Assembly (NCBI RefSeq): GCF_000661915.1
Contig: NZ_CP007509.1
Span: 3,303,501 to 3,367,500 of the forward strand
DNA: 64,000 bases
Direction: 5' to 3'
Origin: Stutzerimonas decontaminans
GTDB taxonomy: Bacteria > Pseudomonadota > Gammaproteobacteria > Pseudomonadales > Pseudomonadaceae
The notes below the pieces were generated by a model. That model made no database searches, was not told the DNA's origin, and worked only from the letters and a program-made list of their open reading frames with translations. A program made the position numbers and the translations under genes. How positions within the stretch are numbered: the first letter of the stretch is position 1; each line of letters opens with the position of its first letter. Of the stretch, positions 1 through 64,000 are shown one piece after another.

Positions 1-1002
1 GCTGCCGACCTGGCCGCTGGCTACTGCATGCGCGGCGAAAAAGCCGAGGGTGAACAGCGCGAGTCCTAGCACGATAGCCGCCAGCCAGGGCGTCGCGCAC
101 AAGCCTACGCCGAGCAGCATCAACGCCACCCCGCCCCGCAACACTCTTCGCGCGCTGAAGCGTGGCACCAGGCGCCCCGCCCATCCAGCGCTGAAGATGC
201 CAGCCAGGTAGACCACGAAAAGCAGACCGATAAGCGTCGAGGACAGGCCAAACGGCGCGCCAGCCAGACGAAAGCCGATGTAGTTGAACAACGCGACGAA
301 GCCGCCCATCAGCAGGAACCCCTGCAGGAACAGGTTGCGCAGCGTGGGGTTGCGCAGATGCAGGCGGAAATTTGCCAACAGATTACGTAGCGAGAGTGGC
401 TGCGCCCTGAAATGCCGGGATGCCGGCAACAACCAGACAAATAACGCCAGCGCCAGCAGGCCCAGCGACGCGATGCCACCAAGGGCCAGCTGCCAGCCAC
501 CCAGATCGCTAAGCAAGCCCGACAAAAGGCGCCCGAGCATTCCCCCTAGCGCGGTGCCACCGATGTAAAGCCCCATTGCAGCAGGCAGCGACTCCGGCTC
601 GAACTCTTCACCGACATACGCCATCGCGAGCGCCGGCAAACCGCTGAGCGCCAACCCCAGCAACGCACGCAACACCAGCAGCAGTTGCCAGGACTCCACC
701 AGCACGCAGGCCAACCCAAGCAGGCTGGCCAAGCCGAGCGCGGCCGCCATCACCGGTTTGCGCCCCCAGCTCTCTGCAAGCGCACCCGAGATCAGCAGGC
801 AAAGCGCGAGCGACAACGTCGTCAGCGACAGCGCCAGGCTGCTGCTGGCAGCGGACACGGAAAAGTGTGCGGCCAGCATGGGCAGCAACGGCTGGATGCA
901 ATACAGCAGGGCGAAAGTAGCGAAGCCGGCACAGAAAAGCGCCAACGTCGCGCGCCGATAGGCAGGCGTACCGCGTTTGAGGTGGGTGCTGTCGACAATC
1001 AT
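1..1002 (-). CDS. MFS transporter (3' end cut by window)
   Basis: An open frame of 334 codons runs off the left edge of the window, so the C-terminus is missing. The start is the ATG at 1002. The product is a chain of hydrophobic helices with the MFS loop motif ESWGRKP after the second helix, which marks a major facilitator transporter of the inner membrane, probably an exporter of the YnfM/Bcr type. The substrate cannot be read from sequence. It is transcribed divergently from the nap operon and shares the 1003-1202 gap with it. Confidence 0.8.
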   Translation of the reverse strand, partial: MIVDSTHLKRGTPAYRRATLALFCAGFATFALLYCIQPLLPMLAAHFSVSAASSSLALSLTTLSLALCLLISGALAESWGRKPVMAAALGLASLLGLACVLVESWQLLLVLRALLGLALSGLPALAMAYVGEEFEPESLPAAMGLYIGGTALGGMLGRLLSGLLSDLGGWQLALGGIASLGLLALALFVWLLPASRHFRAQPLSLRNLLANFRLHLRNPTLRNLFLQGFLLMGGFVALFNYIGFRLAGAPFGLSSTLIGLLFVVYLAGIFSAGWAGRLVPRFSARRVLRGGVALMLLGVGLCATPWLAAIVLGLALFTLGFFAAHAVASGQVGS

Positions 1003-1202
1003 CAGAATCTTTTCCCGCGCTGCATGGCCCGCAAAAAAAAAACCGCGCAGGCTAGCACAACCTCGCGCAAAAGCGCATGCCAGAGCTTCCGAAGCGCACC
1101 GCTGATCGCCAATAAAGAGCTAATCCGTGCCAACGGTCGAAACGAACGTTGCCCTCCACGGGTCTCTGACTAGACTCCCTATATGCCAGTCGGAGTAAAA
1201 CA
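1003..1202 (+). promoter_or_regulatory. nap operon upstream region
   Basis: This 200-bp gap lies between the divergent MFS gene and napE. TTGCCC near 1150 and TAGACT near 1170 are a plausible but weakly matched -35/-10 pair. GGAG lies about 7 nt before the napE ATG. I see no clean TTGAT-N4-ATCAA FNR/Anr box. A run of nine to ten A residues sits near 1034. Confidence 0.4.
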
Positions 1203-1382
1203 ATGACAGTAACGCCGAATGACACCCGCCCCACCCCCACCTCGATCAAGCGGGATGAAACCCGCCTCTTCGTCTTTCTGATCGTATTCCTGTTTCCCAT
1301 CCTTAGCGTCGTGCTGGTGAGCGGCTACGGCTTCATCGTCTGGATCGTGCAGATGATCTTCGGACCGCCAGGCCCGGCGTAA
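1203..1382 (+). CDS. napE: NapE small membrane subunit
   Basis: A 59-aa protein with a hydrophilic N-terminus and one long transmembrane helix (about residues 22-50: LFVFLIVFLF then a second hydrophobic half). Its size, topology and place at the head of the nap operon match NapE, a membrane protein of unknown function found with periplasmic nitrate reductases. The start has a GGAG ribosome site seven bases upstream. A 60-bp gap separates it from napD; no napF ferredoxin gene lies between them. Confidence 0.85.
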   Translation: MTVTPNDTRPTPTSIKRDETRLFVFLIVFLFPILSVVLVSGYGFIVWIVQMIFGPPGPA

Positions 1383-1442
1383 GCCGACCGTTGCCGATAG
1401 AACCGCACGTCGCCCTATCACCAATAAAAAACGGAATAACTG

Positions 1443-1697
1443 ATGGGTACCCCCCTGCATATCGCCAGCCTGCTGGTGCACTGCCGTCCTGAGTGGCTGG
1501 CGGCAGTAAAGGCCAACCTGCAACTGTTGCCCGGCCTTGAGCTGCACCAGGAAAACGCCAGCGGCAAGCTGGTGGTAGTCCTGGAAGCCGAACACGAATC
1601 ACGCATCCTTGCCGCGATCGACCACATCCAGCAATTACCTGGCGTGCTTAATGCCGCATTGATCTATCACGAAGAACTCCTCGAAGGAGACGCCTGA
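1443..1697 (+). CDS. napD: NapD chaperone
   Basis: An 84-aa cytoplasmic protein of the NapD family, which binds the twin-arginine signal peptide of NapA and delays export until the cofactors are inserted. The N-terminus [13 protein letters not shown] and the ferredoxin-like length fit the family. Its TGA overlaps the napA ATG (ATGA at 1695-1699), which implies translational coupling of the chaperone with its client. Confidence 0.92.
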
Positions 1698-4201
1698 TGA
1701 GCCTTACCCGACGCCAATTCGCCAAAGCCAACGCAGCAGCGATTGCTGCAACCGTGGCCGGTATGCCCATCGCCTCTACGGCGAGCAATCTGGTGACCGA
1801 AGCCGATGCCACCAACCTGAAGTGGGACAAGGCCCCCTGTCGCTTTTGCGGCACCGGCTGCGGCGTCATGGTGGCGACTCGCGAGGGTCGCGTCGTCGCC
1901 ACTCATGGTGACGTGAAGGCAGAGGTCAATCGCGGCATCAACTGCGTTAAAGGCTACTTCCTGTCGAAGATCATGTACGGCTCGGATCGCCTGACCCAGC
2001 CACTGCTACGCATGAAGGACGGCAAGTTCGACAAGCAGGGCGAGTTCCAGCCGGTTACCTGGGACCAGGCCTTCGACATCATGGAGGAGAAGTACAAGGC
2101 GGCGCTCAAGCAAGGCGGTCCGGAAGCCATCGGCATGTTCGGCTCGGGACAGTGGACGATCTGGGAAGGCTACGCTGCGAACAAGCTGATGAAGGCCGGT
2201 TTCCGCTCGAACAACATCGACCCCAATGCACGTCATTGCATGGCCTCGGCAGCGTTCGGCTTCATGCGCACCTTCGGCATGGACGAGCCCATGGGCTGCT
2301 ATGAGGACATCGAGGCCGCCGACGCCTTCGTTCTCTGGGGCTCGAACATGGCGGAGATGCACCCGGTGCTCTGGACCCGCGTGACGGATCGCCGCCTGAG
2401 CGCGCCGAACGTCAAGGTGGCGGTCATGTCGACGTTCGAGCATCGCAGCTTCGAGCTGGCCGACATCCCGATGATCTTCAATCCGCAGACTGACCTGGTC
2501 ATCCTCAACTACATCGCCAATCACATTATTCAGAGCGGCGCGGTAAACAAGGACTTCATCGAGAAACACACCAAGTTCGCTAAAGGCGCGACGAACATCG
2601 GCTATGGCTTACGTCCGACCGACCCGCTTGAACTCAAAGCCGAGAATGCTGCGGTAGCGAACACCTGGACCGACATCAGCTTCGAGGATTACGCCGAGTT
2701 TCTGAAAACCTACACGCTGGAATACGCCACGAAAGAATCCGGCGTGCCGGCCGAGCGGCTCCAGGCGCTAGCCGAACTCTATGCCGACCCGAAGGTCAAG
2801 GTGATGTCGTTCTGGACCATGGGCTTCAACCAGCACACCCGAGGTGTCTGGGCGAACAACATGATCTACAACATCCACCTGCTCACCGGAAAAATCAGCG
2901 AGCCGGGCAACAGCCCCTTCTCGCTCACCGGCCAGCCTTCGGCGTGCGGCACGGCCCGTGAAGTAGGCACCTTCTCCCACCGCCTGCCGGCAGACATGGC
3001 CGTTGCCAACCCGAAGCACCGCGCCATCGCCGAGAAGATCTGGAAACTGCCGGAAGGCACCATCCAGGAGAAGCCTGGCTTCCACGCGGTCGATCAGAGC
3101 CGCAAGCTCAAGGACGGCGTACTGAAGGTCTACTGGACCCAGGTGACCAACAATATGCAGGCCGGTCCGAACGTCATGCAGGAAATCCTGCCGGGCTGGC
3201 GTAACCCGGAAACCTTCATCATCGTCTCGGACGTCTACCCCACCGTTTCGGCCCAGGCCGCCGACCTCATCCTGCCCAGCGCCATGTGGGTGGAAAAGGA
3301 AGGCGCCTATGGCAATGCCGAGCGCCGTACCCAGTTCTGGCATCAGTTGGTCACCGCGCCTGGGGAAGCGCGCTCCGACCTCTGGCAGCTGGTCGAGTTC
3401 TCCAAGCGCTTCAACGTCGACGAAGTATGGCCGGCCGAGCTGCTCAGCAAATCACCAGAGCTCAAGGGCAAAACCCTGTACGACGTCCTGTTCAAGAATG
3501 GGCAGGTGGACAAGTTTCCCAGCGACGAAATCGCTGAGGGATACGCAAACCACGAGGCCGAAGCCTTTGGGTTCTACCTGCAGAAAGGTTTGTTCGAGGA
3601 ATACGCCGAATTCGGCCGCGGCCACGCCCACGATCTGGCTCCGTTCGAGACCTACCACGAAACCCGCGGTTTGCGTTGGCCGGTGGTCGACGGCAAGGAA
3701 ACCCAGTGGCGCTACCGTGAAGGCTATGACCCCTATGTCGAAGCCGGCAGCGAGGTGCAGTTCTACGGCTACGGCGACAAGAAGGCGATCATCTTCGCCC
3801 TGCCCTATGACGTCCCGGCCGAAGTACCGGATAAGGATTACCCCTTCTGGCTCAGCACCGGACGGGTACTCGAGCACTGGCACACCGGCAGCATGACCCA
3901 GCGGGTCGACGAGCTGCATCAGGCGGTTCCCGATGCGCTCGTCTACATGCACCCGGAGGATGCCCGCAAGCTCAATGCGCGCCGCGGCAGCGTGGTCAAG
4001 GTCATCAGCCGGCGCGGCGAGATGCAGGCGCGGGTGGAAACACGGGGCCGCAACAAACCTCCGATGGGGTTGATCTTCGTGCCGTTCTTCGACGCCAACA
4101 AGCTGATCAACAAAGTCACCCTCGACGCCACCGACCCGATCTCCAAGCAGACCGATTACAAGAAATGCGCCGTGAAGATCGAAGTGGTCAGCATCGCCTG
4201 A
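1697..4201 (+). CDS. napA: Periplasmic nitrate reductase catalytic subunit
   Basis: 834 aa, full length for NapA. It reduces nitrate to nitrite in the periplasm with a bis-MGD molybdenum cofactor and one 4Fe-4S cluster. A twin-arginine signal (TRRQFAK, Arg5-Arg6) is followed by the cluster ligands Cys48, Cys51, Cys55 and Cys83. The motif NARHCMASA near residue 180 holds the cysteine that ligates molybdenum in this family. Electrons come from NapC through NapB, both encoded just downstream. No frameshift or missing motif is seen. Confidence 0.97.
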
Positions 4202-4212
4202 GGAGAACCGCC

Positions 4213-4701
4213 ATGAAATTCCGTTTACTGCCGCTGACCCTGCTTGCGGTGTTCGGCCTGGCCATCGCTGCCGAAACCAACTATCCGCTGGACGCTCCGG
4301 CTCCGGACGGACGCCGCCCAGGCGGGACCATTACCCAGGAGTTCACCCCACCGAAGCTGCATGACGAGGAAAACAAGGACATCAGGCGCGAGCGCAACTA
4401 TCCGGAGCAACCGCCGACCATCCCGCACAGCATCCGCGGCTACCACGTCGACAAGAACGCCAACAAATGTCTGAGCTGCCATAGCAGGGCCAACAGCGCA
4501 CGTGCGCAGGCGCCCATGATCAGCATCACCCACTACACCGACCGCGATCACCAGACCCTGGCCGCTGTCGCACCGCGTCGCTACTTCTGCACGCAGTGCC
4601 ACGTGCCTCAGCACGATGTGAAGCCACTGGTGGAAAACCGCTTCAAGAACATCGACGAGCTGCTGTACCGGGAAACCTCACCATCCACCAGCGGAAACTG
4701 A
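4213..4701 (+). CDS. napB: NapB dihaem cytochrome c subunit
   Basis: 162 aa with a Sec signal peptide (residues 1-19, cleavage near AIA-AETN) and two CXXCH haem sites, CLSCH at 86-90 and CTQCH at 126-130. NapB is the periplasmic electron-transfer partner that delivers electrons to NapA. The chosen ATG has GGAG eight bases upstream and lies 11 bp after napA; a longer frame begins inside napA but would bury the signal peptide. Confidence 0.95.
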
Positions 4702-4711
4702 GGGGGCCTGG

Positions 4712-5308
4712 ATGAAGTCGATCAAGTCGTTTCTCACACGTTACTGGGGCGTCCTACGCCGGCCCAGCGTCCATTACAGCCTTGGTGCGCTGACGCTCGG
4801 CGGTTTCGTCGCCGGCATCATCTTCTGGGGCGGTTTCAACACCGCGCTGGAAGCCACCAACACGGAGGCCTTCTGCATCTCCTGTCACGAGATGGAAGAC
4901 AACGTGTACATGGAGATCAAGGACACCATCCACTACAGCAACCGCTCCGGGGTGCGAGCAACCTGCCCGGATTGTCACGTGCCACACCAGTGGACCGATA
5001 AGATCGCGCGCAAGATGCAGGCCTCGAAGGAGGTCTGGGGAAAGATCTTCGGCACCATAAGCACCCGCGAGAAATTCCTCGACAAGCGTCGTGAACTGGC
5101 GGAACACGAGTGGGCACGTCTCAAAGCCAACGACTCGCTCGAATGCCGCAACTGCCATGATTTCGGCTATATGGATTTCACCCGGCAGGGCAAGCGCGCA
5201 TCGGAGTTCCACTCCACTGCACTGGCCAACGGTGAGGCAACCTGCATCGATTGCCATAAAGGCATCGCGCACAAGCTGCCAGACATGAGGGGCGTGCCAG
5301 GCTGGTAA
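4712..5308 (+). CDS. napC: NapC tetrahaem quinol dehydrogenase
   Basis: 198 aa with one N-terminal membrane anchor (about residues 24-44) and four CXXCH sites (CISCH at 55-59, CPDCH, CRNCH, CIDCH). NapC/NirT proteins oxidise quinol in the inner membrane and pass electrons to NapB. This closes the napEDABC operon. A strong terminator follows at 5356-5388. Confidence 0.96.
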
Positions 5309-5355
5309 TGGCACCAAATGCTTGGCAGCTGTACCAGCCATGTACCCAGCGACGC

Positions 5356-5388
5356 AAAAAAAGCCCTGACCAATGGTCAGGGCTTTTT
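5356..5388. terminator. Bidirectional terminator napC / dcd
   Basis: AGCCCTGACC pairs with GGTCAGGGCT around a 3-nt loop, with an A run on the left and TTTTT on the right. It can end napC transcripts rightward and dcd transcripts leftward. Confidence 0.9.
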
Positions 5389-5405
5389 CGTATCGCTCTT
5401 CGCCA

Positions 5406-5972
5406 TCAGGCCTTGGGCAAAGTCACGCCACGCTGGCCCTGATATTTGCCGCCGCGATCGCGGTAGGACACCTCACACTCCTCGTCGGACTCGAGGAACA
5501 GCATCTGCGCCACACCCTCATTCGCGTAAATCTTTGCCGGCAGCGTGGTGGTGTTGGAGAACTCCAGGGTTACATGCCCTTCCCACTCAGGCTCCAGCGG
5601 CGTGACGTTAACGATGATGCCGCAACGTGCATAGGTGCTCTTGCCCAAACAGATAGTCAGCACATTGCGTGGAATACGGAAGTACTCGACGGTGCGCGCC
5701 AGGGCGAAGGAGTTTGGCGGAATGATGCAGACGTCGCTCTTGATGTCGACAAAGCTCTTCTCGTCGAAATTTTTCGGGTCGACCGTCGCCGAGTTGATGT
5801 TGGTGAACACCTTGAATTCATCGGCACAGCGCACATCGTAGCCATAGCTGGAGACGCCGTAGGAAATCAGCCGATCATTGCCTTCGGTGCGCACCTGGCG
5901 CTCGACGAAGGGCTCGATCATGCCGTGTTCCTGGGCCATGCGGCGAATCCACTTGTCCGATTTGATGCTCAT
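5406..5972 (-). CDS. dcd: dCTP deaminase
   Basis: 188 aa, normal length. The enzyme deaminates dCTP to dUTP in the cytoplasm and feeds dTMP synthesis. The trimer core motif [19 protein letters not shown], with the family's catalytic glutamate, and the C-terminal [13 protein letters not shown] are intact. Its neighbours apbC and metG form a conserved pseudomonad cluster. The ATG at 5972 gives the usual [13 protein letters not shown] start. Confidence 0.97.
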
Positions 5973-6300
5973 GGCTGGCGTCCTGTTTGGGGAAATGGGC
6001 GTGCGAAGACGCGCATCTTACCGACCCTCGTGCGCCTGTTAAAGCATGGCCAGCATGCGCGGCGCAGAGCTCATCACATCCGGGAGATGCCTCTTGGAGA
6101 AGAAATCCAAAATAAAGCTCGCTTTGCTCCAGAAAAAAGGTATTGTTACTGGGCTGCTGCTGCATGTGTCACCGTGAATCGCTACATGTTTAGATTTCGA
6201 TCCAAATATCGATACGACTCCTATCTCCTTGCACACAGTGATGTTCGGACCCTTTCAGTCCGCACTTTATTCTTCAAAACTTGGTTCAAGGAGACATCAA
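5973..6300 (+). promoter_or_regulatory. Long leader of the cold-shock gene
   Basis: No gene is supported in these 328 bp. The stretch is more AT-rich than its surroundings, carries a small hairpin CGGAC/GTCCG at about 6247-6263 and ends in AAGGAGA before the csp ATG. Cold-shock genes typically have long structured 5' leaders that control translation, so most of the right half is probably csp leader; the exact promoter is not clear. Confidence 0.5.
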
Positions 6301-6510
6301 ATGTCCAATCGCCAAACCGGTACCGTTAAGTGGTTCAACGATGAGAAAGGCTTCGGCTTCATCACTCCGCAATCCGGTGACGACCTCTTCGTACACTTCC
6401 GCGCCATCCAGGGCGACGGTTTCAAGAGCCTGAAAGAAGGCCAGCAAGTTTCCTTCGTCGCTACCCGCGGCCAGAAGGGCATGCAAGCTGAGGAAGTTCA
6501 GGTTATCTAA
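6301..6510 (+). CDS. Cold-shock domain protein
   Basis: 69 aa, a single OB-fold cold-shock domain. Both RNA-binding motifs are intact: RNP1 KGFGFI and RNP2 LFVHF. Such proteins bind single-stranded RNA/DNA and melt RNA structure. The ATG at 6301 is preceded by AAGGAGA; an in-frame upstream start would add residues not typical of the family. Which csp paralogue it is cannot be decided. Confidence 0.95.
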
Positions 6511-6525
6511 CCTGAGTCTTCTCTG

Positions 6526-6554
6526 AAAAAGCCCCGCTTCGGCGGGGCTTTTTT
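6526..6554 (+). terminator. csp terminator
   Basis: Perfect 9-bp stem AAGCCCCGC/GCGGGGCTT with a TTCG loop and a T run. It lies 16 bp after the cold-shock stop codon. Confidence 0.93.
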
Positions 6555-6614
6555 GTGCCTGCGATTTATCGTTGAAGTACGGACGGTGGCGCCTGGCGCC
6601 ACCGTCGCCAGAGA

Positions 6615-7709
6615 TCAGTCCTCGGAAATAACGATCTTCGGCATCGACTGCGCAATGATCTGCCCGCTCTGGGCGATGCGCGCACCAACGGTACGCGCCA
6701 CTTCCTGATAGATCATGGCGATCTGGCTTTCCGGGTCGGCAATCACCGTCGGCTTACCTGCATCCGCCTGGCTGCGGATCGCCATCGACAACGGCAGCGA
6801 TGCCAGCAGATCGACGTTGTACTGCGCCGCCAGCTTCTCACCGCCACCCTCGCCGAACAGATGCTCCGCATGGCCGCAGTTCGAGCAGATATGAATCGCC
6901 ATGTTCTCCACCACACCGAGCACCGGAATGTTCACTTTGCGGAACATCTCCACACCTTTCTTCGCGTCGAGCAGTGCTAGATCCTGTGGCGTGGTCACGA
7001 TCACTGCGCCGGTCACCGGGACCTTCTGCGCCAGGGTCAGCTGGATGTCGCCCGTTCCCGGCGGCATGTCCACCACCAGGTAATCAAGATCGTTCCAGGC
7101 AGTCTGGGTAATCAACTGCAGCAGCGCGCCGGAAACCATCGGTCCACGCCAAACCATCGGTGTCTTGTCATCGGACAGAAACGCCATGGACATGACCTGT
7201 ACGCCATGAGCCTCCAGCGGAATGAACGCCTTACCGTCGCGAATCTCCGGGCGCGTGCCCTCAGCAATGCCGAACATAATGCCCTGGCTCGGACCATAGA
7301 TATCCGCATCCAGTACGCCCACCCGCGCACCCTCGCGCGCCAGCGCCAAGGCAAGGTTGGCAGCAGTGGTGGACTTGCCGACCCCACCTTTTCCCGAGGC
7401 TACGGCAATGATGTTCTTCACGTTGGCCAGAGCCGGCACCTGGTCCTGCGCCTTGTGCGGACGCACCACGCAATCGACCTGGACATCGGCACGACTGACG
7501 CCCTCCAACTGCTCGATCGCCATTGCCAACATCTGCGCCCAGCCGCTACGAAACAGCGCAGCGGCGTAGCCCAGCTCCAGCTGCACACTGACCCGATCAC
7601 CCTGCACATCGATCGAACGCACACAGCCTGCGCTTACCGGATCCTGATTCAAATGGGGATCGGTGTACTGGCGCAGTACGGTTTCCACAGCTTCACGGGT
7701 GACGGACAT
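6615..7709 (-). CDS. apbC: Iron-sulfur cluster carrier ApbC/Mrp
   Basis: 364 aa. Mrp/ApbC/NBP35-type P-loop ATPase that carries and delivers Fe-S clusters. An N-terminal MIP18-like (DUF59) domain (1-90) is followed by the deviant Walker A GKGGVGKS (106-113) and the cluster-binding CXXC in HICSNCGH near residue 275. It is divergent from metG with a 180-bp gap. Confidence 0.95.
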   Translation of the reverse strand: MSVTREAVETVLRQYTDPHLNQDPVSAGCVRSIDVQGDRVSVQLELGYAAALFRSGWAQMLAMAIEQLEGVSRADVQVDCVVRPHKAQDQVPALANVKNIIAVASGKGGVGKSTTAANLALALAREGARVGVLDADIYGPSQGIMFGIAEGTRPEIRDGKAFIPLEAHGVQVMSMAFLSDDKTPMVWRGPMVSGALLQLITQTAWNDLDYLVVDMPPGTGDIQLTLAQKVPVTGAVIVTTPQDLALLDAKKGVEMFRKVNIPVLGVVENMAIHICSNCGHAEHLFGEGGGEKLAAQYNVDLLASLPLSMAIRSQADAGKPTVIADPESQIAMIYQEVARTVGARIAQSGQIIAQSMPKIVISED

Positions 7710-7889
7710 GGTTACTCCTAGAAAGACCGAGCAAATCAGACAGGCATCTTACCCCGCCCGCTAGTTCCGAGCCCACCGACGACCGGGAGACGCGATCACG
7801 CCCGCCAGATGGGGCAATGCGGGTGAAAAATAAGCGCCGGACCTTTATAGTTGCAGACTTTCTTTCGCAATTCCGACTGCAGATTTCCC

Positions 7890-9947
7890 ATGTCCGAAGC
7901 TCGCCAGATTCTCGTTACCAGCGCACTGCCCTACGCCAACGGTTCGATCCACCTCGGCCATATGCTCGAGTACATTCAGACGGACATGTGGGTGCGCTTC
8001 CAGAAGCTGCGCGGCAATCAGTGCATCTACGTCTGCGCCGACGACGCCCACGGCTCGGCGATCATGCTGCGCGCTGAGAAGGAAGGCATCACGCCGGAAC
8101 AGTTGATTGCCAACGTGCAGGCCGAACACGGCAGTGATTTCGCCGACTTCCTGGTGGACTTCGACAACTTCCACTCCACCCATTCGGAAGAAAACCGCGA
8201 GCTGGCCGAGCTGATCTATACCCGCCTGCGCGACGCCGGCCACATCGCCACCCGCTCGGTCACCCAGTATTTCGACCCTGAGAAAGGCATGTTCCTCGCC
8301 GACCGCTTCATCAAGGGCACCTGCCCGAAGTGCGCCGCCGAGGACCAGTACGGCGACAACTGCGAAAAATGCGGCGCCACCTATGAGCCGACCGAGCTGA
8401 AAGATCCCCGTTCGGCGATCTCCGGCGCCACGCCGGTGCTGAAGGACTCCAAGCACTTCTTCTTCAAGCTGCCGGATTTCGAGGCCATGCTGAAGGAGTG
8501 GACCCGCGGCTCCAACGAACGCGGCACAAATCTGCAGGAGTCGGTCGCCAACAAGATCGCCGAATGGCTCGACGGCGGGCTGCAGGAATGGGACATCTCC
8601 CGCGACGCACCCTACTTCGGCTTCGAGATCCCGGGTGAGCCGGGCAAGTACTTCTACGTTTGGCTGGATGCGCCGATCGGCTACATGGCCAGCTTTGAGA
8701 ATCTGTGCAAACGCCGCCCGGAGCTGGACTTCGATACCTTCTGGAGTAAGGACTCGACTGCCGAGCTGTACCATTTCATCGGCAAAGACATCATCAATTT
8801 CCACACCCTGTTCTGGCCGGCCATGCTCGAAGGCGCGGGTTTCCGCAAGCCGACCGCCGTCAACGTGCACGGTTACCTGACGGTGAACGGACAGAAAATG
8901 TCCAAGTCGCGCGGCACCTTCATCAAGGCACGCACCTATCTCGATCATCTCAATCCCGAGTATCTGCGCTACTACTATGCCTCCAAGCTCGGCCGTGGCG
9001 TCGACGATCTCGACCTGAACCTCGAGGACTTCGTGCAAAAGGTCAATTCCGACCTCGTCGGCAAGGTGGTCAACATCGCCAGCCGCTGCGCGGGCTTCAT
9101 CCACAAGGGCAATGGCGGAGTGATGGTCGATGCCAACCCTGAGCCCGAACTCTGGACCGCCTTCCAGGAAGCTGCACCGGGTATCGCCGATGCCTATGAA
9201 GCACGCGACTTCGCCCGGGCCATGCGCGAAATCATGGCGCTCGCTGACCGTGCCAACGCCTGGATCGCCGACAAGGCGCCCTGGGCACTGAACAAGGTCG
9301 AAGGCAAGCAGGCCGAGGTACAGGAAATCTGCGCCTTCGGCGTCAACCTGTTCCGCCAGCTGGTTATCTTCCTCAAGCCGGTGCTGCCGAACCTTGCCGC
9401 CGCTGCCGAGCAGTTCCTCAATGTTGGGCCGCTGCGCTGGAACGATCACGCAACGCTGCTGGCCAATCACCAACTCAACGCCTTCACCCCACTGATGACT
9501 CGTATCGAGCCGGCGAAGATCGAAGCCATGATCGAAGCTTCCAAAGAAGACCTCGCCTCCAGCGAAGCCTCAGCTGCCCCGGCAGGTAATGGCGAACTGT
9601 CCAAGCAACCGATCGCCGCGGAAATCAACTTCGATGCGTTCGCCGCGGTCGATCTGCGTATTGCGCTGATCGAGAAGGCCGAGTTCGTCGAAGGCGCCGA
9701 CAAGCTTCTGCGTCTGACCTTGGACATCGGTGATGCCAAGCGCAACGTTTTCTCCGGCATCAAGAGCGCCTACCCGGACCCAAGCAAGCTCGAAGGTCGT
9801 CTAACTCTCTACGTCGCCAATCTGGCGCCGCGCAAAATGAAATTCGGCATGTCCGAAGGCATGGTCCTTGCGGCCGGCCCAGGCGGCAGCGAGATCTACC
9901 TGCTCAGCCCCGATAACGGCGCCAAGCCAGGCCAGCGCGTCATGTAA
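7890..9947 (+). CDS. metG: Methionyl-tRNA synthetase
   Basis: 685 aa. It charges tRNA-Met. Class I signature HLGH in the N-terminus, a zinc knuckle with two CXXC pairs (CPKC...CEKC), KMSKS at 336-340, and a C-terminal tRNA-binding OB domain (about 585-685). The start is placed at MSEARQ. A TTG 39 bp upstream would add 13 residues but lies in the probable promoter/leader, where ACCTTTATAG is seen. Confidence 0.97.
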
Positions 9948-9953
9948 CGCGCC

Positions 9954-9984
9954 TCGCGAGCCGGATCAACCATCCGGCTCGCGA
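9954..9984. other. Perfect 13-bp hairpin after metG
   Basis: TCGCGAGCCGGAT pairs with ATCCGGCTCGCGA around 5 nt. There is no T run on either side, so it is more likely an mRNA-stabilising or Rho-related structure than an intrinsic terminator. Confidence 0.6.
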
Positions 9985-10009
9985 AGCTCGACGCCATTAC
10001 GGATACGCC

Positions 10010-10222
10010 ATGAGCGAGACTGTTGATCCTTCCCACTGCCCGCTCTGCGGTCAGCCCAACCAGTGCGGCGAGTGCGACCCAGCAGCAGCCCAGCCTTGCT
10101 GGTGCTTCACAATACCCATCCCCGATCGCGTGCTCGAGCGCATTCCTGCCACGCACAGAAACCAGGCCTGCATCTGCCCGCGCTGCGCCCGCGGCGAATC
10201 CGCCACTCCCGATGCGCCTTGA
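10010..10222 (+). CDS. Cysteine-rich CWC-type protein
   Basis: 70 aa with ten cysteines in CPLCG, CGEC, CWC and CICPRC arrangements. This matches the small cysteine-rich CWC family of proteobacteria, of unknown function and probably metal-binding. Its end overlaps the start of the pseudouridine synthase gene by 11 bp, so the two are probably cotranscribed. Confidence 0.75.
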   Translation: MSETVDPSHCPLCGQPNQCGECDPAAAQPCWCFTIPIPDRVLERIPATHRNQACICPRCARGESATPDAP

Positions 10223-10904
10223 TCGCTATCTCGCCAACCGCGCACGCCTAAGTCGTCAGGACGTTCGCTGTTTACTAGCTGAAAGCCGAGTGCAGGTGAA
10301 CGGTGAAACCAGCCAGATCATGGATCTGGAAATCCGCGTATTTGACCGAATCGAGCTGGACGGAGAACTACTGCAAGAGGGGAAAGCGGCACGCTACCTG
10401 ATGCTGCATAAGCCGGCAGGCTGCGTCAGCGCTACTCAGGACGCGACACACCGAACCGTGCTCGACCTGATCGACGAACCGGACAAGCAAGACCTGCACA
10501 TCGCCGGCCGCCTCGACTTCAATACCACCGGCCTTATGCTGCTCACCAACGACGGTCAGTGGTCCCGCCGCCTGACCCAACCGACCAGCCTGCAGGGCAA
10601 GGTCTACCTGGTTGAAACCGAAGACGAAATTGACCCAGCGTGCGTCGACGCTTTTGCCCGAGGCATGTACTTCCGTTTCGAAAACCTCACCACCCTTCCC
10701 GCCGAACTCGTGATACTCGCTTCAAACAAGGCCCGCCTCACCCTGCACGAGGGCCGCTACCATCAGGTCAAGCGCATGTTTGGCCACTTCAACAACAAGG
10801 TTACCGCCCTGCACCGCGAACGCATGGGCCACCTGATACTGGACACAGCACTGGAGCCTGGTGATTATCGGCCGCTAACCGAGCACGAGATCGCCCAAAT
10901 CTGA
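10212..10904 (+). CDS. rsuA: RsuA-family pseudouridine synthase
   Basis: 230 aa: an N-terminal S4 RNA-binding domain (MRLDRYLANR onward) and the synthase core with GRLDFNTTGLMLLTNDG, whose Asp is catalytic in this family. The best match is the enzyme that makes pseudouridine 516 in 16S rRNA; another RsuA/RluB/E/F member is possible. The start is set at MRLDRY, the standard N-terminus, which overlaps the preceding gene. Confidence 0.87.
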   Translation: MRLDRYLANRARLSRQDVRCLLAESRVQVNGETSQIMDLEIRVFDRIELDGELLQEGKAARYLMLHKPAGCVSATQDATHRTVLDLIDEPDKQDLHIAGRLDFNTTGLMLLTNDGQWSRRLTQPTSLQGKVYLVETEDEIDPACVDAFARGMYFRFENLTTLPAELVILASNKARLTLHEGRYHQVKRMFGHFNNKVTALHRERMGHLILDTALEPGDYRPLTEHEIAQI

Positions 10905-10984
10905 ACCCTTTTCGCCCACCTGCCAGAAAAAGCCCACGCCAGCCTTCATTTCACCCAAACCTTCTGGTACAAAGGCACCCCTGA

Positions 10985-11058
10985 GCGGGCGTCGTATAAT
11001 GGCATTACCTGAGCTTCCCAAGCTCATGACGAGGGTTCGATTCCCTTCGCCCGCTCCA
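10985..11058 (+). tRNA. tRNA-Gly (anticodon CCC)
   Basis: A 74-nt cloverleaf: acceptor GCGGGCG/CGCCCGC, anticodon stem TGAGC/GCTCA with loop TTCCCAA (anticodon CCC), T-loop TTCGATT and an encoded CCA. Its 3' half is the attachment site of the 39.5-kb prophage and the gene remains whole. Confidence 0.96.
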
Positions 11059-11060
11059 GA
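11015..11060. repeat. attL: 46-bp direct repeat in tRNA-Gly
   Basis: These 46 bp, from the anticodon loop to two bases past CCA, recur without mismatch at 50466-50511. The flanking bases differ on both sides. The phage supplies a tRNA 3' half on integration, so the tRNA is regenerated. Confidence 0.95.
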
Positions 11061-11066
11061 TTCTAC

Positions 11067-11091
11067 GGGGCCTCTATCGAGGCCCCTTTTT
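11067..11091 (+). terminator. Terminator after tRNA-Gly (phage-supplied)
   Basis: GGGGCCTC/GAGGCCCC stem with a TATC loop and a T run. It lies just inside attL, so the prophage has replaced the host terminator now found at 50525. Confidence 0.9.
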
Positions 11092-11483
11092 ATTTGGTGA
11101 CAGTAACGGCGACAGTTACTGCCTCGCCGATCCGCTGCAAACCGTCACCAGCAGCCCGCTTTTCGACCATTTCTAACCCCTACGGGTCCATGCAGAACAG
11201 GCAGCATGCGATCACGCAAACAACCATGTGTGACGTTCTAAACACAAAAAAGGCCTCACGGAGCGATCCGCGAGGCCTTTCCTTTACATCCTAAATGAGT
11301 CGCAAAAACTTACCTGACTCGGCTCGCATTTTCTACGGAAACCAAAGTGCTAGGGTTTCAGCTCCCGGCAACACTGTATTAATGGCCAACTGCTCTCTAG
11401 ACCAGCTTGCATCAATGAGTGAACCGCCCTACGCTGCCGCCCGGAAAAGCTAACCAATTTGTATCACTGCCCTACCTTAGAAC
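11092..11483 (+). other. Intergenic region before the acyltransferase
   Basis: No gene is supported here. A hairpin at 11249-11280 (GGCCTC...GAGGCC with an inner CGGA/TCCG stem) flanked by A and T runs is a likely terminator. The rest turns AT-richer toward the acyltransferase; no convincing promoter was read. Confidence 0.6.
11249..11285. terminator. Hairpin terminator upstream of acyltransferase
   Basis: AAGGCCTC...GAGGCCTT with an internal CGGA/TCCG helix, preceded by AAAAAA and followed by a T-rich tract. It can work in both directions and insulates the acyltransferase from tRNA transcription. Confidence 0.75.
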
Positions 11484-13538
11484 ATGACACAACAAATGAC
11501 CTTCAGAAAAGACATCAATGGCCTGCGCGCCTGGGCCGTAATAGCGGTCATTCTTTATCACTTCGGGATCGCGGGTTTTTCCGGTGGCTTTATTGGTGTC
11601 GACGTATTTTTCGTGATATCGGGATTCCTGATGACAGGAATCATAGTAAACGGGATCGAGAAAAGTTCAAAAAGTGATAGAGAAAAACATTTCTCTATCA
11701 TGGACTTTTACTTATCACGAGCGAAACGAATCATCCCAGCCTTGCTGGCCGTCTGCATTGCGACAATGATTGCCGGATGGTTCTTCCTATCACCCGCGGA
11801 CTATCGCACACTTAGCACGCACACCATCAGCGCACTTGGCTTTTTCTCCAACATAACTTTCTTCAGTGAGGCTGGGTATTTCGACGCGTCATCCCATGAA
11901 AAATTTCTTTTGCATACTTGGTCGCTATCAGTTGAATGGCAGTTCTATCTAATATTTCCTTTATTTCTCGTAGCAGTTTGGAAGACCAAGCCTGGGCGAA
12001 CGCCCTTGAGCATAATGATTACGCTTGGACTCGCAATTTCACTTCTGCTATCGATTTATGCCTCCACGAAAAACCCAACCGCAGGATTTTATTTACTCCC
12101 AACTAGAGCTTGGGAAATGCTGGCAGGCGCCCTAATTTATTTTATTGCCCCATCGATTAATCTTTCGGCTCAACATAAGAAAGCTCTCGAAGCAATTGGC
12201 TTTATTTTAATTATCACGTCCATCTTCATCTTCGATGCAAATAGCACGTGGCCTAGCTGGAAGGCATTGATCCCAGTAGCAGGCACGGTGCTTGTACTCA
12301 TTGCATCTCGTCAACATTCGTTCTGGACCGGCAATCGGGCTATACAAGCTGTGGGCGACTGGTCCTACTCGCTATACCTGTGGCACTGGCCTTTCGTTGT
12401 CGCCTTGGTTTACATGCAACTGCAGGATCAAGCAGAAGCAATCCTCGTTGGAATCACCCTGACGTTTTTACTCAGCGTTTTTTCGTATCGACTGATTGAA
12501 AAACCAGCACGCACCAGATTAAACCAAACATCTAGATTAGCCGGAGCAACAACTATTATCTTCGCCGTCGCGAGCATAATGCTAACCGCCCAGGTTGTCA
12601 TAATAAATAGCGGCGTCCCTTCAAGGCATACAGCCCAGACCAATGCAATTTTTGAAGAGGCTAACAACAAGCGCCCTAAACGGGAAAAATGTCATGTTTC
12701 TGGAGACTCATCATCCAAGGGATGCAGCTTTGACCCAGACCAAATCGGCGCTATTGTTATCGGCGATAGTCATGCTGAAGCGATAATCAGCTCAGTAGAA
12801 AAATCAACGCCAGATGCTAGCATCAAGGTTCTAGACTGGACAATGTCAAGCTGCCCAACAATCTCGGGCATAAAAACGGTAAAACCTTCTTCCAATATCT
12901 GCAGCAAGTTTATATCCGAAAACATAGAAAAATCCATATTAATCCCCAATAGCGCACCGATTGTAATAATCAACAGGACATCAACTTATATTTTCGGCCC
13001 AAACGAGCCAGAGCGAAAGAGCGAAGCCGGCACTCCAGCCTTCTACATAAGCTCGCCTCAATACAGTGTAAACAAGGACTTCCTCAATGAAATGAGAAAG
13101 GCAATAATAGATACTGCTTGCGAGTTGTCAAAGACGAGGCAGGTCTATATGGTCCGGCCAATCCCTGAGCTCAAGCTAAACGTGCCCACTACGATGGGGC
13201 GTTCACATATCATGGGCCAGCCCACTAGAGTCTCCATTTCTCTAGATGAATACCATCAGCGCCATAACTTCGTATGGAAAGCACAGGATATGGCAGCTAG
13301 TCAGTGCGGCGTAAAGATCCTCGACCCCTTGCCATACCTCTGCCGGGAGGGTCGTTGCTGGGGCGACGTCGATGGATTACCTCTCTATTACGATGATGAC
13401 CACTTGAGTGAGCGCGGTAGTAGCCTGCTGGTGCCGATGTTCCGCCAAGTATTTGAAGACGCGCGCGAGGCGAAAGAGGCCACTGCTGGGGAAAAAGCCA
13501 TGACCGACAATGGCATTGCCAAATCTTCGGGTAAGTAG
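11484..13538 (+). CDS. Membrane O-acyltransferase with SGNH domain (OafA-like)
   Basis: 684 aa. Residues 1-360 form an acyltransferase-3 membrane domain with about ten helices, the N-terminal RKDINGLRAWAV, the catalytic-type His in LYHFG and the SRAKRIIPAL motif. The C-terminal periplasmic part is an SGNH hydrolase-like domain with GDSH near residue 427 and DDDH near 637. Fusions of this kind acetylate O-antigen or other surface glycans. The gene is clearly AT-richer than its neighbours and lies between attL and the lysis genes, a lysogenic-conversion position. Substrate unknown. Confidence 0.88.
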   Translation: MTQQMTFRKDINGLRAWAVIAVILYHFGIAGFSGGFIGVDVFFVISGFLMTGIIVNGIEKSSKSDREKHFSIMDFYLSRAKRIIPALLAVCIATMIAGWFFLSPADYRTLSTHTISALGFFSNITFFSEAGYFDASSHEKFLLHTWSLSVEWQFYLIFPLFLVAVWKTKPGRTPLSIMITLGLAISLLLSIYASTKNPTAGFYLLPTRAWEMLAGALIYFIAPSINLSAQHKKALEAIGFILIITSIFIFDANSTWPSWKALIPVAGTVLVLIASRQHSFWTGNRAIQAVGDWSYSLYLWHWPFVVALVYMQLQDQAEAILVGITLTFLLSVFSYRLIEKPARTRLNQTSRLAGATTIIFAVASIMLTAQVVIINSGVPSRHTAQTNAIFEEANNKRPKREKCHVSGDSSSKGCSFDPDQIGAIVIGDSHAEAIISSVEKSTPDASIKVLDWTMSSCPTISGIKTVKPSSNICSKFISENIEKSILIPNSAPIVIINRTSTYIFGPNEPERKSEAGTPAFYISSPQYSVNKDFLNEMRKAIIDTACELSKTRQVYMVRPIPELKLNVPTTMGRSHIMGQPTRVSISLDEYHQRHNFVWKAQDMAASQCGVKILDPLPYLCREGRCWGDVDGLPLYYDDDHLSERGSSLLVPMFRQVFEDAREAKEATAGEKAMTDNGIAKSSGK

Positions 13539-13617
13539 CATTTGAGCCTATGAATGGTTAGCACTCTGCATAGTCCCTGCGAGCAGAGATTCTTAACCCT
13601 CGCTGACACCTTACCAA

Positions 13618-14181
13618 TCAACGATAGGCAGAGACTTTCTGCGCATAGTCCTGACAGGCTTTCAGGGCGATCAGTCCTTGGTCGCCATCGTCGGTGATGC
13701 CGACAATTCGTTGAGCATGCGCTGCGTCAAGTTCGGCTCGCGCGGTTCCATGAACCACGCCTCCGGCTGCGGCACGGGCTGGCACTGCGCAGAGCGCACC
13801 TCCAGATGCTGAGTCGACGAGGACTGACAACCGGAGTTCAGTAGTAGCGAGGCGATCGCGCAGGCGATCAGCAACGGTCTTTGCATCGACAGATTCCTTG
13901 TGGCGGGTGGCGGAGGATTTCTGCAGCTGCAGCTCCAGCTGCAAGCGCTTGTCCTGCTCGGTGCGCAGTTGGGCGTATGAGGCGCGTGCGATTTCGTCCA
14001 GCGTGTTGGCATGGAGCAGATCGCGCTGAGCTATCTGCTCTTCCAGCGCCCGACCTTGTTTCGCTAGTTGCTCACCAAGTCGCCACCCATTGGCAAGCCA
14101 ACCGGCGCCAAACAGGCACGCCGCAAGCAGCCCCACTGCGAGCCGCCGGAACTGGGCCGGTATCAGGTCGGTCAGTTGCAT
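13618..14181 (-). CDS. Rz-like inner-membrane spanin
   Basis: 187 aa from the MQLTDLIPAQF start. One N-terminal membrane helix (about 14-33) is followed by a long coiled coil rich in E, Q, R and L. This is the build of the i-spanin that, with Rz1, fuses inner and outer membranes in the last step of lysis. It starts within the end of the endolysin gene (10-bp overlap) and encloses Rz1 in another frame. A longer GTG/ATG start upstream is possible. Confidence 0.83.
   Translation of the reverse strand: MQLTDLIPAQFRRLAVGLLAACLFGAGWLANGWRLGEQLAKQGRALEEQIAQRDLLHANTLDEIARASYAQLRTEQDKRLQLELQLQKSSATRHKESVDAKTVADRLRDRLATTELRLSVLVDSASGGALCAVPARAAAGGVVHGTARAELDAAHAQRIVGITDDGDQGLIALKACQDYAQKVSAYR
13671..13886 (-). 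CDS. Rz1 outer-membrane spanin lipoprotein, embedded in Rz
   Basis: 71 aa, wholly inside the Rz gene in a different frame. The start MQRPLLIACAIASLLLNSGC is a lipoprotein signal with lipobox LNSG-C, followed by a short polar, proline-containing chain. This nested arrangement is the known Rz/Rz1 architecture of lambda-like phages, and the match in size, position and lipobox makes it convincing. Confidence 0.88.
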   Translation of the reverse strand: MQRPLLIACAIASLLLNSGCQSSSTQHLEVRSAQCQPVPQPEAWFMEPREPNLTQRMLNELSASPTMATKD

Positions 14182-14810
14182 CCCAACACCTCCCGCGCCT
14201 TGCCCCACAGCAGCCGGCGCTCGGTGATGCCATTGGCACCACCGTTGATGCGCCTGGTGATATCGAGGAAGCGGTCTCCATCTGCCAGCGCGTTGAGACC
14301 GTTAGCGAACCAAAACCAGGCTGCCGACTTCGCCGCCCACTCGGGCTGTTCCAGCAGCTCGGGGCTCGCCAGCAGGTCAGCGCCGAGCGCCTCGCCGCAC
14401 GCGCGATAGTTTGCTCGGCCGGTGAGCTGGATCAACCCGCGGCCACGGAATCGCCAGCCATCGCCGCTCTCGACGGTTCCGTTACCCAAGCGGTTGGCAT
14501 ATACGTGATTGGCGATTCGCTCTGGCTGCCGCTCAAGGCGCTGCGCAAGTGCGTTCGGCTGACCGTCGGGAGCGAGAAAGCGCGTGGGCCAGCTCGAGGC
14601 CAAGCCGGAGGCGCTGTAGTTGAGGTTTTCCACCAAGCGCCGCAGGTGGCCCGACTCATGCCCGACTTGGGCAAGGAATGCCGCGCGGCGCATTGGACTC
14701 TCAATCTCGTAACGGTTCATTGCTCGATTGAGCGCAGGAACAAAAACGCCCGCTACAGGGCGGGCGGTGGGAAGGATGTGCAGCAGCTGCTGCACTGTCA
14801 GGGGGCGCAT
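14172..14810 (-). CDS. Endolysin (GH19 chitinase-like lysozyme)
   Basis: 212 aa. A GH19-type muramidase/chitinase fold with QVGHESGHL, whose Glu is the expected acid, then the RGRGLIQLTGRANY motif and the C-terminal INGG. It has no signal peptide, so it needs a holin for export; the candidate holin lies 20 kb away at 34702. The overlap with Rz supports a lysis cassette. Confidence 0.93.
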   Translation of the reverse strand: MRPLTVQQLLHILPTARPVAGVFVPALNRAMNRYEIESPMRRAAFLAQVGHESGHLRRLVENLNYSASGLASSWPTRFLAPDGQPNALAQRLERQPERIANHVYANRLGNGTVESGDGWRFRGRGLIQLTGRANYRACGEALGADLLASPELLEQPEWAAKSAAWFWFANGLNALADGDRFLDITRRINGGANGITERRLLWGKAREVLGCN

Positions 14811-14841
14811 GGTTCTCTCCGAGCAACAAGCGGAATCAGAA

Positions 14842-14872
14842 AGAAAAAGCCCCGCGCAGGGCAGGGCTCTTC
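14842..14872 (-). terminator. Probable terminator between tail and lysis genes
   Basis: Read leftward, an AGCCC...GGGGCT hairpin with some mismatches is followed by TTTTTCTTTC. It may attenuate transcription into the lysis genes. Confidence 0.55.
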
Positions 14873-14888
14873 GGGGGCGGTGGGCAGC

Positions 14889-15290
14889 CTATTCAGCCGG
14901 CCATGGGTGTTCGGCTTGAATCTCGGCGAAGCGGGCCAGCCCGAGCGCCTTGGCTACCTCGGCGGCCTCGGCATTGCCAATCAGGCCTTCGCGCTGCGCC
15001 TCTGCGAAATAGCGATCAGACCCAATCAGCGGGTCAGCGTACGCACGCAGACGCTGCGCCTCGACCTGGGCGCGGGTCGGCGGGGACGGGGGGGGAATAT
15101 CGACCCATGCGGGGCGGCCGCCCGAGCTCCCGAGCTTCTTGCCGACCGGCGCTGGCTGCCGCCAATAGCGATCACTCTCCTCATCAGTCAACAGCACCGC
15201 GTCGGCGGGCCAGGTTTCGGTGGTATAGGTGCCGTCATTCTTCCAAGCGGCCGGAATGAAGCCGCCGAGCGATTCGCTAAAATAGGTCAC
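14889..15290 (-). CDS. Tail fibre assembly chaperone
   Basis: 133 aa from a GTG start at 15290, which has GGAG eight bases upstream and lies 13 bp after the tail fibre stop. An N-terminal segment (TYFSESLGGFIPAAW) is followed by the C-terminal LTDEESDRYWRQP...AEIQAEHPWPAE region typical of Tfa/DUF4376 phage proteins that help fold fibres. An ATG 180 bp further upstream lies inside the fibre gene and is not favoured. Confidence 0.72.
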   Translation of the reverse strand: MTYFSESLGGFIPAAWKNDGTYTTETWPADAVLLTDEESDRYWRQPAPVGKKLGSSGGRPAWVDIPPPSPPTRAQVEAQRLRAYADPLIGSDRYFAEAQREGLIGNAEAAEVAKALGLARFAEIQAEHPWPAE

Positions 15291-15303
15291 TGCATCAGCT
15301 CCA

Positions 15304-16161
15304 TTAGTTGCCAAAGGCCAGATATACGATTTCGCCGGCCGCATAAGGCGAGGTGGCCACGTCGCGCACCACCTGACCGGCGGAAAGGCTCGTAGGCGCG
15401 GCGTAGACAGCGACCGGGTTGGTTCCTGCCACCGCACTTTGCAAGCACGCAAGCATTCCCCGGCAGGCATTAGGGAACGCCACGGGAAATATGACCTCGC
15501 GGGTGGCGTCGGCGGCCACGTTGGGCGAGCGCCCCCACTGGACGATCAGGCCGCCCGGCACATCAGGAATTCGCACAAAGTCATCAGCAGCGAACGAACG
15601 CTTCGCAAACAGGCTCATCACAGCGGCGATGGATGGCGGCTTGCTTGTGCTGGTCCCGGTCGCCATTTCCGTGGCCGAACCAAGGTTGCCGGCGTGGAGT
15701 TTTTCCAACCAGGGGCCAAACGAACCATTGGCGCGGCGGAAGAACGCCCGGTCACTGGTGCGCGAGTAGTAACGCTGACTGATCTTGCCGTCATCTTCGC
15801 GGCGAATATCAACAAAGCCAGGCTCCGCAATCGGCAGCCCGATCGCAGCAGCTGCCACACGGTAAAGACCGCTCGAAATCGCCTGATCGTTGACTGAAGC
15901 CAGTAGGGGCAGCGACAACGAACCAAGGCCGAAGTCAACCGTTGCTTTTCCGATAAGCCCACTGATCGCTTGGCGCAGCTGCTCGTTGTCGCCCTCACTA
16001 GGAGAGAGCCCGGCGCCGCTGATGACGGCCATAATTTCAGCCGTCACCGCATTGCCCCAGGCCGCAGGAATCAGCGAGCCGGGTTCGCCCGTGACTTGGT
16101 TCTCATCGACGAATTTGCCGTCAACCAGGCCGACGCCTGGCACGCTCTTCGGGTAATCCAT
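15304..16161 (-). CDS. Tail fibre protein
   Basis: 285 aa, short for a fibre. The N-terminus (MDYPKSVPGVGLVDGKFVDE) has the Mu/P2-like virion-anchoring pattern; the C-terminus (IPDVPGGLIVQWG ... YLAFGN) matches the gp53-like tip domain that carries host-receptor specificity in phage tails. It sits between the Mu gp48-like baseplate gene and the fibre chaperone. Confidence 0.85.
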   Translation of the reverse strand: MDYPKSVPGVGLVDGKFVDENQVTGEPGSLIPAAWGNAVTAEIMAVISGAGLSPSEGDNEQLRQAISGLIGKATVDFGLGSLSLPLLASVNDQAISSGLYRVAAAAIGLPIAEPGFVDIRREDDGKISQRYYSRTSDRAFFRRANGSFGPWLEKLHAGNLGSATEMATGTSTSKPPSIAAVMSLFAKRSFAADDFVRIPDVPGGLIVQWGRSPNVAADATREVIFPVAFPNACRGMLACLQSAVAGTNPVAVYAAPTSLSAGQVVRDVATSPYAAGEIVYLAFGN

Positions 16162-16763
16162 TAGGGCGCCTCTTCATACAGGATGGTTTCGATGGTGTGC
16201 GCCGGGGCGGCGCGTCTGATCAGGCATTCGAGCGCCTGCGCGGGGTTTGCACCAAAGCGCTCGCCCCAGTAGCTGCCGCCAAAGCGGCGGCCGCCGGTAA
16301 GCCTGGCACCGGTGTAGAGCGTCCACATATGCTGTGCGGCCCAGGTGCCGAAGTTCGAACGGCCGAAGCGCGCACGGCCGAAGCGCGGCGCGCGCCGCTC
16401 GATCACTCGGGCATTGGCGTAGCCCTGGCTGACCGCGATCTGCTCGTACCGCTCCGGGGTCTGGCCACCGAGCTCGGCGAATCGCTGGCGGATGGCGCGC
16501 TTGCGGTCCTCCAGCGCAGGAGACGGACCCAGGCACGGATCAGGCAGGTTCATCACCCGCTCCCAATCGGGAACCAGCTCATGCACGGTGAGCGGGTCAG
16601 CTTCGTTCACCAGGTCGTCAGCGCGCCTATGGGCCGATGCCAGGCCGGCCGCGAAGCCCGCCAGCAGCGCCTCGGGGAAGGCATTCGCTTCCGGCTGCCA
16701 TGCCGGCCCAGGCGGTAGCAGTGCCGTCAGCTGCTGCCGGTAGTCGTCGCCGCTCATAGCCAT
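16161..16763 (-). CDS. Mu gp48-like baseplate/tail protein (YmfQ, DUF2313)
   Basis: 200 aa, of the YmfQ/DUF2313 family, at the same place as Mu gp48. The core LLPPGPAWQ near residue 15 and the ALEDRKRAIRQRFAELGG block are characteristic. The ATG at 16763 has GGGGG nearby; a second ATG at 16757 would overlap the previous stop as ATGA. Confidence 0.85.
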   Translation of the reverse strand: MAMSGDDYRQQLTALLPPGPAWQPEANAFPEALLAGFAAGLASAHRRADDLVNEADPLTVHELVPDWERVMNLPDPCLGPSPALEDRKRAIRQRFAELGGQTPERYEQIAVSQGYANARVIERRAPRFGRARFGRSNFGTWAAQHMWTLYTGARLTGGRRFGGSYWGERFGANPAQALECLIRRAAPAHTIETILYEEAP

Positions 16764-17821
16764 GTGATAGCCCCCATGACGGCGAACTCGCCGGTACCGA
16801 GCACCACGTCGGCAGCGGGTGCGCTCAGCACATGGTCGGTTTCGCCGGCCACCTGGCTGATCGCTTCCTTGATGTGGCTCAGCAGCAGCGTGCCGCCCGG
16901 CTCGGACTCGCGGCGCAACAGATCAGCCAGGCTGCTGAGCACTCCCGCGCGGACCGCGCCGGTATCCGGAATGACGCGCAGGGTGAAGTCGACCGGCACC
17001 GCCACTGGCGCCACGACGTAGACTTCGGCCGTAACCGGGCGGACCTGCTCGATGTAGGCGGCCACCGCGTCGAGCACCGAAGCGGGCGGTATCGGATCAT
17101 CCAGGCGATCACACACCAGACGAACGGTGACCGTGCCCGGTCCAAGCTCGTGGCGGTAAACCCACGCCCGCGTCACGCTGGCATGGGCGGCGAGCGCCCA
17201 GCTTTCGTAGTCGCCGCGACTGCCACCGCGCGGCGGTTGACGCAGGCGCATCAGCACCCGCGCGCGCAGCGACTCGACCTTTTCCTGATCGGCACCGCCA
17301 CTGAGCCCCTCAGCCGCCACCGCGGCCTGGGATTGAACACCGGCGATGGGCGAGATAAGCGTCAGCACATTTCCTGCATCGAGGTTGCCCGCCGTACCCG
17401 CCTCCGCCGCCATGACCGCAACTACCTGGGTGGCGGCGGTGAGCGTTACCGCATCGACGGGCCGGTAGATGACGCCGGCCGCAGTCTGCCATTGCGCATC
17501 GACGTCGATCTGGCTGCCGACCACACCGGTTACAGTGAGATCGCCAGTCGCGGCGCTGGCCGGCGCGTACCACAAGCCAAGCAGTCGCGCCCAGCGCTCT
17601 ACGCCGCCTTGCGCCGCCAGGTCAGGCAGGTACTGTTCGGCCTGCCATTCCAGGTAGGCATAGAGCCCATTGAGCCCTTCGGCCTGCACCCGGGCGAATA
17701 CTTCGGCATCGTCGCGGCGCACATCGGAGAGGTCGAGTCGGCTCAGCAGGTCGGTGCGCTGTCGCGCGACCAGCGTCGCCATGGTTGGGCGAGAGAAACT
17801 GGTTTCAGCCACGGATTGCAC
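16754..17821 (-). CDS. Baseplate J-like protein (Mu gp47)
   Basis: 355 aa. Baseplate J/gp47 family, which forms the wedge around the baseplate hub of contractile tails. The central GLSGGADQEKVESLRARVLMR and PPRGGSRGDYESWA segments are family hallmarks. Overlaps with gp46 and gp48 genes on both sides. Confidence 0.93.
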   Translation of the reverse strand: MQSVAETSFSRPTMATLVARQRTDLLSRLDLSDVRRDDAEVFARVQAEGLNGLYAYLEWQAEQYLPDLAAQGGVERWARLLGLWYAPASAATGDLTVTGVVGSQIDVDAQWQTAAGVIYRPVDAVTLTAATQVVAVMAAEAGTAGNLDAGNVLTLISPIAGVQSQAAVAAEGLSGGADQEKVESLRARVLMRLRQPPRGGSRGDYESWALAAHASVTRAWVYRHELGPGTVTVRLVCDRLDDPIPPASVLDAVAAYIEQVRPVTAEVYVVAPVAVPVDFTLRVIPDTGAVRAGVLSSLADLLRRESEPGGTLLLSHIKEAISQVAGETDHVLSAPAADVVLGTGEFAVMGAITWL

Positions 17822-18236
17822 TCCAGATGTCAGCGAAACGGATGTCCAGGCGTTGCCCGTCCGGCTGGTCGATCAGCACGCGCATGCCCAATGTGTCATT
17901 GCCGATGCGTTCGGCCTCTACGGTGACGCGGACGGCCAGGCCATCTTCGGTGAGCCAGGCAAGCGCCTCGCGCGCCAGATCCCGCGCCTTGGCAACGGTC
18001 GCGGCGGTGAGGGTTTCACGGCTCAGCAGCCAGAGGCGCGAGCCGAACCGATCCCCGGTGACGGGCGAATAGCTGTCGCCCCACCAGCCCATGCGCGGGC
18101 TTTCCGGGGTAGGCAGCTCATCGCCGGGGCGCGCCCGAGCCCAGGAAAACAGGCTATTGATGACGGCCTTGGCCAGGCGCGTGTCCTGCAGCTTGCGGCC
18201 GGCGCCATCGAGGATCAGCGGGAAGTCGAAGCTCAT
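17805..18236 (-). CDS. Mu gp46-like baseplate protein
   Basis: 143 aa of the phage GP46 family (gpW/gp25-related), a baseplate wedge component. MGWWGDSYSPVTGDRFGSRLWLL is characteristic (residues about 50-72). Overlaps gp47 by 17 bp and gp45 by 4 bp. Confidence 0.9.
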   Translation of the reverse strand: MSFDFPLILDGAGRKLQDTRLAKAVINSLFSWARARPGDELPTPESPRMGWWGDSYSPVTGDRFGSRLWLLSRETLTAATVAKARDLAREALAWLTEDGLAVRVTVEAERIGNDTLGMRVLIDQPDGQRLDIRFADIWSAIRG

Positions 18237-18757
18237 AGCACGGCCCCCGTAGTGCCACCGCTGTCACCGGGGTGGCGGTGCGATTCGTCGATGCGCTTGC
18301 CGTTCGCGGTCACGGTGCCGGTGAAGGTGGTATTGCCCGTGACCGCCAGATCGCCGGTCAGCGCGAGCCGCCCGGTCTGGATAGCCACCTCAGTGGCGGC
18401 GGTCATTTCGATACGCCCGCCGTTACGCAGCACCACACAGGTGCCCTCGTGGTTGAACAGGGCTACCTCGCCAGGCGCCAGGTCAACGGGGCGATAGCGC
18501 CGGTCGGTCTGCACCAGGGCAATGCCGTGGGTACGGCTGCCATCAATGAAGGCCACCGCCGCCTCTGCACCTGGCAGCGCGTGGCCGGTGATCCCGTAGG
18601 GCTCGAACAGCTCGACGCCATCCTTCACCTCGCCGGCCAGCAGCTGCAGCTGCAGGGACTGCAGCCGGTTCTGTTGCACACCGGCCAGCACCGCGCGGGC
18701 CAGCAGATTGCCGAGGCCACGCTGCATCTTTTCGCTGAGTCGTCGCATGCTGCGCAT
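18233..18757 (-). CDS. Baseplate spike protein V (Mu gp45)
   Basis: 174 aa of the gp45/gpV baseplate spike family: an OB-like N-terminal half (PYGITGHALPGAEAAVAF), then GTVTANGKRIDESHRHPG, whose HXH-type ending fits an iron-binding spike tip. It would pierce the outer membrane at DNA injection. Confidence 0.9.
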   Translation of the reverse strand: MRSMRRLSEKMQRGLGNLLARAVLAGVQQNRLQSLQLQLLAGEVKDGVELFEPYGITGHALPGAEAAVAFIDGSRTHGIALVQTDRRYRPVDLAPGEVALFNHEGTCVVLRNGGRIEMTAATEVAIQTGRLALTGDLAVTGNTTFTGTVTANGKRIDESHRHPGDSGGTTGAVL

Positions 18758-19857
18758 CAGTTGAACTCCACCAGGGTTTCACCGGGCAGCAGGGAGAAGC
18801 CCCCGCTGCCCTTATTCTTTTTGCCCTTGGGCTTGGGTACCTCGGGCAGCAGCTCGAACGCGGCCACCGGCGCCACGGTGAGCGTGGCGATCGTTCCGGA
18901 CTCGCTCTGGCTGTACTCGACTTCGGCGATGAGCATTTCCAGATCGAAACCGATCACCGCGTCGCGTACCTGCACCCGCTGATTCGGCAGCCACGGCGCG
19001 CCATCCGCCTGGCGCCAGCCCTGCACGGTGTACGTCGTCTGGTAACTCTTGCCGGCGCGGTAGGCCGCCTCCCAGCGCACACGATCACGGCAGGCGGCGA
19101 TATCGCCCTGCCCTTCTGCGCGCAATTCGATGACGCGGCGGCGGGTGATGCTGGCGTCGGTGACGCTGGCGGCCGACTGCGCGACCGCTGCGCCGAAGTC
19201 ATGGTCGTTACCGGCGCGCTGCCCTTTGCAGATGTACTCAGAGAAGCGTTCCTTGAAGTCCAGCGAGGCCGAGCCGGTGAGGATGTTCACCCCCGTTTCC
19301 AGTGCGGTACCGGCGCGAAGCCGGCCTGCGCGGGTGAGAATCTGCCGCCCCTCGCCATCATCCGTGGCGAGCAGCGCCTTCTGGGTGATCAGCCGGTCAA
19401 TGCTTTCGAACACCGTTTCGCCCGGCTCGAGCTGATGCTCGGCGATGTTGCCCGGCTCGACCTCTGCCAGCACCGTGACGCCGTAGGGCGCCGCCAGCTC
19501 CTGCGCGATGCGCAGTACGCTCGCGCTGCGCCACTGGCCGGAGCGGTGCTGCGCGGCGCAGTCCACCAGGTCGGCGGTCTTGCTGCGGCCGTTGACCGAT
19601 ACCGTCACCTGCCCCGCCTCGTAGCTGATCGGCGTGGCGTCGATGTAGCCGGTCAGCATCTTGTCCGCCCCGAACCAGACTTCGCACAGGTCGCCGGGGC
19701 GAACCCGGCGAATCCCTTCGTTGCCTGGCCAGCGGTCGGTCACGGTGAGCGAAAAGTCGCGGCACTGGCGCTCGATACCGGCCGACAGCCGTACCTCCTT
19801 CCAGCCAGCATGCTCGTGGCCGTTGACCACCAGCCGCACGCGTTCGGTTGCCTTCAT
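18757..19857 (-). CDS. Baseplate hub protein (Mu gp44)
   Basis: 366 aa, Mu gp44/late-control D-like. It forms the hub to which the spike attaches. GWKEVRLSAGIERQCRDFSL and a VNGRSKTADLVDC segment are family features; the C-terminus is lysine-rich (KPKGKKNKG). Overlaps its neighbours at both ends. Confidence 0.9.
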   Translation of the reverse strand: MKATERVRLVVNGHEHAGWKEVRLSAGIERQCRDFSLTVTDRWPGNEGIRRVRPGDLCEVWFGADKMLTGYIDATPISYEAGQVTVSVNGRSKTADLVDCAAQHRSGQWRSASVLRIAQELAAPYGVTVLAEVEPGNIAEHQLEPGETVFESIDRLITQKALLATDDGEGRQILTRAGRLRAGTALETGVNILTGSASLDFKERFSEYICKGQRAGNDHDFGAAVAQSAASVTDASITRRRVIELRAEGQGDIAACRDRVRWEAAYRAGKSYQTTYTVQGWRQADGAPWLPNQRVQVRDAVIGFDLEMLIAEVEYSQSESGTIATLTVAPVAAFELLPEVPKPKGKKNKGSGGFSLLPGETLVEFN

Positions 19858-21143
19858 GCGTTGAGTACCTTAAGCGTGGTCGGCGGTACGAAGCCGGGAT
19901 GTGCCAAGCCGTTGCGGCGGGTGATCTCCTCGCCCCGGCTGGCGTCGTCGTAGAGGTCATAGGCCAGCACCGCGGCCGGCGTGACCTGCCGCGGCGTGAG
20001 TTCGACCAGGCGCGAGGCGGTACCGGCCTCGGCGAGCACATAGCGGCTGACCGCGCCGCGCAGCTCAGCCAGCGCCTCGACCGTGGGCTGTGGTTGGCCG
20101 GGCCGCCCGATCTCGGTGTCGATCACGCTGACCAGCTGGCCCTTCCAGCCCTGCAGGTCGTCGTAAACCGGCTCCTCGACCGCAGCCAGCTCGACCGCCG
20201 CCTTGGCGATCGCCGCTTGGGTGAACAGGTCCTGTACGGCCGCCATGTTGCCCCGCGCCTGAGTGAGCGCAGCGGAGGAAGCACGCGCCGCCGGCAGGCG
20301 TGGCTGGGCGCTGTATGCCTGCGCCAGACTCAGCGCCGCCGTCGGGCCCGTGGCGCGGCGATACGACCGCGCGGATGACCCGCCGCCAAAGCTCGAGACG
20401 AAGGCCAGCATGCCGGTCGCCAATGCTCCCGGCGCGCCCATCAAGGAAGGCCAGGTGCCGTTGAGGATCTTGCCAACCGCCGTTTGCGCGTAACCGACCA
20501 CGCCGGCCACTTCATCCAACACGGCACGGTCGACCCAGCCCGGTAGCGGCATGCCGCCGAGCAGGCCGGCATAGTCGCCCGAGACGAAATCGCCATAGAG
20601 CTGCTGCGCCGTGGTGAAGCCTTCCTGTACCGCCGACAGACTGTCGGTCGATACCCAGTCCGGCCAACCATCGATGCCGAATTTCTCGGTGAAGCGATTG
20701 AAGGCGGACTGCAGCAGGGACTCGCGGAAGGTGGCGATCTCCAACTGCGGAACGGACCCGCCCGCCGGATACTGGTTCTCGCCGGCCTCGGTGAACGTCA
20801 TCGAGACGCGAGCCAGCCCGCCTTCCTCGAAGGTGTGCCGCACCCGACAGCCCGACGCAACTACCTGCATCCGCCCATAGAATGGGTGGACCAGCTCACC
20901 GGGGCCTTCGGCCCGCAGCGCCTTGAGCAGCTCGTCGAGCTGGGTCAGGTAGTCGGGACCGATGACGATGGCCTCGAGGCTGATCTCCTCGACGCTGCGC
21001 CCCATGTCCTCGACGTAGGGCACGTCGCGCTTGGGGTACTCGTGCACCACGTTGCGCCGCCCGATGCCACCCAGGTCATCGGACTGGTATTCAAACGCCA
21101 CGCCCCGAAACGAGGCGGGTTGCAGCCGATCACGCCACGCCAT
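19854..21143 (-). CDS. DNA circularisation/tail protein (Mu gp43)
   Basis: 429 aa from MAWRDRLQPASFRGVAF, the standard N-terminus of the DNA-circulation N domain family (Mu gp43/P2-like). Despite the family name it is a tail/baseplate component. A start 129 bp upstream would extend through the 21163 terminator and is rejected. Confidence 0.88.
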   Translation of the reverse strand: MAWRDRLQPASFRGVAFEYQSDDLGGIGRRNVVHEYPKRDVPYVEDMGRSVEEISLEAIVIGPDYLTQLDELLKALRAEGPGELVHPFYGRMQVVASGCRVRHTFEEGGLARVSMTFTEAGENQYPAGGSVPQLEIATFRESLLQSAFNRFTEKFGIDGWPDWVSTDSLSAVQEGFTTAQQLYGDFVSGDYAGLLGGMPLPGWVDRAVLDEVAGVVGYAQTAVGKILNGTWPSLMGAPGALATGMLAFVSSFGGGSSARSYRRATGPTAALSLAQAYSAQPRLPAARASSAALTQARGNMAAVQDLFTQAAIAKAAVELAAVEEPVYDDLQGWKGQLVSVIDTEIGRPGQPQPTVEALAELRGAVSRYVLAEAGTASRLVELTPRQVTPAAVLAYDLYDDASRGEEITRRNGLAHPGFVPPTTLKVLNA

Positions 21144-21162
21144 GGCTTTTCTCCGGGCAATA

Positions 21163-21190
21163 AAAAACCCCGCCGAGGCGGGGTTTCTAT
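21163..21190 (-). terminator. Terminator of the secreted-protein gene
   Basis: AAACCCCGCC/GGCGGGGTTT with a two-base GA at the tip and an A/T run on the left. It separates the 21205 gene from the gp43 gene and could attenuate the tail operon. Confidence 0.85.
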
Positions 21191-21204
21191 AAACATTTCG
21201 TCCG

Positions 21205-21609
21205 TTACTGAACCCAAATCCAGCCCCTTTGCGCATTGGAAGGGGGCGCCGCGTTCCCGAACACACAGGCACAAGTATCGCCCGTTCTTACGTGAATCTG
21301 ATGCCCTTGGTTCGGTGGCATTACAAAACCGCTAGATCCATTCTTTCCATTATCAAAGAAGACAGTACAAGCAATGTGCCGATTCGAGTAAGTATTCACA
21401 AACCTAGCTAGACCAGCGCACCCAGGTTCGCTGGTCCAGCAATTGGTTCGTTGCGGTTTTATTTCAGCATCATCTGGCGGGGCAACTACCTCTTGGCCCG
21501 ATGAATGGGTCGATTTCACTGATTGCCCTTGAACTGGCTGCCCATCTTGCGCAAAGGATTGAGCTGCAACCGAAAAGAGCAAAGCACAAAGCGCCACAGG
21601 GTATTTCAT
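21205..21609 (-). CDS. Small secreted cysteine-containing protein (moron candidate)
   Basis: 134 aa with a clear Sec signal (MKYPVALCALLFSVAAQSFAQ, cleavage after A-Q-S-F-A). The mature part has five cysteines (TNCWTSEPGC, IACTVF, DTCACVF) and a beta-rich look. It lies inside the tail operon between tape measure and gp43, with its own AGAGGT ribosome site and terminator, and is AT-richer than its neighbours. Function not recognised; a periplasmic cargo protein is an inference. Confidence 0.75.
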   Translation of the reverse strand: MKYPVALCALLFSVAAQSFAQDGQPVQGQSVKSTHSSGQEVVAPPDDAEIKPQRTNCWTSEPGCAGLARFVNTYSNRHIACTVFFDNGKNGSSGFVMPPNQGHQIHVRTGDTCACVFGNAAPPSNAQRGWIWVQ

Positions 21610-21768
21610 CGTAGATTTACCTCTAATTGCATGCGCCAGGACTTCACAGCGGCGGTCGGCAAACCGAGCTGTAATGCACGTTCGAAACACCTCTATCGTT
21701 CATCGTAATTGTAGTAACGCTATGTATGAGAGCATGACTATCCGGTTGCCTTTCGTCGGGGAGATCCT

Positions 21769-23445
21769 CTACGGCAGCGCCAACGCCCGATACCCCACGT
21801 CCGCCTCCATGGCGAGCCCTGGCTGATTGGTTTTCGCTGCCTGCACCTGCATGCCTGCCGGGGCGTTTTCGAACTTGACCACCATCTGCCCATCCAGGCT
21901 CTGGCGATTCCCGGAAACCAACGCACGCTGGCGAGCAATGGCGTCGGTGACCGCGCCGGGTGGAGCAACCCCACCGCCTCCGGCTCCTGATGCTGCCGTG
22001 GGCGCCGCTTCTTCGTCACCGCCGAACCAGCCGCCGACCTTGCTCACTGCGCCGGTAATGGGTTCGATGAACTTCTTCACCCGATCCCAAAGACCAGAGA
22101 ACCAGCCAACGAGCGGCTCCCAGTTCTTGATCACCAGGCCGAGCGGGCTAAAGCTGAAGAATACGTCCTTCAGCCAATCCCAGGTCGCCGAGGCCACATC
22201 CTTGATGCCCTGCCACATCGCAGCGAACCACGGGCCGACCGTTTCCCAGTTGGCATAGATGAGCGCGGCAGCAGTACCGATACCGGCGAGGATCCAGCCA
22301 ACGGGCCCCATGGCGAGCAGCACCCCCTTGAACCCGGTGGCGACTGCCATCAGTGCAGGGCCGGCGGTGACACCCAGCGAGAACAGCCCCATCGTCAATC
22401 CGACAACAGAAGACAGCACCTGCATACCAATGATGGATGCGATGATGATGGCGATTCCCTTGAGCCCGCCGAGTGCCTTGGTCACATCGATCACGCCAGT
22501 GGTAAAGCCCTTTACGCTATCCCAGACGCCCTGCCAGTCGATGGCCATCACCCAGCCCTTCAGCTCGCGGAACACACTGACGAGGTTGTCGGATACCCCC
22601 TGCGCAAACTTCTTCAGCGAACCATCGGCCTCCATCGCCTGAAGGGAATCGAGCACGCCTTTCAGTTCACCCTTGAGCACATCGAAGATGCCGGCATCGC
22701 CGATCATCTTGAAGACGCGGGTAAAGGTGTCCTGCAGGTTGGACCACATGCCGTCCCAGGTGGTCGACAGCTTGTCCATCGCACCGCCGTAGTTGCCGTT
22801 CCAGATACCCTGGATTACCGCCTGAATCTGCTCCCGCGAGTTGGCCTTGGCGGTGGCCACCATGGCTTTGCCGTTCTGCTGCCAGCGATAGACGATCTTG
22901 TCCCCGGCTTTCTCAGTCGTGATACCGAATTCCTTGAGGCGCTCGTTCTCGCCGGTCATCGCATCGGCCAGCGCCTCCACCGCCTGCTCCAGTGGCTTGC
23001 CCATCGCGGCAGCAGCGTCACCCGCCGACTTCAGTGCACCGGATTGTGGGTCGATGCCATACGCCTTCAGCTTGACGAAGGCATCGGTGACCCCGGCCAG
23101 CTCATAGGGCGTTTGGGCGGCGAACTGGCTGATCCAGTCCATCGACGCTTTGGCTTTGTCCGAACTCCCCTCGATGGTCGAGAGGATCGTTTCGAAGCGC
23201 TCGAACTGGGCCGACGTGCTGACGACCTTGGTGCCGAGCGCACCGATGCTGCCCAGCCCCGCCGCACCGAATACGGCGCCGAGCGGCGCCACCAGTCCGG
23301 TTATGGTCGCCTGCAGCCCGGAGGTGGCTCGGCCGATGTCCTGAAACGCCCGCTTGAACGGGCGCATTTGCCGCTCCATCTTTTTCAGCGGCCGGGTGAC
23401 CCGGTCGATGACGTCGAGTACGGCAGTGAAACTTGCCTTAGCCAT
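21769..23445 (-). CDS. Tail tape measure protein
   Basis: 558 aa from MAKASFTAVLDVIDRVT, preceded by GAGG. An N-terminal coiled coil, hydrophobic helices around residues 315-400 and tryptophan-rich repeats (WQGIKDVASATWDWLKD, WSGLWDRVKKF) are standard tape-measure features. The short length predicts a short contractile tail. Mu gp42 position. Confidence 0.92.
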   Translation of the reverse strand: MAKASFTAVLDVIDRVTRPLKKMERQMRPFKRAFQDIGRATSGLQATITGLVAPLGAVFGAAGLGSIGALGTKVVSTSAQFERFETILSTIEGSSDKAKASMDWISQFAAQTPYELAGVTDAFVKLKAYGIDPQSGALKSAGDAAAAMGKPLEQAVEALADAMTGENERLKEFGITTEKAGDKIVYRWQQNGKAMVATAKANSREQIQAVIQGIWNGNYGGAMDKLSTTWDGMWSNLQDTFTRVFKMIGDAGIFDVLKGELKGVLDSLQAMEADGSLKKFAQGVSDNLVSVFRELKGWVMAIDWQGVWDSVKGFTTGVIDVTKALGGLKGIAIIIASIIGMQVLSSVVGLTMGLFSLGVTAGPALMAVATGFKGVLLAMGPVGWILAGIGTAAALIYANWETVGPWFAAMWQGIKDVASATWDWLKDVFFSFSPLGLVIKNWEPLVGWFSGLWDRVKKFIEPITGAVSKVGGWFGGDEEAAPTAASGAGGGGVAPPGAVTDAIARQRALVSGNRQSLDGQMVVKFENAPAGMQVQAAKTNQPGLAMEADVGYRALALP

Positions 23446-23889
23446 TGGCGGCCTCGTTTTCAAGCTGAGCCAGGCGCAGGGCCTGCCGCTCCCAGAGCTC
23501 GCGCTCCGAGTGCGGCAAGTCCAGCACCACTTGAGGGGACACGCCGAAGTAACGGGCGATTTCGAAACAGCAGTCGATCAATCCTCCTGATCCGCTGCCT
23601 GTTCCTCCACGTCCTCCGGCATCAAAAAAGGGAGCAGCCACAAGAACACCTTCTTGCGGTCGCTCGGTGCGAGCGCCTCGGCGGAACTACGGGGAATCTT
23701 TGCCAGCTTGACGATGTAGTTGACGGTGATTTCCGGCAGCTCACGAATGCTCCCGCCACCGCCGCCGCCCATGACGAATGGCTCGCCTAGCTTGATGACG
23801 TGCTGCCCGGTCGGCTCGGTCAGGTGAATTTGCTCGACCGTCTGGCCGTGGGCTTCGATGGGCTTTTTGAGCGTGATGGTCAGATCCAT
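23438..23889 (-). CDS. Frameshifted tail assembly chaperone (long form)
   Basis: A -1 shift on CCCTTTT at 23632-23626 joins the 103-aa chaperone to a second open frame ending at 23438. The fused product would read LPF then FDAGGRGGTGSG and continue as a helical domain with VSPQVVLDLPHSERELWERQ. Mu and many tailed phages make such G/GT-type pairs, in which the extension recruits the tape measure protein. The downstream frame has no convincing ribosome site of its own. Confidence 0.8.
23578..23889 (-). CDS. Tail assembly chaperone (Mu gp41-like, short form)
   Basis: 103 aa. Position between tube and tape measure, a small N-terminal beta region (LTITLKKPIEAHGQTVEQI) and a helical acidic C-terminus fit the tail assembly chaperone (gpG/gp41). 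It has GGAAGG before the ATG. The unshifted product ends QAADQED. Confidence 0.85.
   Translation of the reverse strand: MDLTITLKKPIEAHGQTVEQIHLTEPTGQHVIKLGEPFVMGGGGGGSIRELPEITVNYIVKLAKIPRSSAEALAPSDRKKVFLWLLPFLMPEDVEEQAADQED
23624..23632 (-). promoter_or_regulatory. -1 ribosomal frameshift site
   Basis: Read on the minus strand the zero-frame codons are CTC CCT TTT TTG. C-CCT-TTT is a canonical X-XXY-YYZ heptamer. A slip of one base leads exactly into the open frame that ends at 23438. Confidence 0.8.
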
Positions 23890-24239
23890 TTGCCTTCCTT
23901 CCCTTCGAAGCGCAGCGAGGTGTTGCCCTCGGCGCCGTTGATGGCGAGTTCACCGGCCAGCCAGGCTTCGGACAGCACACCGGTCATGCCGTTGGCCAAC
24001 TCGGCGGTGATCACCAGGCCGTCGCCGTCGCGGATCTTGGCCAGCGGGAAGCCCTTGGGCACGAAGCATTCCAGTTCGATGAAGGGCACCCGCGGGGTTT
24101 CCTTGTAACCGGCAACGCCGGAGAGGCCGGCGAGCCCCTCCTTTTCCGAGCTGTTCAACGACAGGCTCAGCGAGCCACCAAGCTCCAGCTGGTCGCCGTC
24201 GACGCTGACAAAGCAGGTGCCTGCAATGCGGTTTTTCAT
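23880..24239 (-). CDS. Tail tube protein
   Basis: 119 aa, beta-rich, in the place of Mu gpM. GSLSLSLNSSEKEGLAGLSGVAGYKETPR is the recognisable tube-family segment. It polymerises inside the sheath. Overlaps the chaperone gene by 10 bp and follows the sheath gene by 12 bp. Confidence 0.88.
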   Translation of the reverse strand: MKNRIAGTCFVSVDGDQLELGGSLSLSLNSSEKEGLAGLSGVAGYKETPRVPFIELECFVPKGFPLAKIRDGDGLVITAELANGMTGVLSEAWLAGELAINGAEGNTSLRFEGKEGKWI

Positions 24240-24251
24240 GGATGGCTCCTA

Positions 24252-25739
24252 TCAGTAATTCAGGCGGAACTGGTTGAGTACCGCGAAGATGCGCAGCTGG
24301 TTCACGAGATCCGGCGGATACAGCACGTTCACCCGGTTGGGGTTGGTTTCGTCGATCTCGACGATGAGGTTTTCAGCGAACAGGTCCGAACGCTCGACGA
24401 TGCCGGCCCGCTCCATCGCGGCGTAATCCGCCACCAGGCGCGCCTTGATCATGCTCGGGGTGGCCACGCCTTCCGGCACGCGGATGCCGTCGCTGCGCAG
24501 CGCATGCCGGCCGAACTGGGTGGTCACGCCGGTGCGCAGGTAGCGCATGACGTACGCCAGTTGGTGCAGGTTTTCGCTGTCCAGATAGCTGGTGTCGTTC
24601 GAGCCCCAGGGGTTTTTCTGGTAGGTGGTAATGGAGCGCTCGATGCGCACCACGCCGTCTTTGCCGCTGTAGTGAGTGGCGATACCGCTGGAAAGCAGCG
24701 TCTGTCGCTCGGTCAGGGTGAGGCGCTCATGCGAAGCCGGCGCCAGCACGCCGCTGATCTCGCCGGTCTGGGTGGGCCGGGCTACGTGTGCGGACAGCAG
24801 CGAGGCCTCCCGGGCAACCCGGGCAGCGATGTACTCGTGGTCGCATGCACCTACTCGCGGCTCGACGCCGAACAGGGTGCAGTGCTGGTCGTTCCGGGTG
24901 GCGCCGTAGGCCTGCAGCTCAGCCAGCGTGCCACGGCGGGCACTGTAGACATGACCGTAAACCTGCCGCGCCCAGCTCCAACGCCCGGCGGTGTCATCCA
25001 TCTCCGCGCGCAGCGCGTCGAGGCTGACAGCATCGCTGAAGGCGCAACCAATGAAGTCGTATTCCTCATCGCCCAGGTTGGCGATCACGCCGGACAGATC
25101 AGGCGCCCCCGCGCCGGCCGTCGCGACTGTTACCGGCCCGGCACTGATACCAGCCGGGAACGACTCGCCCCCCGCAAGGCCGCGGCGATTGAGCGCCAAC
25201 GGCACGCCGTTGCCCGCTTCACCCTTGAAGCGCGAGGTGAGCGTCAGCGTGCCATCCAGCGCGGTTGCAGTGACCGGCAGCGACGGCGCTGCATTCACGG
25301 CGGCAGCGAATGCAGTCGCGACGTCAGCGGCGGTATCAGCAGCACGGATTGTGATCGCCACGCGCGCAGCGCCAACGTACAGCGCCGCAACGGTGCTGGC
25401 AGTCGCGGCTCCGGTGAAGGTGATGGTGCGCACCACCGCAACACCGGCTGCCGGCTCAGCTACGGGGGCCACCCACAATTCGGTGAACAGGTTGCCCGCA
25501 CGGAACGCCTCGACCATGGCGGCCGCCATGGAGCCGCTACCGAACAGGCTGCGCGCCTGCTCGGCGCTGGGGCAGATGACCGGCACATTGGCCTCGGCAG
25601 TCGCATCGGCGGCCATCAGGCCGATCAGCAGCACCCGCATGGTCTGGCTGAAGCTGTTGGCCTTACTGCTGTCCAGTTCGATGTAGAAGAACGGCACCCG
25701 CAGCCCCGCAGGGATTTGGCTGAAACTCATCGACGACAT
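24252..25739 (-). CDS. Contractile tail sheath protein (Mu gpL-like)
   Basis: 495 aa. The start MSSMSFSQIPAGLRVPFFYIELD, a central variable domain and the C-terminus (NPNRVNVLYPPDLVNQLRIFA) are those of the gpL sheath family. It proves the virion is a myovirus-type particle. The stop of the upstream DUF2635 gene overlaps its start. Confidence 0.96.
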   Translation of the reverse strand: MSSMSFSQIPAGLRVPFFYIELDSSKANSFSQTMRVLLIGLMAADATAEANVPVICPSAEQARSLFGSGSMAAAMVEAFRAGNLFTELWVAPVAEPAAGVAVVRTITFTGAATASTVAALYVGAARVAITIRAADTAADVATAFAAAVNAAPSLPVTATALDGTLTLTSRFKGEAGNGVPLALNRRGLAGGESFPAGISAGPVTVATAGAGAPDLSGVIANLGDEEYDFIGCAFSDAVSLDALRAEMDDTAGRWSWARQVYGHVYSARRGTLAELQAYGATRNDQHCTLFGVEPRVGACDHEYIAARVAREASLLSAHVARPTQTGEISGVLAPASHERLTLTERQTLLSSGIATHYSGKDGVVRIERSITTYQKNPWGSNDTSYLDSENLHQLAYVMRYLRTGVTTQFGRHALRSDGIRVPEGVATPSMIKARLVADYAAMERAGIVERSDLFAENLIVEIDETNPNRVNVLYPPDLVNQLRIFAVLNQFRLNY

Positions 25740-25897
25740 TACTTTTTCTCCTTCGAGGGCTTGGCTTCAGTCACGTCGCCATCAGCGATACGGCGTAACC
25801 AGTACTGGGTCGGCTCAACCTTGGCGCCGTTTTCGGGCAAAGGCTGGCCGGTAGCCGGGTCGATAACGACGCGGCTACGGGCGGGTTTGAGGTGCAT
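25739..25897 (-). CDS. DUF2635 phage protein (Mu gp38-like)
   Basis: 52 aa, MHLKPARSRVVIDPATGQPLPENG followed by EPTQYWLRRIADGDV, the DUF2635 pattern seen beside sheath genes of Mu-like tails. ATG preceded by GGAG. Overlaps the sheath start. Function unknown. Confidence 0.85.
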   Translation of the reverse strand: MHLKPARSRVVIDPATGQPLPENGAKVEPTQYWLRRIADGDVTEAKPSKEKK

Positions 25898-25900
25898 GGG

Positions 25901-26476
25901 TTACTCCAGGGTGATGTCAGCGCCGGCTTCGATGCGGCCGTCTGGCCCGCGTGATGCCAGGTTGGGGTCGTACATGGGGTCGATCACATCGGTGCGAATA
26001 TCGATGCCGGCAAGCCGTGGCATCTGCTCGACCATGCCGGGCTGCGCGGTATCCTCGATGCCGATTTCGGCCTCGGCAGAGAACTCGAACTGGTAGTAGA
26101 GCCGCGCGGCATCCATGTCGACGCCCTGCCCCCCTTCGTACACCAGCCCGTCATATTCCGGGCCCGGCGGCCATAGCAACAAGGCGCGCCATAGCTCGGC
26201 ACGGATGTCGTGAATCTCCGCCACCGCCGCCTGGCCGCGCCGGTCGGCGCTGTTATCCAGCACGACGACGATGGCGATTCGATCGGTAATGGTCTGCCGG
26301 TAGCGGTTCTGGCTTTGCTGCTGGCCAGCCTGGTCGGCATTCGGGATGACGAAAGCCGCCGGCAGCGCGACTTTCGAGTTTGGCGGCAGGCCCGCAAACT
26401 CGGCAGCACCCGCCACCCGCCCGGCGAAGCTGGGGCACGCTACGCGCAGCCGCGTTATCACATTGTCGAGGTTCAT
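25901..26476 (-). CDS. Tail terminator-like protein (Mu gp37 family)
   Basis: 191 aa, Gp37 family by position and by the motifs LPAAFVIPNADQA and a central ITDRIAIVVVLDN strand. Likely caps the tail tube at the head end. Ends 3 bp before DUF2635. Confidence 0.8.
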   Translation of the reverse strand: MNLDNVITRLRVACPSFAGRVAGAAEFAGLPPNSKVALPAAFVIPNADQAGQQQSQNRYRQTITDRIAIVVVLDNSADRRGQAAVAEIHDIRAELWRALLLWPPGPEYDGLVYEGGQGVDMDAARLYYQFEFSAEAEIGIEDTAQPGMVEQMPRLAGIDIRTDVIDPMYDPNLASRGPDGRIEAGADITLE

Positions 26477-26946
26477 TTCGCGGCCTCAGGCTTGATGCCT
26501 TTTTCCATCGCTTTCTTCAGTTCACGAGAGAACCGCGCCAGATGCTTGCGGCCGGCCACGCTGGTGGCGCTGAGACGGCGCTCGATCTGGTCCCGCCCGG
26601 AGATGAGAAACTCGGGGTAGAACTCGCCCTTTTTGTACGAACCGCGGCTGGGCCCGATCCAGGCCTTCAGCCCGTCGCGCTTACTGACGCGCGCAAGGAT
26701 GCTCTGCGCCAGATGGCCCGTACGGCGCGCCGGCAGCGCACCAGGCGCCGAGGCCCGGTACTGGCCGCCACCCGGGCGGTACCACAGCCGGCCGGCACCG
26801 GTACTGCCTTCCAGCAGCGCGGTGGAGTCCCGCTGAATGTTGCCCGCCGTTTCGCGGACCAGCTTGCGGATGTACCGCGTGTCCAGCTTCCAGCCGAGAT
26901 AGCCCTTGGTCGCAACGCGAACCAGAGGCGAGCGGTAAACTGTCAT
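26473..26946 (-). CDS. Virion morphogenesis / HK97 gp10-like neck protein
   Basis: 157 aa, very basic (MTVYRSPLVRVATKGYLGWKLD; C-terminus KKAMEKGIKPEAAK). Its position between head-closure and tail-terminator genes and the RRTGHLAQSI segment suggest the HK97 gp10/phage virion morphogenesis group. Start chosen where ATG overlaps the previous stop (ATGA). The family call is tentative. Confidence 0.65.
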   Translation of the reverse strand: MTVYRSPLVRVATKGYLGWKLDTRYIRKLVRETAGNIQRDSTALLEGSTGAGRLWYRPGGGQYRASAPGALPARRTGHLAQSILARVSKRDGLKAWIGPSRGSYKKGEFYPEFLISGRDQIERRLSATSVAGRKHLARFSRELKKAMEKGIKPEAAK

Positions 26947-27278
26947 CGTTGCAACTCCTCGCAATCGAGCACCGTCCAGCGCCCACGCTCCTCCCAATCG
27001 CTTACGCGACGGATACGGAAGACGCGACTGCCGTAGGTGACCTCATGGTCAGCTGTGAGCAAGGGGCGATGCCTGACGACGATGCGGTGGGTGATCTGGC
27101 TGCCAACCTGCTGCGACCCGATCCACGTCGCGCCGGAGACTGGCAGCAGCGCCGCCCATACGGTTACCGGCGCCAGGTGTTGCGCATCGAGGCCGGTGAA
27201 GGCGTCCGGCACGTCCTGTCGACGAGTGATGACTACTCGCTGGCGGAGCAGACCCGCCCGGAAACCAGCCTGTGCCAT
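26943..27278 (-). CDS. Head closure protein
   Basis: 111 aa with LRQRVVITRR near the start and VWAALLPVSG, IVVRHRP, VFRIRRV strands: the SPP1 gp16/HK97 head-closure fold. It seals the portal after packaging and binds the tail. Overlaps the next gene by 4 bp. Confidence 0.87.
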   Translation of the reverse strand: MAQAGFRAGLLRQRVVITRRQDVPDAFTGLDAQHLAPVTVWAALLPVSGATWIGSQQVGSQITHRIVVRHRPLLTADHEVTYGSRVFRIRRVSDWEERGRWTVLDCEELQR

Positions 27279-27279
27279 A

Positions 27280-27831
27280 TCAGAACCTCGGCGGAACGGT
27301 TACTTCAGCCAGTAAGGAATCCATGTAGCTGGTCGGAAGTTCTGCAACGATGGTCCCGACAATCAGGGTTTCCCGATTCTCAAAGGCCGTCGCCGCATGC
27401 ATCAGCATCCAGCTTTTCACGCCCGGGTAAGCATCCAGATCGACCCCGGCGCTGTAGCGGATCACCAAGCGCCCCGGAGGACGCCCGGCAGGAAAGATGA
27501 GGAAGCTTTCGCGGGCGCTGTGCTGTAGCACATGCGGCACCTGCAGGGCGGTCAATGAGCCGTCGCTTTCGCGCACGCTCACCGACTGCACTTCCTTGAC
27601 CTGCCCCACGTCGAGGGCGTGGCCGGAGCCGTAGGCCGGCGGCCACTCCTCTTCATAGGTGGCTTCACGAATCGCCGCACCGGTCCGCGCCTCGCACTGG
27701 GCCGTTACGCCGGGAATGATGATCAGCTCGATCAGCTCCGGCTGGAGGTCTTCGACTTCGACCCGGCATTGCCGGGCCACTTCTTCGAGCGTCAGAACCG
27801 GCGGACCGGTGTAGGCGATTCGCTTGGCCAT
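27280..27831 (-). CDS. Head-tail connector protein (gp6-like)
   Basis: 183 aa. VLTLEEVARQCRVEVED and the IRYSAGVDLDAYPGVKSWMLMHAATAFENRE block are hallmarks of HK97 gp6-type connectors that form the first ring below the portal. Confidence 0.88.
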   Translation of the reverse strand: MAKRIAYTGPPVLTLEEVARQCRVEVEDLQPELIELIIIPGVTAQCEARTGAAIREATYEEEWPPAYGSGHALDVGQVKEVQSVSVRESDGSLTALQVPHVLQHSARESFLIFPAGRPPGRLVIRYSAGVDLDAYPGVKSWMLMHAATAFENRETLIVGTIVAELPTSYMDSLLAEVTVPPRF

Positions 27832-27834
27832 GGC

Positions 27835-28095
27835 TTAGGGCTTCTTTTCTTCGTCGACGGCGTCGTTATCGCCGGTTTTGTTTTCGGCGGTGTTGTCACC
27901 AGTGTTTGTAGCTCCGGCGGCGCCGCCTTTGGGTGCGGCAGGCTGCGTGGCCGCGGCGCCCTTACCCTTGGCGTAGGCTTCCGCCACGCCCGCTTCGATC
28001 AGTTGATCGGCCTTTTCCTTGGCGAACCCGGCTACTTCGTTCGGGCCGTAGCCCTGCCAGGGTTTCTTGAACTTGATGATGGTCGGCTTGCTCAT
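27835..28095 (-). CDS. Small phage protein beside the capsid gene
   Basis: 86 aa. The N-terminal IIKFKKPWQGYGPNEVAGFAKEKADQLIEAGVAE motif is recurrent in phage genes next to the capsid. The C-terminus is a low-complexity tail (AAPKGG, NTGDNTAENKTGDN). Possibly a head decoration or structural protein; unproven. Confidence 0.65.
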   Translation of the reverse strand: MSKPTIIKFKKPWQGYGPNEVAGFAKEKADQLIEAGVAEAYAKGKGAAATQPAAPKGGAAGATNTGDNTAENKTGDNDAVDEEKKP

Positions 28096-28148
28096 GTTGG
28101 AGTCTCGCTTGGTTCAAGGGACGCCCCGCCAGCTGGCGGGGCAGTCAG

Positions 28149-29465
28149 TTACATGCCGGCACCCCAAGTGACGCCGGTACCGATGGCGATCGACTCGACA
28201 TGGCGCGGGCCGAAGTCGTGCTTGCTGACCACGCGGATCAGCGTCTGGTCGCGCTGGAAGGCGCTGACCACGTTGCCTTCGCCGTCCTTATAGGAGGCCT
28301 CGGTGCTGATGGCGATGGCCAGCTGCTCCACCTCGCCGATGTAGCAGTCGGCGAAGTTGACGAAGTAGATCTCGGACTCGTTGCCGCCCGCGCCCAGGTT
28401 GGTCGGGATCTGGGTGGTGAGCGCCCACTTGTAGCCTTTCAGCAGACCGGCATCGATCTCCGGATAGGCCTTGTTGCCGTTGCCATCGCGCAGGCTCTGC
28501 AGCCAGCGAATGGTGCGCGGATGCATGATCCAGCCACAGGCAGCCAAATCGACGTTGGCCACTTCCAGGCGCAGCATCAGGCCGCCGAGGAAGGTATCGA
28601 CGTCAGCAAGGGTCACGCCGGCAGGCTGCGCCACGATGTGGCCAGCCGGTGCCCAGTAGCGCAGGCCCTTGGGCAGCGGGTCGACACCCGGGCCACGAAT
28701 GAAGTGCAGGTCCTCGGAAAGGCCCATGCTGGTGGCCAGGTCGCTGCTGACCAGCGCGTCGACGCGCGGGTTGACGCCGGAGAACGCCAGCAGGTCGTTG
28801 GAGATCGGCACAATGGCCGCTGCCTTCTTGGCCGACAGCTTGAGGTCAGCGAAGGTCATCTCGGTCAGCGGGATATCCTGCTCGGTGCCGATGTAGCTGA
28901 CCGAGGTATTGCCGTTGATGCGCGGCAGGGTCATGTTGCCGTTGTTCAGCGGCAGGCTGACCGCCCCCATGCGGCGAACGACCGACTTCGGGCGCAGCGA
29001 CTCGATGACGCCGGAGCTGAAGTTCTCAGGCACCAGCGTGCCACCAGCGCCCGGCGTAACGGTGCTCAGGGCCATGTGCACGTCGGCACCAAAGCCGTTC
29101 GCCTTCGCCAGCTCGGCGGCCTGCTGCTGGTTGCCCTGGGCCTGAACCAGCAGGCGCACCATCTGTGCCATGGCCACATCGGGCTTGGTCGGCTGGTTGT
29201 ACGGGCCTTCCACGCGACTGCCCGGCGGGCTGGTAATGCCCTGGGCGCCTTCGTTCACCGGTACGGCGGACGAGGCGGCGGCGCGCTCCGCGCTTTCGGC
29301 ACGGCTGATCTTGTCGGACAGGGTGTTGATCTGTGCTTCGAGCTCGCCGAACTTGGCCAGCTGCTCGGCATTGAGGCTGGTACCGTCAGCCTCGAGTTTG
29401 GCCAACGCTTGCAGCTCGGTGTTGAGCTGGGCGCGTTCGCTTCGCAGTTGAAGTACTTTGGACAT
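28149..29465 (-). CDS. Major capsid protein (HK97 fold)
   Basis: 438 aa. Residues 1-75 are a coiled coil (delta/scaffold domain), removed after assembly in this family. The shell domain starts near STVTPGAGGTLVPENFSSGVIESL and has the SLPLNNGNMTLPRING and DLLAFSGVNPRVDALV segments of HK97 capsids. AGGAG precedes the ATG at 29465. The S49 protease lies directly upstream. Confidence 0.95.
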   Translation of the reverse strand: MSKVLQLRSERAQLNTELQALAKLEADGTSLNAEQLAKFGELEAQINTLSDKISRAESAERAAASSAVPVNEGAQGITSPPGSRVEGPYNQPTKPDVAMAQMVRLLVQAQGNQQQAAELAKANGFGADVHMALSTVTPGAGGTLVPENFSSGVIESLRPKSVVRRMGAVSLPLNNGNMTLPRINGNTSVSYIGTEQDIPLTEMTFADLKLSAKKAAAIVPISNDLLAFSGVNPRVDALVSSDLATSMGLSEDLHFIRGPGVDPLPKGLRYWAPAGHIVAQPAGVTLADVDTFLGGLMLRLEVANVDLAACGWIMHPRTIRWLQSLRDGNGNKAYPEIDAGLLKGYKWALTTQIPTNLGAGGNESEIYFVNFADCYIGEVEQLAIAISTEASYKDGEGNVVSAFQRDQTLIRVVSKHDFGPRHVESIAIGTGVTWGAGM

Positions 29466-29530
29466 CGGGTGTCTCCTGGGCATGAAAAAGCCCGCACTGG
29501 GCGGGCTCGGGTTAGCTGCCGCGAACGCGG

Positions 29531-30478
29531 TCAGAATCGGGTTTGCAAGTCGGCTGCGGCGGCGCGCATGCCGATCCGCGTCGGGCTGCGCTGGGCTCGC
29601 GCCTGGGCGATGGCCTGGGATATCTCATCCACGGCCTGCTGCGGGCTTTGCAGCCGATCGGCTAGCCCCGCGGCGATGCCAGCCTTGCCACGGTAGAGAC
29701 CTGCCTGGGTGTCGATGACCTGCTGCACGGACAGCCCCCGGTAATCGGCCACGGCGTTGACGAACAGCTGATAGCTGTCCTGCACCAGGTCGTTCAGCAC
29801 CTTCAGCGACTGCTCGCTGATCGGCTCATGCGGCGTCAGGTCGTTCTTGTGCGAGCCGGCGTAAACGGTGGTCACCTTCACGCCGAGCTTTTCGTTCATC
29901 TGGCTGCGGTCGTAGTGGCTGGCGATGACGCCAATCGAGCCGACCCCGCTGGTCTGGCTGACGACGATCTCTCTGCAGGCCGCCGCGATGATGTAGCCGC
30001 CGCTGTAGCCGCTGAAGTTGATCACCCCAGTGATCGGCTTCTGCTGTGCCATGGCACGAATGTCCGCAGCCAGCTCGAAGGCACCGGTAGCGGCGCCACC
30101 CGGGCTGTCGATGTCCAGCACGATGTGCTCGACCATCGGATCAGCGACCGCTGCGCGAAGCTGCTGGCGAAGCCCTTCGTAGCTGGTCATGGTTTCGCAG
30201 GGCTGCAGGTGCGCCCCGCGGCTAACCAGCACACCGTGCACGTCGATGACCTGAATGCCGGTGCGCGCGATGGTTTGACGCCGGCTTTCCTCGGCCAGCG
30301 CGATGCGGTCGCTGTGCCCTTCGTCCTCGATCATCCGGGCGCCGTCACTGGCACCGATGTTGACGATGTTCAGGCTCATCGCCTGGTTGGCCCAGCGCAC
30401 GCCCAGTTCGAGCATGTCCGGGGTGATCAGCAGCGGCTGGTTGAAGAGCAGGCTGGCTGCTCTGAGATAGGCTTTCAT
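29531..30478 (-). CDS. S49/SppA-type head maturation protease
   Basis: 315 aa. Serine peptidase of the SppA/lambda C group that processes the capsid. The fold markers HIVLDIDSPGG, INFSGYSGGYIIAAAC with Ser159 as the expected nucleophile, and VGSIGVI are intact. Overlaps the portal gene by 4 bp. Confidence 0.93.
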   Translation of the reverse strand: MKAYLRAASLLFNQPLLITPDMLELGVRWANQAMSLNIVNIGASDGARMIEDEGHSDRIALAEESRRQTIARTGIQVIDVHGVLVSRGAHLQPCETMTSYEGLRQQLRAAVADPMVEHIVLDIDSPGGAATGAFELAADIRAMAQQKPITGVINFSGYSGGYIIAAACREIVVSQTSGVGSIGVIASHYDRSQMNEKLGVKVTTVYAGSHKNDLTPHEPISEQSLKVLNDLVQDSYQLFVNAVADYRGLSVQQVIDTQAGLYRGKAGIAAGLADRLQSPQQAVDEISQAIAQARAQRSPTRIGMRAAAADLQTRF

Positions 30479-31746
30479 TGCGCCAGGATCCTCTCGATTT
30501 CAGCGCGCTGCAGTTCGAGCTGCGCGCGGACGTTGGGGTTGTTCAGGTCGGGCATGCCCTTGCCGGCATCGACCATGTTCAGCGGCTGCAGGTACACATC
30601 GCCGCCGGCAACCGGTGGCATGTTCTCGAGCCGCCGAATGTCGTTGACGCTCAGCCAGCCCCATTGACGGCCAATGGCGTACGACTCGTAGCGGCTCTTC
30701 TGGTCGCCGCGCAGCAGGCCGGACAGGTTGAACTCGATGAAGTGATCACGCCGATCCTTGGGCAGCAGGAAGTCACGCATCATCGATTGCTCGTGACGCT
30801 TGACCCACGGCAGCAAGGCGAACACCACGAACTGGATCAGCAGCTGTTCCAGCGTGTTGTAGTTCGACTTCTCCAGATCGTTGACCATCGGCAGCGGGAT
30901 CTTGTAGATCCGCGCTACGTCGGTGCCGCTGAGCTTGAGGATGTTGACGATGTCGGCATCGACGTGGCTCATGCTGATCGGCTTGAAGGCCATGCCTTCC
31001 TGCAGCAGCGCGACCTTCTTGGCGTTGTCCATGCCGCCGTACTTGTCACCCCACTGATCCAGGATGCGATCGATGCTCGCCTGATCCTTGATCGGCGGCG
31101 CCTCGCGGGGCCGTTCGATGACGCCGGAAACCGCCGCACCATTGGCGAAGCTCTTGCCGGTGTACTGGCGTACCGCCTGCGCCAGCCCCACCGCTTCGGC
31201 GTGCAGCTCAATGGGTGACACGCCGGTGTAGTGGTTGACCGTGTGCCAGCGCACATGGTGAACCATGCGCATCGGCAGCCGCTCCGGATGGTTGCCCACC
31301 TGGTAGTAGGGCAGCATGTCACCGCCCTTGTAGGTGATCACCTTGCCGGTATCCAGCGGCCAGAGCGCAGCCACGTTGCCGTCGTCGCGGCGTTCGATCA
31401 GCTGGAAGCCGTTGCCGCGCAGGCCGGCGGAAAGCTGGGTGCACTCGCGCAGTTCGTAAGGCGTTTGAAAGCCGTTGGGCTGGTAGCGCAGCACGTCGTA
31501 CAGCGGATGGTTGATGGCGGCTTCGCGTTGGCCCTGCCCTTGCCGGCGGTACAGCTCGAGCGGCAACTGGCCGATGGATTCGGCCAGCAGGGTGACGCAG
31601 TTCTGCAGCACCGGGATGCCCAGCGCCGTTTCCGGCGTGACGACCATCCCGCTGCTGTTCTTGCCACGGCCGATCAGCCCGCGCCACCAGTCGTTGCTTT
31701 CGGTGACGCTGCCACGCGTGTCGCCGAGAAGGCTGGAAAAGAACAT
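30475..31746 (-). CDS. Portal protein (HK97 family)
   Basis: 423 aa from MFFSSLLGDTRGS, with GGGGG before the ATG. TALGIPVLQNCVTLLAESIGQLPLELYRR and the C-terminal GLLRGDQKSRYESYAIGRQWGWLSVNDIRR are signatures of HK97-type portals, through which DNA is packaged. Confidence 0.96.
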   Translation of the reverse strand: MFFSSLLGDTRGSVTESNDWWRGLIGRGKNSSGMVVTPETALGIPVLQNCVTLLAESIGQLPLELYRRQGQGQREAAINHPLYDVLRYQPNGFQTPYELRECTQLSAGLRGNGFQLIERRDDGNVAALWPLDTGKVITYKGGDMLPYYQVGNHPERLPMRMVHHVRWHTVNHYTGVSPIELHAEAVGLAQAVRQYTGKSFANGAAVSGVIERPREAPPIKDQASIDRILDQWGDKYGGMDNAKKVALLQEGMAFKPISMSHVDADIVNILKLSGTDVARIYKIPLPMVNDLEKSNYNTLEQLLIQFVVFALLPWVKRHEQSMMRDFLLPKDRRDHFIEFNLSGLLRGDQKSRYESYAIGRQWGWLSVNDIRRLENMPPVAGGDVYLQPLNMVDAGKGMPDLNNPNVRAQLELQRAEIERILAQ

Positions 31747-31747
31747 G

Positions 31748-31921
31748 TCAGCCCCCTTTTGCTTTGAGTTTGGCAGCAGCGCGGTCGGCCAGATAGGACC
31801 AGCCGAGCAGCCCACCACCGGCCACCATCAGCGCGGCGGGAATGCTAAGCAGGGCGACACCCGCCACCAGTAGGCCGAACCCAGCCAGCCCGGCCAGCCA
31901 GGAAAGCACCATCAGTTTCAT
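31748..31921 (-). CDS. Small two-helix membrane protein
   Basis: 57 aa, almost entirely hydrophobic (two helices, about 4-22 and 24-44) with a lysine-rich end KLKAKGG. It sits between TerL and portal with a 4-bp overlap to TerL, hence part of the late operon. Role unknown; too isolated to call a holin. Confidence 0.65.
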   Translation of the reverse strand: MKLMVLSWLAGLAGFGLLVAGVALLSIPAALMVAGGGLLGWSYLADRAAAKLKAKGG

Positions 31922-33741
31922 ATGCCCGTGCCTTCTTCGTAGATTGAGGTGCCACTGCTCACGCTGCCCGCGCCGCTGCTGCCGGTGGCCATGATTGCGG
32001 CGACGATGCCGTCGATACGGCCGATCGCCTTTTGCTTGTCCACTTTGCGGTTGCCGGCTGGGTCCGACACGGTGATGGCATTACCTGCGTTCCAGGTCAG
32101 CACCGGGTTGCCGTCGTGCCGCAGCGTTTCGACTTCCGCCGCCTCGCGCGGTACCAGTTGATAGTCGCCGGGGTCGAGGTCGAGCACGTCAGGTTCCGCA
32201 ACGGTACCCAGCAGGCGGCGCTCGAACTCATCCACCGCCGGTCCCATGTCCTTGAAGCCCTGGCCGAACGGGGTCAGCTCGGGGAGCGTGATGCCGTGTT
32301 CGTTCATCAGCTCGCGCAGGTCTTCGATCCGCCAGCGGTCGTAAGCGATCTGGTGCACCTCGAAGTAGTCGCAGATCGTCTGCAGCCGGCGCAGCACATG
32401 CAGCTTGCTGATGGCCTTGCCCGGCGTGGTTTCGAGATGCCCATCCTTGATCCAGACGCTGTAGGGCACCTTGTCGCGGCGCTCCCGCTCCTCGAGCTGA
32501 TGATCCGGAATCCAGAAGTACGGCAGCAGCCGCCAATGCGGGTCGGCCTCGATCGGGTAGAACAGCAACACGAACGCCGTAAGGTCTGTGGTACTCGACA
32601 GGTCGAGCCCCGCCACCGCAGGGCGGGTGCGCAGCAGGCGCATGGGCACGCGCTCTTCGGCTGCACTCCATACGTCCCAGCCGATCCATGGGTTGTCCGC
32701 CTGGGTCCACTGGCAGAAGTTCAGGCGGCGCACGACCGCCTCTTTCGCCGGAAGGCCTCGCGCTTCGGCCACCTGTTCGCGCAGGTACTTGCGGCCGGGA
32801 ATGCCCTCGGTTTGCCGCTCTGGATCAGCTACGAAGTCCAGCGAGGGGTTGACCTTCGCCCAGCAGCTCTCATCGGTGAACGGGTCGTCGCCTTCGTCCA
32901 GGGAGCAGATAAAGGCGAACAGGCTGTCGTTGTCCTCGATGCCAGCGCAGATGCGTTTGCCCAGTTCGTGGTACTGACCGCAGACGCTGTTCTTGTCGCT
33001 GCCGCTGTTGGTGATCATCACGATCATGGCGCGGCGGCGGTTCTTCGTGCCGGCACGCATCATGTTCACAGCCGTGGCGCTTTTGTGCTCGTGCAGTTCG
33101 TCGAGCAGGCCGATGTGCGGGCGCGGGCCGGATTGGCCATCGTCCGAACTGATCGGCCGGAAGAAGCTGTTGGTGTTCGGATAGAACAGGTTCCAGACCT
33201 TCTCGTCCCGCCCCGACTGCACCAGCCGTCGCACCAGCGCGGGCGACATGTTGACCATGCTCACCGCATCGCGGAACAGGATCATCGCCTGGTCGCGCTT
33301 GGTGGCAGCGGCGTAAATCTCGGCGCGCTGCTCGTCGTCGGCGACCAGCCCGTAGAGGCCGATGCCACCCACCAGCGGCGATTTGCCGGAGCCCTTGCCC
33401 GTCTCGATGTAAGCCATCCGGAAGCGGCGGTAACCGTCCACGGTGTACCAGCCGAACAGGCTGCCAACCACGAAGGCCTGCCAGGGCGCCAGCACAAAGG
33501 GTTCGCCCTCGTACTCGCCGCCGTTCAGGCAGAGCACCTCCTCGAAGAAGCCGAGCGCCTTGTCAGCCGCGGCCTGATCCCAGACCAGCCCGCGCAGTTC
33601 GGCGGTATCCCGGTCGCGCAGGTGGCGCTTGCAGGCGTTGCGTACGTCAGGCCCGGCGACCAGCTCACCGGCCAGCACCGCCTGGGCGAATGCGGTTACG
33701 CGGTCAACTGAAGTACTTGGCGGCAGCGTCTCGTTGTTCAT
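31918..33741 (-). CDS. Terminase large subunit
   Basis: About 607 aa. Packaging ATPase-nuclease of the HK97/P27-partner type. Walker A IETGKGSGKSP near residues 113-124 and Walker B IGLLDELHE are intact; the nuclease half contains AGLDLSSTTDL. The ATG at 33741 lies inside the small-subunit gene; a GTG at 33756 preceded by AAGG is an alternative start. Confidence 0.95.
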   Translation of the reverse strand: MNNETLPPSTSVDRVTAFAQAVLAGELVAGPDVRNACKRHLRDRDTAELRGLVWDQAAADKALGFFEEVLCLNGGEYEGEPFVLAPWQAFVVGSLFGWYTVDGYRRFRMAYIETGKGSGKSPLVGGIGLYGLVADDEQRAEIYAAATKRDQAMILFRDAVSMVNMSPALVRRLVQSGRDEKVWNLFYPNTNSFFRPISSDDGQSGPRPHIGLLDELHEHKSATAVNMMRAGTKNRRRAMIVMITNSGSDKNSVCGQYHELGKRICAGIEDNDSLFAFICSLDEGDDPFTDESCWAKVNPSLDFVADPERQTEGIPGRKYLREQVAEARGLPAKEAVVRRLNFCQWTQADNPWIGWDVWSAAEERVPMRLLRTRPAVAGLDLSSTTDLTAFVLLFYPIEADPHWRLLPYFWIPDHQLEERERRDKVPYSVWIKDGHLETTPGKAISKLHVLRRLQTICDYFEVHQIAYDRWRIEDLRELMNEHGITLPELTPFGQGFKDMGPAVDEFERRLLGTVAEPDVLDLDPGDYQLVPREAAEVETLRHDGNPVLTWNAGNAITVSDPAGNRKVDKQKAIGRIDGIVAAIMATGSSGAGSVSSGTSIYEEGTGI

Positions 33742-34228
33742 TGGGGAATAGCTCACCTTGCGGGGCCGCCGCCTTCATGTTGCGGCGGGCCATCGGCGAG
33801 AAACCAAACAGGGCGCCGGCCGCGTTCGCGCGCTTTTCGGCGTCGTTGGCCAGCTGCCGCCACACGCTGATCTGCTTGGCGCCAGTGGCGAATGTCTGGA
33901 TGTCGCCACTGCATTCGGCCTTGGCGTTGTGCTCGGCAATCAGCCGGCGGAAGCGCTGCCAGTCCGCTACCGCTTCGCAGTAGGTGGCCAGCGCCATCAT
34001 GTCCAACTTGCTGATCCAGCCGAGCGTCAGCAGGTCCGTAACCACGCGATCCCACTCGGCCGCAGCCTCGGCGCTCAGCCAGTCAGGCTTCGGCGGTGCG
34101 TCGACCGGCACGGCCGGCTCCCGCACCTCGGCCAGCAACTGGTCGGCGTTCTTTTTGCTCGGGTTACCCTGCAGCAGGTGCAGGTGCGCCGGCTTGCCCG
34201 GGCGGCCCGAGTTACTGTTTCCGGCCAT
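33704..34228 (-). CDS. Terminase small subunit (P27 family)
   Basis: 174 aa. NSGRPGKPAHLHLLQGNPSKKN and LSAEAAAEWDRVVTDLLTLGWISKLD are P27-family motifs. It recognises phage DNA and recruits the large subunit. Overlaps TerL by 38 bp. Confidence 0.93.
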   Translation of the reverse strand: MAGNSNSGRPGKPAHLHLLQGNPSKKNADQLLAEVREPAVPVDAPPKPDWLSAEAAAEWDRVVTDLLTLGWISKLDMMALATYCEAVADWQRFRRLIAEHNAKAECSGDIQTFATGAKQISVWRQLANDAEKRANAAGALFGFSPMARRNMKAAAPQGELFPNEQRDAAAKYFS

Positions 34229-34259
34229 AAATAACCTCTGATTCGCTTCGTTTTCCGGA

Positions 34260-34352
34260 TACCCCCCCTATCCATTTTTCCCGCCGTTGCACACGGAGTT
34301 GGGGGACTGGTCTAGAGCGGGTCGCCGGCTGAATTTTTCACCCCCCCTACCC
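34260..34352. other. Candidate cos region
   Basis: ACCCCCCCTATCC at 34261 and ACCCCCCCTACCC at 34340 lie 79 bp apart between the HNH and small terminase genes, the usual cos position in HNH-carrying HK97-type phages. Cleavage sites cannot be read by eye. Confidence 0.35.
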
Positions 34353-34721
34353 TGGCCGATGCCAGTGGTGGCGAGGGTCGAGTGGGCGGCCATCGGGGCC
34401 GCACCCTGCCTGACGCCCCGACTTCTCGAAGCGCTGCTTGTCCGAGCTGTGGCAGTTGGTGCACAGCGACTGCCAGTTATCCCGCGACCAGAACAACTTC
34501 CAGGCAGCCGCAATGCGCTCGGGGTCACCGCTCGCCTTCGCTTCCTTCAGCCGGGGCGGCGTCTTGTGGTCGACCACCTGCGCCAGCACCGGGCGGGCTG
34601 GGCTGCTGCACTCCCCGCAAAACGGATTGCGCCTCAGGTGATCTTCACGGGCCAGCTGCCAGCGGTAGCCATACCCGCGTGACGCAGCCGTGCCGCGCCG
34701 GTCAGCCCTGCCGCTCGACAT
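34347..34721 (-). CDS. HNH endonuclease (packaging-associated)
   Basis: 124 aa. Zinc-binding CXXC pairs (CGEC, CTNCH) surround VVDHKTPPRL and DNWQSLCTNCHSSDK: a complete HNH nuclease. Such proteins act with the terminase in cos cleavage. Its start overlaps the holin gene by 20 bp. Confidence 0.92.
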   Translation of the reverse strand: MSSGRADRRGTAASRGYGYRWQLAREDHLRRNPFCGECSSPARPVLAQVVDHKTPPRLKEAKASGDPERIAAAWKLFWSRDNWQSLCTNCHSSDKQRFEKSGRQAGCGPDGRPLDPRHHWHRPG

Positions 34722-35040
34722 TGCAGACGCCCGCCTTCTTGGCCAGGTAGCGCGCATAGATGCCACCGGCGATGTCAGCGCCGATCAGGCCCACGGCGAT
34801 GCCCATCGCGCCGGCCAGCAGATAGTCCTGCTTGAGCCAGTAGACGAACATCAGCATCGACACACCGAACAGCGCCGAGCTGCCGAAGCGCAGCAGCACC
34901 CGCTTGACCAGCACCCCGACAGCCACACCAGCAGCCTCGGCGCGCCACATCTCGCCAGTCAGCCCGGCAAGCGCGACAAGGATCAGCATCCACGCCGGCA
35001 GGTCTGCCAGCGACTGCTGCATCTGCTGTTCGGTCGACAT
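34702..35040 (-). CDS. Putative holin
   Basis: 112 aa from MSTEQQMQQSLADLP. Three predicted membrane helices (about 16-36, 52-72, 76-97) and a charged tail, the build of a class I holin. It is the first gene of the late operon after two leader terminators, 20 kb away from endolysin and spanins. No second holin candidate lies in the lysis cassette. Confidence 0.7.
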   Translation of the reverse strand: MSTEQQMQQSLADLPAWMLILVALAGLTGEMWRAEAAGVAVGVLVKRVLLRFGSSALFGVSMLMFVYWLKQDYLLAGAMGIAVGLIGADIAGGIYARYLAKKAGVCNVERQG

Positions 35041-35062
35041 GCACCGCACTCCTGAACTGCGA

Positions 35063-35090
35063 ATAAAAAAGCCCGCATGGCGACGGGCAA
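35063..35090 (-). terminator. Late-leader terminator 2
   Basis: Read leftward, GCCCG...CGGGC is followed by TTTTTTATTC, just before the holin gene. Confidence 0.75.
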
Positions 35091-35111
35091 GGGCGATGGC
35101 GGCGCCATCAG

Positions 35112-35150
35112 CCAGAAAAGACAAAGCCCCGCACGATGGCGGGGCTTTGA
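35112..35150 (-). terminator. Late-leader terminator 1
   Basis: AAAGCCCCGC/GCGGGGCTTT hairpin followed leftward by TTTGTCTTTTC. With the 35063 hairpin it blocks the late operon unless antiterminated. Confidence 0.85.
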
Positions 35151-35354
35151 GAGGTGACCGGCAGGGGAACCGGCCTTTGCCTGACACAGCAAGTTAGGCT
35201 CGTTTCGGTCATCGCCTTGGCGCTGCTCTGACCTGTTATGCGCTTTGTACCCCCCGACTGCGGTGGCGTAAACGGTGAGTTAACGCCACCCTGCAATGTT
35301 CCGGTTATATGATGGTTATCTGCCGCTTATCTTCCGCCAATAGCGTCGAAGGAA
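35151..35354 (-). promoter_or_regulatory. Late leader / promoter region
   Basis: No gene. It holds a strong inverted repeat GGTGGCGTAAAC/GTTAACGCCACC at 35262-35290 and AT-rich motifs (TATAAC on the minus strand). This is the expected place of the late promoter between the Q-like gene and the terminators; the exact -35/-10 is unclear. Confidence 0.45.
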
Positions 35355-35846
35355 TTAAGCCACGTAACGCCCGCCATGCACCCGCTGCATCCGGCGGCGG
35401 CATTCCAGCTCCGCCCTCACTCGCTCGTGCAGCTGCTGCACGCGCTCGTGATAGGTACGCTCCGAGCCTATGCGCACCCGCCGCATCTGCTGCTTAATCG
35501 TCGGGATCGGGTCAGGCAGGTAGCGCACCATCGCCAGCTTCACCAGCTGTGTCTCCAGGCAGAACGGCGGTCGAGTCGTGTTCCCAGCCTGCCGCCAGGC
35601 CTTCGCCAGCTTGCGGTCCTGCACCAGCCCCGCCTGCTTGAGCGTCCCGATGGCAGCATCCACCTCCTCGGCAACCTGATCGACCGCGCCCGCCAGCCCC
35701 ATCGAGCCGCGACCAGAAGAGGGGATCATCCCGCCGTACTGCATCGCCGCCGCCAGCGGTGACGAACCCGACGCGCCAGGCGAACCCAGCCCGCCCCGGC
35801 ACCGCTCTCCCCAGTGCTGCAACAACGCCTCGACTGCCTCAATCAC
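35355..35846 (-). CDS. Q-like late antiterminator (putative)
   Basis: 163 aa from a GTG at 35846 with GGGGAGGTG upstream. The start VIEAVEALLQHWGE and the C-terminal RRVRIGSERTYHERVQQLHERVRAELE helix pair recur in late regulators of pseudomonad phages. Its position just upstream of a leader with two terminators and the late operon supports antitermination. Direct function is inferred from context. Confidence 0.6.
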   Translation of the reverse strand: MIEAVEALLQHWGERCRGGLGSPGASGSSPLAAAMQYGGMIPSSGRGSMGLAGAVDQVAEEVDAAIGTLKQAGLVQDRKLAKAWRQAGNTTRPPFCLETQLVKLAMVRYLPDPIPTIKQQMRRVRIGSERTYHERVQQLHERVRAELECRRRMQRVHGGRYVA

Positions 35847-35868
35847 GGCCCACCTCCCCTGCAAAACC

Positions 35869-35910
35869 AACCCGACACACAAACGCCCAACCCGACACAA
35901 ACCCGACACA
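35869..35910. repeat. Iteron cluster, left part
   Basis: Three direct copies of AACCCGACACA (35869, 35889, 35900). The series continues right of the IS element. Confidence 0.85.
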
Positions 35911-35992
35911 CTCAAAACCCTTACAAATCAATACTTTCAAAGTGAACCGCCCCGGCTTTCCCGGAGGCTCCAACTCTTGAGAGGATGGAGCC

Positions 35993-37215
<1,223 letters not shown>

Positions 37216-37261
37216 CTCACACCAAAGAGCCTCCGGAATTCCCGGGGCGGTTCAAAGCATC

Positions 37262-37478
37262 TGTGTCGGGTGTGTTGGGTTTGTTGGGTTTTTCAGCCCT
37301 CGCATAAGAAAAAAACAGCGCCACCTTTGAAACAGCCAAACGAATCGGCGCATGCACGCCTGCGCGCGCGTCAAACCCAACACACCCCGCACACACGCCG
37401 CAAAGCCCCGCCGTTGCTTGCTCCGCGCTGTGTTGGGTCGCAAAACCAAACCCGACACAACCCAACACACCCGACACA
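37262..37478. repeat. Iteron cluster, right part
   Basis: At least seven copies of the AACCCRACACA unit: inverted at 37262, 37271, 37280 (partial) and 37429; direct at 37374, 37449, 37459 and 37468. No gene lies here. Candidate replication origin or regulator-binding array beside the primase gene. Confidence 0.8.
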
Positions 37479-37491
37479 CAATCGCGCGCAC

Positions 37492-40212
37492 TCATGCTGC
37501 CTTCCCCTTCACATGATCCCAGCCGTCAACGTCCCAGCCCGCCTCCCGCGCCTTCGCACGCCAATCCTTCACCAACTGGCCGAGCGCAGCGCTCGTCAGA
37601 GATGGGGGCAGGGAAGAGTTCGGATCGTCAGGAATGAAGAACGCACCAAAGCGCCGCGAATTGCCGTCCGTCCACGGGATAGGCCGCGCCGTCTTCTCAA
37701 CCTCGGAACTGATGAACAGCGAGAACTTCGTTTGGCTCATCGCGTGTTCACGGTTGCGCTGGCACCACTCAAGGAACAGCGAATAGAGGTCGCTCGACAG
37801 GCAGCCACCCCACAAACCGCGCCCCAGCTCCTGCGTACGCCACTGGTGCAGAAAGGTCTGCCAGCCGGCCCGGCTCAACGCCACCAGGCGCTGCCGCGCA
37901 TCGGTATGCGGCGGGCGCGTCCGCTCGTTGAAGTCGCCCAGGTCGACCGCCAGCAGCCACGCATACAGCGCCGCCACACCACCATTAGCCAGCTCGCGCC
38001 CGATCGCCTGCTGCCGCTCCGGCGGCAAGGTCTCCTGCGGCCACATCACCAACAGCCGGCGGTCACTGTCACTGATCGGCCACGGCAGAATCTCGTTCGA
38101 GAGGAACACCGCATTCATATGGTTGGCTTCCTCCCAACCATTGATGAACTTCGACTCCATCCGCACCGTCTTGCCGGTGATCAGATGCTTGATCTTGCCC
38201 ACCTGGTTGTAACGCTGATCGCGGCTGACCACCTCCTCGAACACCGCCCACAGCTTCCGGCTCTGCCACGCGTTGAAGTTCGATTCCAGCTGCGTCTGCC
38301 CCACCGTCGCCGCGTACTGCCCATACAGAGCACCCATCGTGTCCGCGAAGAACAGGCTCTTACCCGAACCCTCCATCACCGAATGCATCAGCACAGCGGT
38401 GTCCAGCTTGGCGCCCGGATGCTGCAACGGAAAGGCCAACCACTTCGTCAGCCAGTCCAGCGCCTTGCCGTCATGGTTACAGAGAAACGAAATCAGCCAG
38501 CGCAGGTTCTCGCACGCCGCATCGTCGCGCACCGGCTCCAGCGGCAGCCCCTCGAACGTGTTGATGTACGTCGCCGGGTCCTTCGTCATCGTCGGGTCGA
38601 ACACGATGTGATCGACGTCCACCGTGCGGCGCTCGGCACTGTTGAGCCACAGCGCGTAGGCATCGCCCAGCGCCATCTTCACCGCACCTTCCGGGATGCG
38701 CCGCTTCTTCTCGCGGTCCCACACATCCTTCGTCCCGTCGATGTACACATAGCGCTCGGTCGGCGGCATGCCCAGCGCACCGGCCTTCTTGCCCGCCATG
38801 CGCCGCGCCTGCTCGATCTCGCGCACAGCGTCGGCGCCGATCAGCTTCTTGTTCGTGTCATCCAGCCAGGTCTTCGCCAGCGGCTTGCCCACCAGCGCCT
38901 CGAAGGCGGTTTTCTTCATCGCCGCTTTCTTATCCTGGTCCCATACCTGCGTCGTGCCCTCAACCAGCGCAAACCGCCGCAGCACCTGCTCGGGCGTGAA
39001 GCCCGCCCCCTGCCCCCCGTTGTCGGAGGAGCCGGCCGGCGCAGCGGCTTCGTCAGCGGATGGGGCCGGGGAAGGCTTGCCAGCCGCAACAGCCGCATCG
39101 AGCTGCTGCGCGACCGCCTCCAGGCCCCACGCCACATGAACATCGTTCCAGTCCTGCCCCAACTCGCCTTCGGCCGGCAGCATCGGGAAGGCAGCAATGC
39201 CACCCACCTCACCCGCCGCCGCTTCCGCCTTCTTGCGGCCCGGGTTGCCCGGCTTCGTCGGGTCATCGTCACCGGTCACCACCAGCAGCGCTTCCGGGTA
39301 CTGCGCCGCCAGGTCACGCGCCACCGCCGGCATGTTGCCGGAGTCCAGCGCCATCGCCACCGGCCAGCCCTTCGCCATATGCACACTGGCAGCCGTCGCA
39401 TAGCCTTCGGCCTCGCCGATTACCGCCGCCCCGTCCAGGTCACCCAGCACATGCCGGCAACCCGCCTTGCGCCCGTACTTCGGGAACAGCTTCGTGCCCT
39501 GCTCATTGATCGCCTGCAGGCTCCACAGCTTCCCCGCCGCATCGCGCAGCGGAATGGCAATGCTGCCCTTCTTGAACATCAGAAAGCTGATCGAATCCGG
39601 CCGCGGCTTCGGCAGATTTGCGAAGAACTCGCGCGTCTCGCTGCCCACCCACACATCGCAGCGCTGCCGCTCGTCATCGACGGAAAGCACAACGGTGTAA
39701 TGGAAGTAGCCCACACCAAAAGCCCCCACCTGCTTGCGTTCCAGGTAGGGGCTTTCGCCTTGCGGCTTGCAGTGCTTCGTCCAGATCAGCTCACACGCGC
39801 TGGCCACCGCCTCACGCATAACCGAGGCCCTGGCTTCGTCCGCCTCGATCTCCGCCTGCCGCATTGCTCGGCGCTCTTCCGCCTCGGCATTCAGCCGGCG
39901 TTTCTCCTCGGCAGTCATCGGCTCCCGGCGTGGCCGCCAGCCGTTATCCTTCGCCAGCTTGATCACCGTGCCCATGCCCGTGCCGGCTTTGCGGAAGCTC
40001 CGCCAAACCGTCTTCGCATCGCCCGCCTTATACCCTGCGCCCGTCGCACTCCAGGTGTCCCAGGCGTCAAAGCCAGCACTGGCGAACTCCGCCTTGATGC
40101 CCATGCCCACCTGCAACCAGGTATCACGGTCATCGGCCGGGATGTACTGCAGCAGCTCGGTCAGGTCGGCCAGCGTAAGAGGAACGCGCTCAACCACGCC
40201 GCACCCCCGCAT
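37492..40212 (-). CDS. Primase-helicase (PriCT-2/Toprim/DUF5906-type)
   Basis: 906 aa. N-terminal primase C-terminal-like segment (LTELLQYIPADDRDTWLQVGMGI), a Toprim-like part (VIGEAEGYATAASVHMA ... LLVVTGDDDP), and a C-terminal SF3/D5-like helicase with MEGSGKSLFF as Walker A. This is a single-protein replication initiator/primase typical of prophages. The start at 40212 overlaps the TraR gene; downstream GTG codons are alternatives. Confidence 0.9.
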   Translation of the reverse strand: MRGCGVVERVPLTLADLTELLQYIPADDRDTWLQVGMGIKAEFASAGFDAWDTWSATGAGYKAGDAKTVWRSFRKAGTGMGTVIKLAKDNGWRPRREPMTAEEKRRLNAEAEERRAMRQAEIEADEARASVMREAVASACELIWTKHCKPQGESPYLERKQVGAFGVGYFHYTVVLSVDDERQRCDVWVGSETREFFANLPKPRPDSISFLMFKKGSIAIPLRDAAGKLWSLQAINEQGTKLFPKYGRKAGCRHVLGDLDGAAVIGEAEGYATAASVHMAKGWPVAMALDSGNMPAVARDLAAQYPEALLVVTGDDDPTKPGNPGRKKAEAAAGEVGGIAAFPMLPAEGELGQDWNDVHVAWGLEAVAQQLDAAVAAGKPSPAPSADEAAAPAGSSDNGGQGAGFTPEQVLRRFALVEGTTQVWDQDKKAAMKKTAFEALVGKPLAKTWLDDTNKKLIGADAVREIEQARRMAGKKAGALGMPPTERYVYIDGTKDVWDREKKRRIPEGAVKMALGDAYALWLNSAERRTVDVDHIVFDPTMTKDPATYINTFEGLPLEPVRDDAACENLRWLISFLCNHDGKALDWLTKWLAFPLQHPGAKLDTAVLMHSVMEGSGKSLFFADTMGALYGQYAATVGQTQLESNFNAWQSRKLWAVFEEVVSRDQRYNQVGKIKHLITGKTVRMESKFINGWEEANHMNAVFLSNEILPWPISDSDRRLLVMWPQETLPPERQQAIGRELANGGVAALYAWLLAVDLGDFNERTRPPHTDARQRLVALSRAGWQTFLHQWRTQELGRGLWGGCLSSDLYSLFLEWCQRNREHAMSQTKFSLFISSEVEKTARPIPWTDGNSRRFGAFFIPDDPNSSLPPSLTSAALGQLVKDWRAKAREAGWDVDGWDHVKGKAA

Positions 40213-40411
40213 TCCGCTTATCGATCACCTGCTGGCAGTCAAAGCACATCCGGCACCCCTTCACCGCGTCGCGCCGGGCCTGCGGAATCTCGCCGCCGCA
40301 CCCTTCGCACTCGGTTAGGCTCTCCCCCTGGTACTGCACGCGGCTTGCGATAAGGCGCTGTAGCTCCTCGTCCTGCTCCCGCTGGGCGCGTTCAATCAGA
40401 TGCTCATCCAT
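40190..40411 (-). CDS. TraR/DksA-type zinc finger protein
   Basis: 73 aa from MDEHLIERAQREQ. The zinc finger CEGCGGEIPQARRDAVKGCRMCFDCQ is the DksA/TraR C4 signature. Such short TraR proteins act on RNA polymerase like DksA with ppGpp. Overlaps both neighbours in an early operon read leftward. Confidence 0.92.
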   Translation of the reverse strand: MDEHLIERAQREQDEELQRLIASRVQYQGESLTECEGCGGEIPQARRDAVKGCRMCFDCQQVIDKRNAGVRRG

Positions 40412-40895
40412 GGCACACCGCCTCCGCTTCCATCGCCTGCTCAGCGCCGGCCACAATCCCCAGGATCTCGCCGATCATCTTGTTCGCGTGGTAGCGCAGC
40501 GCTTCCACCTCGTGCCGCTCCCAGCAATTGTCCTCGGCGCCATCGTGCAGGCTGCCGACGAACTCGCCTTCGGCCTGCAGCAGCGCGCCCAACGCCTTCA
40601 GCGCATCGCGCGTAGCCGGTACCGGCTGCGGCACGAACGCCACAGCACCGGCCGGACGTACCAAAGCCGCCAGCAGGCGCGGATCGCGCGTGGTCGCCAC
40701 GATCTCTTCAAGAAACTCAGGGTGCAGCGGGCGGTTGCCCGTGGGGTTGACGCGCTTGCTCAGCTCGTCGGGGTCGATGCCGATGGTCAGTGCCACCGCG
40801 TTCTGCCCACCCACCGCATCGCGCGTGGCGCGGTACAGCGCCTGGCGGGTCGTCAGCACCGGGCCGGCGCCCGGCAGAAGGTCTTTACGGCTCAT
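40404..40895 (-). CDS. CII-like phage regulator
   Basis: 163 aa. TTRQALYRATRDAVGGQNAVALTIGIDPDELSKRVNPTGNRPLHPEFLEEIVATTRD is the phage regulatory CII/YmfL-type HTH domain; a helical C-terminus follows. Located between cro and the primase. Probably controls lysogeny or replication genes. Confidence 0.85.
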   Translation of the reverse strand: MSRKDLLPGAGPVLTTRQALYRATRDAVGGQNAVALTIGIDPDELSKRVNPTGNRPLHPEFLEEIVATTRDPRLLAALVRPAGAVAFVPQPVPATRDALKALGALLQAEGEFVGSLHDGAEDNCWERHEVEALRYHANKMIGEILGIVAGAEQAMEAEAVCHG

Positions 40896-41233
40896 AGCGT
40901 TAATGCCCCTGTAACGCTGTAGCCAACCGCCGGGCCGTTGCCCTACAGTTCACCTACAGCACGCGACCCTCATGACTGCTGTGTCCACGGGTCGCGGGTT
41001 GAGGTAGCCGGCTGGTAACCGGTTACCGGACCGTCGAGGCTGGGGTTCTTGCTGTGGTAAGTGGGTCCCCAGTTCTCGACCTCTATACAAGCCTGCCGCC
41101 GTAGCGACAGGCTTTTGTGTTTCTGGGCTGCTTGCCCGGCGCCGGCCCGATGGCGTTGGTAAGACTCTCGGGCCGGCTCCCGCCTGATATTTGGTGCAGC
41201 TGTGCTGTGTCCTGAAGGCGGGCTGTGATTCGG
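40896..41233. promoter_or_regulatory. cII-cro intergenic region
   Basis: 338 bp without a gene. It holds opposed CTGTA/CTACAG motifs (40910-40965), a perfect palindrome GGTAACCGGTTACC at 41014-41027, and a plus-strand hairpin with T-rich tail at 41090-41120. A short plus-strand RNA is possible. Confidence 0.45.
41090..41122 (+). terminator. Plus-strand terminator opposite the early operon
   Basis: AAGCCTG...CAGGCTT with a TTTTGTGTTT tail. No plus-strand gene precedes it, which hints at a small antisense RNA. Confidence 0.6.
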
Positions 41234-41572
41234 CTAGGAGCGGCGGTCTTCCTGGCGGCGCTCTGCTGTTCGGCGCTCATTGCTCCGCCGTTCCCCAGAA
41301 CGCCGCTCGAGCGACTGAAGCGTCTCGTGATCAGGGGTGTTGGCTTTTCGCGGCGCCGCTGCTGCTTTTAGTCGGGCAACGTCAAACGAAGCGCCTTGCT
41401 CGCCAGCTAATGTCGCCAACTTCGCTAGGTAACCCGTTTCGCCGGTGTACTCGGTACGGGGGAGTGCATTGGCAGCAATCCATTTATAGACCGCCCTCAC
41501 GCTCACTCCGCAGGCCAGTGCGACAGCTTTAGCGCCACCTGCGCATCGCACCGCTTCTTTCACTGAGCTCAT
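41234..41572 (-). CDS. Cro-like repressor
   Basis: 112 aa from MSSVKEAVRC with GGAGG upstream. HTH: GGAKAVALACGVSVRAVYKWIAANALP, the YdaS/Cro-like type. The C-terminus is unusual: repeated ERRS/ERRT units (residues 90-112). Divergent from cI across the operators at 41595-41666. Confidence 0.87.
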   Translation of the reverse strand: MSSVKEAVRCAGGAKAVALACGVSVRAVYKWIAANALPRTEYTGETGYLAKLATLAGEQGASFDVARLKAAAAPRKANTPDHETLQSLERRSGERRSNERRTAERRQEDRRS

Positions 41573-41594
41573 AGAGAGCCTCCAAACCAATATG

Positions 41595-41666
41595 TGAACC
41601 TGCGGTACATATTATGACGGAACTGAAAGTTCATGCAAGGGCATGCGAAATTGAACCTATGGTTCA
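41595..41666. promoter_or_regulatory. Immunity operators OR1-OR3 and cI/cro promoters
   Basis: Three 15-bp dyads, TGAACCTGCGGTACA (41595), GGAACTGAAAGTTCA (41619) and TGAACCTATGGTTCA (41652). On the minus strand TTGCAT-N16-CATAAT is a good cro promoter that overlaps them. The last dyad covers the likely cI start codon. Confidence 0.8.
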
Positions 41667-42348
41667 GCATGAAGAAATTCGCACGGCGTTCTCTAAGCGC
41701 CTCAAAGCAGCTCTAGCCGCTCACGGCGTTGAGTCCTGGGGAGCTGGCGCGCGGCTAGCTAAAGTTGCGGGCGTCACGCCCAAGGCTGCGAGCAAATGGT
41801 TGAATGGAGAAGCGATCCCTGGGCCTAGCAAGTTGCTGGCTATCGCCAATGAGCTGGGGGTTCGTCGGGAGTGGCTTCAGTACGAAGAAGGCGCGATGTC
41901 AGCCGCACAACCCGATCATGGTTCTAATGTTGAGTCTGGACCACCAATCGTCAGCCCCTTTAGAGAAATTCGAATAGTAGGCACCGCCCAAATGGGCAGT
42001 GAGGGCTACTGGTACGCAATGGACGAGGCAGATGGCTTTGTCGACGTGCCTTCCCGCGACCCCGGCGCCTACGCACTGCGCCTACGCGGCGATTCTATGG
42101 CCCCAGCCATACGGTCTGGATGGATCGCCGTCTGTGAACCCAACCACTCTTGGGTGCCAGGTGAGTATGTGATGATCCGCCTCGTCGAAGGCGAGTGCAT
42201 GGTCAAAGAGCTGCTCTACGCTAACGACACGGAAGTCAGCGTCATGTCTGTCAACGACGCCTTCGGCCGGCGCACAATCCCGGTCGAGCAGATAGAAGCC
42301 ATCCACTACGTCGGGGCCATTCTGCCACCCAGCAAAGTCAGGCTCTGA
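41659..42348 (+). CDS. CI-type repressor with S24 peptidase domain
   Basis: 229 aa (244 if ATG 41614 is used). N-terminal HTH (WGAGARLAKVAGVTPKAASKWLNG), C-terminal LexA/CI autopeptidase with GDSM Ser and the MVKEL Lys dyad. Cleaved under RecA activation in this family, hence SOS-inducible. No canonical Ala-Gly is seen; the linker reads VGTAQMGSEG. Heads a probable lysogeny operon with csrA and orf327. Confidence 0.92.
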   Translation: MVQHEEIRTAFSKRLKAALAAHGVESWGAGARLAKVAGVTPKAASKWLNGEAIPGPSKLLAIANELGVRREWLQYEEGAMSAAQPDHGSNVESGPPIVSPFREIRIVGTAQMGSEGYWYAMDEADGFVDVPSRDPGAYALRLRGDSMAPAIRSGWIAVCEPNHSWVPGEYVMIRLVEGECMVKELLYANDTEVSVMSVNDAFGRRTIPVEQIEAIHYVGAILPPSKVRL

Positions 42349-42377
42349 CCGAACACCGCAAGCAAGGAAGCAAAACC

Positions 42378-42584
42378 ATGGGCAACCTCACCCTCACCCG
42401 CCGAGAAGGCGAAAAGATCGTCATCCGCGTTCAGCCGGGTACAAATGCCGATGAGCTGATCGAGCAGCTCCTGCTGGACGGCGTGATCATCACCGTCAAA
42501 GAGATTAAAGGCAGCAAAGCGCGTCTGACCATCGACGCGCCTCTTGACCTTCAAGTGTTGCGAAGTGAGCTAGAGGAGACGTGA
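42378..42584 (+). CDS. CsrA/RsmA-family RNA-binding regulator
   Basis: 68 aa. The N-terminus NLTLTRREGEKIVI keeps the LTRR strand and the C-terminus has the Arg (VLRSELEE) used in RNA binding by CsrA. It is longer than the usual 60 aa: an insertion (QPGTNADELIEQLLLDG) separates strands 2 and 3. It lies 29 bp after cI with the same strand and is probably coexpressed in the lysogen. Target mRNAs are unknown. Confidence 0.85.
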   Translation: MGNLTLTRREGEKIVIRVQPGTNADELIEQLLLDGVIITVKEIKGSKARLTIDAPLDLQVLRSELEET

Positions 42585-42704
42585 GGTCGAAACTGGTACA
42601 GAGCAAGGTTAGGGTTTAACTGCAGTGCTACCTGCAAACAAAGGGAACTGGCTGTAATGGAACGTGAATGGACAGACGATGCGGGCGGGCAGAGAATAGA
42701 CGAC

Positions 42705-43640
42705 ATGAGCAAAGCATCTTTCAACGTCCTATACGATGGCCCTGCACTCGCCAACAGCGAGATGGATGTCCGCGACCTGGCGCCGGCGCTCCTAGCCTTG
42801 GGCGAGCTGCTGGAAGAGGCAAACTCTGTAGTTAACGCTGGGCGCGCTCAAATCGCTGTCCAGGTCAAGGCCAGCTTCAAGACAGGTTGCTTCGGAATTG
42901 AACTGGACGTCGCGCAGTCGTTGCTCCAACAGGCCCAGAGCCTATTTGCGCACGACGCTGTAGCAACCGCCAAAGAGCTGCTGGAATGGCTTGGCCTGAT
43001 TCAAGATCATGCTGGAAATCTGATCGCAGGCGGGGCTGGCCTGCTGTGGTTAATCAAGCGGATCCGCGGTCGGCGAATCAATCAGGTAGTCCTGCTTGAT
43101 AACGGTAAGATCAAGATTGTTCTCGATGAAGAGGATATTGAGACAGAGCAAAAGGTCTTGGAGCTATACCGCCAATTTCGAGTTCGTAGCGCGCTAGAAG
43201 CTGTCCTGAAGCCGCTAGAAAGCGAGGGAATCGACACTTTTGCTGTGACGGACCTGAAACAGCAGCAGCGTTTCATCGAAATCAAAAAAGCAGAGCGCAG
43301 CTTTTTCAAAACACCAGATACTGAGCCCGAAGTCCTGTCCGATGATGAGTCAGACGTAAACCTCCAGATCGTCAGCATCTCGTTCCAAGACGGAAACAAA
43401 TGGCGCTTCAGCGATGGCGCGAGCGTGTTTTACGCCGACATGCTTGATGAGACATTCGCTGGCCAGGTAGCAGCCAGTGCGACGAGCTTCACTAAGGGCG
43501 ACATCCTGAAGGTACGCCTTCGTAGGGTGCAGAGCCTTGCTGGAGAGTCATTCAAAACCGAGTTTTCTGTAGTACGCGTATTGGAGCATCGCAAGGCTGC
43601 TGCGCAGTTAAGAATGAATTTCCAGAGAGAGTCTGAGTGA
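42705..43640 (+). CDS. Unknown lysogeny-operon protein Orf327/311
   Basis: 311 aa from MSKASFNVLYDG (327 from 42657). The N-terminal FNVLYDGPALANSEMDVRDLAPALLALGELLEEAN motif, a hydrophobic stretch (NLIAGGAGLLWLIKRI, about 120-135) and a beta-rich acidic C-terminus are visible. No catalytic motif recognised. Downstream of cI and csrA, before a terminator: the position of superinfection-exclusion or defence genes. Function unknown. Confidence 0.75.
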   Translation: MSKASFNVLYDGPALANSEMDVRDLAPALLALGELLEEANSVVNAGRAQIAVQVKASFKTGCFGIELDVAQSLLQQAQSLFAHDAVATAKELLEWLGLIQDHAGNLIAGGAGLLWLIKRIRGRRINQVVLLDNGKIKIVLDEEDIETEQKVLELYRQFRVRSALEAVLKPLESEGIDTFAVTDLKQQQRFIEIKKAERSFFKTPDTEPEVLSDDESDVNLQIVSISFQDGNKWRFSDGASVFYADMLDETFAGQVAASATSFTKGDILKVRLRRVQSLAGESFKTEFSVVRVLEHRKAAAQLRMNFQRESE

Positions 43641-43646
43641 ACTTAT

Positions 43647-43669
43647 GCCCCGCTTCGGCGGGGCTTTTC
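43647..43669 (+). terminator. Terminator of the cI-csrA-orf327 unit
   Basis: GCCCCGC TTCG GCGGGGC plus TTTTC, 7 bp after the stop codon. Confidence 0.93.
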
Positions 43670-43748
43670 TATTCAGTCTGCTCAGTTTCTTTACATGTGT
43701 CATCGCGCCACCAAAGCTTAGGGTTGCCCGGCTTAATCCTCACAACTA

Positions 43749-43764
43749 CTGTGTATATGCACAG
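43749..43764 (+). promoter_or_regulatory. LexA (SOS) box
   Basis: CTGTGTATATGCACAG: CTG-N10-CAG with AT-rich centre, 18 bp before the DUF1654 ATG and overlapping its likely promoter. Fits the pseudomonad LexA consensus. Confidence 0.8.
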
Positions 43765-43781
43765 TAAAAAGGAGGCTTTTC

Positions 43782-44039
43782 ATGCAAGGGCACGCTGCGC
43801 TTTCCCACCCATCCCACCTCTCCACCTACCACCGGCTGGTGCGCCGCGTTAACCGGGCCATCACTACTCCTCGCGCCCAGCGGGAGCGCCAGGCTAACCT
43901 CGCCCGCGAACCCGGTGACCAGCCCGACGACTGGGACCGCCTACTCGACGAGATCCAGCAGGCTGATGGCGTTGCGATGACCAGGCGCAACGACGGCAGC
44001 GTCTATGTTACTTGGCGTTCCCTCGAGCCCGAACTATGA
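43782..44039 (+). CDS. DUF1654 protein, SOS-controlled
   Basis: 85 aa. TYHRLVRRVNRAITTPRAQRERQ and DWDRLLDEIQQADGVAMTRRNDGSVYVTW match the DUF1654 family of pseudomonads. GGAGG precedes the ATG. With the LexA box upstream it should be turned on by DNA damage independently of CI. Role unknown; its 3' end overlaps an operator for the early operon. Confidence 0.85.
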   Translation: MQGHAALSHPSHLSTYHRLVRRVNRAITTPRAQRERQANLAREPGDQPDDWDRLLDEIQQADGVAMTRRNDGSVYVTWRSLEPEL

Positions 44040-44099
44040 ACCTGTGGTTCATAATAATTCGAACTCAGTATTGACTGTAATGAACCGTTAGTACATATT
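44037..44099 (+). promoter_or_regulatory. Right early promoter with two CI/Cro-type operators
   Basis: A perfect dyad TGAACCTGTGGTTCA (44037) and TGAACCGTTAGTACA (44081) match the immunity operators. TTGACT (44071) and CATATT (44094) 17 bp apart form a strong promoter for the 44134-49109 genes, with the second dyad inside it. Confidence 0.85.
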
Positions 44100-44133
44100 T
44101 TGTCGCACACCCACTTACCACGGGATCGCGACA

Positions 44134-44328
44134 ATGGACACAGCACAGCACAGCAGCACCCGCTGCCCGGTCTTTCTGCACCCGGCAGCGGCATCCAACC
44201 CCTTCACCGTACGCCGCATTGAACGTGAAACCGGCCTGACCGCTCACGTCACCCTTCGCACCGCACAACTCAAGCGCCACACCCTGCCCGCCTTCGAGGA
44301 CTTCGGCCCGTTCGGTGGCGCAGCATGA
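44134..44328 (+). CDS. Small early phage protein
   Basis: 64 aa. No known motif; NPFTVRRIERETGLTAHVTLRTAQLKRH is the conserved-looking core. First gene after the early promoter, with a 4-bp overlap to the next gene. Function unknown. Confidence 0.65.
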   Translation: MDTAQHSSTRCPVFLHPAAASNPFTVRRIERETGLTAHVTLRTAQLKRHTLPAFEDFGPFGGAA

Positions 44329-44867
44329 GCACCTTCTCCCTTACCAGAGGCAGCGAAGCCGCCCTTGGCATGCTCGCCAGCCAGGCCGGCAGCGAAACCC
44401 TGCTGCTCACCCAGCCCGCCCGCGAGCTGCGCGCCGAACTCAGCATCGAGCCGTTTACCAGCGACAGTGGCGATCAGCTGCTGGCCGTGCTGTTCATGCG
44501 CGAGCAGCGACACAGCATGACCCTGCAGCGCAACGACGGCGCCAACGTCCAGCACCTGGCTGATTGGGTCGAGGCCATCGCCAACGGCACGCTGGATACG
44601 TCCGAGGCCATTCCGCAGCGCACTGACCCTAGCGACTTGTCGGCTGCGACGGCGGCATTCAACGCTGCCGCCAGTGAGCTGAACGCGAAGGCAAAGCCAG
44701 CCCAGGCTCCAGATGGATGGCAGCTCGTGCCGATGGAGCCGACGCAGGCAATGCGCGAGGCGTTTCACGCGGCGACCGAGCGCTACGAAGATGGCTATGG
44801 CGAGAGCCCGGATAGCCAGTGGCACGCCATGCTCCGCGCCGCCCCGGCCCCCAGCCCCACAGCCTGA
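44325..44867 (+). CDS. Early phage protein with DGWQLVP-type C-terminus
   Basis: 180 aa. The N-terminal part is unrecognised. The C-terminus (DGWQLVPMEPTQAMREAFHAA...MLRAAP) is a module widespread in phage early proteins. Function unknown. Confidence 0.7.
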   Translation: MSTFSLTRGSEAALGMLASQAGSETLLLTQPARELRAELSIEPFTSDSGDQLLAVLFMREQRHSMTLQRNDGANVQHLADWVEAIANGTLDTSEAIPQRTDPSDLSAATAAFNAAASELNAKAKPAQAPDGWQLVPMEPTQAMREAFHAATERYEDGYGESPDSQWHAMLRAAPAPSPTA

Positions 44868-44877
44868 GGCCGCCACC

Positions 44878-45153
44878 ATGAACCGCACCCTCGACCAGGC
44901 AGCCGCCGTGCTAGGCATTGGCCCGCGCAAGCTGCGCACCCGCTTGCGGGAGCTGGGCCTGCTCAACCATGCCGGCGAGCTCATCAGCACCGAACGTGGC
45001 CAGGGCCGGCTGTTCGTCGACACCCGCAGCCGCTGGAACCCGGCCATCAACAGCTACACCCACTACGGGGTGGTCATGGCCACCGAGGCGGGCATCGGCT
45101 GGCTGGCCGAACAGCTGGGCATCACCGTTACCAAGAAGGACGCCGCCGCATGA
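44878..45153 (+). CDS. KilAC-type antirepressor domain protein
   Basis: 91 aa. TLDQAAAVLGIGPRKLRTRLRELGLLNHAGELIS and YTHYGVVMATEAGIGWLAEQLG match the C-terminal domain of phage antirepressors (KilAC). It lacks an N-terminal BRO/AntA domain, so it is a stand-alone C-domain. ATG chosen 10 bp after the previous stop. Confidence 0.82.
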   Translation: MNRTLDQAAAVLGIGPRKLRTRLRELGLLNHAGELISTERGQGRLFVDTRSRWNPAINSYTHYGVVMATEAGIGWLAEQLGITVTKKDAAA

Positions 45154-45548
45154 CAATCTCTGCCAACCAACACGCAATCGGCGCGCTCAAGCTCACCAGC
45201 CTGTATCTGGACCACCCCAGCGTGGTATCTGCCGACACCCTGCGCGGCGCTTGCACCGAGGCCATCATCCACCTGCGCGCCAACCAACCGCACGCGGATG
45301 ACCTTGGCCGGCTCTGGTGCGCCCTGTTCGCCGTGCTGCCGCGCAGCTTTCTGCCCTACGTCACGCTGACCACCGACCCGGCCACGCCCTACGCCTGCGT
45401 CATCACCGATGCCGCCGGCAACATCGTCGATCGCCAGCTGGGCAAGACCATCGAAGGCATCACCGAACTCATCCGCCTGCGCCACATCGCGCCCAGCCCG
45501 GCACGCACCTCAGAGGGGCGCGGGGAGATCGGAGGGACCGCCCCGTGA
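45150..45548 (+). CDS. Unknown early phage protein
   Basis: 132 aa, no recognised motif; a helical N-terminus (GACTEAIIHLRANQ) and a mid segment LPYVTL/ PYACVITDAAGNIVDRQLG. Overlaps both neighbours by 4 bp, which supports it being real. Confidence 0.65.
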   Translation: MTISANQHAIGALKLTSLYLDHPSVVSADTLRGACTEAIIHLRANQPHADDLGRLWCALFAVLPRSFLPYVTLTTDPATPYACVITDAAGNIVDRQLGKTIEGITELIRLRHIAPSPARTSEGRGEIGGTAP

Positions 45549-45808
45549 GCAGCACCTACCAGCAATTGCTGCGCCGCTACGACCGGCCCTGCCTGCCGCT
45601 GGACGAAGTGCGCGCCGAGTACCTGCCGCACATCGGCGACGTCGAGTCGCTGATCAAGCTGATCCACCAGGGCCGCGTCCGCCTGCGCTACACCCGCACG
45701 GACGTCACCCGCAAGGCGCCACCCGTTGTTTACCTGCGCGATCTGGCCGCCTGGCTGGACGCCCACGACCCGAGCAACACCCAACCCGCCACTGACCAGG
45801 TGGCGTAA
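45545..45808 (+). CDS. PrtN-like activator
   Basis: 87 aa from a GTG that overlaps the previous stop. TYQQLLRRYDRPCLPLDEVRAEYLPHIG and PVVYLRDLAAWLDAH fit the pyocin activator PrtN family, DNA-binding activators of pyocin and phage genes in pseudomonads. It may activate a phage promoter after induction. Confidence 0.8.
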   Translation: MSSTYQQLLRRYDRPCLPLDEVRAEYLPHIGDVESLIKLIHQGRVRLRYTRTDVTRKAPPVVYLRDLAAWLDAHDPSNTQPATDQVA

Positions 45809-45832
45809 CCAACCGCAACAAGGACACAGCAA

Positions 45833-45997
45833 ATGAAAGCAACCGACACCGGCGAGTTCATCAACAGCCTCAACGCCGGCGTGTTCGCCGACCAGGTAGG
45901 CCGCGCTCTCTGCGACGTCGCCGCAGGCGTCATCGAGCACAGGGCGGCATCGTGCCGCTGAGCATCGGCACCTTCAGCCTCGGCAAGTAAGCGCAGC
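45833..45997 (+). pseudogene. Truncated early gene fused to a second remnant
   Basis: ATG at 45833 opens TDTGEFINSLNAGVFADQVGRAL, then stops at 45961 after 42 aa. I recognise this N-terminus as that of a longer pseudomonad phage protein. In another frame the next bases read GGIVPLSIGTFSLGK and end at 45990, like the C-terminus of a different gene. A deletion near 45943 probably fused the two. Confidence 0.5.
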
Positions 45998-46049
45998 AAC
46001 TACCCGCCGGCCTTACCAGCCGGCGGTTCTACATCAGAGGGACACAGCA

Positions 46050-46553
46050 ATGAACTTCACAACCATCCAGATTCTGGCCTTCGTCGGCGCTGTCGCCGCC
46101 ATGACCATCGTCTTCGGCCTCGGCTACCTCGAAGGCCGCCGCGCCGCCCGGCAGGACCTCGAACACCTGGCTACCGCCAACCGCCAGCTGGTCGAGAACC
46201 TGCGCCACCGCGCCGAACGCGCCCAGCACGAACACACCATCAGCCGCCTCAACGCCGCTCAAGCCCTTGAGCACCTGACCGAGGAGCTGGACGCCCTGCG
46301 CGCCGAACTTGCCGACGCCCAGCGCCGCGCACTCACCGCAGAGGACGCCGAAACCCTCGCCGAGATCGCCGCCAAGCTCAACCTGGCCGCCACCGTGTTC
46401 ACCAAGATGGGCTCCGAACAAGGCACCCACGCCAGCAAGCTGGCCCTCGCCGCCATCGCCATCGCTGACCGCTACTGGAACACCACCCCGCTTTCCACTT
46501 GGGAGCGCGTAGACGCGACCCTCGGCACGCAGCCTGCTGCGATGTGCATGTGA
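46050..46553 (+). CDS. Membrane-anchored coiled-coil protein
   Basis: 167 aa. One N-terminal membrane helix (about 7-26), then a long alanine/leucine/glutamate coiled coil (30-125) and a C-terminal domain with ALAAIAIADRYW. Function unknown. Ends 8 bp before the methyltransferase. Confidence 0.7.
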   Translation: MNFTTIQILAFVGAVAAMTIVFGLGYLEGRRAARQDLEHLATANRQLVENLRHRAERAQHEHTISRLNAAQALEHLTEELDALRAELADAQRRALTAEDAETLAEIAAKLNLAATVFTKMGSEQGTHASKLALAAIAIADRYWNTTPLSTWERVDATLGTQPAAMCM

Positions 46554-46560
46554 GGCGACC

Positions 46561-48153
46561 ATGAACAACCTCTACCGCCTTCACCCGCAGCCGGCGTTCA
46601 ACTTCAACGGTCTGGTCATCGACAACTTCGCCGGTGGCGGTGGTGCCTCTACGGGCATCGAGCTGGGCCTTGGTCGCCCAGTCGACATCGCCATCAACCA
46701 CGACCCCGAAGCCGTGGCCATGCACGACATCAACCACCCGCACACCAAGCACTTCTGCGAATCGGTTTGGGAGGTCGACCCACGCGTTGTCGTCGACGGT
46801 CGCCCGGTCGATCTGTGCTGGTTCAGCCCGGACTGCAAACACTTCAGCAAGGCCAAGGGCGGCGCCCCGGTGAAGAAGGAGATCCGCGGCCTCGCCTGGG
46901 TCGCCATCCGCTATGCCGCTACGGCCAAGCCGAAGGTCATCATGCTGGAGAACGTCGAAGAGTTCGTGACCTGGGGGCCGCTGGCCGCCGACGGCCGCCC
47001 CTGCCCAAAGAACAAGGGCCGCACCTTCACCAGCTTCGTCAACGCACTTCGCCGTCTTGGCTACCAGGTGGATTGGCGCGAACTGCGCGCCTGCGACTAC
47101 GGCGCGCCGACCATCCGCAAGCGCCTGTTCCTCATCGCCCGTTGCGACGGCCAGCCGATCGTCTGGCCCGAGCCCACCCACGGGGACCCAGCGAGCGAAG
47201 CGGTCAAGGCCAAGCGCTTGAAGCCATGGCGCACCGCCGCAGAGATCATCGATTGGTCACTGCCCTGCCCGTCGATCTTCACCCGCAAGAAGCCACTGGC
47301 CGAGAACACCCTGCGCCGCATCGCCCGGGGCATTCAGCGCTATGTGATCGAATCGAACCAGCCCTTCGTTGTTCAGGGCATAGCACCTTTCATCACGGAG
47401 CACGCCAACGGCAGCACCCAGCGCAACATGCCGGCCGATGCGCCGCTGCGCACCATCTGCGCCCAGGTGAAAGGCGGTCACTTCGCGCTGGTAGCACCAG
47501 TGATCACCAAGTTCCGGTCGAATGATCGGGGCTCATCGGTCGAAAAGCCGCTGGCAACGGTCACCGCGAACAGCTTCATCAAAAAGCCGGGCGGAGCTGC
47601 GCCGATCGGCCTCGTCGCCGCCTTCCTCGCCAAGCATTACGGCGGCAACTACACCGGCCCGGGCAGCAGTCTGGAAAGCCCGCTGCCCACCGCGACGACC
47701 GTCGACCACAATGCACTGGTGACCAGCCACCTGGTGAAGCTCCGCAACAACTGCATCGGCCAGGACCTGCGCAAGCCAGTCCACACGCTGACCACCGGTG
47801 GTCATATGGGCGAAGTGCGGGCCTTCCTGCTCAAGTACTACGGCACTGGCGACGGCCAGCCGCTGCAGGAACCACTGCACACCGTCACCACCAAGGACCG
47901 GCACGCACTGGTGATGATCAAGGGCGAGCCCTACCAGATCGTCGACATCGGCATGCGCATGCTAGAGCCGCACGAACTCTTCGCCGCCCAAGGCTTCCCG
48001 GCCGACTACATCCACGACCGCACCGCCGGCGGCAAGAAGCTCAGCAAGGCCGCGCAGGTGCGCATGTGCGGCAACAGCGTCTGCCCACCGGTAGCCGCCG
48101 CCCTCGTCCGCGCCAACCTCGTGGACGTGCAGCCGAGCGAGGTGGCTGCATGA
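46561..48153 (+). CDS. C5 cytosine DNA methyltransferase
   Basis: 530 aa. Motif I LVIDNFAGGGGAS, motif IV FSPDCKHFSKAKGG with Cys92 as nucleophile, ENVEEF (motif VI) and APTIRKRLFLIA (motif VIII). The usual Pro before the catalytic Cys is Asp. Repeated T-rich segments PLxTVT (LATVTANS, LHTVTTKD) lie in the target-recognition part. No restriction enzyme is nearby, so it is a solo, probably protective phage enzyme. Confidence 0.9.
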   Translation: MNNLYRLHPQPAFNFNGLVIDNFAGGGGASTGIELGLGRPVDIAINHDPEAVAMHDINHPHTKHFCESVWEVDPRVVVDGRPVDLCWFSPDCKHFSKAKGGAPVKKEIRGLAWVAIRYAATAKPKVIMLENVEEFVTWGPLAADGRPCPKNKGRTFTSFVNALRRLGYQVDWRELRACDYGAPTIRKRLFLIARCDGQPIVWPEPTHGDPASEAVKAKRLKPWRTAAEIIDWSLPCPSIFTRKKPLAENTLRRIARGIQRYVIESNQPFVVQGIAPFITEHANGSTQRNMPADAPLRTICAQVKGGHFALVAPVITKFRSNDRGSSVEKPLATVTANSFIKKPGGAAPIGLVAAFLAKHYGGNYTGPGSSLESPLPTATTVDHNALVTSHLVKLRNNCIGQDLRKPVHTLTTGGHMGEVRAFLLKYYGTGDGQPLQEPLHTVTTKDRHALVMIKGEPYQIVDIGMRMLEPHELFAAQGFPADYIHDRTAGGKKLSKAAQVRMCGNSVCPPVAAALVRANLVDVQPSEVAA

Positions 48154-48614
48154 GCCAGACCCTAATCGTTTCGGCGGCCCAGCGCACCCCGGATCAATGG
48201 CAAGGCTGCCTACGCGACGCCGCGTTCAACATCCTTTGGCGCTGCGCGCACAAACACACTGGCAGCTATCTGAAGGCTGTGGAATGCGCCAAAGCTGAAC
48301 GAGAGCGCCGGCAGCCTACGCCAGTACACACAGGTCCAGCCCCCGAAGGCGCCACCCATGTCGGTAAGGAGAGCGGGAGTTTTTACCGACCAGACGACGA
48401 GAATCACCTGATCCAGGTCTATCGCAGAGGTCGATGGATAGGCGAGGCCATGCGCGCCTCCAACTTGCTCGTTAGCTCCTCGTTCATCACAGTGCGCGGC
48501 GCCCCGCCCAGGGTTCAGCCTGCAGAGCAGAGCCCCACTGCCTCACCCGTCGCACCGCAGAAACAGCAACAACAAATGTTCGACTTCGGGACATCAGCAG
48601 AGGATGCAGCATGA
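48150..48614 (+). CDS. Unknown phage protein after the methyltransferase
   Basis: 154 aa from an ATG overlapping the previous stop (ATGA). The GATHVGKESGSFYR and WIGEAMRASNLL segments are seen; glutamine-rich end QKQQQQMFDFG. No function assigned. Confidence 0.65.
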   Translation: MSQTLIVSAAQRTPDQWQGCLRDAAFNILWRCAHKHTGSYLKAVECAKAERERRQPTPVHTGPAPEGATHVGKESGSFYRPDDENHLIQVYRRGRWIGEAMRASNLLVSSSFITVRGAPPRVQPAEQSPTASPVAPQKQQQQMFDFGTSAEDAA

Positions 48615-48922
48615 CCTACTCCATCTTCTACAGCACCGAAATGCCGAACGACATCGCCCAGGTCAGCGGGCGCCTGCCACGCAAGCCGCAGCGCTGGACA
48701 ATGGAATGGTTGGTCAAGACGCCGGACGGCAAGACCCACGTCGACAACTCCCGCACCATTCAGCGCGCCACCTACGAGGAGGTGAACGCGATCATGGGCG
48801 CCATCATCGATGACATCAAAGCGGAAATCGGCGAGCTCGCCACGTTCATCAGCTACCGCCTGACCTGCCACGGCGGCACCAAGAAGCATCGCAAGGGAGG
48901 GAAACGCCGTGGTCGCGCTTGA
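48611..48922 (+). CDS. Unknown phage protein
   Basis: 103 aa with a basic tail KKHRKGGKRRGRA. No motif recognised. Overlaps both neighbours (4 and 14 bp). Confidence 0.65.
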   Translation: MTYSIFYSTEMPNDIAQVSGRLPRKPQRWTMEWLVKTPDGKTHVDNSRTIQRATYEEVNAIMGAIIDDIKAEIGELATFISYRLTCHGGTKKHRKGGKRRGRA

Positions 48923-49109
48923 AGGATACCTGCGCGAGGAGCAGGTGCTGGAGGTCACCACCCTTTCCCACGCCACGCTCTGGCGCGAGATCAAGGCCGG
49001 GCGCTTCCCGAAACAGGTCCGGCTTTCGCCAGGGCGCGTCGGTTGGCGGGCATCCGACCTGCGCCTTTGGCTGGAGGATCCGGAAGCGTGGAGCAAACAG
49101 GCGGCGTGA
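48909..49109 (+). CDS. AlpA/excisionase-like DNA-binding protein
   Basis: 66 aa. REEQVLEVTTLSHATLWREIKAGRFPKQVRLSPGRVGWRASDLRLWL is the AlpA/MerR-like winged HTH. Convergent with and 4 bp from the integrase, so it is the likely directionality factor. A role as AlpA-like activator is possible. Confidence 0.85.
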   Translation: MVALEGYLREEQVLEVTTLSHATLWREIKAGRFPKQVRLSPGRVGWRASDLRLWLEDPEAWSKQAA

Positions 49110-49112
49110 CGG

Positions 49113-50312
49113 CTATGGCTTCACGCCAGCCACATCTACAAGCCAGGTAGCCCAATCCTCGAGGCCCTGGCTTTTTTCTTTCAGGTAGTCGTAGCGGTCA
49201 TAGTGCTTCGACGAAACATCGCTGAACGCATGCCCCTGGATGCGATCGCGCAGTTCCTTGCTGATCCCCGCCACACCCATCAGCGTTTTGCAGGTTCGCC
49301 GCAGGTCGCGCAGCGTGAATGGCGTCTTGAACGTGTCCGGGTGCCGCGCGCAAAGCTTCGTCACCGCCCTCGACACGGACTGGACGTTGATCGAGTTGTT
49401 CTTGTACCGGCCCATGAACGGAAAGGCCTCTTCGCCGGAGATCGGTTTCAGCCGCTCCAGGCATGCGCGGCTCAGGCCGTTGAACGGCACCACATGAATC
49501 TCGCGCTCGCCTTCTACGCCCTTCTTGCTGCGGATCATGTAGTAGTCGTCGCGGTACATGGTGCGGTCTGACGCCACCACCTGCTCCGGCCGCTGCCCGC
49601 CGCTGGCGATCAGGAACTTGATCAGCTCCGCCGTGACCAGGCTCAGCTCCTCGGGCAGCAGGTTCCACAGCGCCGCCAGCTCTTCCTTGCTCAGCACGCG
49701 CTGGCCGGGGCGCTCCCAATCGCCCTGCACCGGGATGCTCGCCACCGGGTTATAGGTCAACCCGAAGCGCACCTTCGACTTGAGGTAGTCCCGCGGGTTG
49801 TATTCCTGGTTGAGTCCGTGCTGGAACGCAGCATGCAGCTGCGACCGCACCCGGTTGCAGTAGGTGGTCACCTTCGCCTTGATCATCGCGGAGATAATGT
49901 CCCGAATATCCCCGGGCTCGATGGCACTGGCCAGTTTCTTCACCAGGTGCGGGAACGGCTCAGAGACATAGTGCTTTAGCGACCACTCCACGTTGCCGGC
50001 CGAGGCCGCGCCTTCGGCTTTCAGCTTGGCCACATACGAATCGAGCAGGTTCTGCAGCGTGCCCTCCGCTTCACTCTGCGGCGACGCACCCTTGCACTTG
50101 TCCCGCGCAACGGTGAGCGACATCGTTGGCCACACACCGAGCTTGCGTTGCTTCTTCTTGCCGGCCACGAACCACTGGTAGTAGAACTCCTTCGTGCCGT
50201 TGGAGCGAACCTTCAGCAGCAGCACCCCTTCCCCGCGCGCACCGCGCCCGTCGGACATCACATAGTCGCGGTCTTCTGGCTTGAGCGAACGGATCTGCTT
50301 TTCGGTTAGCAT
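49113..50312 (-). CDS. int: Tyrosine integrase of the mosaic prophage
   Basis: 399 aa from MLTEKQIRSLKPEDRD. N-terminal DUF4102-type arm-binding domain, core with Arg in GGQRPEQVV, the LRDLRRTCKT motif and a C-terminal GHAFSDVSSKHYDRY holding the Tyr. Lies 154 bp from attR; matches the tRNA-Gly integration seen here. Confidence 0.95.
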   Translation of the reverse strand: MLTEKQIRSLKPEDRDYVMSDGRGARGEGVLLLKVRSNGTKEFYYQWFVAGKKKQRKLGVWPTMSLTVARDKCKGASPQSEAEGTLQNLLDSYVAKLKAEGAASAGNVEWSLKHYVSEPFPHLVKKLASAIEPGDIRDIISAMIKAKVTTYCNRVRSQLHAAFQHGLNQEYNPRDYLKSKVRFGLTYNPVASIPVQGDWERPGQRVLSKEELAALWNLLPEELSLVTAELIKFLIASGGQRPEQVVASDRTMYRDDYYMIRSKKGVEGEREIHVVPFNGLSRACLERLKPISGEEAFPFMGRYKNNSINVQSVSRAVTKLCARHPDTFKTPFTLRDLRRTCKTLMGVAGISKELRDRIQGHAFSDVSSKHYDRYDYLKEKSQGLEDWATWLVDVAGVKP

Positions 50313-50465
50313 GCGTGACAGTTTCCGGTGACAGTTGTCCCGAACTAACACGAAATTCGGCGGGACAGAATGAGACTGAGCCGGAAGCCCCAGCCCATAC
50401 AGGACGGGGATTGTAGCGCCTTTACGATACCTCGCGTTATACCCTGATATTTGGCCCGTTATAGA
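50313..50465 (-). promoter_or_regulatory. int upstream / att arm region
   Basis: No gene. Expected site of the int promoter and arm-type integrase sites; no clear repeats noticed. Confidence 0.35.
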
Positions 50466-50511
50466 TTCCCAAGCTCATGACGAGGGTTCGATTCCCTTCG
50501 CCCGCTCCAGA
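50466..50511. repeat. attR: 46-bp direct repeat
   Basis: Identical to 11015-11060 (tRNA-Gly 3' half). It also marks the left edge of the filamentous prophage. Confidence 0.95.
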
Positions 50512-50524
50512 CACCTAACGTTAA

Positions 50525-50548
50525 GGCCCTGTTTTTACAGGGCTTTTT
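50525..50548 (+). terminator. Original tRNA-Gly terminator
   Basis: GCCCTG/CAGGGC stem with TTTTT tail, after attR. It was probably the tRNA or Pf-element terminator before the larger prophage inserted. Confidence 0.85.
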
Positions 50549-50612
50549 CGTTTCTGGCTTTTGATGGTGTCGAAGAAGTGTCGAAAAGACCCTTCCACGA
50601 ATTCCGGTCAGC

Positions 50613-51266
50613 CTAATGCGATGGCTCAGTCGCGGCTGGGCACGGAACGGCAGGAGGTGGCAAACAGTCTCCAAATTCTCTTTGAATTTTTGGGATCTGA
50701 TCAGTAGGCGGGGCGCCAGAAACAATTAGTCCAAGGTTGGCCGCAATCGTTAATAGCCCGTTTGAATGGATGACCATGGCGTGAACAAGCGGCGCCGGAA
50801 ATCCTCGGCTGAAGCGATTCACCGCATGAATTCCACCATGGACGTATGAGCTTAAAGGCTTCCAAGAGTAATGCTTGAATTCCTTTAGCATCTCAATCGG
50901 TGCGTGCGGTGCCTTTTCTTCGATGGCAACGAGCATCTGACTGAGCATCGGAATAGTGGACCCCTTCTTCGCGCTATCGTATGTAAGGTCTGAAATGATC
51001 AGCTCCGCCTGTGAGTCGGACGCTACATAAAGCACCCAAAGAGAGCGAACCAGCGACTCATATTGGACCCTTAACAACGCTGCCGCAGGCGTGTAAAGGC
51101 CGGCGGCTATTAAGTGCTTTATCGCCTGTGAATGCTCGAAAGCAAGGGCAGACAATGTCTTGCTAGCAACCAGTCTAGGGGACGAGTCATATACAGGTAC
51201 TGAAAAGCACTTATATAGCGACTGCTCTAGAGCAGCAGATCTGGAAAGAAGCACGTCTAAATTCAT
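50613..51266 (-). CDS. DUF6988-like protein
   Basis: 217 aa from MNLDVLLSRSAALEQSLYK with AAGGA upstream. A helical protein; LRVQYESLVRSLWVLYVAS and SWKPLSSYVHGGIHAVNR resemble the DUF6988 family. Function unknown. Near the integrase end of the filamentous prophage; probably cargo. Confidence 0.65.
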   Translation of the reverse strand: MNLDVLLSRSAALEQSLYKCFSVPVYDSSPRLVASKTLSALAFEHSQAIKHLIAAGLYTPAAALLRVQYESLVRSLWVLYVASDSQAELIISDLTYDSAKKGSTIPMLSQMLVAIEEKAPHAPIEMLKEFKHYSWKPLSSYVHGGIHAVNRFSRGFPAPLVHAMVIHSNGLLTIAANLGLIVSGAPPTDQIPKIQREFGDCLPPPAVPCPAATEPSH

Positions 51267-51328
51267 GTCAGCGTCCTTGCCCAAAGTGTGGAATTTCCGT
51301 AGCTAGCGTCTAGTCGACTAGGCGGTGA

Positions 51329-51619
51329 TCAGACGGACGATAGCGCCTGGATGACGTGCTTCGGATCGTTATGGATGGCGCGCAGCAGGGCCTTTGCTGG
51401 TCCGGTCGGTTCGCGTCGGCCTTGTTCCCAGTTACGCAGCGTACCCAGTTGAACGTCGATCATCGCTGCGAATTTGGCCTGGGTCAGCCCGGTCGCCTTG
51501 CGGATCTCTTTCACCTGCAGCGAGTCGACGACGAATTCCCGCGAGGGCTGACGTTCGCCACGGTGAATCTCGTCCATCTGCTGGACGCTTTCCAGAAGGT
51601 CTTCGAAGAATTTGCTCAT
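51329..51619 (-). CDS. HigA-type antitoxin (Xre family)
   Basis: 96 aa from MSKFFEDLLESVQQM, GGAGGT upstream. HTH: VKEIRKATGLTQAKFAAMIDVQLGTLRNWEQGRREP. Pairs with the toxin upstream, 5 bp away. It should neutralise the toxin and repress the pair. Confidence 0.9.
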   Translation of the reverse strand: MSKFFEDLLESVQQMDEIHRGERQPSREFVVDSLQVKEIRKATGLTQAKFAAMIDVQLGTLRNWEQGRREPTGPAKALLRAIHNDPKHVIQALSSV

Positions 51620-51624
51620 GGTGA

Positions 51625-51939
51625 TTACCTCCACCGTTCGATGATTTGCTTGAGCACCTTGCGCTCGTCTGCCGTCAGGTCGTCCTTCTCGTTCTTCGGA
51701 TAGATCAGCAGTAATGCGATCTGCGAAGCCGCCGTGAAGTGGTAGTAGATGACCCTGGACCCGCCCCGCTTGCCGTGACCACCAGACGCAACGCGAACCT
51801 TGCGAATGCCGCCAGTACCTTCAATCACATCGCCCATGTCCGGCCGGTCGGCCAGTTGCCGCTGAAACTCCGCATAGCTGTCATCGCTAAGCAGCTCCCG
51901 CAGACGCTTGGAGAAGATCGGTGTCTCGATAAAGATCAT
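51625..51939 (-). CDS. RelE/HigB-type toxin
   Basis: 104 aa. FSKRLRELLSDDSYAEFQRQLADRP, the core GGIRKVRVASGGHGKRGGSRVIYYH and LLLIYPKNEKDDLTADERKVLKQII are typical of HigB/RelE mRNA interferases. Toxin first, antitoxin second, as in hig loci. Pf phages often carry a TA pair here. Confidence 0.9.
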   Translation of the reverse strand: MIFIETPIFSKRLRELLSDDSYAEFQRQLADRPDMGDVIEGTGGIRKVRVASGGHGKRGGSRVIYYHFTAASQIALLLIYPKNEKDDLTADERKVLKQIIERWR

Positions 51940-51983
51940 AAACGAATAGTACGCCAGTGGCGCACCTCCTTCAATTGATTCGA

Positions 51984-52991
51984 TTACTGGCAGGCGAGCG
52001 GTAACGTGATGCCGGCCAACGGTCCTAACCTGATCGCATCATGCAAATGCTCAGGCGCGAGGTGTGCGTAGCGCATCGTCATGTTCAGCGAGGCATGCCC
52101 CAGGATCTCCTTCAGCGTCACGATATGGCCACCGCCCATGATGAAGTGAGCCGCGAAGGTGTGGCGCAGGATGTGGCTTGCTTGTCCGCGTGGTGGCTTG
52201 ATCGAGGTCGAGAGCAGGACCAGCCGAAACACGCCAATGCAGTTGGTGAACGGCCCGTAGGTTTGCCAGTGCTTCTTGATCGCCGCCACCAGCTCGGGCG
52301 TTACTGGGACCATCCGCACCCGCTTCGACTTGGTATTGGCAAACACCAGGGCGTTGCCTCGAATCCGCTCCGGTCGAAGCGCTTGAGCCTCACCCCACCT
52401 CGCCCCGGTCGCCAAGCAGACCCGCGCCACCATCGCCGGATGCGGAGACGTGGTCCGCGCCAGAAGTGCATCGAGCAGCTCGGAGATCTGCGGCTTGGTC
52501 AGGTAGGCCAAGGGCCGTTCCTGCAACCGAACCGGACGAATACGTGTGAACGGACAGGGATAGTCGATCACGTCGAGTTTGTGCAGCTCGTTGTAAACCG
52601 CTTTCAGGTAGCCAAGGCGATTGTTCGCCGTCTTGCCGGTGACACCAGCTGACATCCAACGCGCGCGCGTGGCGGCGATCTTCGCGCCATCGACCATACG
52701 TGCTATCGGATCGCCCATCGCCTTTGCACACGCCCGCAGGATCGCCACACGACGAACGCCATCGGAGAGCGAGACGCCGTGAAGGTCGAACCATAGCTCG
52801 ACCAGCTCTGACAGCCTGCGCTTGTCCTTTGGCCGCGGTGCCCAATCGTTAGATTCGCTGCACTTGGCTCGACAGGTCGCCTCGAAGCGCATTGCCTCGG
52901 CCTTGGTCTTCAGCGTCTTGCGGAACCGCTTGCCTTTGACCGGCTCGACGTCGACCCGCCAGCGACCGTCAGAGAGCTGCTGGATCGCCAT
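51984..52991 (-). CDS. Tyrosine integrase of the filamentous prophage
   Basis: 335 aa from MAIQQLSDGRWRVDVEPVKG, which overlaps the Rep stop. Arg in ATGARWGEAQ, HILRHTFAAHF, LGHASLNMTMRYAHL with catalytic Tyr: all integrase residues present. Equivalent to Pf IntF. Confidence 0.93.
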   Translation of the reverse strand: MAIQQLSDGRWRVDVEPVKGKRFRKTLKTKAEAMRFEATCRAKCSESNDWAPRPKDKRRLSELVELWFDLHGVSLSDGVRRVAILRACAKAMGDPIARMVDGAKIAATRARWMSAGVTGKTANNRLGYLKAVYNELHKLDVIDYPCPFTRIRPVRLQERPLAYLTKPQISELLDALLARTTSPHPAMVARVCLATGARWGEAQALRPERIRGNALVFANTKSKRVRMVPVTPELVAAIKKHWQTYGPFTNCIGVFRLVLLSTSIKPPRGQASHILRHTFAAHFIMGGGHIVTLKEILGHASLNMTMRYAHLAPEHLHDAIRLGPLAGITLPLACQ

Positions 52992-54268
52992 CAGACCGCT
53001 CTGCCCCATCGAACGTGGCGTTCTTGAAGCAACGTTTTGATGTGCTTGTACAGATCACGCTCGCTCATGTCCTTGGCGGCGTAGTGGTCACGAATGACCG
53101 GCCAGCATTCCCAATCCTTCAGTCGATCAAATGCGGTTTTAGCGCCCACTCGCTCCCGTGCCAGCAGGCTTACGAAGTTTCCCAGGAACAGTTCCACGTT
53201 CTTGCCAGAGAAGCCCCGTGAAGTCTTGTAATAGCGTTTGTACTCCGTTTCATCGACCAGAGAATCGACCGCCACATCGACCCGCACGTCATCACGCATC
53301 AGCGTCCAGATCGGTTCGTATTGCCCTGGGCGGTGCAACAACTTGAACTGGCAAAGCCCGTAGCGCCACAGGCCGTCCAAGTGGGCGGAGAACGCTGCAA
53401 ACGAATTCGTTTCAATGGCCTCACCGGTCTTGGCACTGATCGACCCGCTAGCGAACTGCTGGATGACCGAATGGTGATAGCGCAGCTCGACCCGCCATAC
53501 ATCTTGGGTCGGGTCGTAGTTATCGGGATCGGTCGAATCGAACGAATCACGGCGATGCCAGACACTTTCCCAGAAGTCGAGCTTATCGGTCGCGCGGGCC
53601 TGTTCGGTTTTGTTGTAGATGCAGAGCTGAACGCCACCAGCAGAGCCGAACATGGACGTTTCACCACGACCGTAGACGCTGGACTTGGTCGCCCAGTTGA
53701 TCTCGTTGATACCCGAGATATCCCGGTGCGTCCGCGCGCGACAGTGCAGGCGTGCCACCAGATCCACCGGAGGCTTCCAGCCCTGAAGATCCAACGCCAG
53801 ATGGACAGCGCACTGGTTGCGTTCGCGGTGTGTCATCACGGCTGCAGCGTAGTAGTCCATCCGCTCTTGCAAGCGCTCAGGCGACAGCGCGTCGATGGCG
53901 TGCGGCGACACTTCGATTTTCAAGTGCGGGCCGATGTTCTCGAGCTTAGCGTTGAAGTTCTTGATGAGCAGGATGAACCCGAGGTCAGCATTCTGGAGCT
54001 TGTACTGGTAGCCCGAGTCCCGCCCTACTCGTCCGGCGTGCCAGAACTCCCCGGCGAACTCGACCATGACGCCCGGTTTCTCGAACAGCGCCATGATCTC
54101 TGGACGGATCAGGCCGCGGTACAGCTGGCGGACCGTATCGACGCCGCAACGCAGCAAGCGAACGCCTGACAGGTCAGTCAGCTTGGCCGAATGGCTATCG
54201 AAGAACAGTCGCCCGGTTAGGGTTTCTTGGAAGTTCTGATCAACACGAATTTGGTCTTTAACGCTCAT
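52991..54268 (-). CDS. Replication initiation protein (filamentous phage gpII-like)
   Basis: 425 aa from MSVKDQIRVDQNFQETL with GGAG upstream. A phage/plasmid replication protein of the Pf/gII type: FAGEFWHAGRVGRDSGYQYKL near residue 75, AVHLALDLQGW, then QLCIYNKTEQ. It nicks the double-stranded form to start rolling-circle synthesis. Just before it lies the 54337-54410 hairpin. Confidence 0.85.
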   Translation of the reverse strand: MSVKDQIRVDQNFQETLTGRLFFDSHSAKLTDLSGVRLLRCGVDTVRQLYRGLIRPEIMALFEKPGVMVEFAGEFWHAGRVGRDSGYQYKLQNADLGFILLIKNFNAKLENIGPHLKIEVSPHAIDALSPERLQERMDYYAAAVMTHRERNQCAVHLALDLQGWKPPVDLVARLHCRARTHRDISGINEINWATKSSVYGRGETSMFGSAGGVQLCIYNKTEQARATDKLDFWESVWHRRDSFDSTDPDNYDPTQDVWRVELRYHHSVIQQFASGSISAKTGEAIETNSFAAFSAHLDGLWRYGLCQFKLLHRPGQYEPIWTLMRDDVRVDVAVDSLVDETEYKRYYKTSRGFSGKNVELFLGNFVSLLARERVGAKTAFDRLKDWECWPVIRDHYAAKDMSERDLYKHIKTLLQERHVRWGRAV

Positions 54269-54291
54269 TCTCTTGTGCTCCAAATTGCAAC

Positions 54292-54313
54292 GAATTGACA
54301 CTGTTCAGTTGGG
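54292..54313. repeat. 22-bp repeat copy A (before Rep)
   Basis: GAATTGACACT plus 11 partly conserved bases; 18 of 22 match 58664-58685. Lies 24 bp before the Rep start. Possible promoter or protein-binding site. Confidence 0.6.
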
Positions 54314-54336
54314 TTTATCTGACGTGTTACAGGGAC

Positions 54337-54410
54337 GTCAGCGCGCGCGTTTGCACGCCGGCTCGTGCCTCGCCGCGCGTGCAAAGAGCGCGGAGCGCAC
54401 GCGCGCTGAC
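54337..54410. other. Nested inverted repeats: candidate phage origin
   Basis: Outer arms GTCAGCGCGCG / CGCGCGCTGAC and inner arms TTTGCACGC / GCGTGCAAA make a large hairpin between Zot and Rep, in the only sizeable gap there. Filamentous phages keep strand origins and packaging hairpins beside Rep. Confidence 0.6.
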
Positions 54411-54415
54411 GGTCA

Positions 54416-55600
54416 TCACCACAGGAATTTCCCCTTCTCATAGGGCACCACGACCACGGACGAGCCTTTAGGGGCTGACTGCAGGCCGCTGGCGACCGCC
54501 TGTTCAAATGCCGGAGGCGGACTGCTGGCGTGCATCGGCCCCTGCGGCGGTTCTGGGTCGGGCTTGGTGTCGTCGAAGTAGCCGTTCTGCACGACCGACC
54601 TGCAGAAGCCGAACGACACATCCAGGCGCGTGCCTTGTTGGGTGTTGCATCGACACCCCGTCAGCCCTTCATCGCTGTCGCCGACCTGCATGCGTTTGTA
54701 GTTGCGGGCGATCAGGTCGCGGTCGGTGGTGGCGATGCACACGGGCTTCGGGAAGGTCTGCGGTCCGGTCAGTGCGTCATACACCGGCGCTGATGCCGGC
54801 AGGTCCTGCACCCTGGGCACGCGCTTGCCCAGATATTGCTCGACGGTGAGCGGTGCGGCCTGTTCGGTGTCGGCGCTTGGCCGGATGAAGGCGCCGACCG
54901 TATCCCGCACCTGATCGACCATGCTGCCGGCCGGCGCGCTGGTTGCGGTCGCGGCTTGCGCTTTCTCGGCTGCGTAGCGCTCGTAGGCGCGATAAACGAG
55001 GATGCCGGCACCCACCAGCACGCAGATGGCCAAGATGAACTTGGTCGGCACCTTGGCCTGGAAGTGGTGCTTGGCGTTGCTGCTGGTGTAGGCACCGAAG
55101 TAGCGCTTATCCAGGCGCAGCGACTTTTTGTCGGCGTCCTTGAAGCTGGTCTTCAGCTCGACCTTCTCTACGACGACTTCCGACTCGAAGCGCAGCAGTT
55201 GGGCGGATTTGAAGACGCGCCAGTAGTGAATGTGCGTGTTGCACAGCCGACGAAGGTGAACATCGAGATAGCGCGGGTCCTGGGTGACGAGGTGAACCTC
55301 ATGGCCCTGGTGGCGCATGGTCTCGAAGCGGGTGATGTGCTCCGGTGGCCGCGCCCGTGGATCGCGTGAACCGAACCAGCCCTGCGCTTCGTCGACGACG
55401 ATGATCGAATCGTTCGGCAGCTCGAACCACTTCTCGGGGTCTTCGAACTCGAACCACTGCGCTTGCAGCTGATCGGGTTTGAGGCCGTTGATGTTGTGGA
55501 AGTAGACGACACGGCCTTCGGCGTGGGCCTTCTGGTCGACCTCGCGGATGGTGTTCAGGGTCTTGCCATGGCCGGGCTTGCCGGTACGGATAACGAGCAT
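54416..55600 (-). CDS. Zot-like assembly ATPase (pI)
   Basis: 394 aa. Walker A GKPGHGKT (7-14), Walker B SIIVVDEAQ, then a single membrane helix (about 187-204) and a periplasmic C-terminus. It drives extrusion of filamentous phage through the inner membrane. No secretin gene is seen, so it presumably uses a host secretin. Confidence 0.93.
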   Translation of the reverse strand: MLVIRTGKPGHGKTLNTIREVDQKAHAEGRVVYFHNINGLKPDQLQAQWFEFEDPEKWFELPNDSIIVVDEAQGWFGSRDPRARPPEHITRFETMRHQGHEVHLVTQDPRYLDVHLRRLCNTHIHYWRVFKSAQLLRFESEVVVEKVELKTSFKDADKKSLRLDKRYFGAYTSSNAKHHFQAKVPTKFILAICVLVGAGILVYRAYERYAAEKAQAATATSAPAGSMVDQVRDTVGAFIRPSADTEQAAPLTVEQYLGKRVPRVQDLPASAPVYDALTGPQTFPKPVCIATTDRDLIARNYKRMQVGDSDEGLTGCRCNTQQGTRLDVSFGFCRSVVQNGYFDDTKPDPEPPQGPMHASSPPPAFEQAVASGLQSAPKGSSVVVVPYEKGKFLW

Positions 55601-55612
55601 GACGGCGCCTCC

Positions 55613-55939
55613 TTATGCGTCGATGGAGGTGCCGCCCGGCTTGCGCCAGACCTGATTGCGGCGACGGTCAGTTGCCTTGTCGATCCCGGCGAGCATGAAG
55701 CGCGTCGAAATGGCGGCGAAATACAGGTTCACCACCACATCGAACTTGGCCAGCCCGAGAACGCCCTGGATCACCGGCCCGACATCACCCATCAGCCCGA
55801 ACAGGTAATCCTGCGCCTGGCCAATGATGAGGTTGAAGCCCAGGTAGGTGACGAAGCCGAAGCCGAGGATCTTCAGCACCATCTTCACCAGTGGGCCGAG
55901 GATGATGACGAGCATCTGCACGAAGAAGAGAAACTGCAT
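55613..55939 (-). CDS. Minor coat protein pVI-like (DUF2523)
   Basis: 108 aa, three hydrophobic segments (MQFLFFVQMLVIILGPLV, GFGFVTYLGFNLIIG, VVNLYFAAISTRFML). DUF2523-type, at the place of Pf pVI, between pIII and Zot. Shares a base with the pIII stop (start 55939). Confidence 0.85.
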   Translation of the reverse strand: MQFLFFVQMLVIILGPLVKMVLKILGFGFVTYLGFNLIIGQAQDYLFGLMGDVGPVIQGVLGLAKFDVVVNLYFAAISTRFMLAGIDKATDRRRNQVWRKPGGTSIDA

Positions 55940-57309
55940 TACTGACCTCCTACGCCGCGACCCACATACAGGGCAGCGAGAACGGTAGCCACAGCCACGA
56001 ACAGGCCGCTCAGGTCACTGGCGGCGCGACAGAGGGGCTCGTAACTGATCTGGAAAGAGCGCCCGCCACCGGTGCGCAAGCTGAAGCTTTCGGCGCTGGG
56101 GCAAGTGGCAGGCAGAAAGCGAGTGCCCTGGTTGACGAAGGACGGCAGCTGAATCTCGGCGCCTTCCTCGAGCTTGAACTTGTCGCCCTGGACGGCGGAT
56201 TCGATGGCCGGTTTGTGCTTCTCGAAGTCGGCCTGTTCTTCGGCGTGGCAGCGCAGTTCCTTTTGCTGGCGGAGGATCGCGCACTGGACGGCATCGCCGA
56301 CGCACTTCACCTCGGCATCACAGGCTTCGCCTTCTACGCCGGGCTTCTCGCACTTGTAGGGGTCTTTGGCAGGGTCGCATTTGCCATCGCCTTCACCTTC
56401 ACCTTCACCTTCACCTTCGCCCTCACCGTCCCCTTCGCCTTCGCCTTCGCCTTCGCCGTCTCCCTCACCATCTCCCTCGCCTTCACCATCTCCCTCGCCA
56501 TCCCCATCGTCGTCCCCATCCCCTTCGCCGGGTTCCTCGGTGTTGTCACAGCCGCCCACCTCGACCTCGGGATCACATGGCGGCGGCGGTTCCTTGCTGC
56601 AATAGGTGCCGTTCCAGGCATATCCGTCTGGGCAGTTGTTATCGGGATCAGGTGTTGGGGTTTCGTCGGGGTCGGTCTGCTGACCGGGATTGCCCGGTTC
56701 CTTGCGGGTGTCTTCGTTGCACTCGACGCCGTTGCCGGTGTAGCTGTAAACGCCAAACACGCCCGGCGGGTTGCCGCTGCTGTAGACGTAAACGTTGGTG
56801 GCCGCAGTGAAGCCAAAGGCGTACTGGCAGCTGTTGGCGCAGACCGAACCCGGCGGTTCGATCACCGGCTGGCCTACCGCTTCTTTCATCTTGTGTTCGT
56901 GGGTGACGACCTGGCCGATGGTGGCTTCGCAGCGATTGGGGGCCTCGCACAGTCCGGTTGAAGCGTTGTAATTGGCGCCGTTAGGGCAGCTATCGCCTGA
57001 GCGAGTGGCACGCCGAGGTGTGCCCGAAAGGATGTAAGTGGGCGAGCCATCCTGTCCGGTACTTTTAGTGGTGCGAATGAAATAGCACCAGTACTGGGTC
57101 GGGGTCGCAAACTGGGCATAGGCATGCCGATAGGAGTAGTTGTCGCTTTCGGCAGGAACGTAGTTTCGGCAGGCGGTTTCCGGATCAGGGTACTGGGTTC
57201 CGCCAGTTGTGGTGGTCCAGTAGTAATCAACCGCAAATGCCGGATTGACGAGAAAGAGCGAGGCGGCAACCAGCGCAACTGACGATAAGCCGCGACGAAT
57301 AATGGACAT
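55939..57309 (-). CDS. Adsorption/attachment protein pIII (CoaA-like)
   Basis: 456 aa from MSIIRRGLSSVALVAASLFL with GGAGG upstream. Sec signal, N-terminal Cys-rich domains, a GE/GD-only linker (about residues 258-305), a C-terminal domain and a final membrane anchor. Tip protein that binds pili/receptors and anchors the phage end. Cysteine pairs are numerous. Confidence 0.88.
   Translation of the reverse strand: MSIIRRGLSSVALVAASLFLVNPAFAVDYYWTTTTGGTQYPDPETACRNYVPAESDNYSYRHAYAQFATPTQYWCYFIRTTKSTGQDGSPTYILSGTPRRATRSGDSCPNGANYNASTGLCEAPNRCEATIGQVVTHEHKMKEAVGQPVIEPPGSVCANSCQYAFGFTAATNVYVYSSGNPPGVFGVYSYTGNGVECNEDTRKEPGNPGQQTDPDETPTPDPDNNCPDGYAWNGTYCSKEPPPPCDPEVEVGGCDNTEEPGEGDGDDDGDGEGDGEGEGDGEGDGEGEGEGEGDGEGEGEGEGEGEGDGKCDPAKDPYKCEKPGVEGEACDAEVKCVGDAVQCAILRQQKELRCHAEEQADFEKHKPAIESAVQGDKFKLEEGAEIQLPSFVNQGTRFLPATCPSAESFSLRTGGGRSFQISYEPLCRAASDLSGLFVAVATVLAALYVGRGVGGQ
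56378..56540 (-). repeat. Hexamer-repeat tract encoding an acidic glycine linker
   Basis: Variations of CCTTCA/CCTTCG on the plus strand repeat over about 150 bp and translate on the minus strand as (GEGEGDGE)n. Equivalent in place to the glycine linkers of M13 pIII. Repeat number can change by slippage. Confidence 0.85.
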
Positions 57310-57317
57310 TACGCCTC

Positions 57318-57389
57318 CTACACCCGCCCAAAAAACACGAGATAAAACGCCAGGGTGGTGAGGATCAGGACGTACAGTTCGTAGCTCAT
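57318..57389 (-). CDS. Tiny membrane protein between pVIII and pIII
   Basis: 23 aa, MSYELYVLILTTLAFYLVFF then GRV. One hydrophobic helix; ends 8 bp before pIII. It fits a minor coat protein (pIX-like) or leader. Too short to assign by sequence; no other evidence. Confidence 0.5.
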   Translation of the reverse strand: MSYELYVLILTTLAFYLVFFGRV

Positions 57390-57408
57390 GGCGTTTCCCT
57401 GGAAGAGA

Positions 57409-57430
57409 AAACCCCGCCGGAGCGGGGTTT
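57409..57430 (-). terminator. Terminator after the major coat gene
   Basis: AAACCCCGC/GCGGGGTTT with TTTTCTC on the minus side. Filamentous phages place a terminator right after gene VIII to raise its level over pIII. Confidence 0.9.
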
Positions 57431-57464
57431 GTTTGCTTCGGCACATGCAGTGCGCGGTTCCCGG

Positions 57465-57674
57465 TTACAGGGCGCGGCGCATGTACTTGAACGCCATCGC
57501 GGCGATGATCACGGCGAACACCGCCCAGCCGATGGTGCCGACGTCGGTGCCCGCGGTATCCAGCGCCGCGGTGGCTTCGGCCGGGACTGCCGCGTAGACG
57601 GAGCCGGCAGCAGCCGAGAGGGCAACGGCAGCGCCGAGGCCGATTTTCTTGATGAAGTGCTTGTTCAGTTGCAT
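57465..57674 (-). CDS. Major coat protein pVIII (CoaB-like)
   Basis: 69 aa precursor. Signal peptide 1-28 (KKIGLGAAVALSAAAGSVYA), mature protein acidic N-terminus (VPAEATAALDTA), membrane helix (IGWAVFAVIIAAMAF) and basic end KYMRRAL: the classic major coat plan. Terminator follows. Confidence 0.93.
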   Translation of the reverse strand: MQLNKHFIKKIGLGAAVALSAAAGSVYAAVPAEATAALDTAGTDVGTIGWAVFAVIIAAMAFKYMRRAL

Positions 57675-57684
57675 GGGTGATACC

Positions 57685-57900
57685 TCACTGTTTCAGGGCT
57701 TTTTTCAGGACCAGGAAACCGAACACGGTGGCGAACAGAACAATCGCTTCGCCTTGCAGCTCGGAGACTTGGTCCCAGGTCAGTGCAGAGCCGTAGAGGC
57801 TTTGCATTTCCTCGACCGTGAGAGCGACCAGCGAGCCGGAGCAGATGGGCGAGCCATCGGCGCCTTGCAGCCAGTCACCGTCACAGGCGAGGAAATTCAT
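57685..57900 (-). CDS. Minor coat-like protein (pVII/pIX analogue)
   Basis: 71 aa. Polar N-terminus with two cysteines, C-terminal membrane helix (AIVLFATVFGFLVLKKALKQ). Overlaps the 59-aa gene upstream (ATGA). Likely a minor coat protein. Confidence 0.75.
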   Translation of the reverse strand: MNFLACDGDWLQGADGSPICSGSLVALTVEEMQSLYGSALTWDQVSELQGEAIVLFATVFGFLVLKKALKQ

Positions 57901-58076
57901 TCGCCGGCCTGCTCAAGGTCGGCGGTTTGTTCGGAGGGTTCGCAGTCAGGGCAGACGGCGAAGTGGGGCGGCAGGCTGAGGTCTGGCAGCAGGTCGCTTT
58001 GCGGCGCGGGCAGCGCCATGAGCTTGCCCATGTCGTTTCCGCAGCAGTCGCAGTACACCCGGTCATCGATCAGCAT
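57897..58076 (-). CDS. Small zinc-ribbon-like phage protein
   Basis: 59 aa. MLIDDRVYCDCCGNDMGKLM then HFAVCPDCEPS: two cysteine pairs. GGGAGG upstream. At the place of the small unknown gene between pV and coat genes of Pf phages (as PA0721). Function unknown. Confidence 0.7.
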   Translation of the reverse strand: MLIDDRVYCDCCGNDMGKLMALPAPQSDLLPDLSLPPHFAVCPDCEPSEQTADLEQAGE

Positions 58077-58091
58077 GGCCGCCCCTCCCGA

Positions 58092-58451
58092 TTAGTTGGC
58101 CTTGGCCGGGTCGCCGGCTTTGGCCTGGGGTTGAGCTGGGGTGCGCGGGGTTTCAGCAGCGACGCGGGTCTGAACGGCTTCGAGCTGGAGCGCCAGATTC
58201 TTGCCCTTGTTCTGCCCACCACGGGCAATCTCGAAATGGATACGCACCAGTTGCAGCGGCTCGAACTTGGCGCCGGCTGCGAAGATCTCGTCGGCTACTT
58301 CGTCCGCTGCTGCCATGCCGATGATCGACAGGCCGTGTTCGGTCTTGCCGTCCGGCTCATCGCCGTAGAAGACCTTGATGTACTTCTGGCCGGCTTCGCC
58401 GTCGAAGCGTTGAGTGCCGAGAAATGCAACTTCCATAGTCGAACGTGCCAT
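58092..58451 (-). CDS. ssDNA-binding protein pV (DUF1293)
   Basis: 119 aa. MEVAFLGTQRFDGEAGQKYIKVFYGDEPDGKTEHGLSIIGM matches the Pf1 pV/DUF1293 family. It coats single-stranded phage DNA before assembly. C-terminus is proline/alanine-rich and disordered. Confidence 0.88.
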   Translation of the reverse strand: MARSTMEVAFLGTQRFDGEAGQKYIKVFYGDEPDGKTEHGLSIIGMAAADEVADEIFAAGAKFEPLQLVRIHFEIARGGQNKGKNLALQLEAVQTRVAAETPRTPAQPQAKAGDPAKAN

Positions 58452-58720
58452 CTTGGGTTTCCTCTCTCTAGTTGCGCTTTATTGCGCTGCTTTGCTTTCT
58501 GCAGGCCGAGCGATTCCGAACGAGTGAAAAAGCAATTTCACTGCGACCGGCTTGTTACTTGGCTTGCGGGTTATCTATAGCTGCATTTAAACGTTCTTGG
58601 AACAACTATTTACCAAGTATTAAAACATTCAATACTTCATTTCTTAATGAGACGAATAGTGCTGAATTGACACTTTCCACTTGAGCAAACATTAATTTAA
58701 TTAATCATCCGCAACGCTGT
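58452..58720 (-). promoter_or_regulatory. AT-rich gap upstream of pV
   Basis: 269 bp, no gene. It is markedly AT-richer than neighbours and carries the second 22-bp repeat (58664-58685). CTATAGATAAC on the minus strand is a likely -10 region for the coat gene operon. AGAGGAAACC precedes pV. Confidence 0.5.
58664..58685. repeat. 22-bp repeat copy B (before pV)
   Basis: GAATTGACACT core; 18 of 22 bases equal copy A at 54292-54313, same orientation. Confidence 0.6.
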
Positions 58721-59122
58721 TTAACACCAAGGGCTCTGCCCTTGTAATCCCGCTCTTGCCGCCGAGGGCTCGGGAGCGCGGGAGGGAAAAGCGCTCCCGC
58801 ACTCACGAGCGGAGGCTGTTTCGGTTCGTGCAGGGTCAAGGGTGCGCTCCGCCCGTGCTTCCGTTCGCCGGATCGGTGAGGCGTGATCCGACGAGCCGGG
58901 AGCGCGGCCCTGGACCTGTTCGGCTGCGCGCTCAGCCTTATAACGCTCAGCGACATAGCGACGCAGCTCGACGAGGGACCGGTGTTTCGTTGGCTCGCCG
59001 CCATCCAATGGAATGAACAACGGAACGTCGCGGCGATAGGTAACGTGCCCGTACAGCTCTCCGCCAACGGTCAGCTCCCGCCCGATCTCATGCCAATTAG
59101 GCGACGCGATACGAACCTGCAT
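58721..59122 (-). CDS. Unknown filamentous phage protein
   Basis: 133 aa from [17 protein letters not shown], 11 bp after the preceding stop. [32 protein letters not shown] is the conserved-looking part; the tail is Arg/Ala-rich and low in complexity. A longer frame to 59515 exists but collides with the 112-aa gene. Function unknown. Confidence 0.6.
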
Positions 59123-59133
59123 CCGCTTACGCC

Positions 59134-59472
59134 CTACCCCACCAGCTCGAACGGTTCGTGGATCGGGACGAAAGGCGTTGGCCTGCCAGTGTCGAGCACA
59201 ACGCTCCACCACTTCGCGGGGCGGTCGGGTGGCGTGTGCTTCTCGCAGATAAAGGCCGGTTCCACTGTCCAGTCCGAAAGCAGAGGCTGCCAGGTTCCAC
59301 CGACGCAGCCCATTTGCAGCGTGCGAATCGGCCGCGCATAGGCGGGGCGGCATTGGGCGCAGGGTGTGGACCGGGAGGGACCGGGGTTCGCCATTTCGCG
59401 TCTGGACCAGCAGACAGAGCAGTCGCAGTCCTGGGCGTGCGGAAGGCGTTGATAGCTGGCCGGCTTCTGCAT
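59134..59472 (-). CDS. Cysteine-rich filamentous phage protein
   Basis: 112 aa. HAQDCDCSVCWSRREMANPGP and CAQCRP are metal-binding-like pairs; KWWSVVLDTGRP follows. GGAGG precedes the ATG. Function unknown; located like PA0718/0719 of Pf4. Confidence 0.65.
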   Translation of the reverse strand: MQKPASYQRLPHAQDCDCSVCWSRREMANPGPSRSTPCAQCRPAYARPIRTLQMGCVGGTWQPLLSDWTVEPAFICEKHTPPDRPAKWWSVVLDTGRPTPFVPIHEPFELVG

Positions 59473-59511
59473 AGGTCATCCCCTCCCCTGGCTTTCCGTA
59501 GACGGCGCGGA

Positions 59512-59685
59512 TCATGCGGAGCGCTCCTGTTCATTGGTGCTGGGCGCAACCTGGGCGAAGGACGCTTCCAGGCGGATGACGATTTCGGCGTTCAGGGAGC
59601 GGCGAGCAGCCCAAGCGGACTGCTCGACCTGGGCGCGGAGTGCAGCAGGCATGCGCAGCTTGAATTGCGGGTCTGTGCGGCTCAT
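59512..59685 (-). CDS. Arc-type ribbon-helix-helix regulator
   Basis: 57 aa. TDPQFKLRMPAALRAQVEQSAWAARRSLNAEIVIRLEASF is the Arc/MetJ DNA-binding fold. ATG overlaps the previous stop. Confidence 0.85.
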   Translation of the reverse strand: MSRTDPQFKLRMPAALRAQVEQSAWAARRSLNAEIVIRLEASFAQVAPSTNEQERSA

Positions 59686-59831
59686 TGGTTCACCCCCGGA
59701 AACCGCACCAGACGGGTGTTGGCCAGCTTCACGCTCTCGACGGCGCCAGTTCTGACCCAGCCAGCGACCATATCTACGGATATACCGGCCAGAGCGGCGA
59801 AGGCGGCTTGCGTATAGAGAGGAGGATTCAT
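59682..59831 (-). CDS. Small HTH protein
   Basis: 49 aa, MNPPLYTQAAFAALAGISVD then VAGWVRTGAVESVKLANTRLV: an excisionase/MerR-like helix-turn-helix. Linked by ATGA overlaps on both sides. Unknown role. Confidence 0.75.
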   Translation of the reverse strand: MNPPLYTQAAFAALAGISVDMVAGWVRTGAVESVKLANTRLVRFPGVNQ

Positions 59832-60043
59832 GCAGTCCACTCCTGTTCCAACAGCCAGCTACGCAGCAGCGCACTGTTAATCATGCGGCGCTTGCCGAGC
59901 TTTACGGTGGGGAGTACGCCCCGGTAGACCCAGGCGCGGGCCATGGAGCATGTCAGGCCATTACGTTCCGCCCAGGCTTCGACGGTTTCCACGTCCTGCT
60001 GTGGGGCGATCAGCTTTGAAGGTTCTAGCTCTTCCAGTTCCAT
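59828..60043 (-). CDS. Excisionase-like regulator (XisF-like)
   Basis: 71 aa. VEAWAERNGLTCSMARAWVYRGVLPTVKLGKRRMINSALLRSWLLEQEW is a winged HTH of the excisionase type. It is divergent from the repressor, as XisF4 in Pf4, and first in the replication/excision operon. Confidence 0.82.
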   Translation of the reverse strand: MELEELEPSKLIAPQQDVETVEAWAERNGLTCSMARAWVYRGVLPTVKLGKRRMINSALLRSWLLEQEWTA

Positions 60044-60084
60044 GCTCGTTCCGTCACTATTCGTGGCAGTAAGCGCACCTGCGC

Positions 60085-60150
60085 TGATGAATTATTTATC
60101 ACGGGGCAAATGTACCAGTGATGAACTATTTATCAATAAATTATTCATCA
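60085..60150. promoter_or_regulatory. Pf-type immunity operators
   Basis: TGATGAATTATTTATCA (60085), TGATGAACTATTTATCA (60119) and a reversed, 14/17 copy at 60134-60150 in the AT-rich gap between xis and repressor genes. Confidence 0.8.
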
Positions 60151-60169
60151 TTGTTAAGAGCTTTTTGGA

Positions 60170-60439
60170 ATGATAGAAGAGCGGCTTAGAACGCTTGTTC
60201 GTCATCTCGGCGCGACAAAGCTGGCCGAAAGCACCGCTATCAAGGAACGCCAGCGATGGCAGACCGTAGCGACCAATAGAAAGGTGAAAGCCAGGATCGA
60301 AGACATGGAAGAGCTGCTGAAAGCTTTTCCGCAGTACGAGCTTTGGCTTTGGAAAGGCGAAGTCGATCCGGCCCAGGGGCAATACTCTCCAGGCTATGAA
60401 GAGGCCCATTCAAACTTGCCCAATCAAAGCGCGGTATAG
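60170..60439 (+). CDS. Pf-type repressor C homologue
   Basis: 89 aa. An N-terminal helical DNA-binding region (ERLRTLVRHLGATKLAESTAIKERQRWQTVATNRKVKARIEDMEELLKAFP) like the Pf repressor. The place, divergent from xis with operators between, fits the immunity repressor. RT follows 81 bp downstream on the same strand. Confidence 0.8.
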   Translation: MIEERLRTLVRHLGATKLAESTAIKERQRWQTVATNRKVKARIEDMEELLKAFPQYELWLWKGEVDPAQGQYSPGYEEAHSNLPNQSAV

Positions 60440-60520
60440 CACTTACTAAAGAAGTAGCTGATAGATGGTATGTGTATGGAAAGCGCAGATTTTGAACAGC
60501 GCGGTCAGTAGACAAGGACA

Positions 60521-62137
60521 ATGGAGCCGGCCATGGACGATATAAACCCTATTGACAAAAACAGTATATCTAAAGATTTTGTTCTAGAGGCATTAACAAG
60601 GTGGAATTACTTTCCCACTCAAAAAAAAGAAAATGAGTACACCCCTCTATTACATAGCAAAAGCTTCACCCCGCTCGTTACAAAGGAACTGTCTAATCTA
60701 AACCTAACAAAAAACGAGCTAAAGTATGGTTTTGACCAAGTGGAGTTTAGACTAACGCGCCACAACTCCACTTCAAGAATACTATCAATACCTCACCCCC
60801 ACGCATACGCCATACTCTGCCACACGCTATTCGAAAACTTAGACAAAATAGAAAGCGCCACTCAAATATATAAAAACGAAAACAGCATAATAAAACCCAG
60901 CCAAGATTATGGCGATAAAATAATAACAATGGATTATGAAGACCCTCTAGAAAAAACCAACAGACTAGTCGAACAAAGCTTCGGCAAAAAGTTTATGGTT
61001 AAAGCAGACATAAGCAACTGCTTTCCTAGCATATACACACATGCATTACCCTGGGCCTTGGTTGGTTTTGAGCATGCTAAAGCGAACCGAAGCAAGGATC
61101 TTTGGTTCAACAAACTGGACACTAATTTAAGAACTATAAAAAGAGGAGAAACTCAAGGCATCGGGATCGGCCCGGCAATCTCAAACTTTATTGCCGAAAT
61201 AATACTCTCCAAGATAGATCAGGAACTTCGTCAAAAATACGCATATTATCGCTATATCGATGATTATACGTGCTATGCGAAAGACCACAGTGAAGCCATT
61301 AGCTTTATCTATGACCTTGAGAATCAGTTAAAAAGATTCAAGCTCACCTTAAACCCTCGTAAGACAGAGATTCTTGAGTTGCCATCGAGTAACGCTTGTT
61401 CCTGGGTTATAGAGCTCCAATCCAGAAGCCCTATCGGTTACTTAACTACAGAAAGCAACGAAACCATAAGCATCAAACATAGCGCTCGCGATGTCATTAG
61501 GCACCTAGAGCTAGCTCTCCATCTAAATAAAAAAGACCCCGACGGCAGCGTGCTTAAGTTCGCTGCAAAGTCAGTCATGCACCGATTAGATAGCGATGCT
61601 AAAGAGCCTTTTACACACTACCTACTGAATCTGTCATTCACCTATCCGCATTTACTTCCATTGCTCGACTCAATTTTATCTGACAGTGAAGTCAACGCCG
61701 AGAAATATACCAGACACCTCAATGATATTTTGTTAGAAAATTATCATCTCGGCCGCTCCGATGGTATGTGCTGGCCCCTTTACTACATCCACAAACACAA
61801 ACTCAAATTAGAAAACAAAAGTGCCGAAGCGATTGTGAAATCGCAAGACTGCACTGCACTTTTGCTGCTAGAGCACTTTGAAAGCTACCATGGAGCATCG
61901 ATCCCATTAATAGATAGTCTTGAAGAAGGCTATGACCAGCATAGATACTGGCTACTAACCTATCAACTTCTAAAATGGGGGAGATTAGCAGAAAAGCACT
62001 TAACACCAGCCTATGAAGTTATGCTCAAGCACGAAGTTAGTTTTTCTGCTCTCGACCAACAAACAGGACATTCAGAACAACAATTCGAAGCCATGAAAAT
62101 TCAGGCGCTATTCTCAGAGGAGCAACTCCCCTTCTAA
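60521..62137 (+). CDS. Reverse transcriptase of the defence (Abi/UG) type
   Basis: 538 aa. RT core: motif A KADISNCFPSIYTH with Asp163, motif B QGIGIGPAISNFIAEIIL, motif C YRYIDD with Asp247-Asp248. The C-terminal 250 residues are helical, as in Abi/UG antiviral RTs that lack a group II intron maturase or retron partner. AT-rich. Pf4 has an RT gene (PA0715) at the same end. Class and template unknown. AAGGAC precedes ATG 60521. Confidence 0.88.
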   Translation: MEPAMDDINPIDKNSISKDFVLEALTRWNYFPTQKKENEYTPLLHSKSFTPLVTKELSNLNLTKNELKYGFDQVEFRLTRHNSTSRILSIPHPHAYAILCHTLFENLDKIESATQIYKNENSIIKPSQDYGDKIITMDYEDPLEKTNRLVEQSFGKKFMVKADISNCFPSIYTHALPWALVGFEHAKANRSKDLWFNKLDTNLRTIKRGETQGIGIGPAISNFIAEIILSKIDQELRQKYAYYRYIDDYTCYAKDHSEAISFIYDLENQLKRFKLTLNPRKTEILELPSSNACSWVIELQSRSPIGYLTTESNETISIKHSARDVIRHLELALHLNKKDPDGSVLKFAAKSVMHRLDSDAKEPFTHYLLNLSFTYPHLLPLLDSILSDSEVNAEKYTRHLNDILLENYHLGRSDGMCWPLYYIHKHKLKLENKSAEAIVKSQDCTALLLLEHFESYHGASIPLIDSLEEGYDQHRYWLLTYQLLKWGRLAEKHLTPAYEVMLKHEVSFSALDQQTGHSEQQFEAMKIQALFSEEQLPF

Positions 62138-62141
62138 TTGG

Positions 62142-62163
62142 AAAAAAGGGGGAAGATTTATTT
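62142..62163. repeat. 22-bp A/T-rich repeat copy 1
   Basis: Ends AGATTTATTT; 19 of 22 bases equal 63429-63450. Confidence 0.55.
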
Positions 62164-62193
62164 AACAACCCGATAACTGAGCAAGGAGGCCTG

Positions 62194-62904
62194 ATGAGAT
62201 CAGATTGGGATGATGCACCCGATTACCTACGCAACAGAAAGCAACCGAGCCCTTGGCGATTCCTGGCGATCCTGGGTATCGGTTCCGCGGTACTGTCAGC
62301 ACTGGCGTTTACGTTCGGCAAGCCGGTTGTACTGGACGTAAACCAGATCAAGCAAGGCATCCATGTCGGCGGCAAGCCTTGGTTTAACCAAGAGCCAGAG
62401 CAGCCCATACAGCCGGATAGCCAGCCTTCCGTTGCAATCTACGAAGCCCCGGCAGCAGAACCAACACCAGCGCCCCAGCAGCGACAGCTGAGCCAGGAAG
62501 AAATCGAATGGTTCGAAGAGCGCACAGCAGAAGCGGTTCAGCCCCGTCAAACATCGTTTAACGATAGCAACTACACGCCCCGCCCCGTCGCCAACACGAT
62601 GCAGCCACCACCGGCCCGCTACTATGCAGCCAGCTCCACCAGCAGCACGCAAAAGCGCTCCGTTTCCCGCCAGACTCACCTCAGCAACTGGAGCTGGGAA
62701 AACGGCCACAACAAACAGCGCATCAGCGGCCAGTTTGAGTGGACAGTGGTAAACGGCCAGATCGACTACAACAGCGTGTGCCAAAACTACAAACGCGGCT
62801 CGCTGGTCTACCGTGACTGCCGTAAAGGTGCGAAGGTTGCGTTCAAGAGGATGTGCAGCCGGTACAAACCGGCTTGCGCCGCTGAAAATAATTACCTGCC
62901 ATGA
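62194..62904 (+). CDS. Single-pass membrane protein with Cys-containing C-domain
   Basis: 236 aa. Cytoplasmic RSDWDDAPDYL start, one membrane helix (about 22-42), proline/glutamine-rich linker and a C-terminal domain (WENGHNKQRISGQFEW...CRKGAKVAFKRMC) with four cysteines. AAGGAGG precedes the ATG. I have seen similar pseudomonad proteins near islands but know no function. Confidence 0.75.
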   Translation: MRSDWDDAPDYLRNRKQPSPWRFLAILGIGSAVLSALAFTFGKPVVLDVNQIKQGIHVGGKPWFNQEPEQPIQPDSQPSVAIYEAPAAEPTPAPQQRQLSQEEIEWFEERTAEAVQPRQTSFNDSNYTPRPVANTMQPPPARYYAASSTSSTQKRSVSRQTHLSNWSWENGHNKQRISGQFEWTVVNGQIDYNSVCQNYKRGSLVYRDCRKGAKVAFKRMCSRYKPACAAENNYLP

Positions 62905-62907
62905 AAT

Positions 62908-63390
62908 ATGTCTAAAGCACCTAGAAAAATCATCTACTCGAAGTACCTATTCCACATTTCTATTGCATGGCTTGTGATCGGCATAGCGCTAGGCCACCTC
63001 TTATGTTTCATAACCCCTAGCGAAATAGGCAGCATCAATTCTTACACATATATTAGCCATTTAACTGAAAATAGCAGGTTAGCTACCTCAATTACAATCG
63101 CTCACACTGCCTTACTACCAATAGCAATAATCTTGATTAGGCGCTATGGATTCACCTCAATATCTATCCCAACGAGAGGACGCATACTTTTATTAATCAT
63201 TTCGCTTCCTTTCCTCCCAGCATCATTAGGCCTTTTACCAGCGAGCGAAGGTACAAAATACCACGGATTAGCCATGACTATGGCTACATATCTAGATTGG
63301 TTCGGCGCCTCGTTATTTCTTTTTCTTTTTATGTGGGTATTCGCCTTTTCGGTTTCGGCGGCGTGCTCTAGGAAAACTAGTTCTGGCTAG
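62908..63390 (+). CDS. Four-helix membrane protein
   Basis: 160 aa with four predicted membrane helices and short loops. It starts 3 bp after the previous stop, so the two are coupled. AT-rich. Not recognised. Confidence 0.65.
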   Translation: MSKAPRKIIYSKYLFHISIAWLVIGIALGHLLCFITPSEIGSINSYTYISHLTENSRLATSITIAHTALLPIAIILIRRYGFTSISIPTRGRILLLIISLPFLPASLGLLPASEGTKYHGLAMTMATYLDWFGASLFLFLFMWVFAFSVSAACSRKTSSG

Positions 63391-63428
63391 CCACTTAGCT
63401 TTAACCGGAAGAGCAAAAAAGGACGAGC

Positions 63429-63450
63429 AAAAAAAGGGACAGATTTATTT
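63429..63450. repeat. 22-bp A/T-rich repeat copy 2
   Basis: AAAGGGACAGATTTATTT-type sequence, near-copy of 62142-62163. Confidence 0.55.
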
Positions 63451-63519
63451 CTGTATAAACCATAGCAACCAGATGAAGCTATCCCTAACGAGTCTTTCCA
63501 TGCGTGCGCGGCAGCATAT

Positions 63520-63864
63520 CTACCAAGGATAGCACTTCGATAAAGTTGCCCGCTTAACCTGGCAGAAATGCTCTCCAATATAAGGCTTCATATAACTCGC
63601 AGTGGAATGCACAACCGACGCCATTGCAATTAGAAATATAATTGCAACTATGTTCATGAATTTGCTACCACCGAATCGTTTTCCCCAACGATTTACTACA
63701 GCGAAAACAGCGAGACAAAAAAAAGGAATAGTACACAGGGCAATTGCGAGGCCTGTTAGGGTGATCGGCTTGGTGGACAGCACCGCTATGAGAATTAGCA
63801 TTCCAGCCATCGGGACATGCTGAAGTCTTCGCGGCCACGGATTATTTTTCATTACGGGGCGCAT
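63520..63864 (-). CDS. Small membrane protein
   Basis: 114 aa from MRPVMKNNPW (110 from the next Met). Three membrane helices (about 14-36, 38-60, 70-90) and a cysteine-containing end. Convergent to the four-helix gene. Not recognised; 63865-64000 holds no supported gene. Confidence 0.55.
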   Translation of the reverse strand: MRPVMKNNPWPRRLQHVPMAGMLILIAVLSTKPITLTGLAIALCTIPFFCLAVFAVVNRWGKRFGGSKFMNIVAIIFLIAMASVVHSTASYMKPYIGEHFCQVKRATLSKCYPW

Positions 63865-64000
63865 ATCTATCCTTAGATCTGCAAAGAAGAAAACGCAAGA
63901 ATCGGCATGGCAGCGGATGTTAAGCATCTCCACTGCAAAGAGTAACCGACACTCTCACAAAGCTAGCGCTGCACATCATCTTGGAGCCAAGACGGAATAT

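Follow-up and report, generated by a model that had tools for sequence, protein, structure and literature searches.

The reverse transcriptase (RT) family DRT4 is described, in the available parts of two accounts, as a single-gene system that makes random single-stranded DNA (ssDNA) without a template; a phage protein, ORF55, guards the 3' end of this product, and toxic ssDNA builds up (PMC13213688; PMC13314766). The second account adds a priming tyrosine (PMC13314766), an excerpt of a further paper counts DRT4 among the hexameric RTs (PMC13174585), and for one characterised DRT4 a trigger protein is described in the same partial sources. Pf phages with defence systems have already been published (PMC11878078, in part). 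Their accessory genes are placed beyond int and the repressor gene (PMC7549136, in part), and the defence cargo named in the excerpt of PMC11878078 comprises a retron in PfAC01, Gabija in PfAC02b, IetAS in PfAC08 and Avs in PfAC11; as at the locus reported here, these are Pf-type prophages with defence systems as accessory genes. Pf4 of PAO1 likewise has an RT as an accessory gene adjoining the Pf repressor, since PA0715 (called reverse transcriptase) and PA0716 are placed beside pf4r in the passages available. PAO1 is listed there with one Retron I-B (PMC11878078); this is probably the same gene as PA0715, in which case the RT of Pf4 would be a retron.

The window, by which we mean the whole 64,000-nucleotide stretch of the Stutzerimonas decontaminans contig NZ_CP007509.1 that was analysed, contains an RT of a different kind. 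In our reading, to which we give a probability of roughly 0.8, this is a complete DRT4 antiphage gene, carried as low-GC cargo by a Pf-type prophage next after the immunity repressor, expressed while the lysogen is quiescent and acting as a template-free ssDNA defence. The comparisons below establish its family, catalytic residues, modelled fold, carrier and slot, and they support the antiviral reading. The RT family is already known; the filamentous carrier is unusual, and a partial search of the literature found no published report of DRT4 in a filamentous phage. With this locus, the defence genes carried by ssDNA phages would include a polymerase that makes DNA without a template. The RT and its catalytic motifs lie at:

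60521 to 62137, plus strand: DRT4 (UG15) reverse transcriptase, 538 aa (NF041749, PADLOC, PDB and fold match)
61007 to 61009, plus strand: motif A Asp163, invariant in 28/28 aligned family members
61253 to 61264, plus strand: YIDD motif, Tyr245-Asp248, with D247 and D248 invariant in 28/28

The NCBIfam model for Drt4 (NF041749) gives 604.8 bits, above its curated cut-off of 450, whereas the remaining eight NCBIfam models listed for the protein all score under their own cut-offs; those for Drt3b, group II, Drt3a, the St85 retron, Drt5 and Drt2 (29.4 bits against 390) are far under. PADLOC assigns Drt4 at 5e-183, with Drt6 as the next family name at 1.7e-87, and the best PDB sequence matches are UG15/DRT4 (2e-91). 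A group II intron RT was rejected at 53.0 bits against a cut-off of 300 (TIGR04416), Pfam at E values up to 1 giving RVT_1 and one sub-threshold match, and a St85-type retron RT at 35.7 bits against 235 (NF038233), with no match in Rfam. A first-pass annotation, made from the letters alone, had described an antiviral-class RT with intact motif A Asp163 and YIDD, a long helical C-terminus, no maturase domain and no retron partner, and this is confirmed here: the class is DRT4, not group II intron or St85-type retron, the three aspartates are retained, the C-terminal half is helical in our model, the Pfam search returned no maturase domain, and the St85 and Rfam searches indicated neither a retron RT nor an msr-msd RNA. 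In PDB chain 9vdv, titled catalytically inactive DRT4, both aspartates aligned with D247 and D248 are altered, and thus the window RT keeps residues whose loss killed that enzyme. Judged by its sequence, the protein is a member of the known DRT4 (UG15) family with intact catalytic residues. Translation may begin at ATG 60533, which follows a GGAG at 60523-60526 as read by eye from the DNA, and not at ATG 60521; the product would then have 534 aa.

An AlphaFold model of the window RT as a monomer (28 sequences) has a mean pLDDT of 88.7 and a pTM of 0.88. Its closest fold match is DRT4 9vdo, with a TM-score of 0.85 by query and 0.93 by target over 499 columns, and this match, together with the secondary structure of the model, places the helical C-terminal domain in the DRT4 arrangement. 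UG15 9l9s, DRT6 9wy8, and then AbiK and Abi-P2 follow. The window RT therefore resembles the solved DRT4/UG15 proteins (PDB 9vdo, 9vdv, 9l9s, 21ou) in profile score, fold, catalytic residues and single-gene organisation, at 36-37% identity in the fold alignment, and differs from them in its place, behind the repressor of a filamentous phage. DRT6 (TM 0.76/0.83; 23% identity) and AbiK (TM about 0.64/0.59; about 16% identity) share the related class 1 fold and are not the family matched.

Phylogenetic placement in the UG/DRT tree, which had been proposed as a check, puts the window RT inside the DRT4 rows: in a tree of 37 rows it pairs with a Pseudomonas sp. SLFW DRT4 (L100) at 100/100, within a 23-row DRT4 set at 95/93. 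Drt3b, Drt8 and UG17 are the other classes represented, along with one row resembling DRT6 and an RT without assignment (L007); the outgroup rows are long-branched, and we do not rely on the order among them. Named retron and group II intron RTs are absent from the tree, and those classes are therefore excluded by the profile scores only. The DRT4 alignment comprises 23 of 80 kept loci (L100-L123 without L113) and five other rows, the 80 being drawn from 204 relatives found in an alignment-based scan of genome contigs; the same scan with the single RT protein gave 21 pattern matches and no relative. In the phage collection the RT matched 9 records, none covering 80%, 1 of 207 plasmid records covers 80%, and in 97 genomes all other matches are partial. 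The SLFW protein, the closest named relative found (about 52-53% identity), seems to be prophage-borne too, but its carrier would be tailed, not filamentous, its neighbours resembling tail genes by eye; UmuC is also suggested by eye among the adjoining ORFs, possibly of a tailed prophage. Beside the DRT4 relatives in 116 loci (E 1e-4) we found no Zot, repressor, excisionase or P0003, the conserved gene that follows the RT in the window, and integrase was the sole inovirus hallmark (16 loci, 15 of them viral contigs).

The carrier had been called a filamentous prophage, and PHROG matches to integrase, Zot-like, minor and major head or coat and Cox-like excisionase proteins uphold this. Its parts in the window are as follows:

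50483 to 50510: left attachment repeat, 28 bp (right copy past the window end, 64696-64723)
51329 to 51939, minus strand: toxin-antitoxin-like pair adjoining the integrase (51329-51634: phrog_2104, weak regulator matches)
51984 to 53009, minus strand: tyrosine integrase (phrog_1 integrase, 2.9e-70)
52991 to 54301, minus strand: replication initiator (phrog_1159, 6.6e-206, no function given)
54416 to 55600, minus strand: Zot-like assembly ATPase (phrog_197 Zot-like, 8.7e-84)
55613 to 55939, minus strand: minor coat protein (phrog_1242 minor head protein, 2.9e-25)
55939 to 57444, minus strand: coat protein A-like, by position as in PfAC08 (phrog_4352, 9.1e-98, function unknown)
57465 to 57674, minus strand: major coat protein (phrog_7106, 1.1e-26)
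58092 to 58451, minus strand: putative ssDNA-binding (gene 5-like) protein, by position (phrog_15465, function unknown)
59828 to 60043, minus strand: excisionase, transcribed away from the repressor, an arrangement shared with Pf phages (phrog_575 Cox-like, 6.5e-4; phrog_1864, 3.3e-32)
60170 to 60439, plus strand: Pf4r/Pf6r-type immunity repressor, 89 aa (PDB, phage records, phrog_147)

Both the gene set in Pf order and the tRNA attachment repeat of a Pf-type inovirus are present, the gene 5-like protein being matched weakly (a 42-aa alignment with Pf1 gene 5 at E 0.005). Between 51984 and 60043 the gene order is that of Pf phages, as for example in PfAC08, where the excisionase/repressor order is the same and the gene aligned with 52991-54301 is annotated as a replication initiation protein; the phages nearest in DNA are mostly from Pseudomonas. 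The repressor has two PDB matches at E up to 0.01, Pf6r (4.8e-14) and Pf4r (4.2e-13), and matches in 23 phage records, the best at 77% identity. The 28-bp repeat, whose right copy (696-723 of L327) is given on the window scale, bounds about 14.2 kb. A 26-bp core of the repeat recurs as the 3' end of the tRNA-Gly(ccc) that lies at 10985-11058, which suggests two elements lying in tandem at this tRNA. Three copies of the tRNA-Gly(ccc) 3' end were noted (10985-11058, 50483-50510 and 64696-64723), as was what appears to be an island of roughly 39 kb in tandem with the Pf-type prophage, with a second integrase-like ORF at 49113-50351 recognised by eye. As to the toxin-antitoxin-like pair, the annotation of a related plasmid stretch includes a RelE/ParE toxin and NadS, and Pf4 is described, in the text available, with a Phd/ParE-type pair at the matching position. 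A further stretch of about 200 bp at 58723-58924 is 85-89% conserved with Pf phages and plasmid records and is strongly foldable as ssDNA (z -3.27); it is perhaps a replication origin or packaging signal.

A separate inovirus contig (L011), found with the RT itself, encodes an RT protein 100% identical to that of the window. The two are 98.7% identical over 59544-62137, which takes in excisionase, repressor and RT, against 83-89% in the remaining aligned parts, so that this block seems to have moved as one unit between related phages. Downstream of the RT the following genes are found:

62194 to 62904, plus strand: P0003, downstream bound of the cargo slot (phrog_7381, function unknown; conserved)
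62908 to 63390, plus strand: P0004, accessory protein of 160 aa, judged hydrophobic by eye (3/26 viral loci have homologues)

A P0003 homologue directly follows the repressor in PfAC08, PfAC05 and ZS-PA-05, which differ from the window in that the slot between the two genes is empty and further genes come after the P0003 homologue. We surveyed this slot in 50 loci, namely 26 viral contigs with a P0003 relative, 20 same-genus stretches from 19 genomes and 4 phage records; P0003 itself occurs in 24 of 56 genomes of the genus (E up to 1e-8, the window's own included). The slot is empty in 7 loci (54-61 bp), filled in 34 (0.5-3.9 kb) and unbounded in 9, in which no Pf4r-like repressor was found. 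Filled here means 150 bp or more, so that L045, where the slot has a single short ORF (204 bp), is counted, and as the viral and genus sets share prophages (L021 and L080 look alike), the 34 are not independent insertions. GC in the slot is 0.38-0.51 in 31 of the 34 filled loci, and in the window it is 0.41 for the RT cargo against 0.61 for the phage core. Some larger slot ORFs of L091 and L092 are on the opposite strand. P0004 has no family match at E up to 1; its homologues are in L021, L026 and L029, within the slot in L026. An RT match (E 1e-3) was found in 0 of the 46 loci of the viral and genus sets.

Of 37 slot proteins scanned with Pfam, the RT among them, 4 are Arc-like DNA-binding proteins; in the accessible part of PMC7549136, an Arc variant replaces the repressor gene in 12 of 182 Pf prophages. 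Twenty cargo proteins, chosen mostly from the larger ones (10 genus, 10 viral), were compared with defence systems. Among the genus proteins PADLOC names 3 of 10 (TIR/STAND in L084, HEC-01A in L088 and 'beta'/PD-Lambda-2 in L089, the last two from loci without a bounded slot), Pfam adds PIN_8 in two (L082, L083), and five have no match in either. For the viral proteins PADLOC gives four clear matches (DzbA, DzbB, NsnA/PD-T4-2 and PDC-M28C, the last in L019, a locus without a Pf4r-like repressor), two weak ones and four with none; the 36 viral slot proteins scanned as a set include GmrSD_N in two and HEPN, NACHT, PIN and PLD-like domains in one each. A precise cargo slot, from repressor to P0003, is thereby delimited, and its unnamed genes are candidate new defence systems. 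Slot cargo without a PADLOC match was noted at L081:8422-9462, L085:7746-9494, L090:7353-8231, L092:8147-8968, L093:8690-9421 and L030:6586-7980, the first five without a Pfam match either, and these are candidates for new defence genes.

The position and strand of the RT behind the repressor suggest expression in the lysogen: it would be co-transcribed with the repressor and hence present while the prophage is quiescent. By analogy with the described family, it would work as a hexamer, use a tyrosine of its own as primer and polymerise random template-free ssDNA, which host exonucleases would normally clear; no tyrosine of the window RT could be assigned to the priming role. The DNA-binding protein of an invading phage would shield the 3' end, the DNA would accumulate and halt the growth of the infected cell, and the population and the resident prophage would be protected. 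Since the carrier makes ssDNA of its own, such a weapon might also harm the carrier, which poses the question of how a phage with an ssDNA genome tolerates or uses a weapon yielding ssDNA stabilised by a phage DNA-binding protein.

Filamentous phages make ssDNA-binding proteins in quantity, and this counts towards a different role, in which the RT chiefly serves the prophage: when a filamentous phage replicates, either the prophage itself on induction or a superinfecting relative, the RT would sense that phage's ssDNA-binding protein and arrest runaway ssDNA replication, as a governor of lysogeny or superinfection. The place of the RT behind the repressor and the nearly identical block shared with the second inovirus contig fit such a role, and the available parts of the DRT4 accounts report that toxicity needs ssDNA ends protected by a phage DNA-binding protein (PMC13213688; PMC13314766). 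However, only its position and a weak match identify the gene 5-like protein of this prophage, and the lack of an RT in its place in the 46 related loci argues against a general governor of this kind; we regard this role as unlikely. We give little credence to the RT being an inactive passenger, recently captured and silent or non-functional in its host: its low GC and its rarity in the 97 genomes and the 46 related loci would suit a passenger, but its frame and catalytic residues are intact, and the identical protein occurs in a separate contig whose backbone is 11-17% divergent.

The RT does stand 81 bp downstream of the immunity repressor on the same strand, as the first-pass annotation had it, and the suggestion made there that this gap or the 3' region could hold a template RNA did not survive. 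The 81-bp gap is not empty; it is mostly taken up by a conserved, out-of-frame tail of the repressor:

60436 to 60495, plus strand: conserved -1-frame tail over the repressor stop, 19 codons and TGA (in 76/81 regions)

An RNA-templated DRT or retron-like system with its template in either place has very little to recommend it: DRT2, DRT3 and DRT9 use ncRNAs according to the available part of PMC13213688 and the upstream gap is conserved among relatives, but that conservation is the -1-frame tail, present too in relatives without this RT, DRT4 is reported to be template-independent, the St85 and Drt2 scores are far under their cut-offs, and both gaps fold like shuffled sequence (z -0.45 for the upstream 81 bp, with 58 of 200 shuffles at least as stable, and z +1.60 for the 56 bp that follow the RT), with nothing from Rfam in either. 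Within the scope of known RNA families and folding energy, the RT is a single gene without an ncRNA, as DRT4 is. A promoter scan gave 5 promoter-like sites against 4.5 expected.

The repressor tail is a less expected and more novel result than the RT. In the window it reads IALTKEVADRWYVYGKRRF, then TGA, leaving 25 nt to ATG 60521. Among 127 loci with a repressor match, 119 had enough sequence (8 were left out) and yielded 81 distinct 90-nt regions, of which 76 keep the tail, counted as 12 open codons together with RWY, RWF, RWH or QWY; such openness is matched by 115 of 3000 shuffles and so does not itself strengthen the case. The consensus is about IAITxEVARRWYAR, and the tails run to 14-23 residues (75 measured, with a filter of 12-45 codons). 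Within the codons of the -1 frame, variation peaks at the third position (mean entropy 1.00 vs 0.54 and 0.51; column shuffle p 0.009). Averaged over all pairs of the 81 regions, the amino acid identity of 12 codons comes to 0.59 for the -1 frame, with 0.38 for frame 0 and 0.41 for +1. Shuffling of column order, which preserves relatedness and base identity, gave 0.418 (sd 0.040) and reached 0.59 in 0 of 3000 trials; for 34 regions thinned to at most 80% identity the value is 0.43 vs 0.274 (sd 0.034), again with 0 of 3000. Changes from the consensus are synonymous in the -1 frame in 235 of 454 cases vs 181.3 expected and in frame 0 in 108 of 407 vs 76.3, a relative excess larger than that of the -1 frame, so this test does not discriminate for the tail. 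The -1-frame identity, 0.64 after the repressor in this count, falls to 0.08 after P0003, 0.23 after xis, 0.37 after ssb and 0.22 after zot in the same loci, although the DNA there is less conserved too (0.26-0.52 vs 0.62), which keeps this comparison from helping the case. Openness of the -1 frame does not set the repressor apart either, with 62/67 after xis and 17/17 after zot next to 74/79 after the repressor.

These patterns make the tail a candidate for ribosomal frameshifting or coupled reinitiation. An independent start for the tail was rejected for relatives such as L021, where a -1-frame stop lies directly ahead of it and is followed by no ATG, GTG or TTG. The repressor stop stands in the context GGA TAG C in 68 of 81 regions and GGA TAG A in 6, which would permit slippage from GGA to GGG ahead of the stop; we did not accept P-site slippage at GGA as the sole mechanism, because the window reads GTA TAG C at this place and one relative reads CGA TAA C. 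We consider it about evenly balanced whether Pf-type repressors come in two forms, some ribosomes shifting by -1 at or immediately before the stop (usually GCG GGA TAG C) and adding the tail, with translation coupled to the cargo of the following slot. In 12 of the 74 cases measured, the stop codon of the tail shares bases with the next start codon that opens a frame of at least 60 codons (distance -4); 5 of the 81 regions have no tail, and some phages can thus do without it. The tail peptide matched 7 phage records; in the three whose annotation was inspected there is no in-frame fused tail, and the peptide starts where the annotated repressor CDS ends and continues in another frame.

Were the two-form repressor true, the amount of a potentially suicidal DRT4 would be tied to translation of the repressor, DRT4 being the slot cargo here. 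Work on Pf4r and Pf6r, crystallised short, may then have overlooked a long isoform (DNA looked at: Pf1 and PfAC phages). The Pf4r structure work used tagged short forms, and its structure section, the part available, makes no mention of a tail (PMC8402870); in our literature search, neither the titles and abstract openings of the papers found nor passages of two of them name such a tail. The tail gives a testable prediction on Pf immunity repressors, relevant to biofilms and chronic infection. In L295 (1400-2000), a phrog_147 repressor of another family ends in KAG-stop and has a -1 continuation, VIARKAIDRGWFREQ, like the Pf tail.
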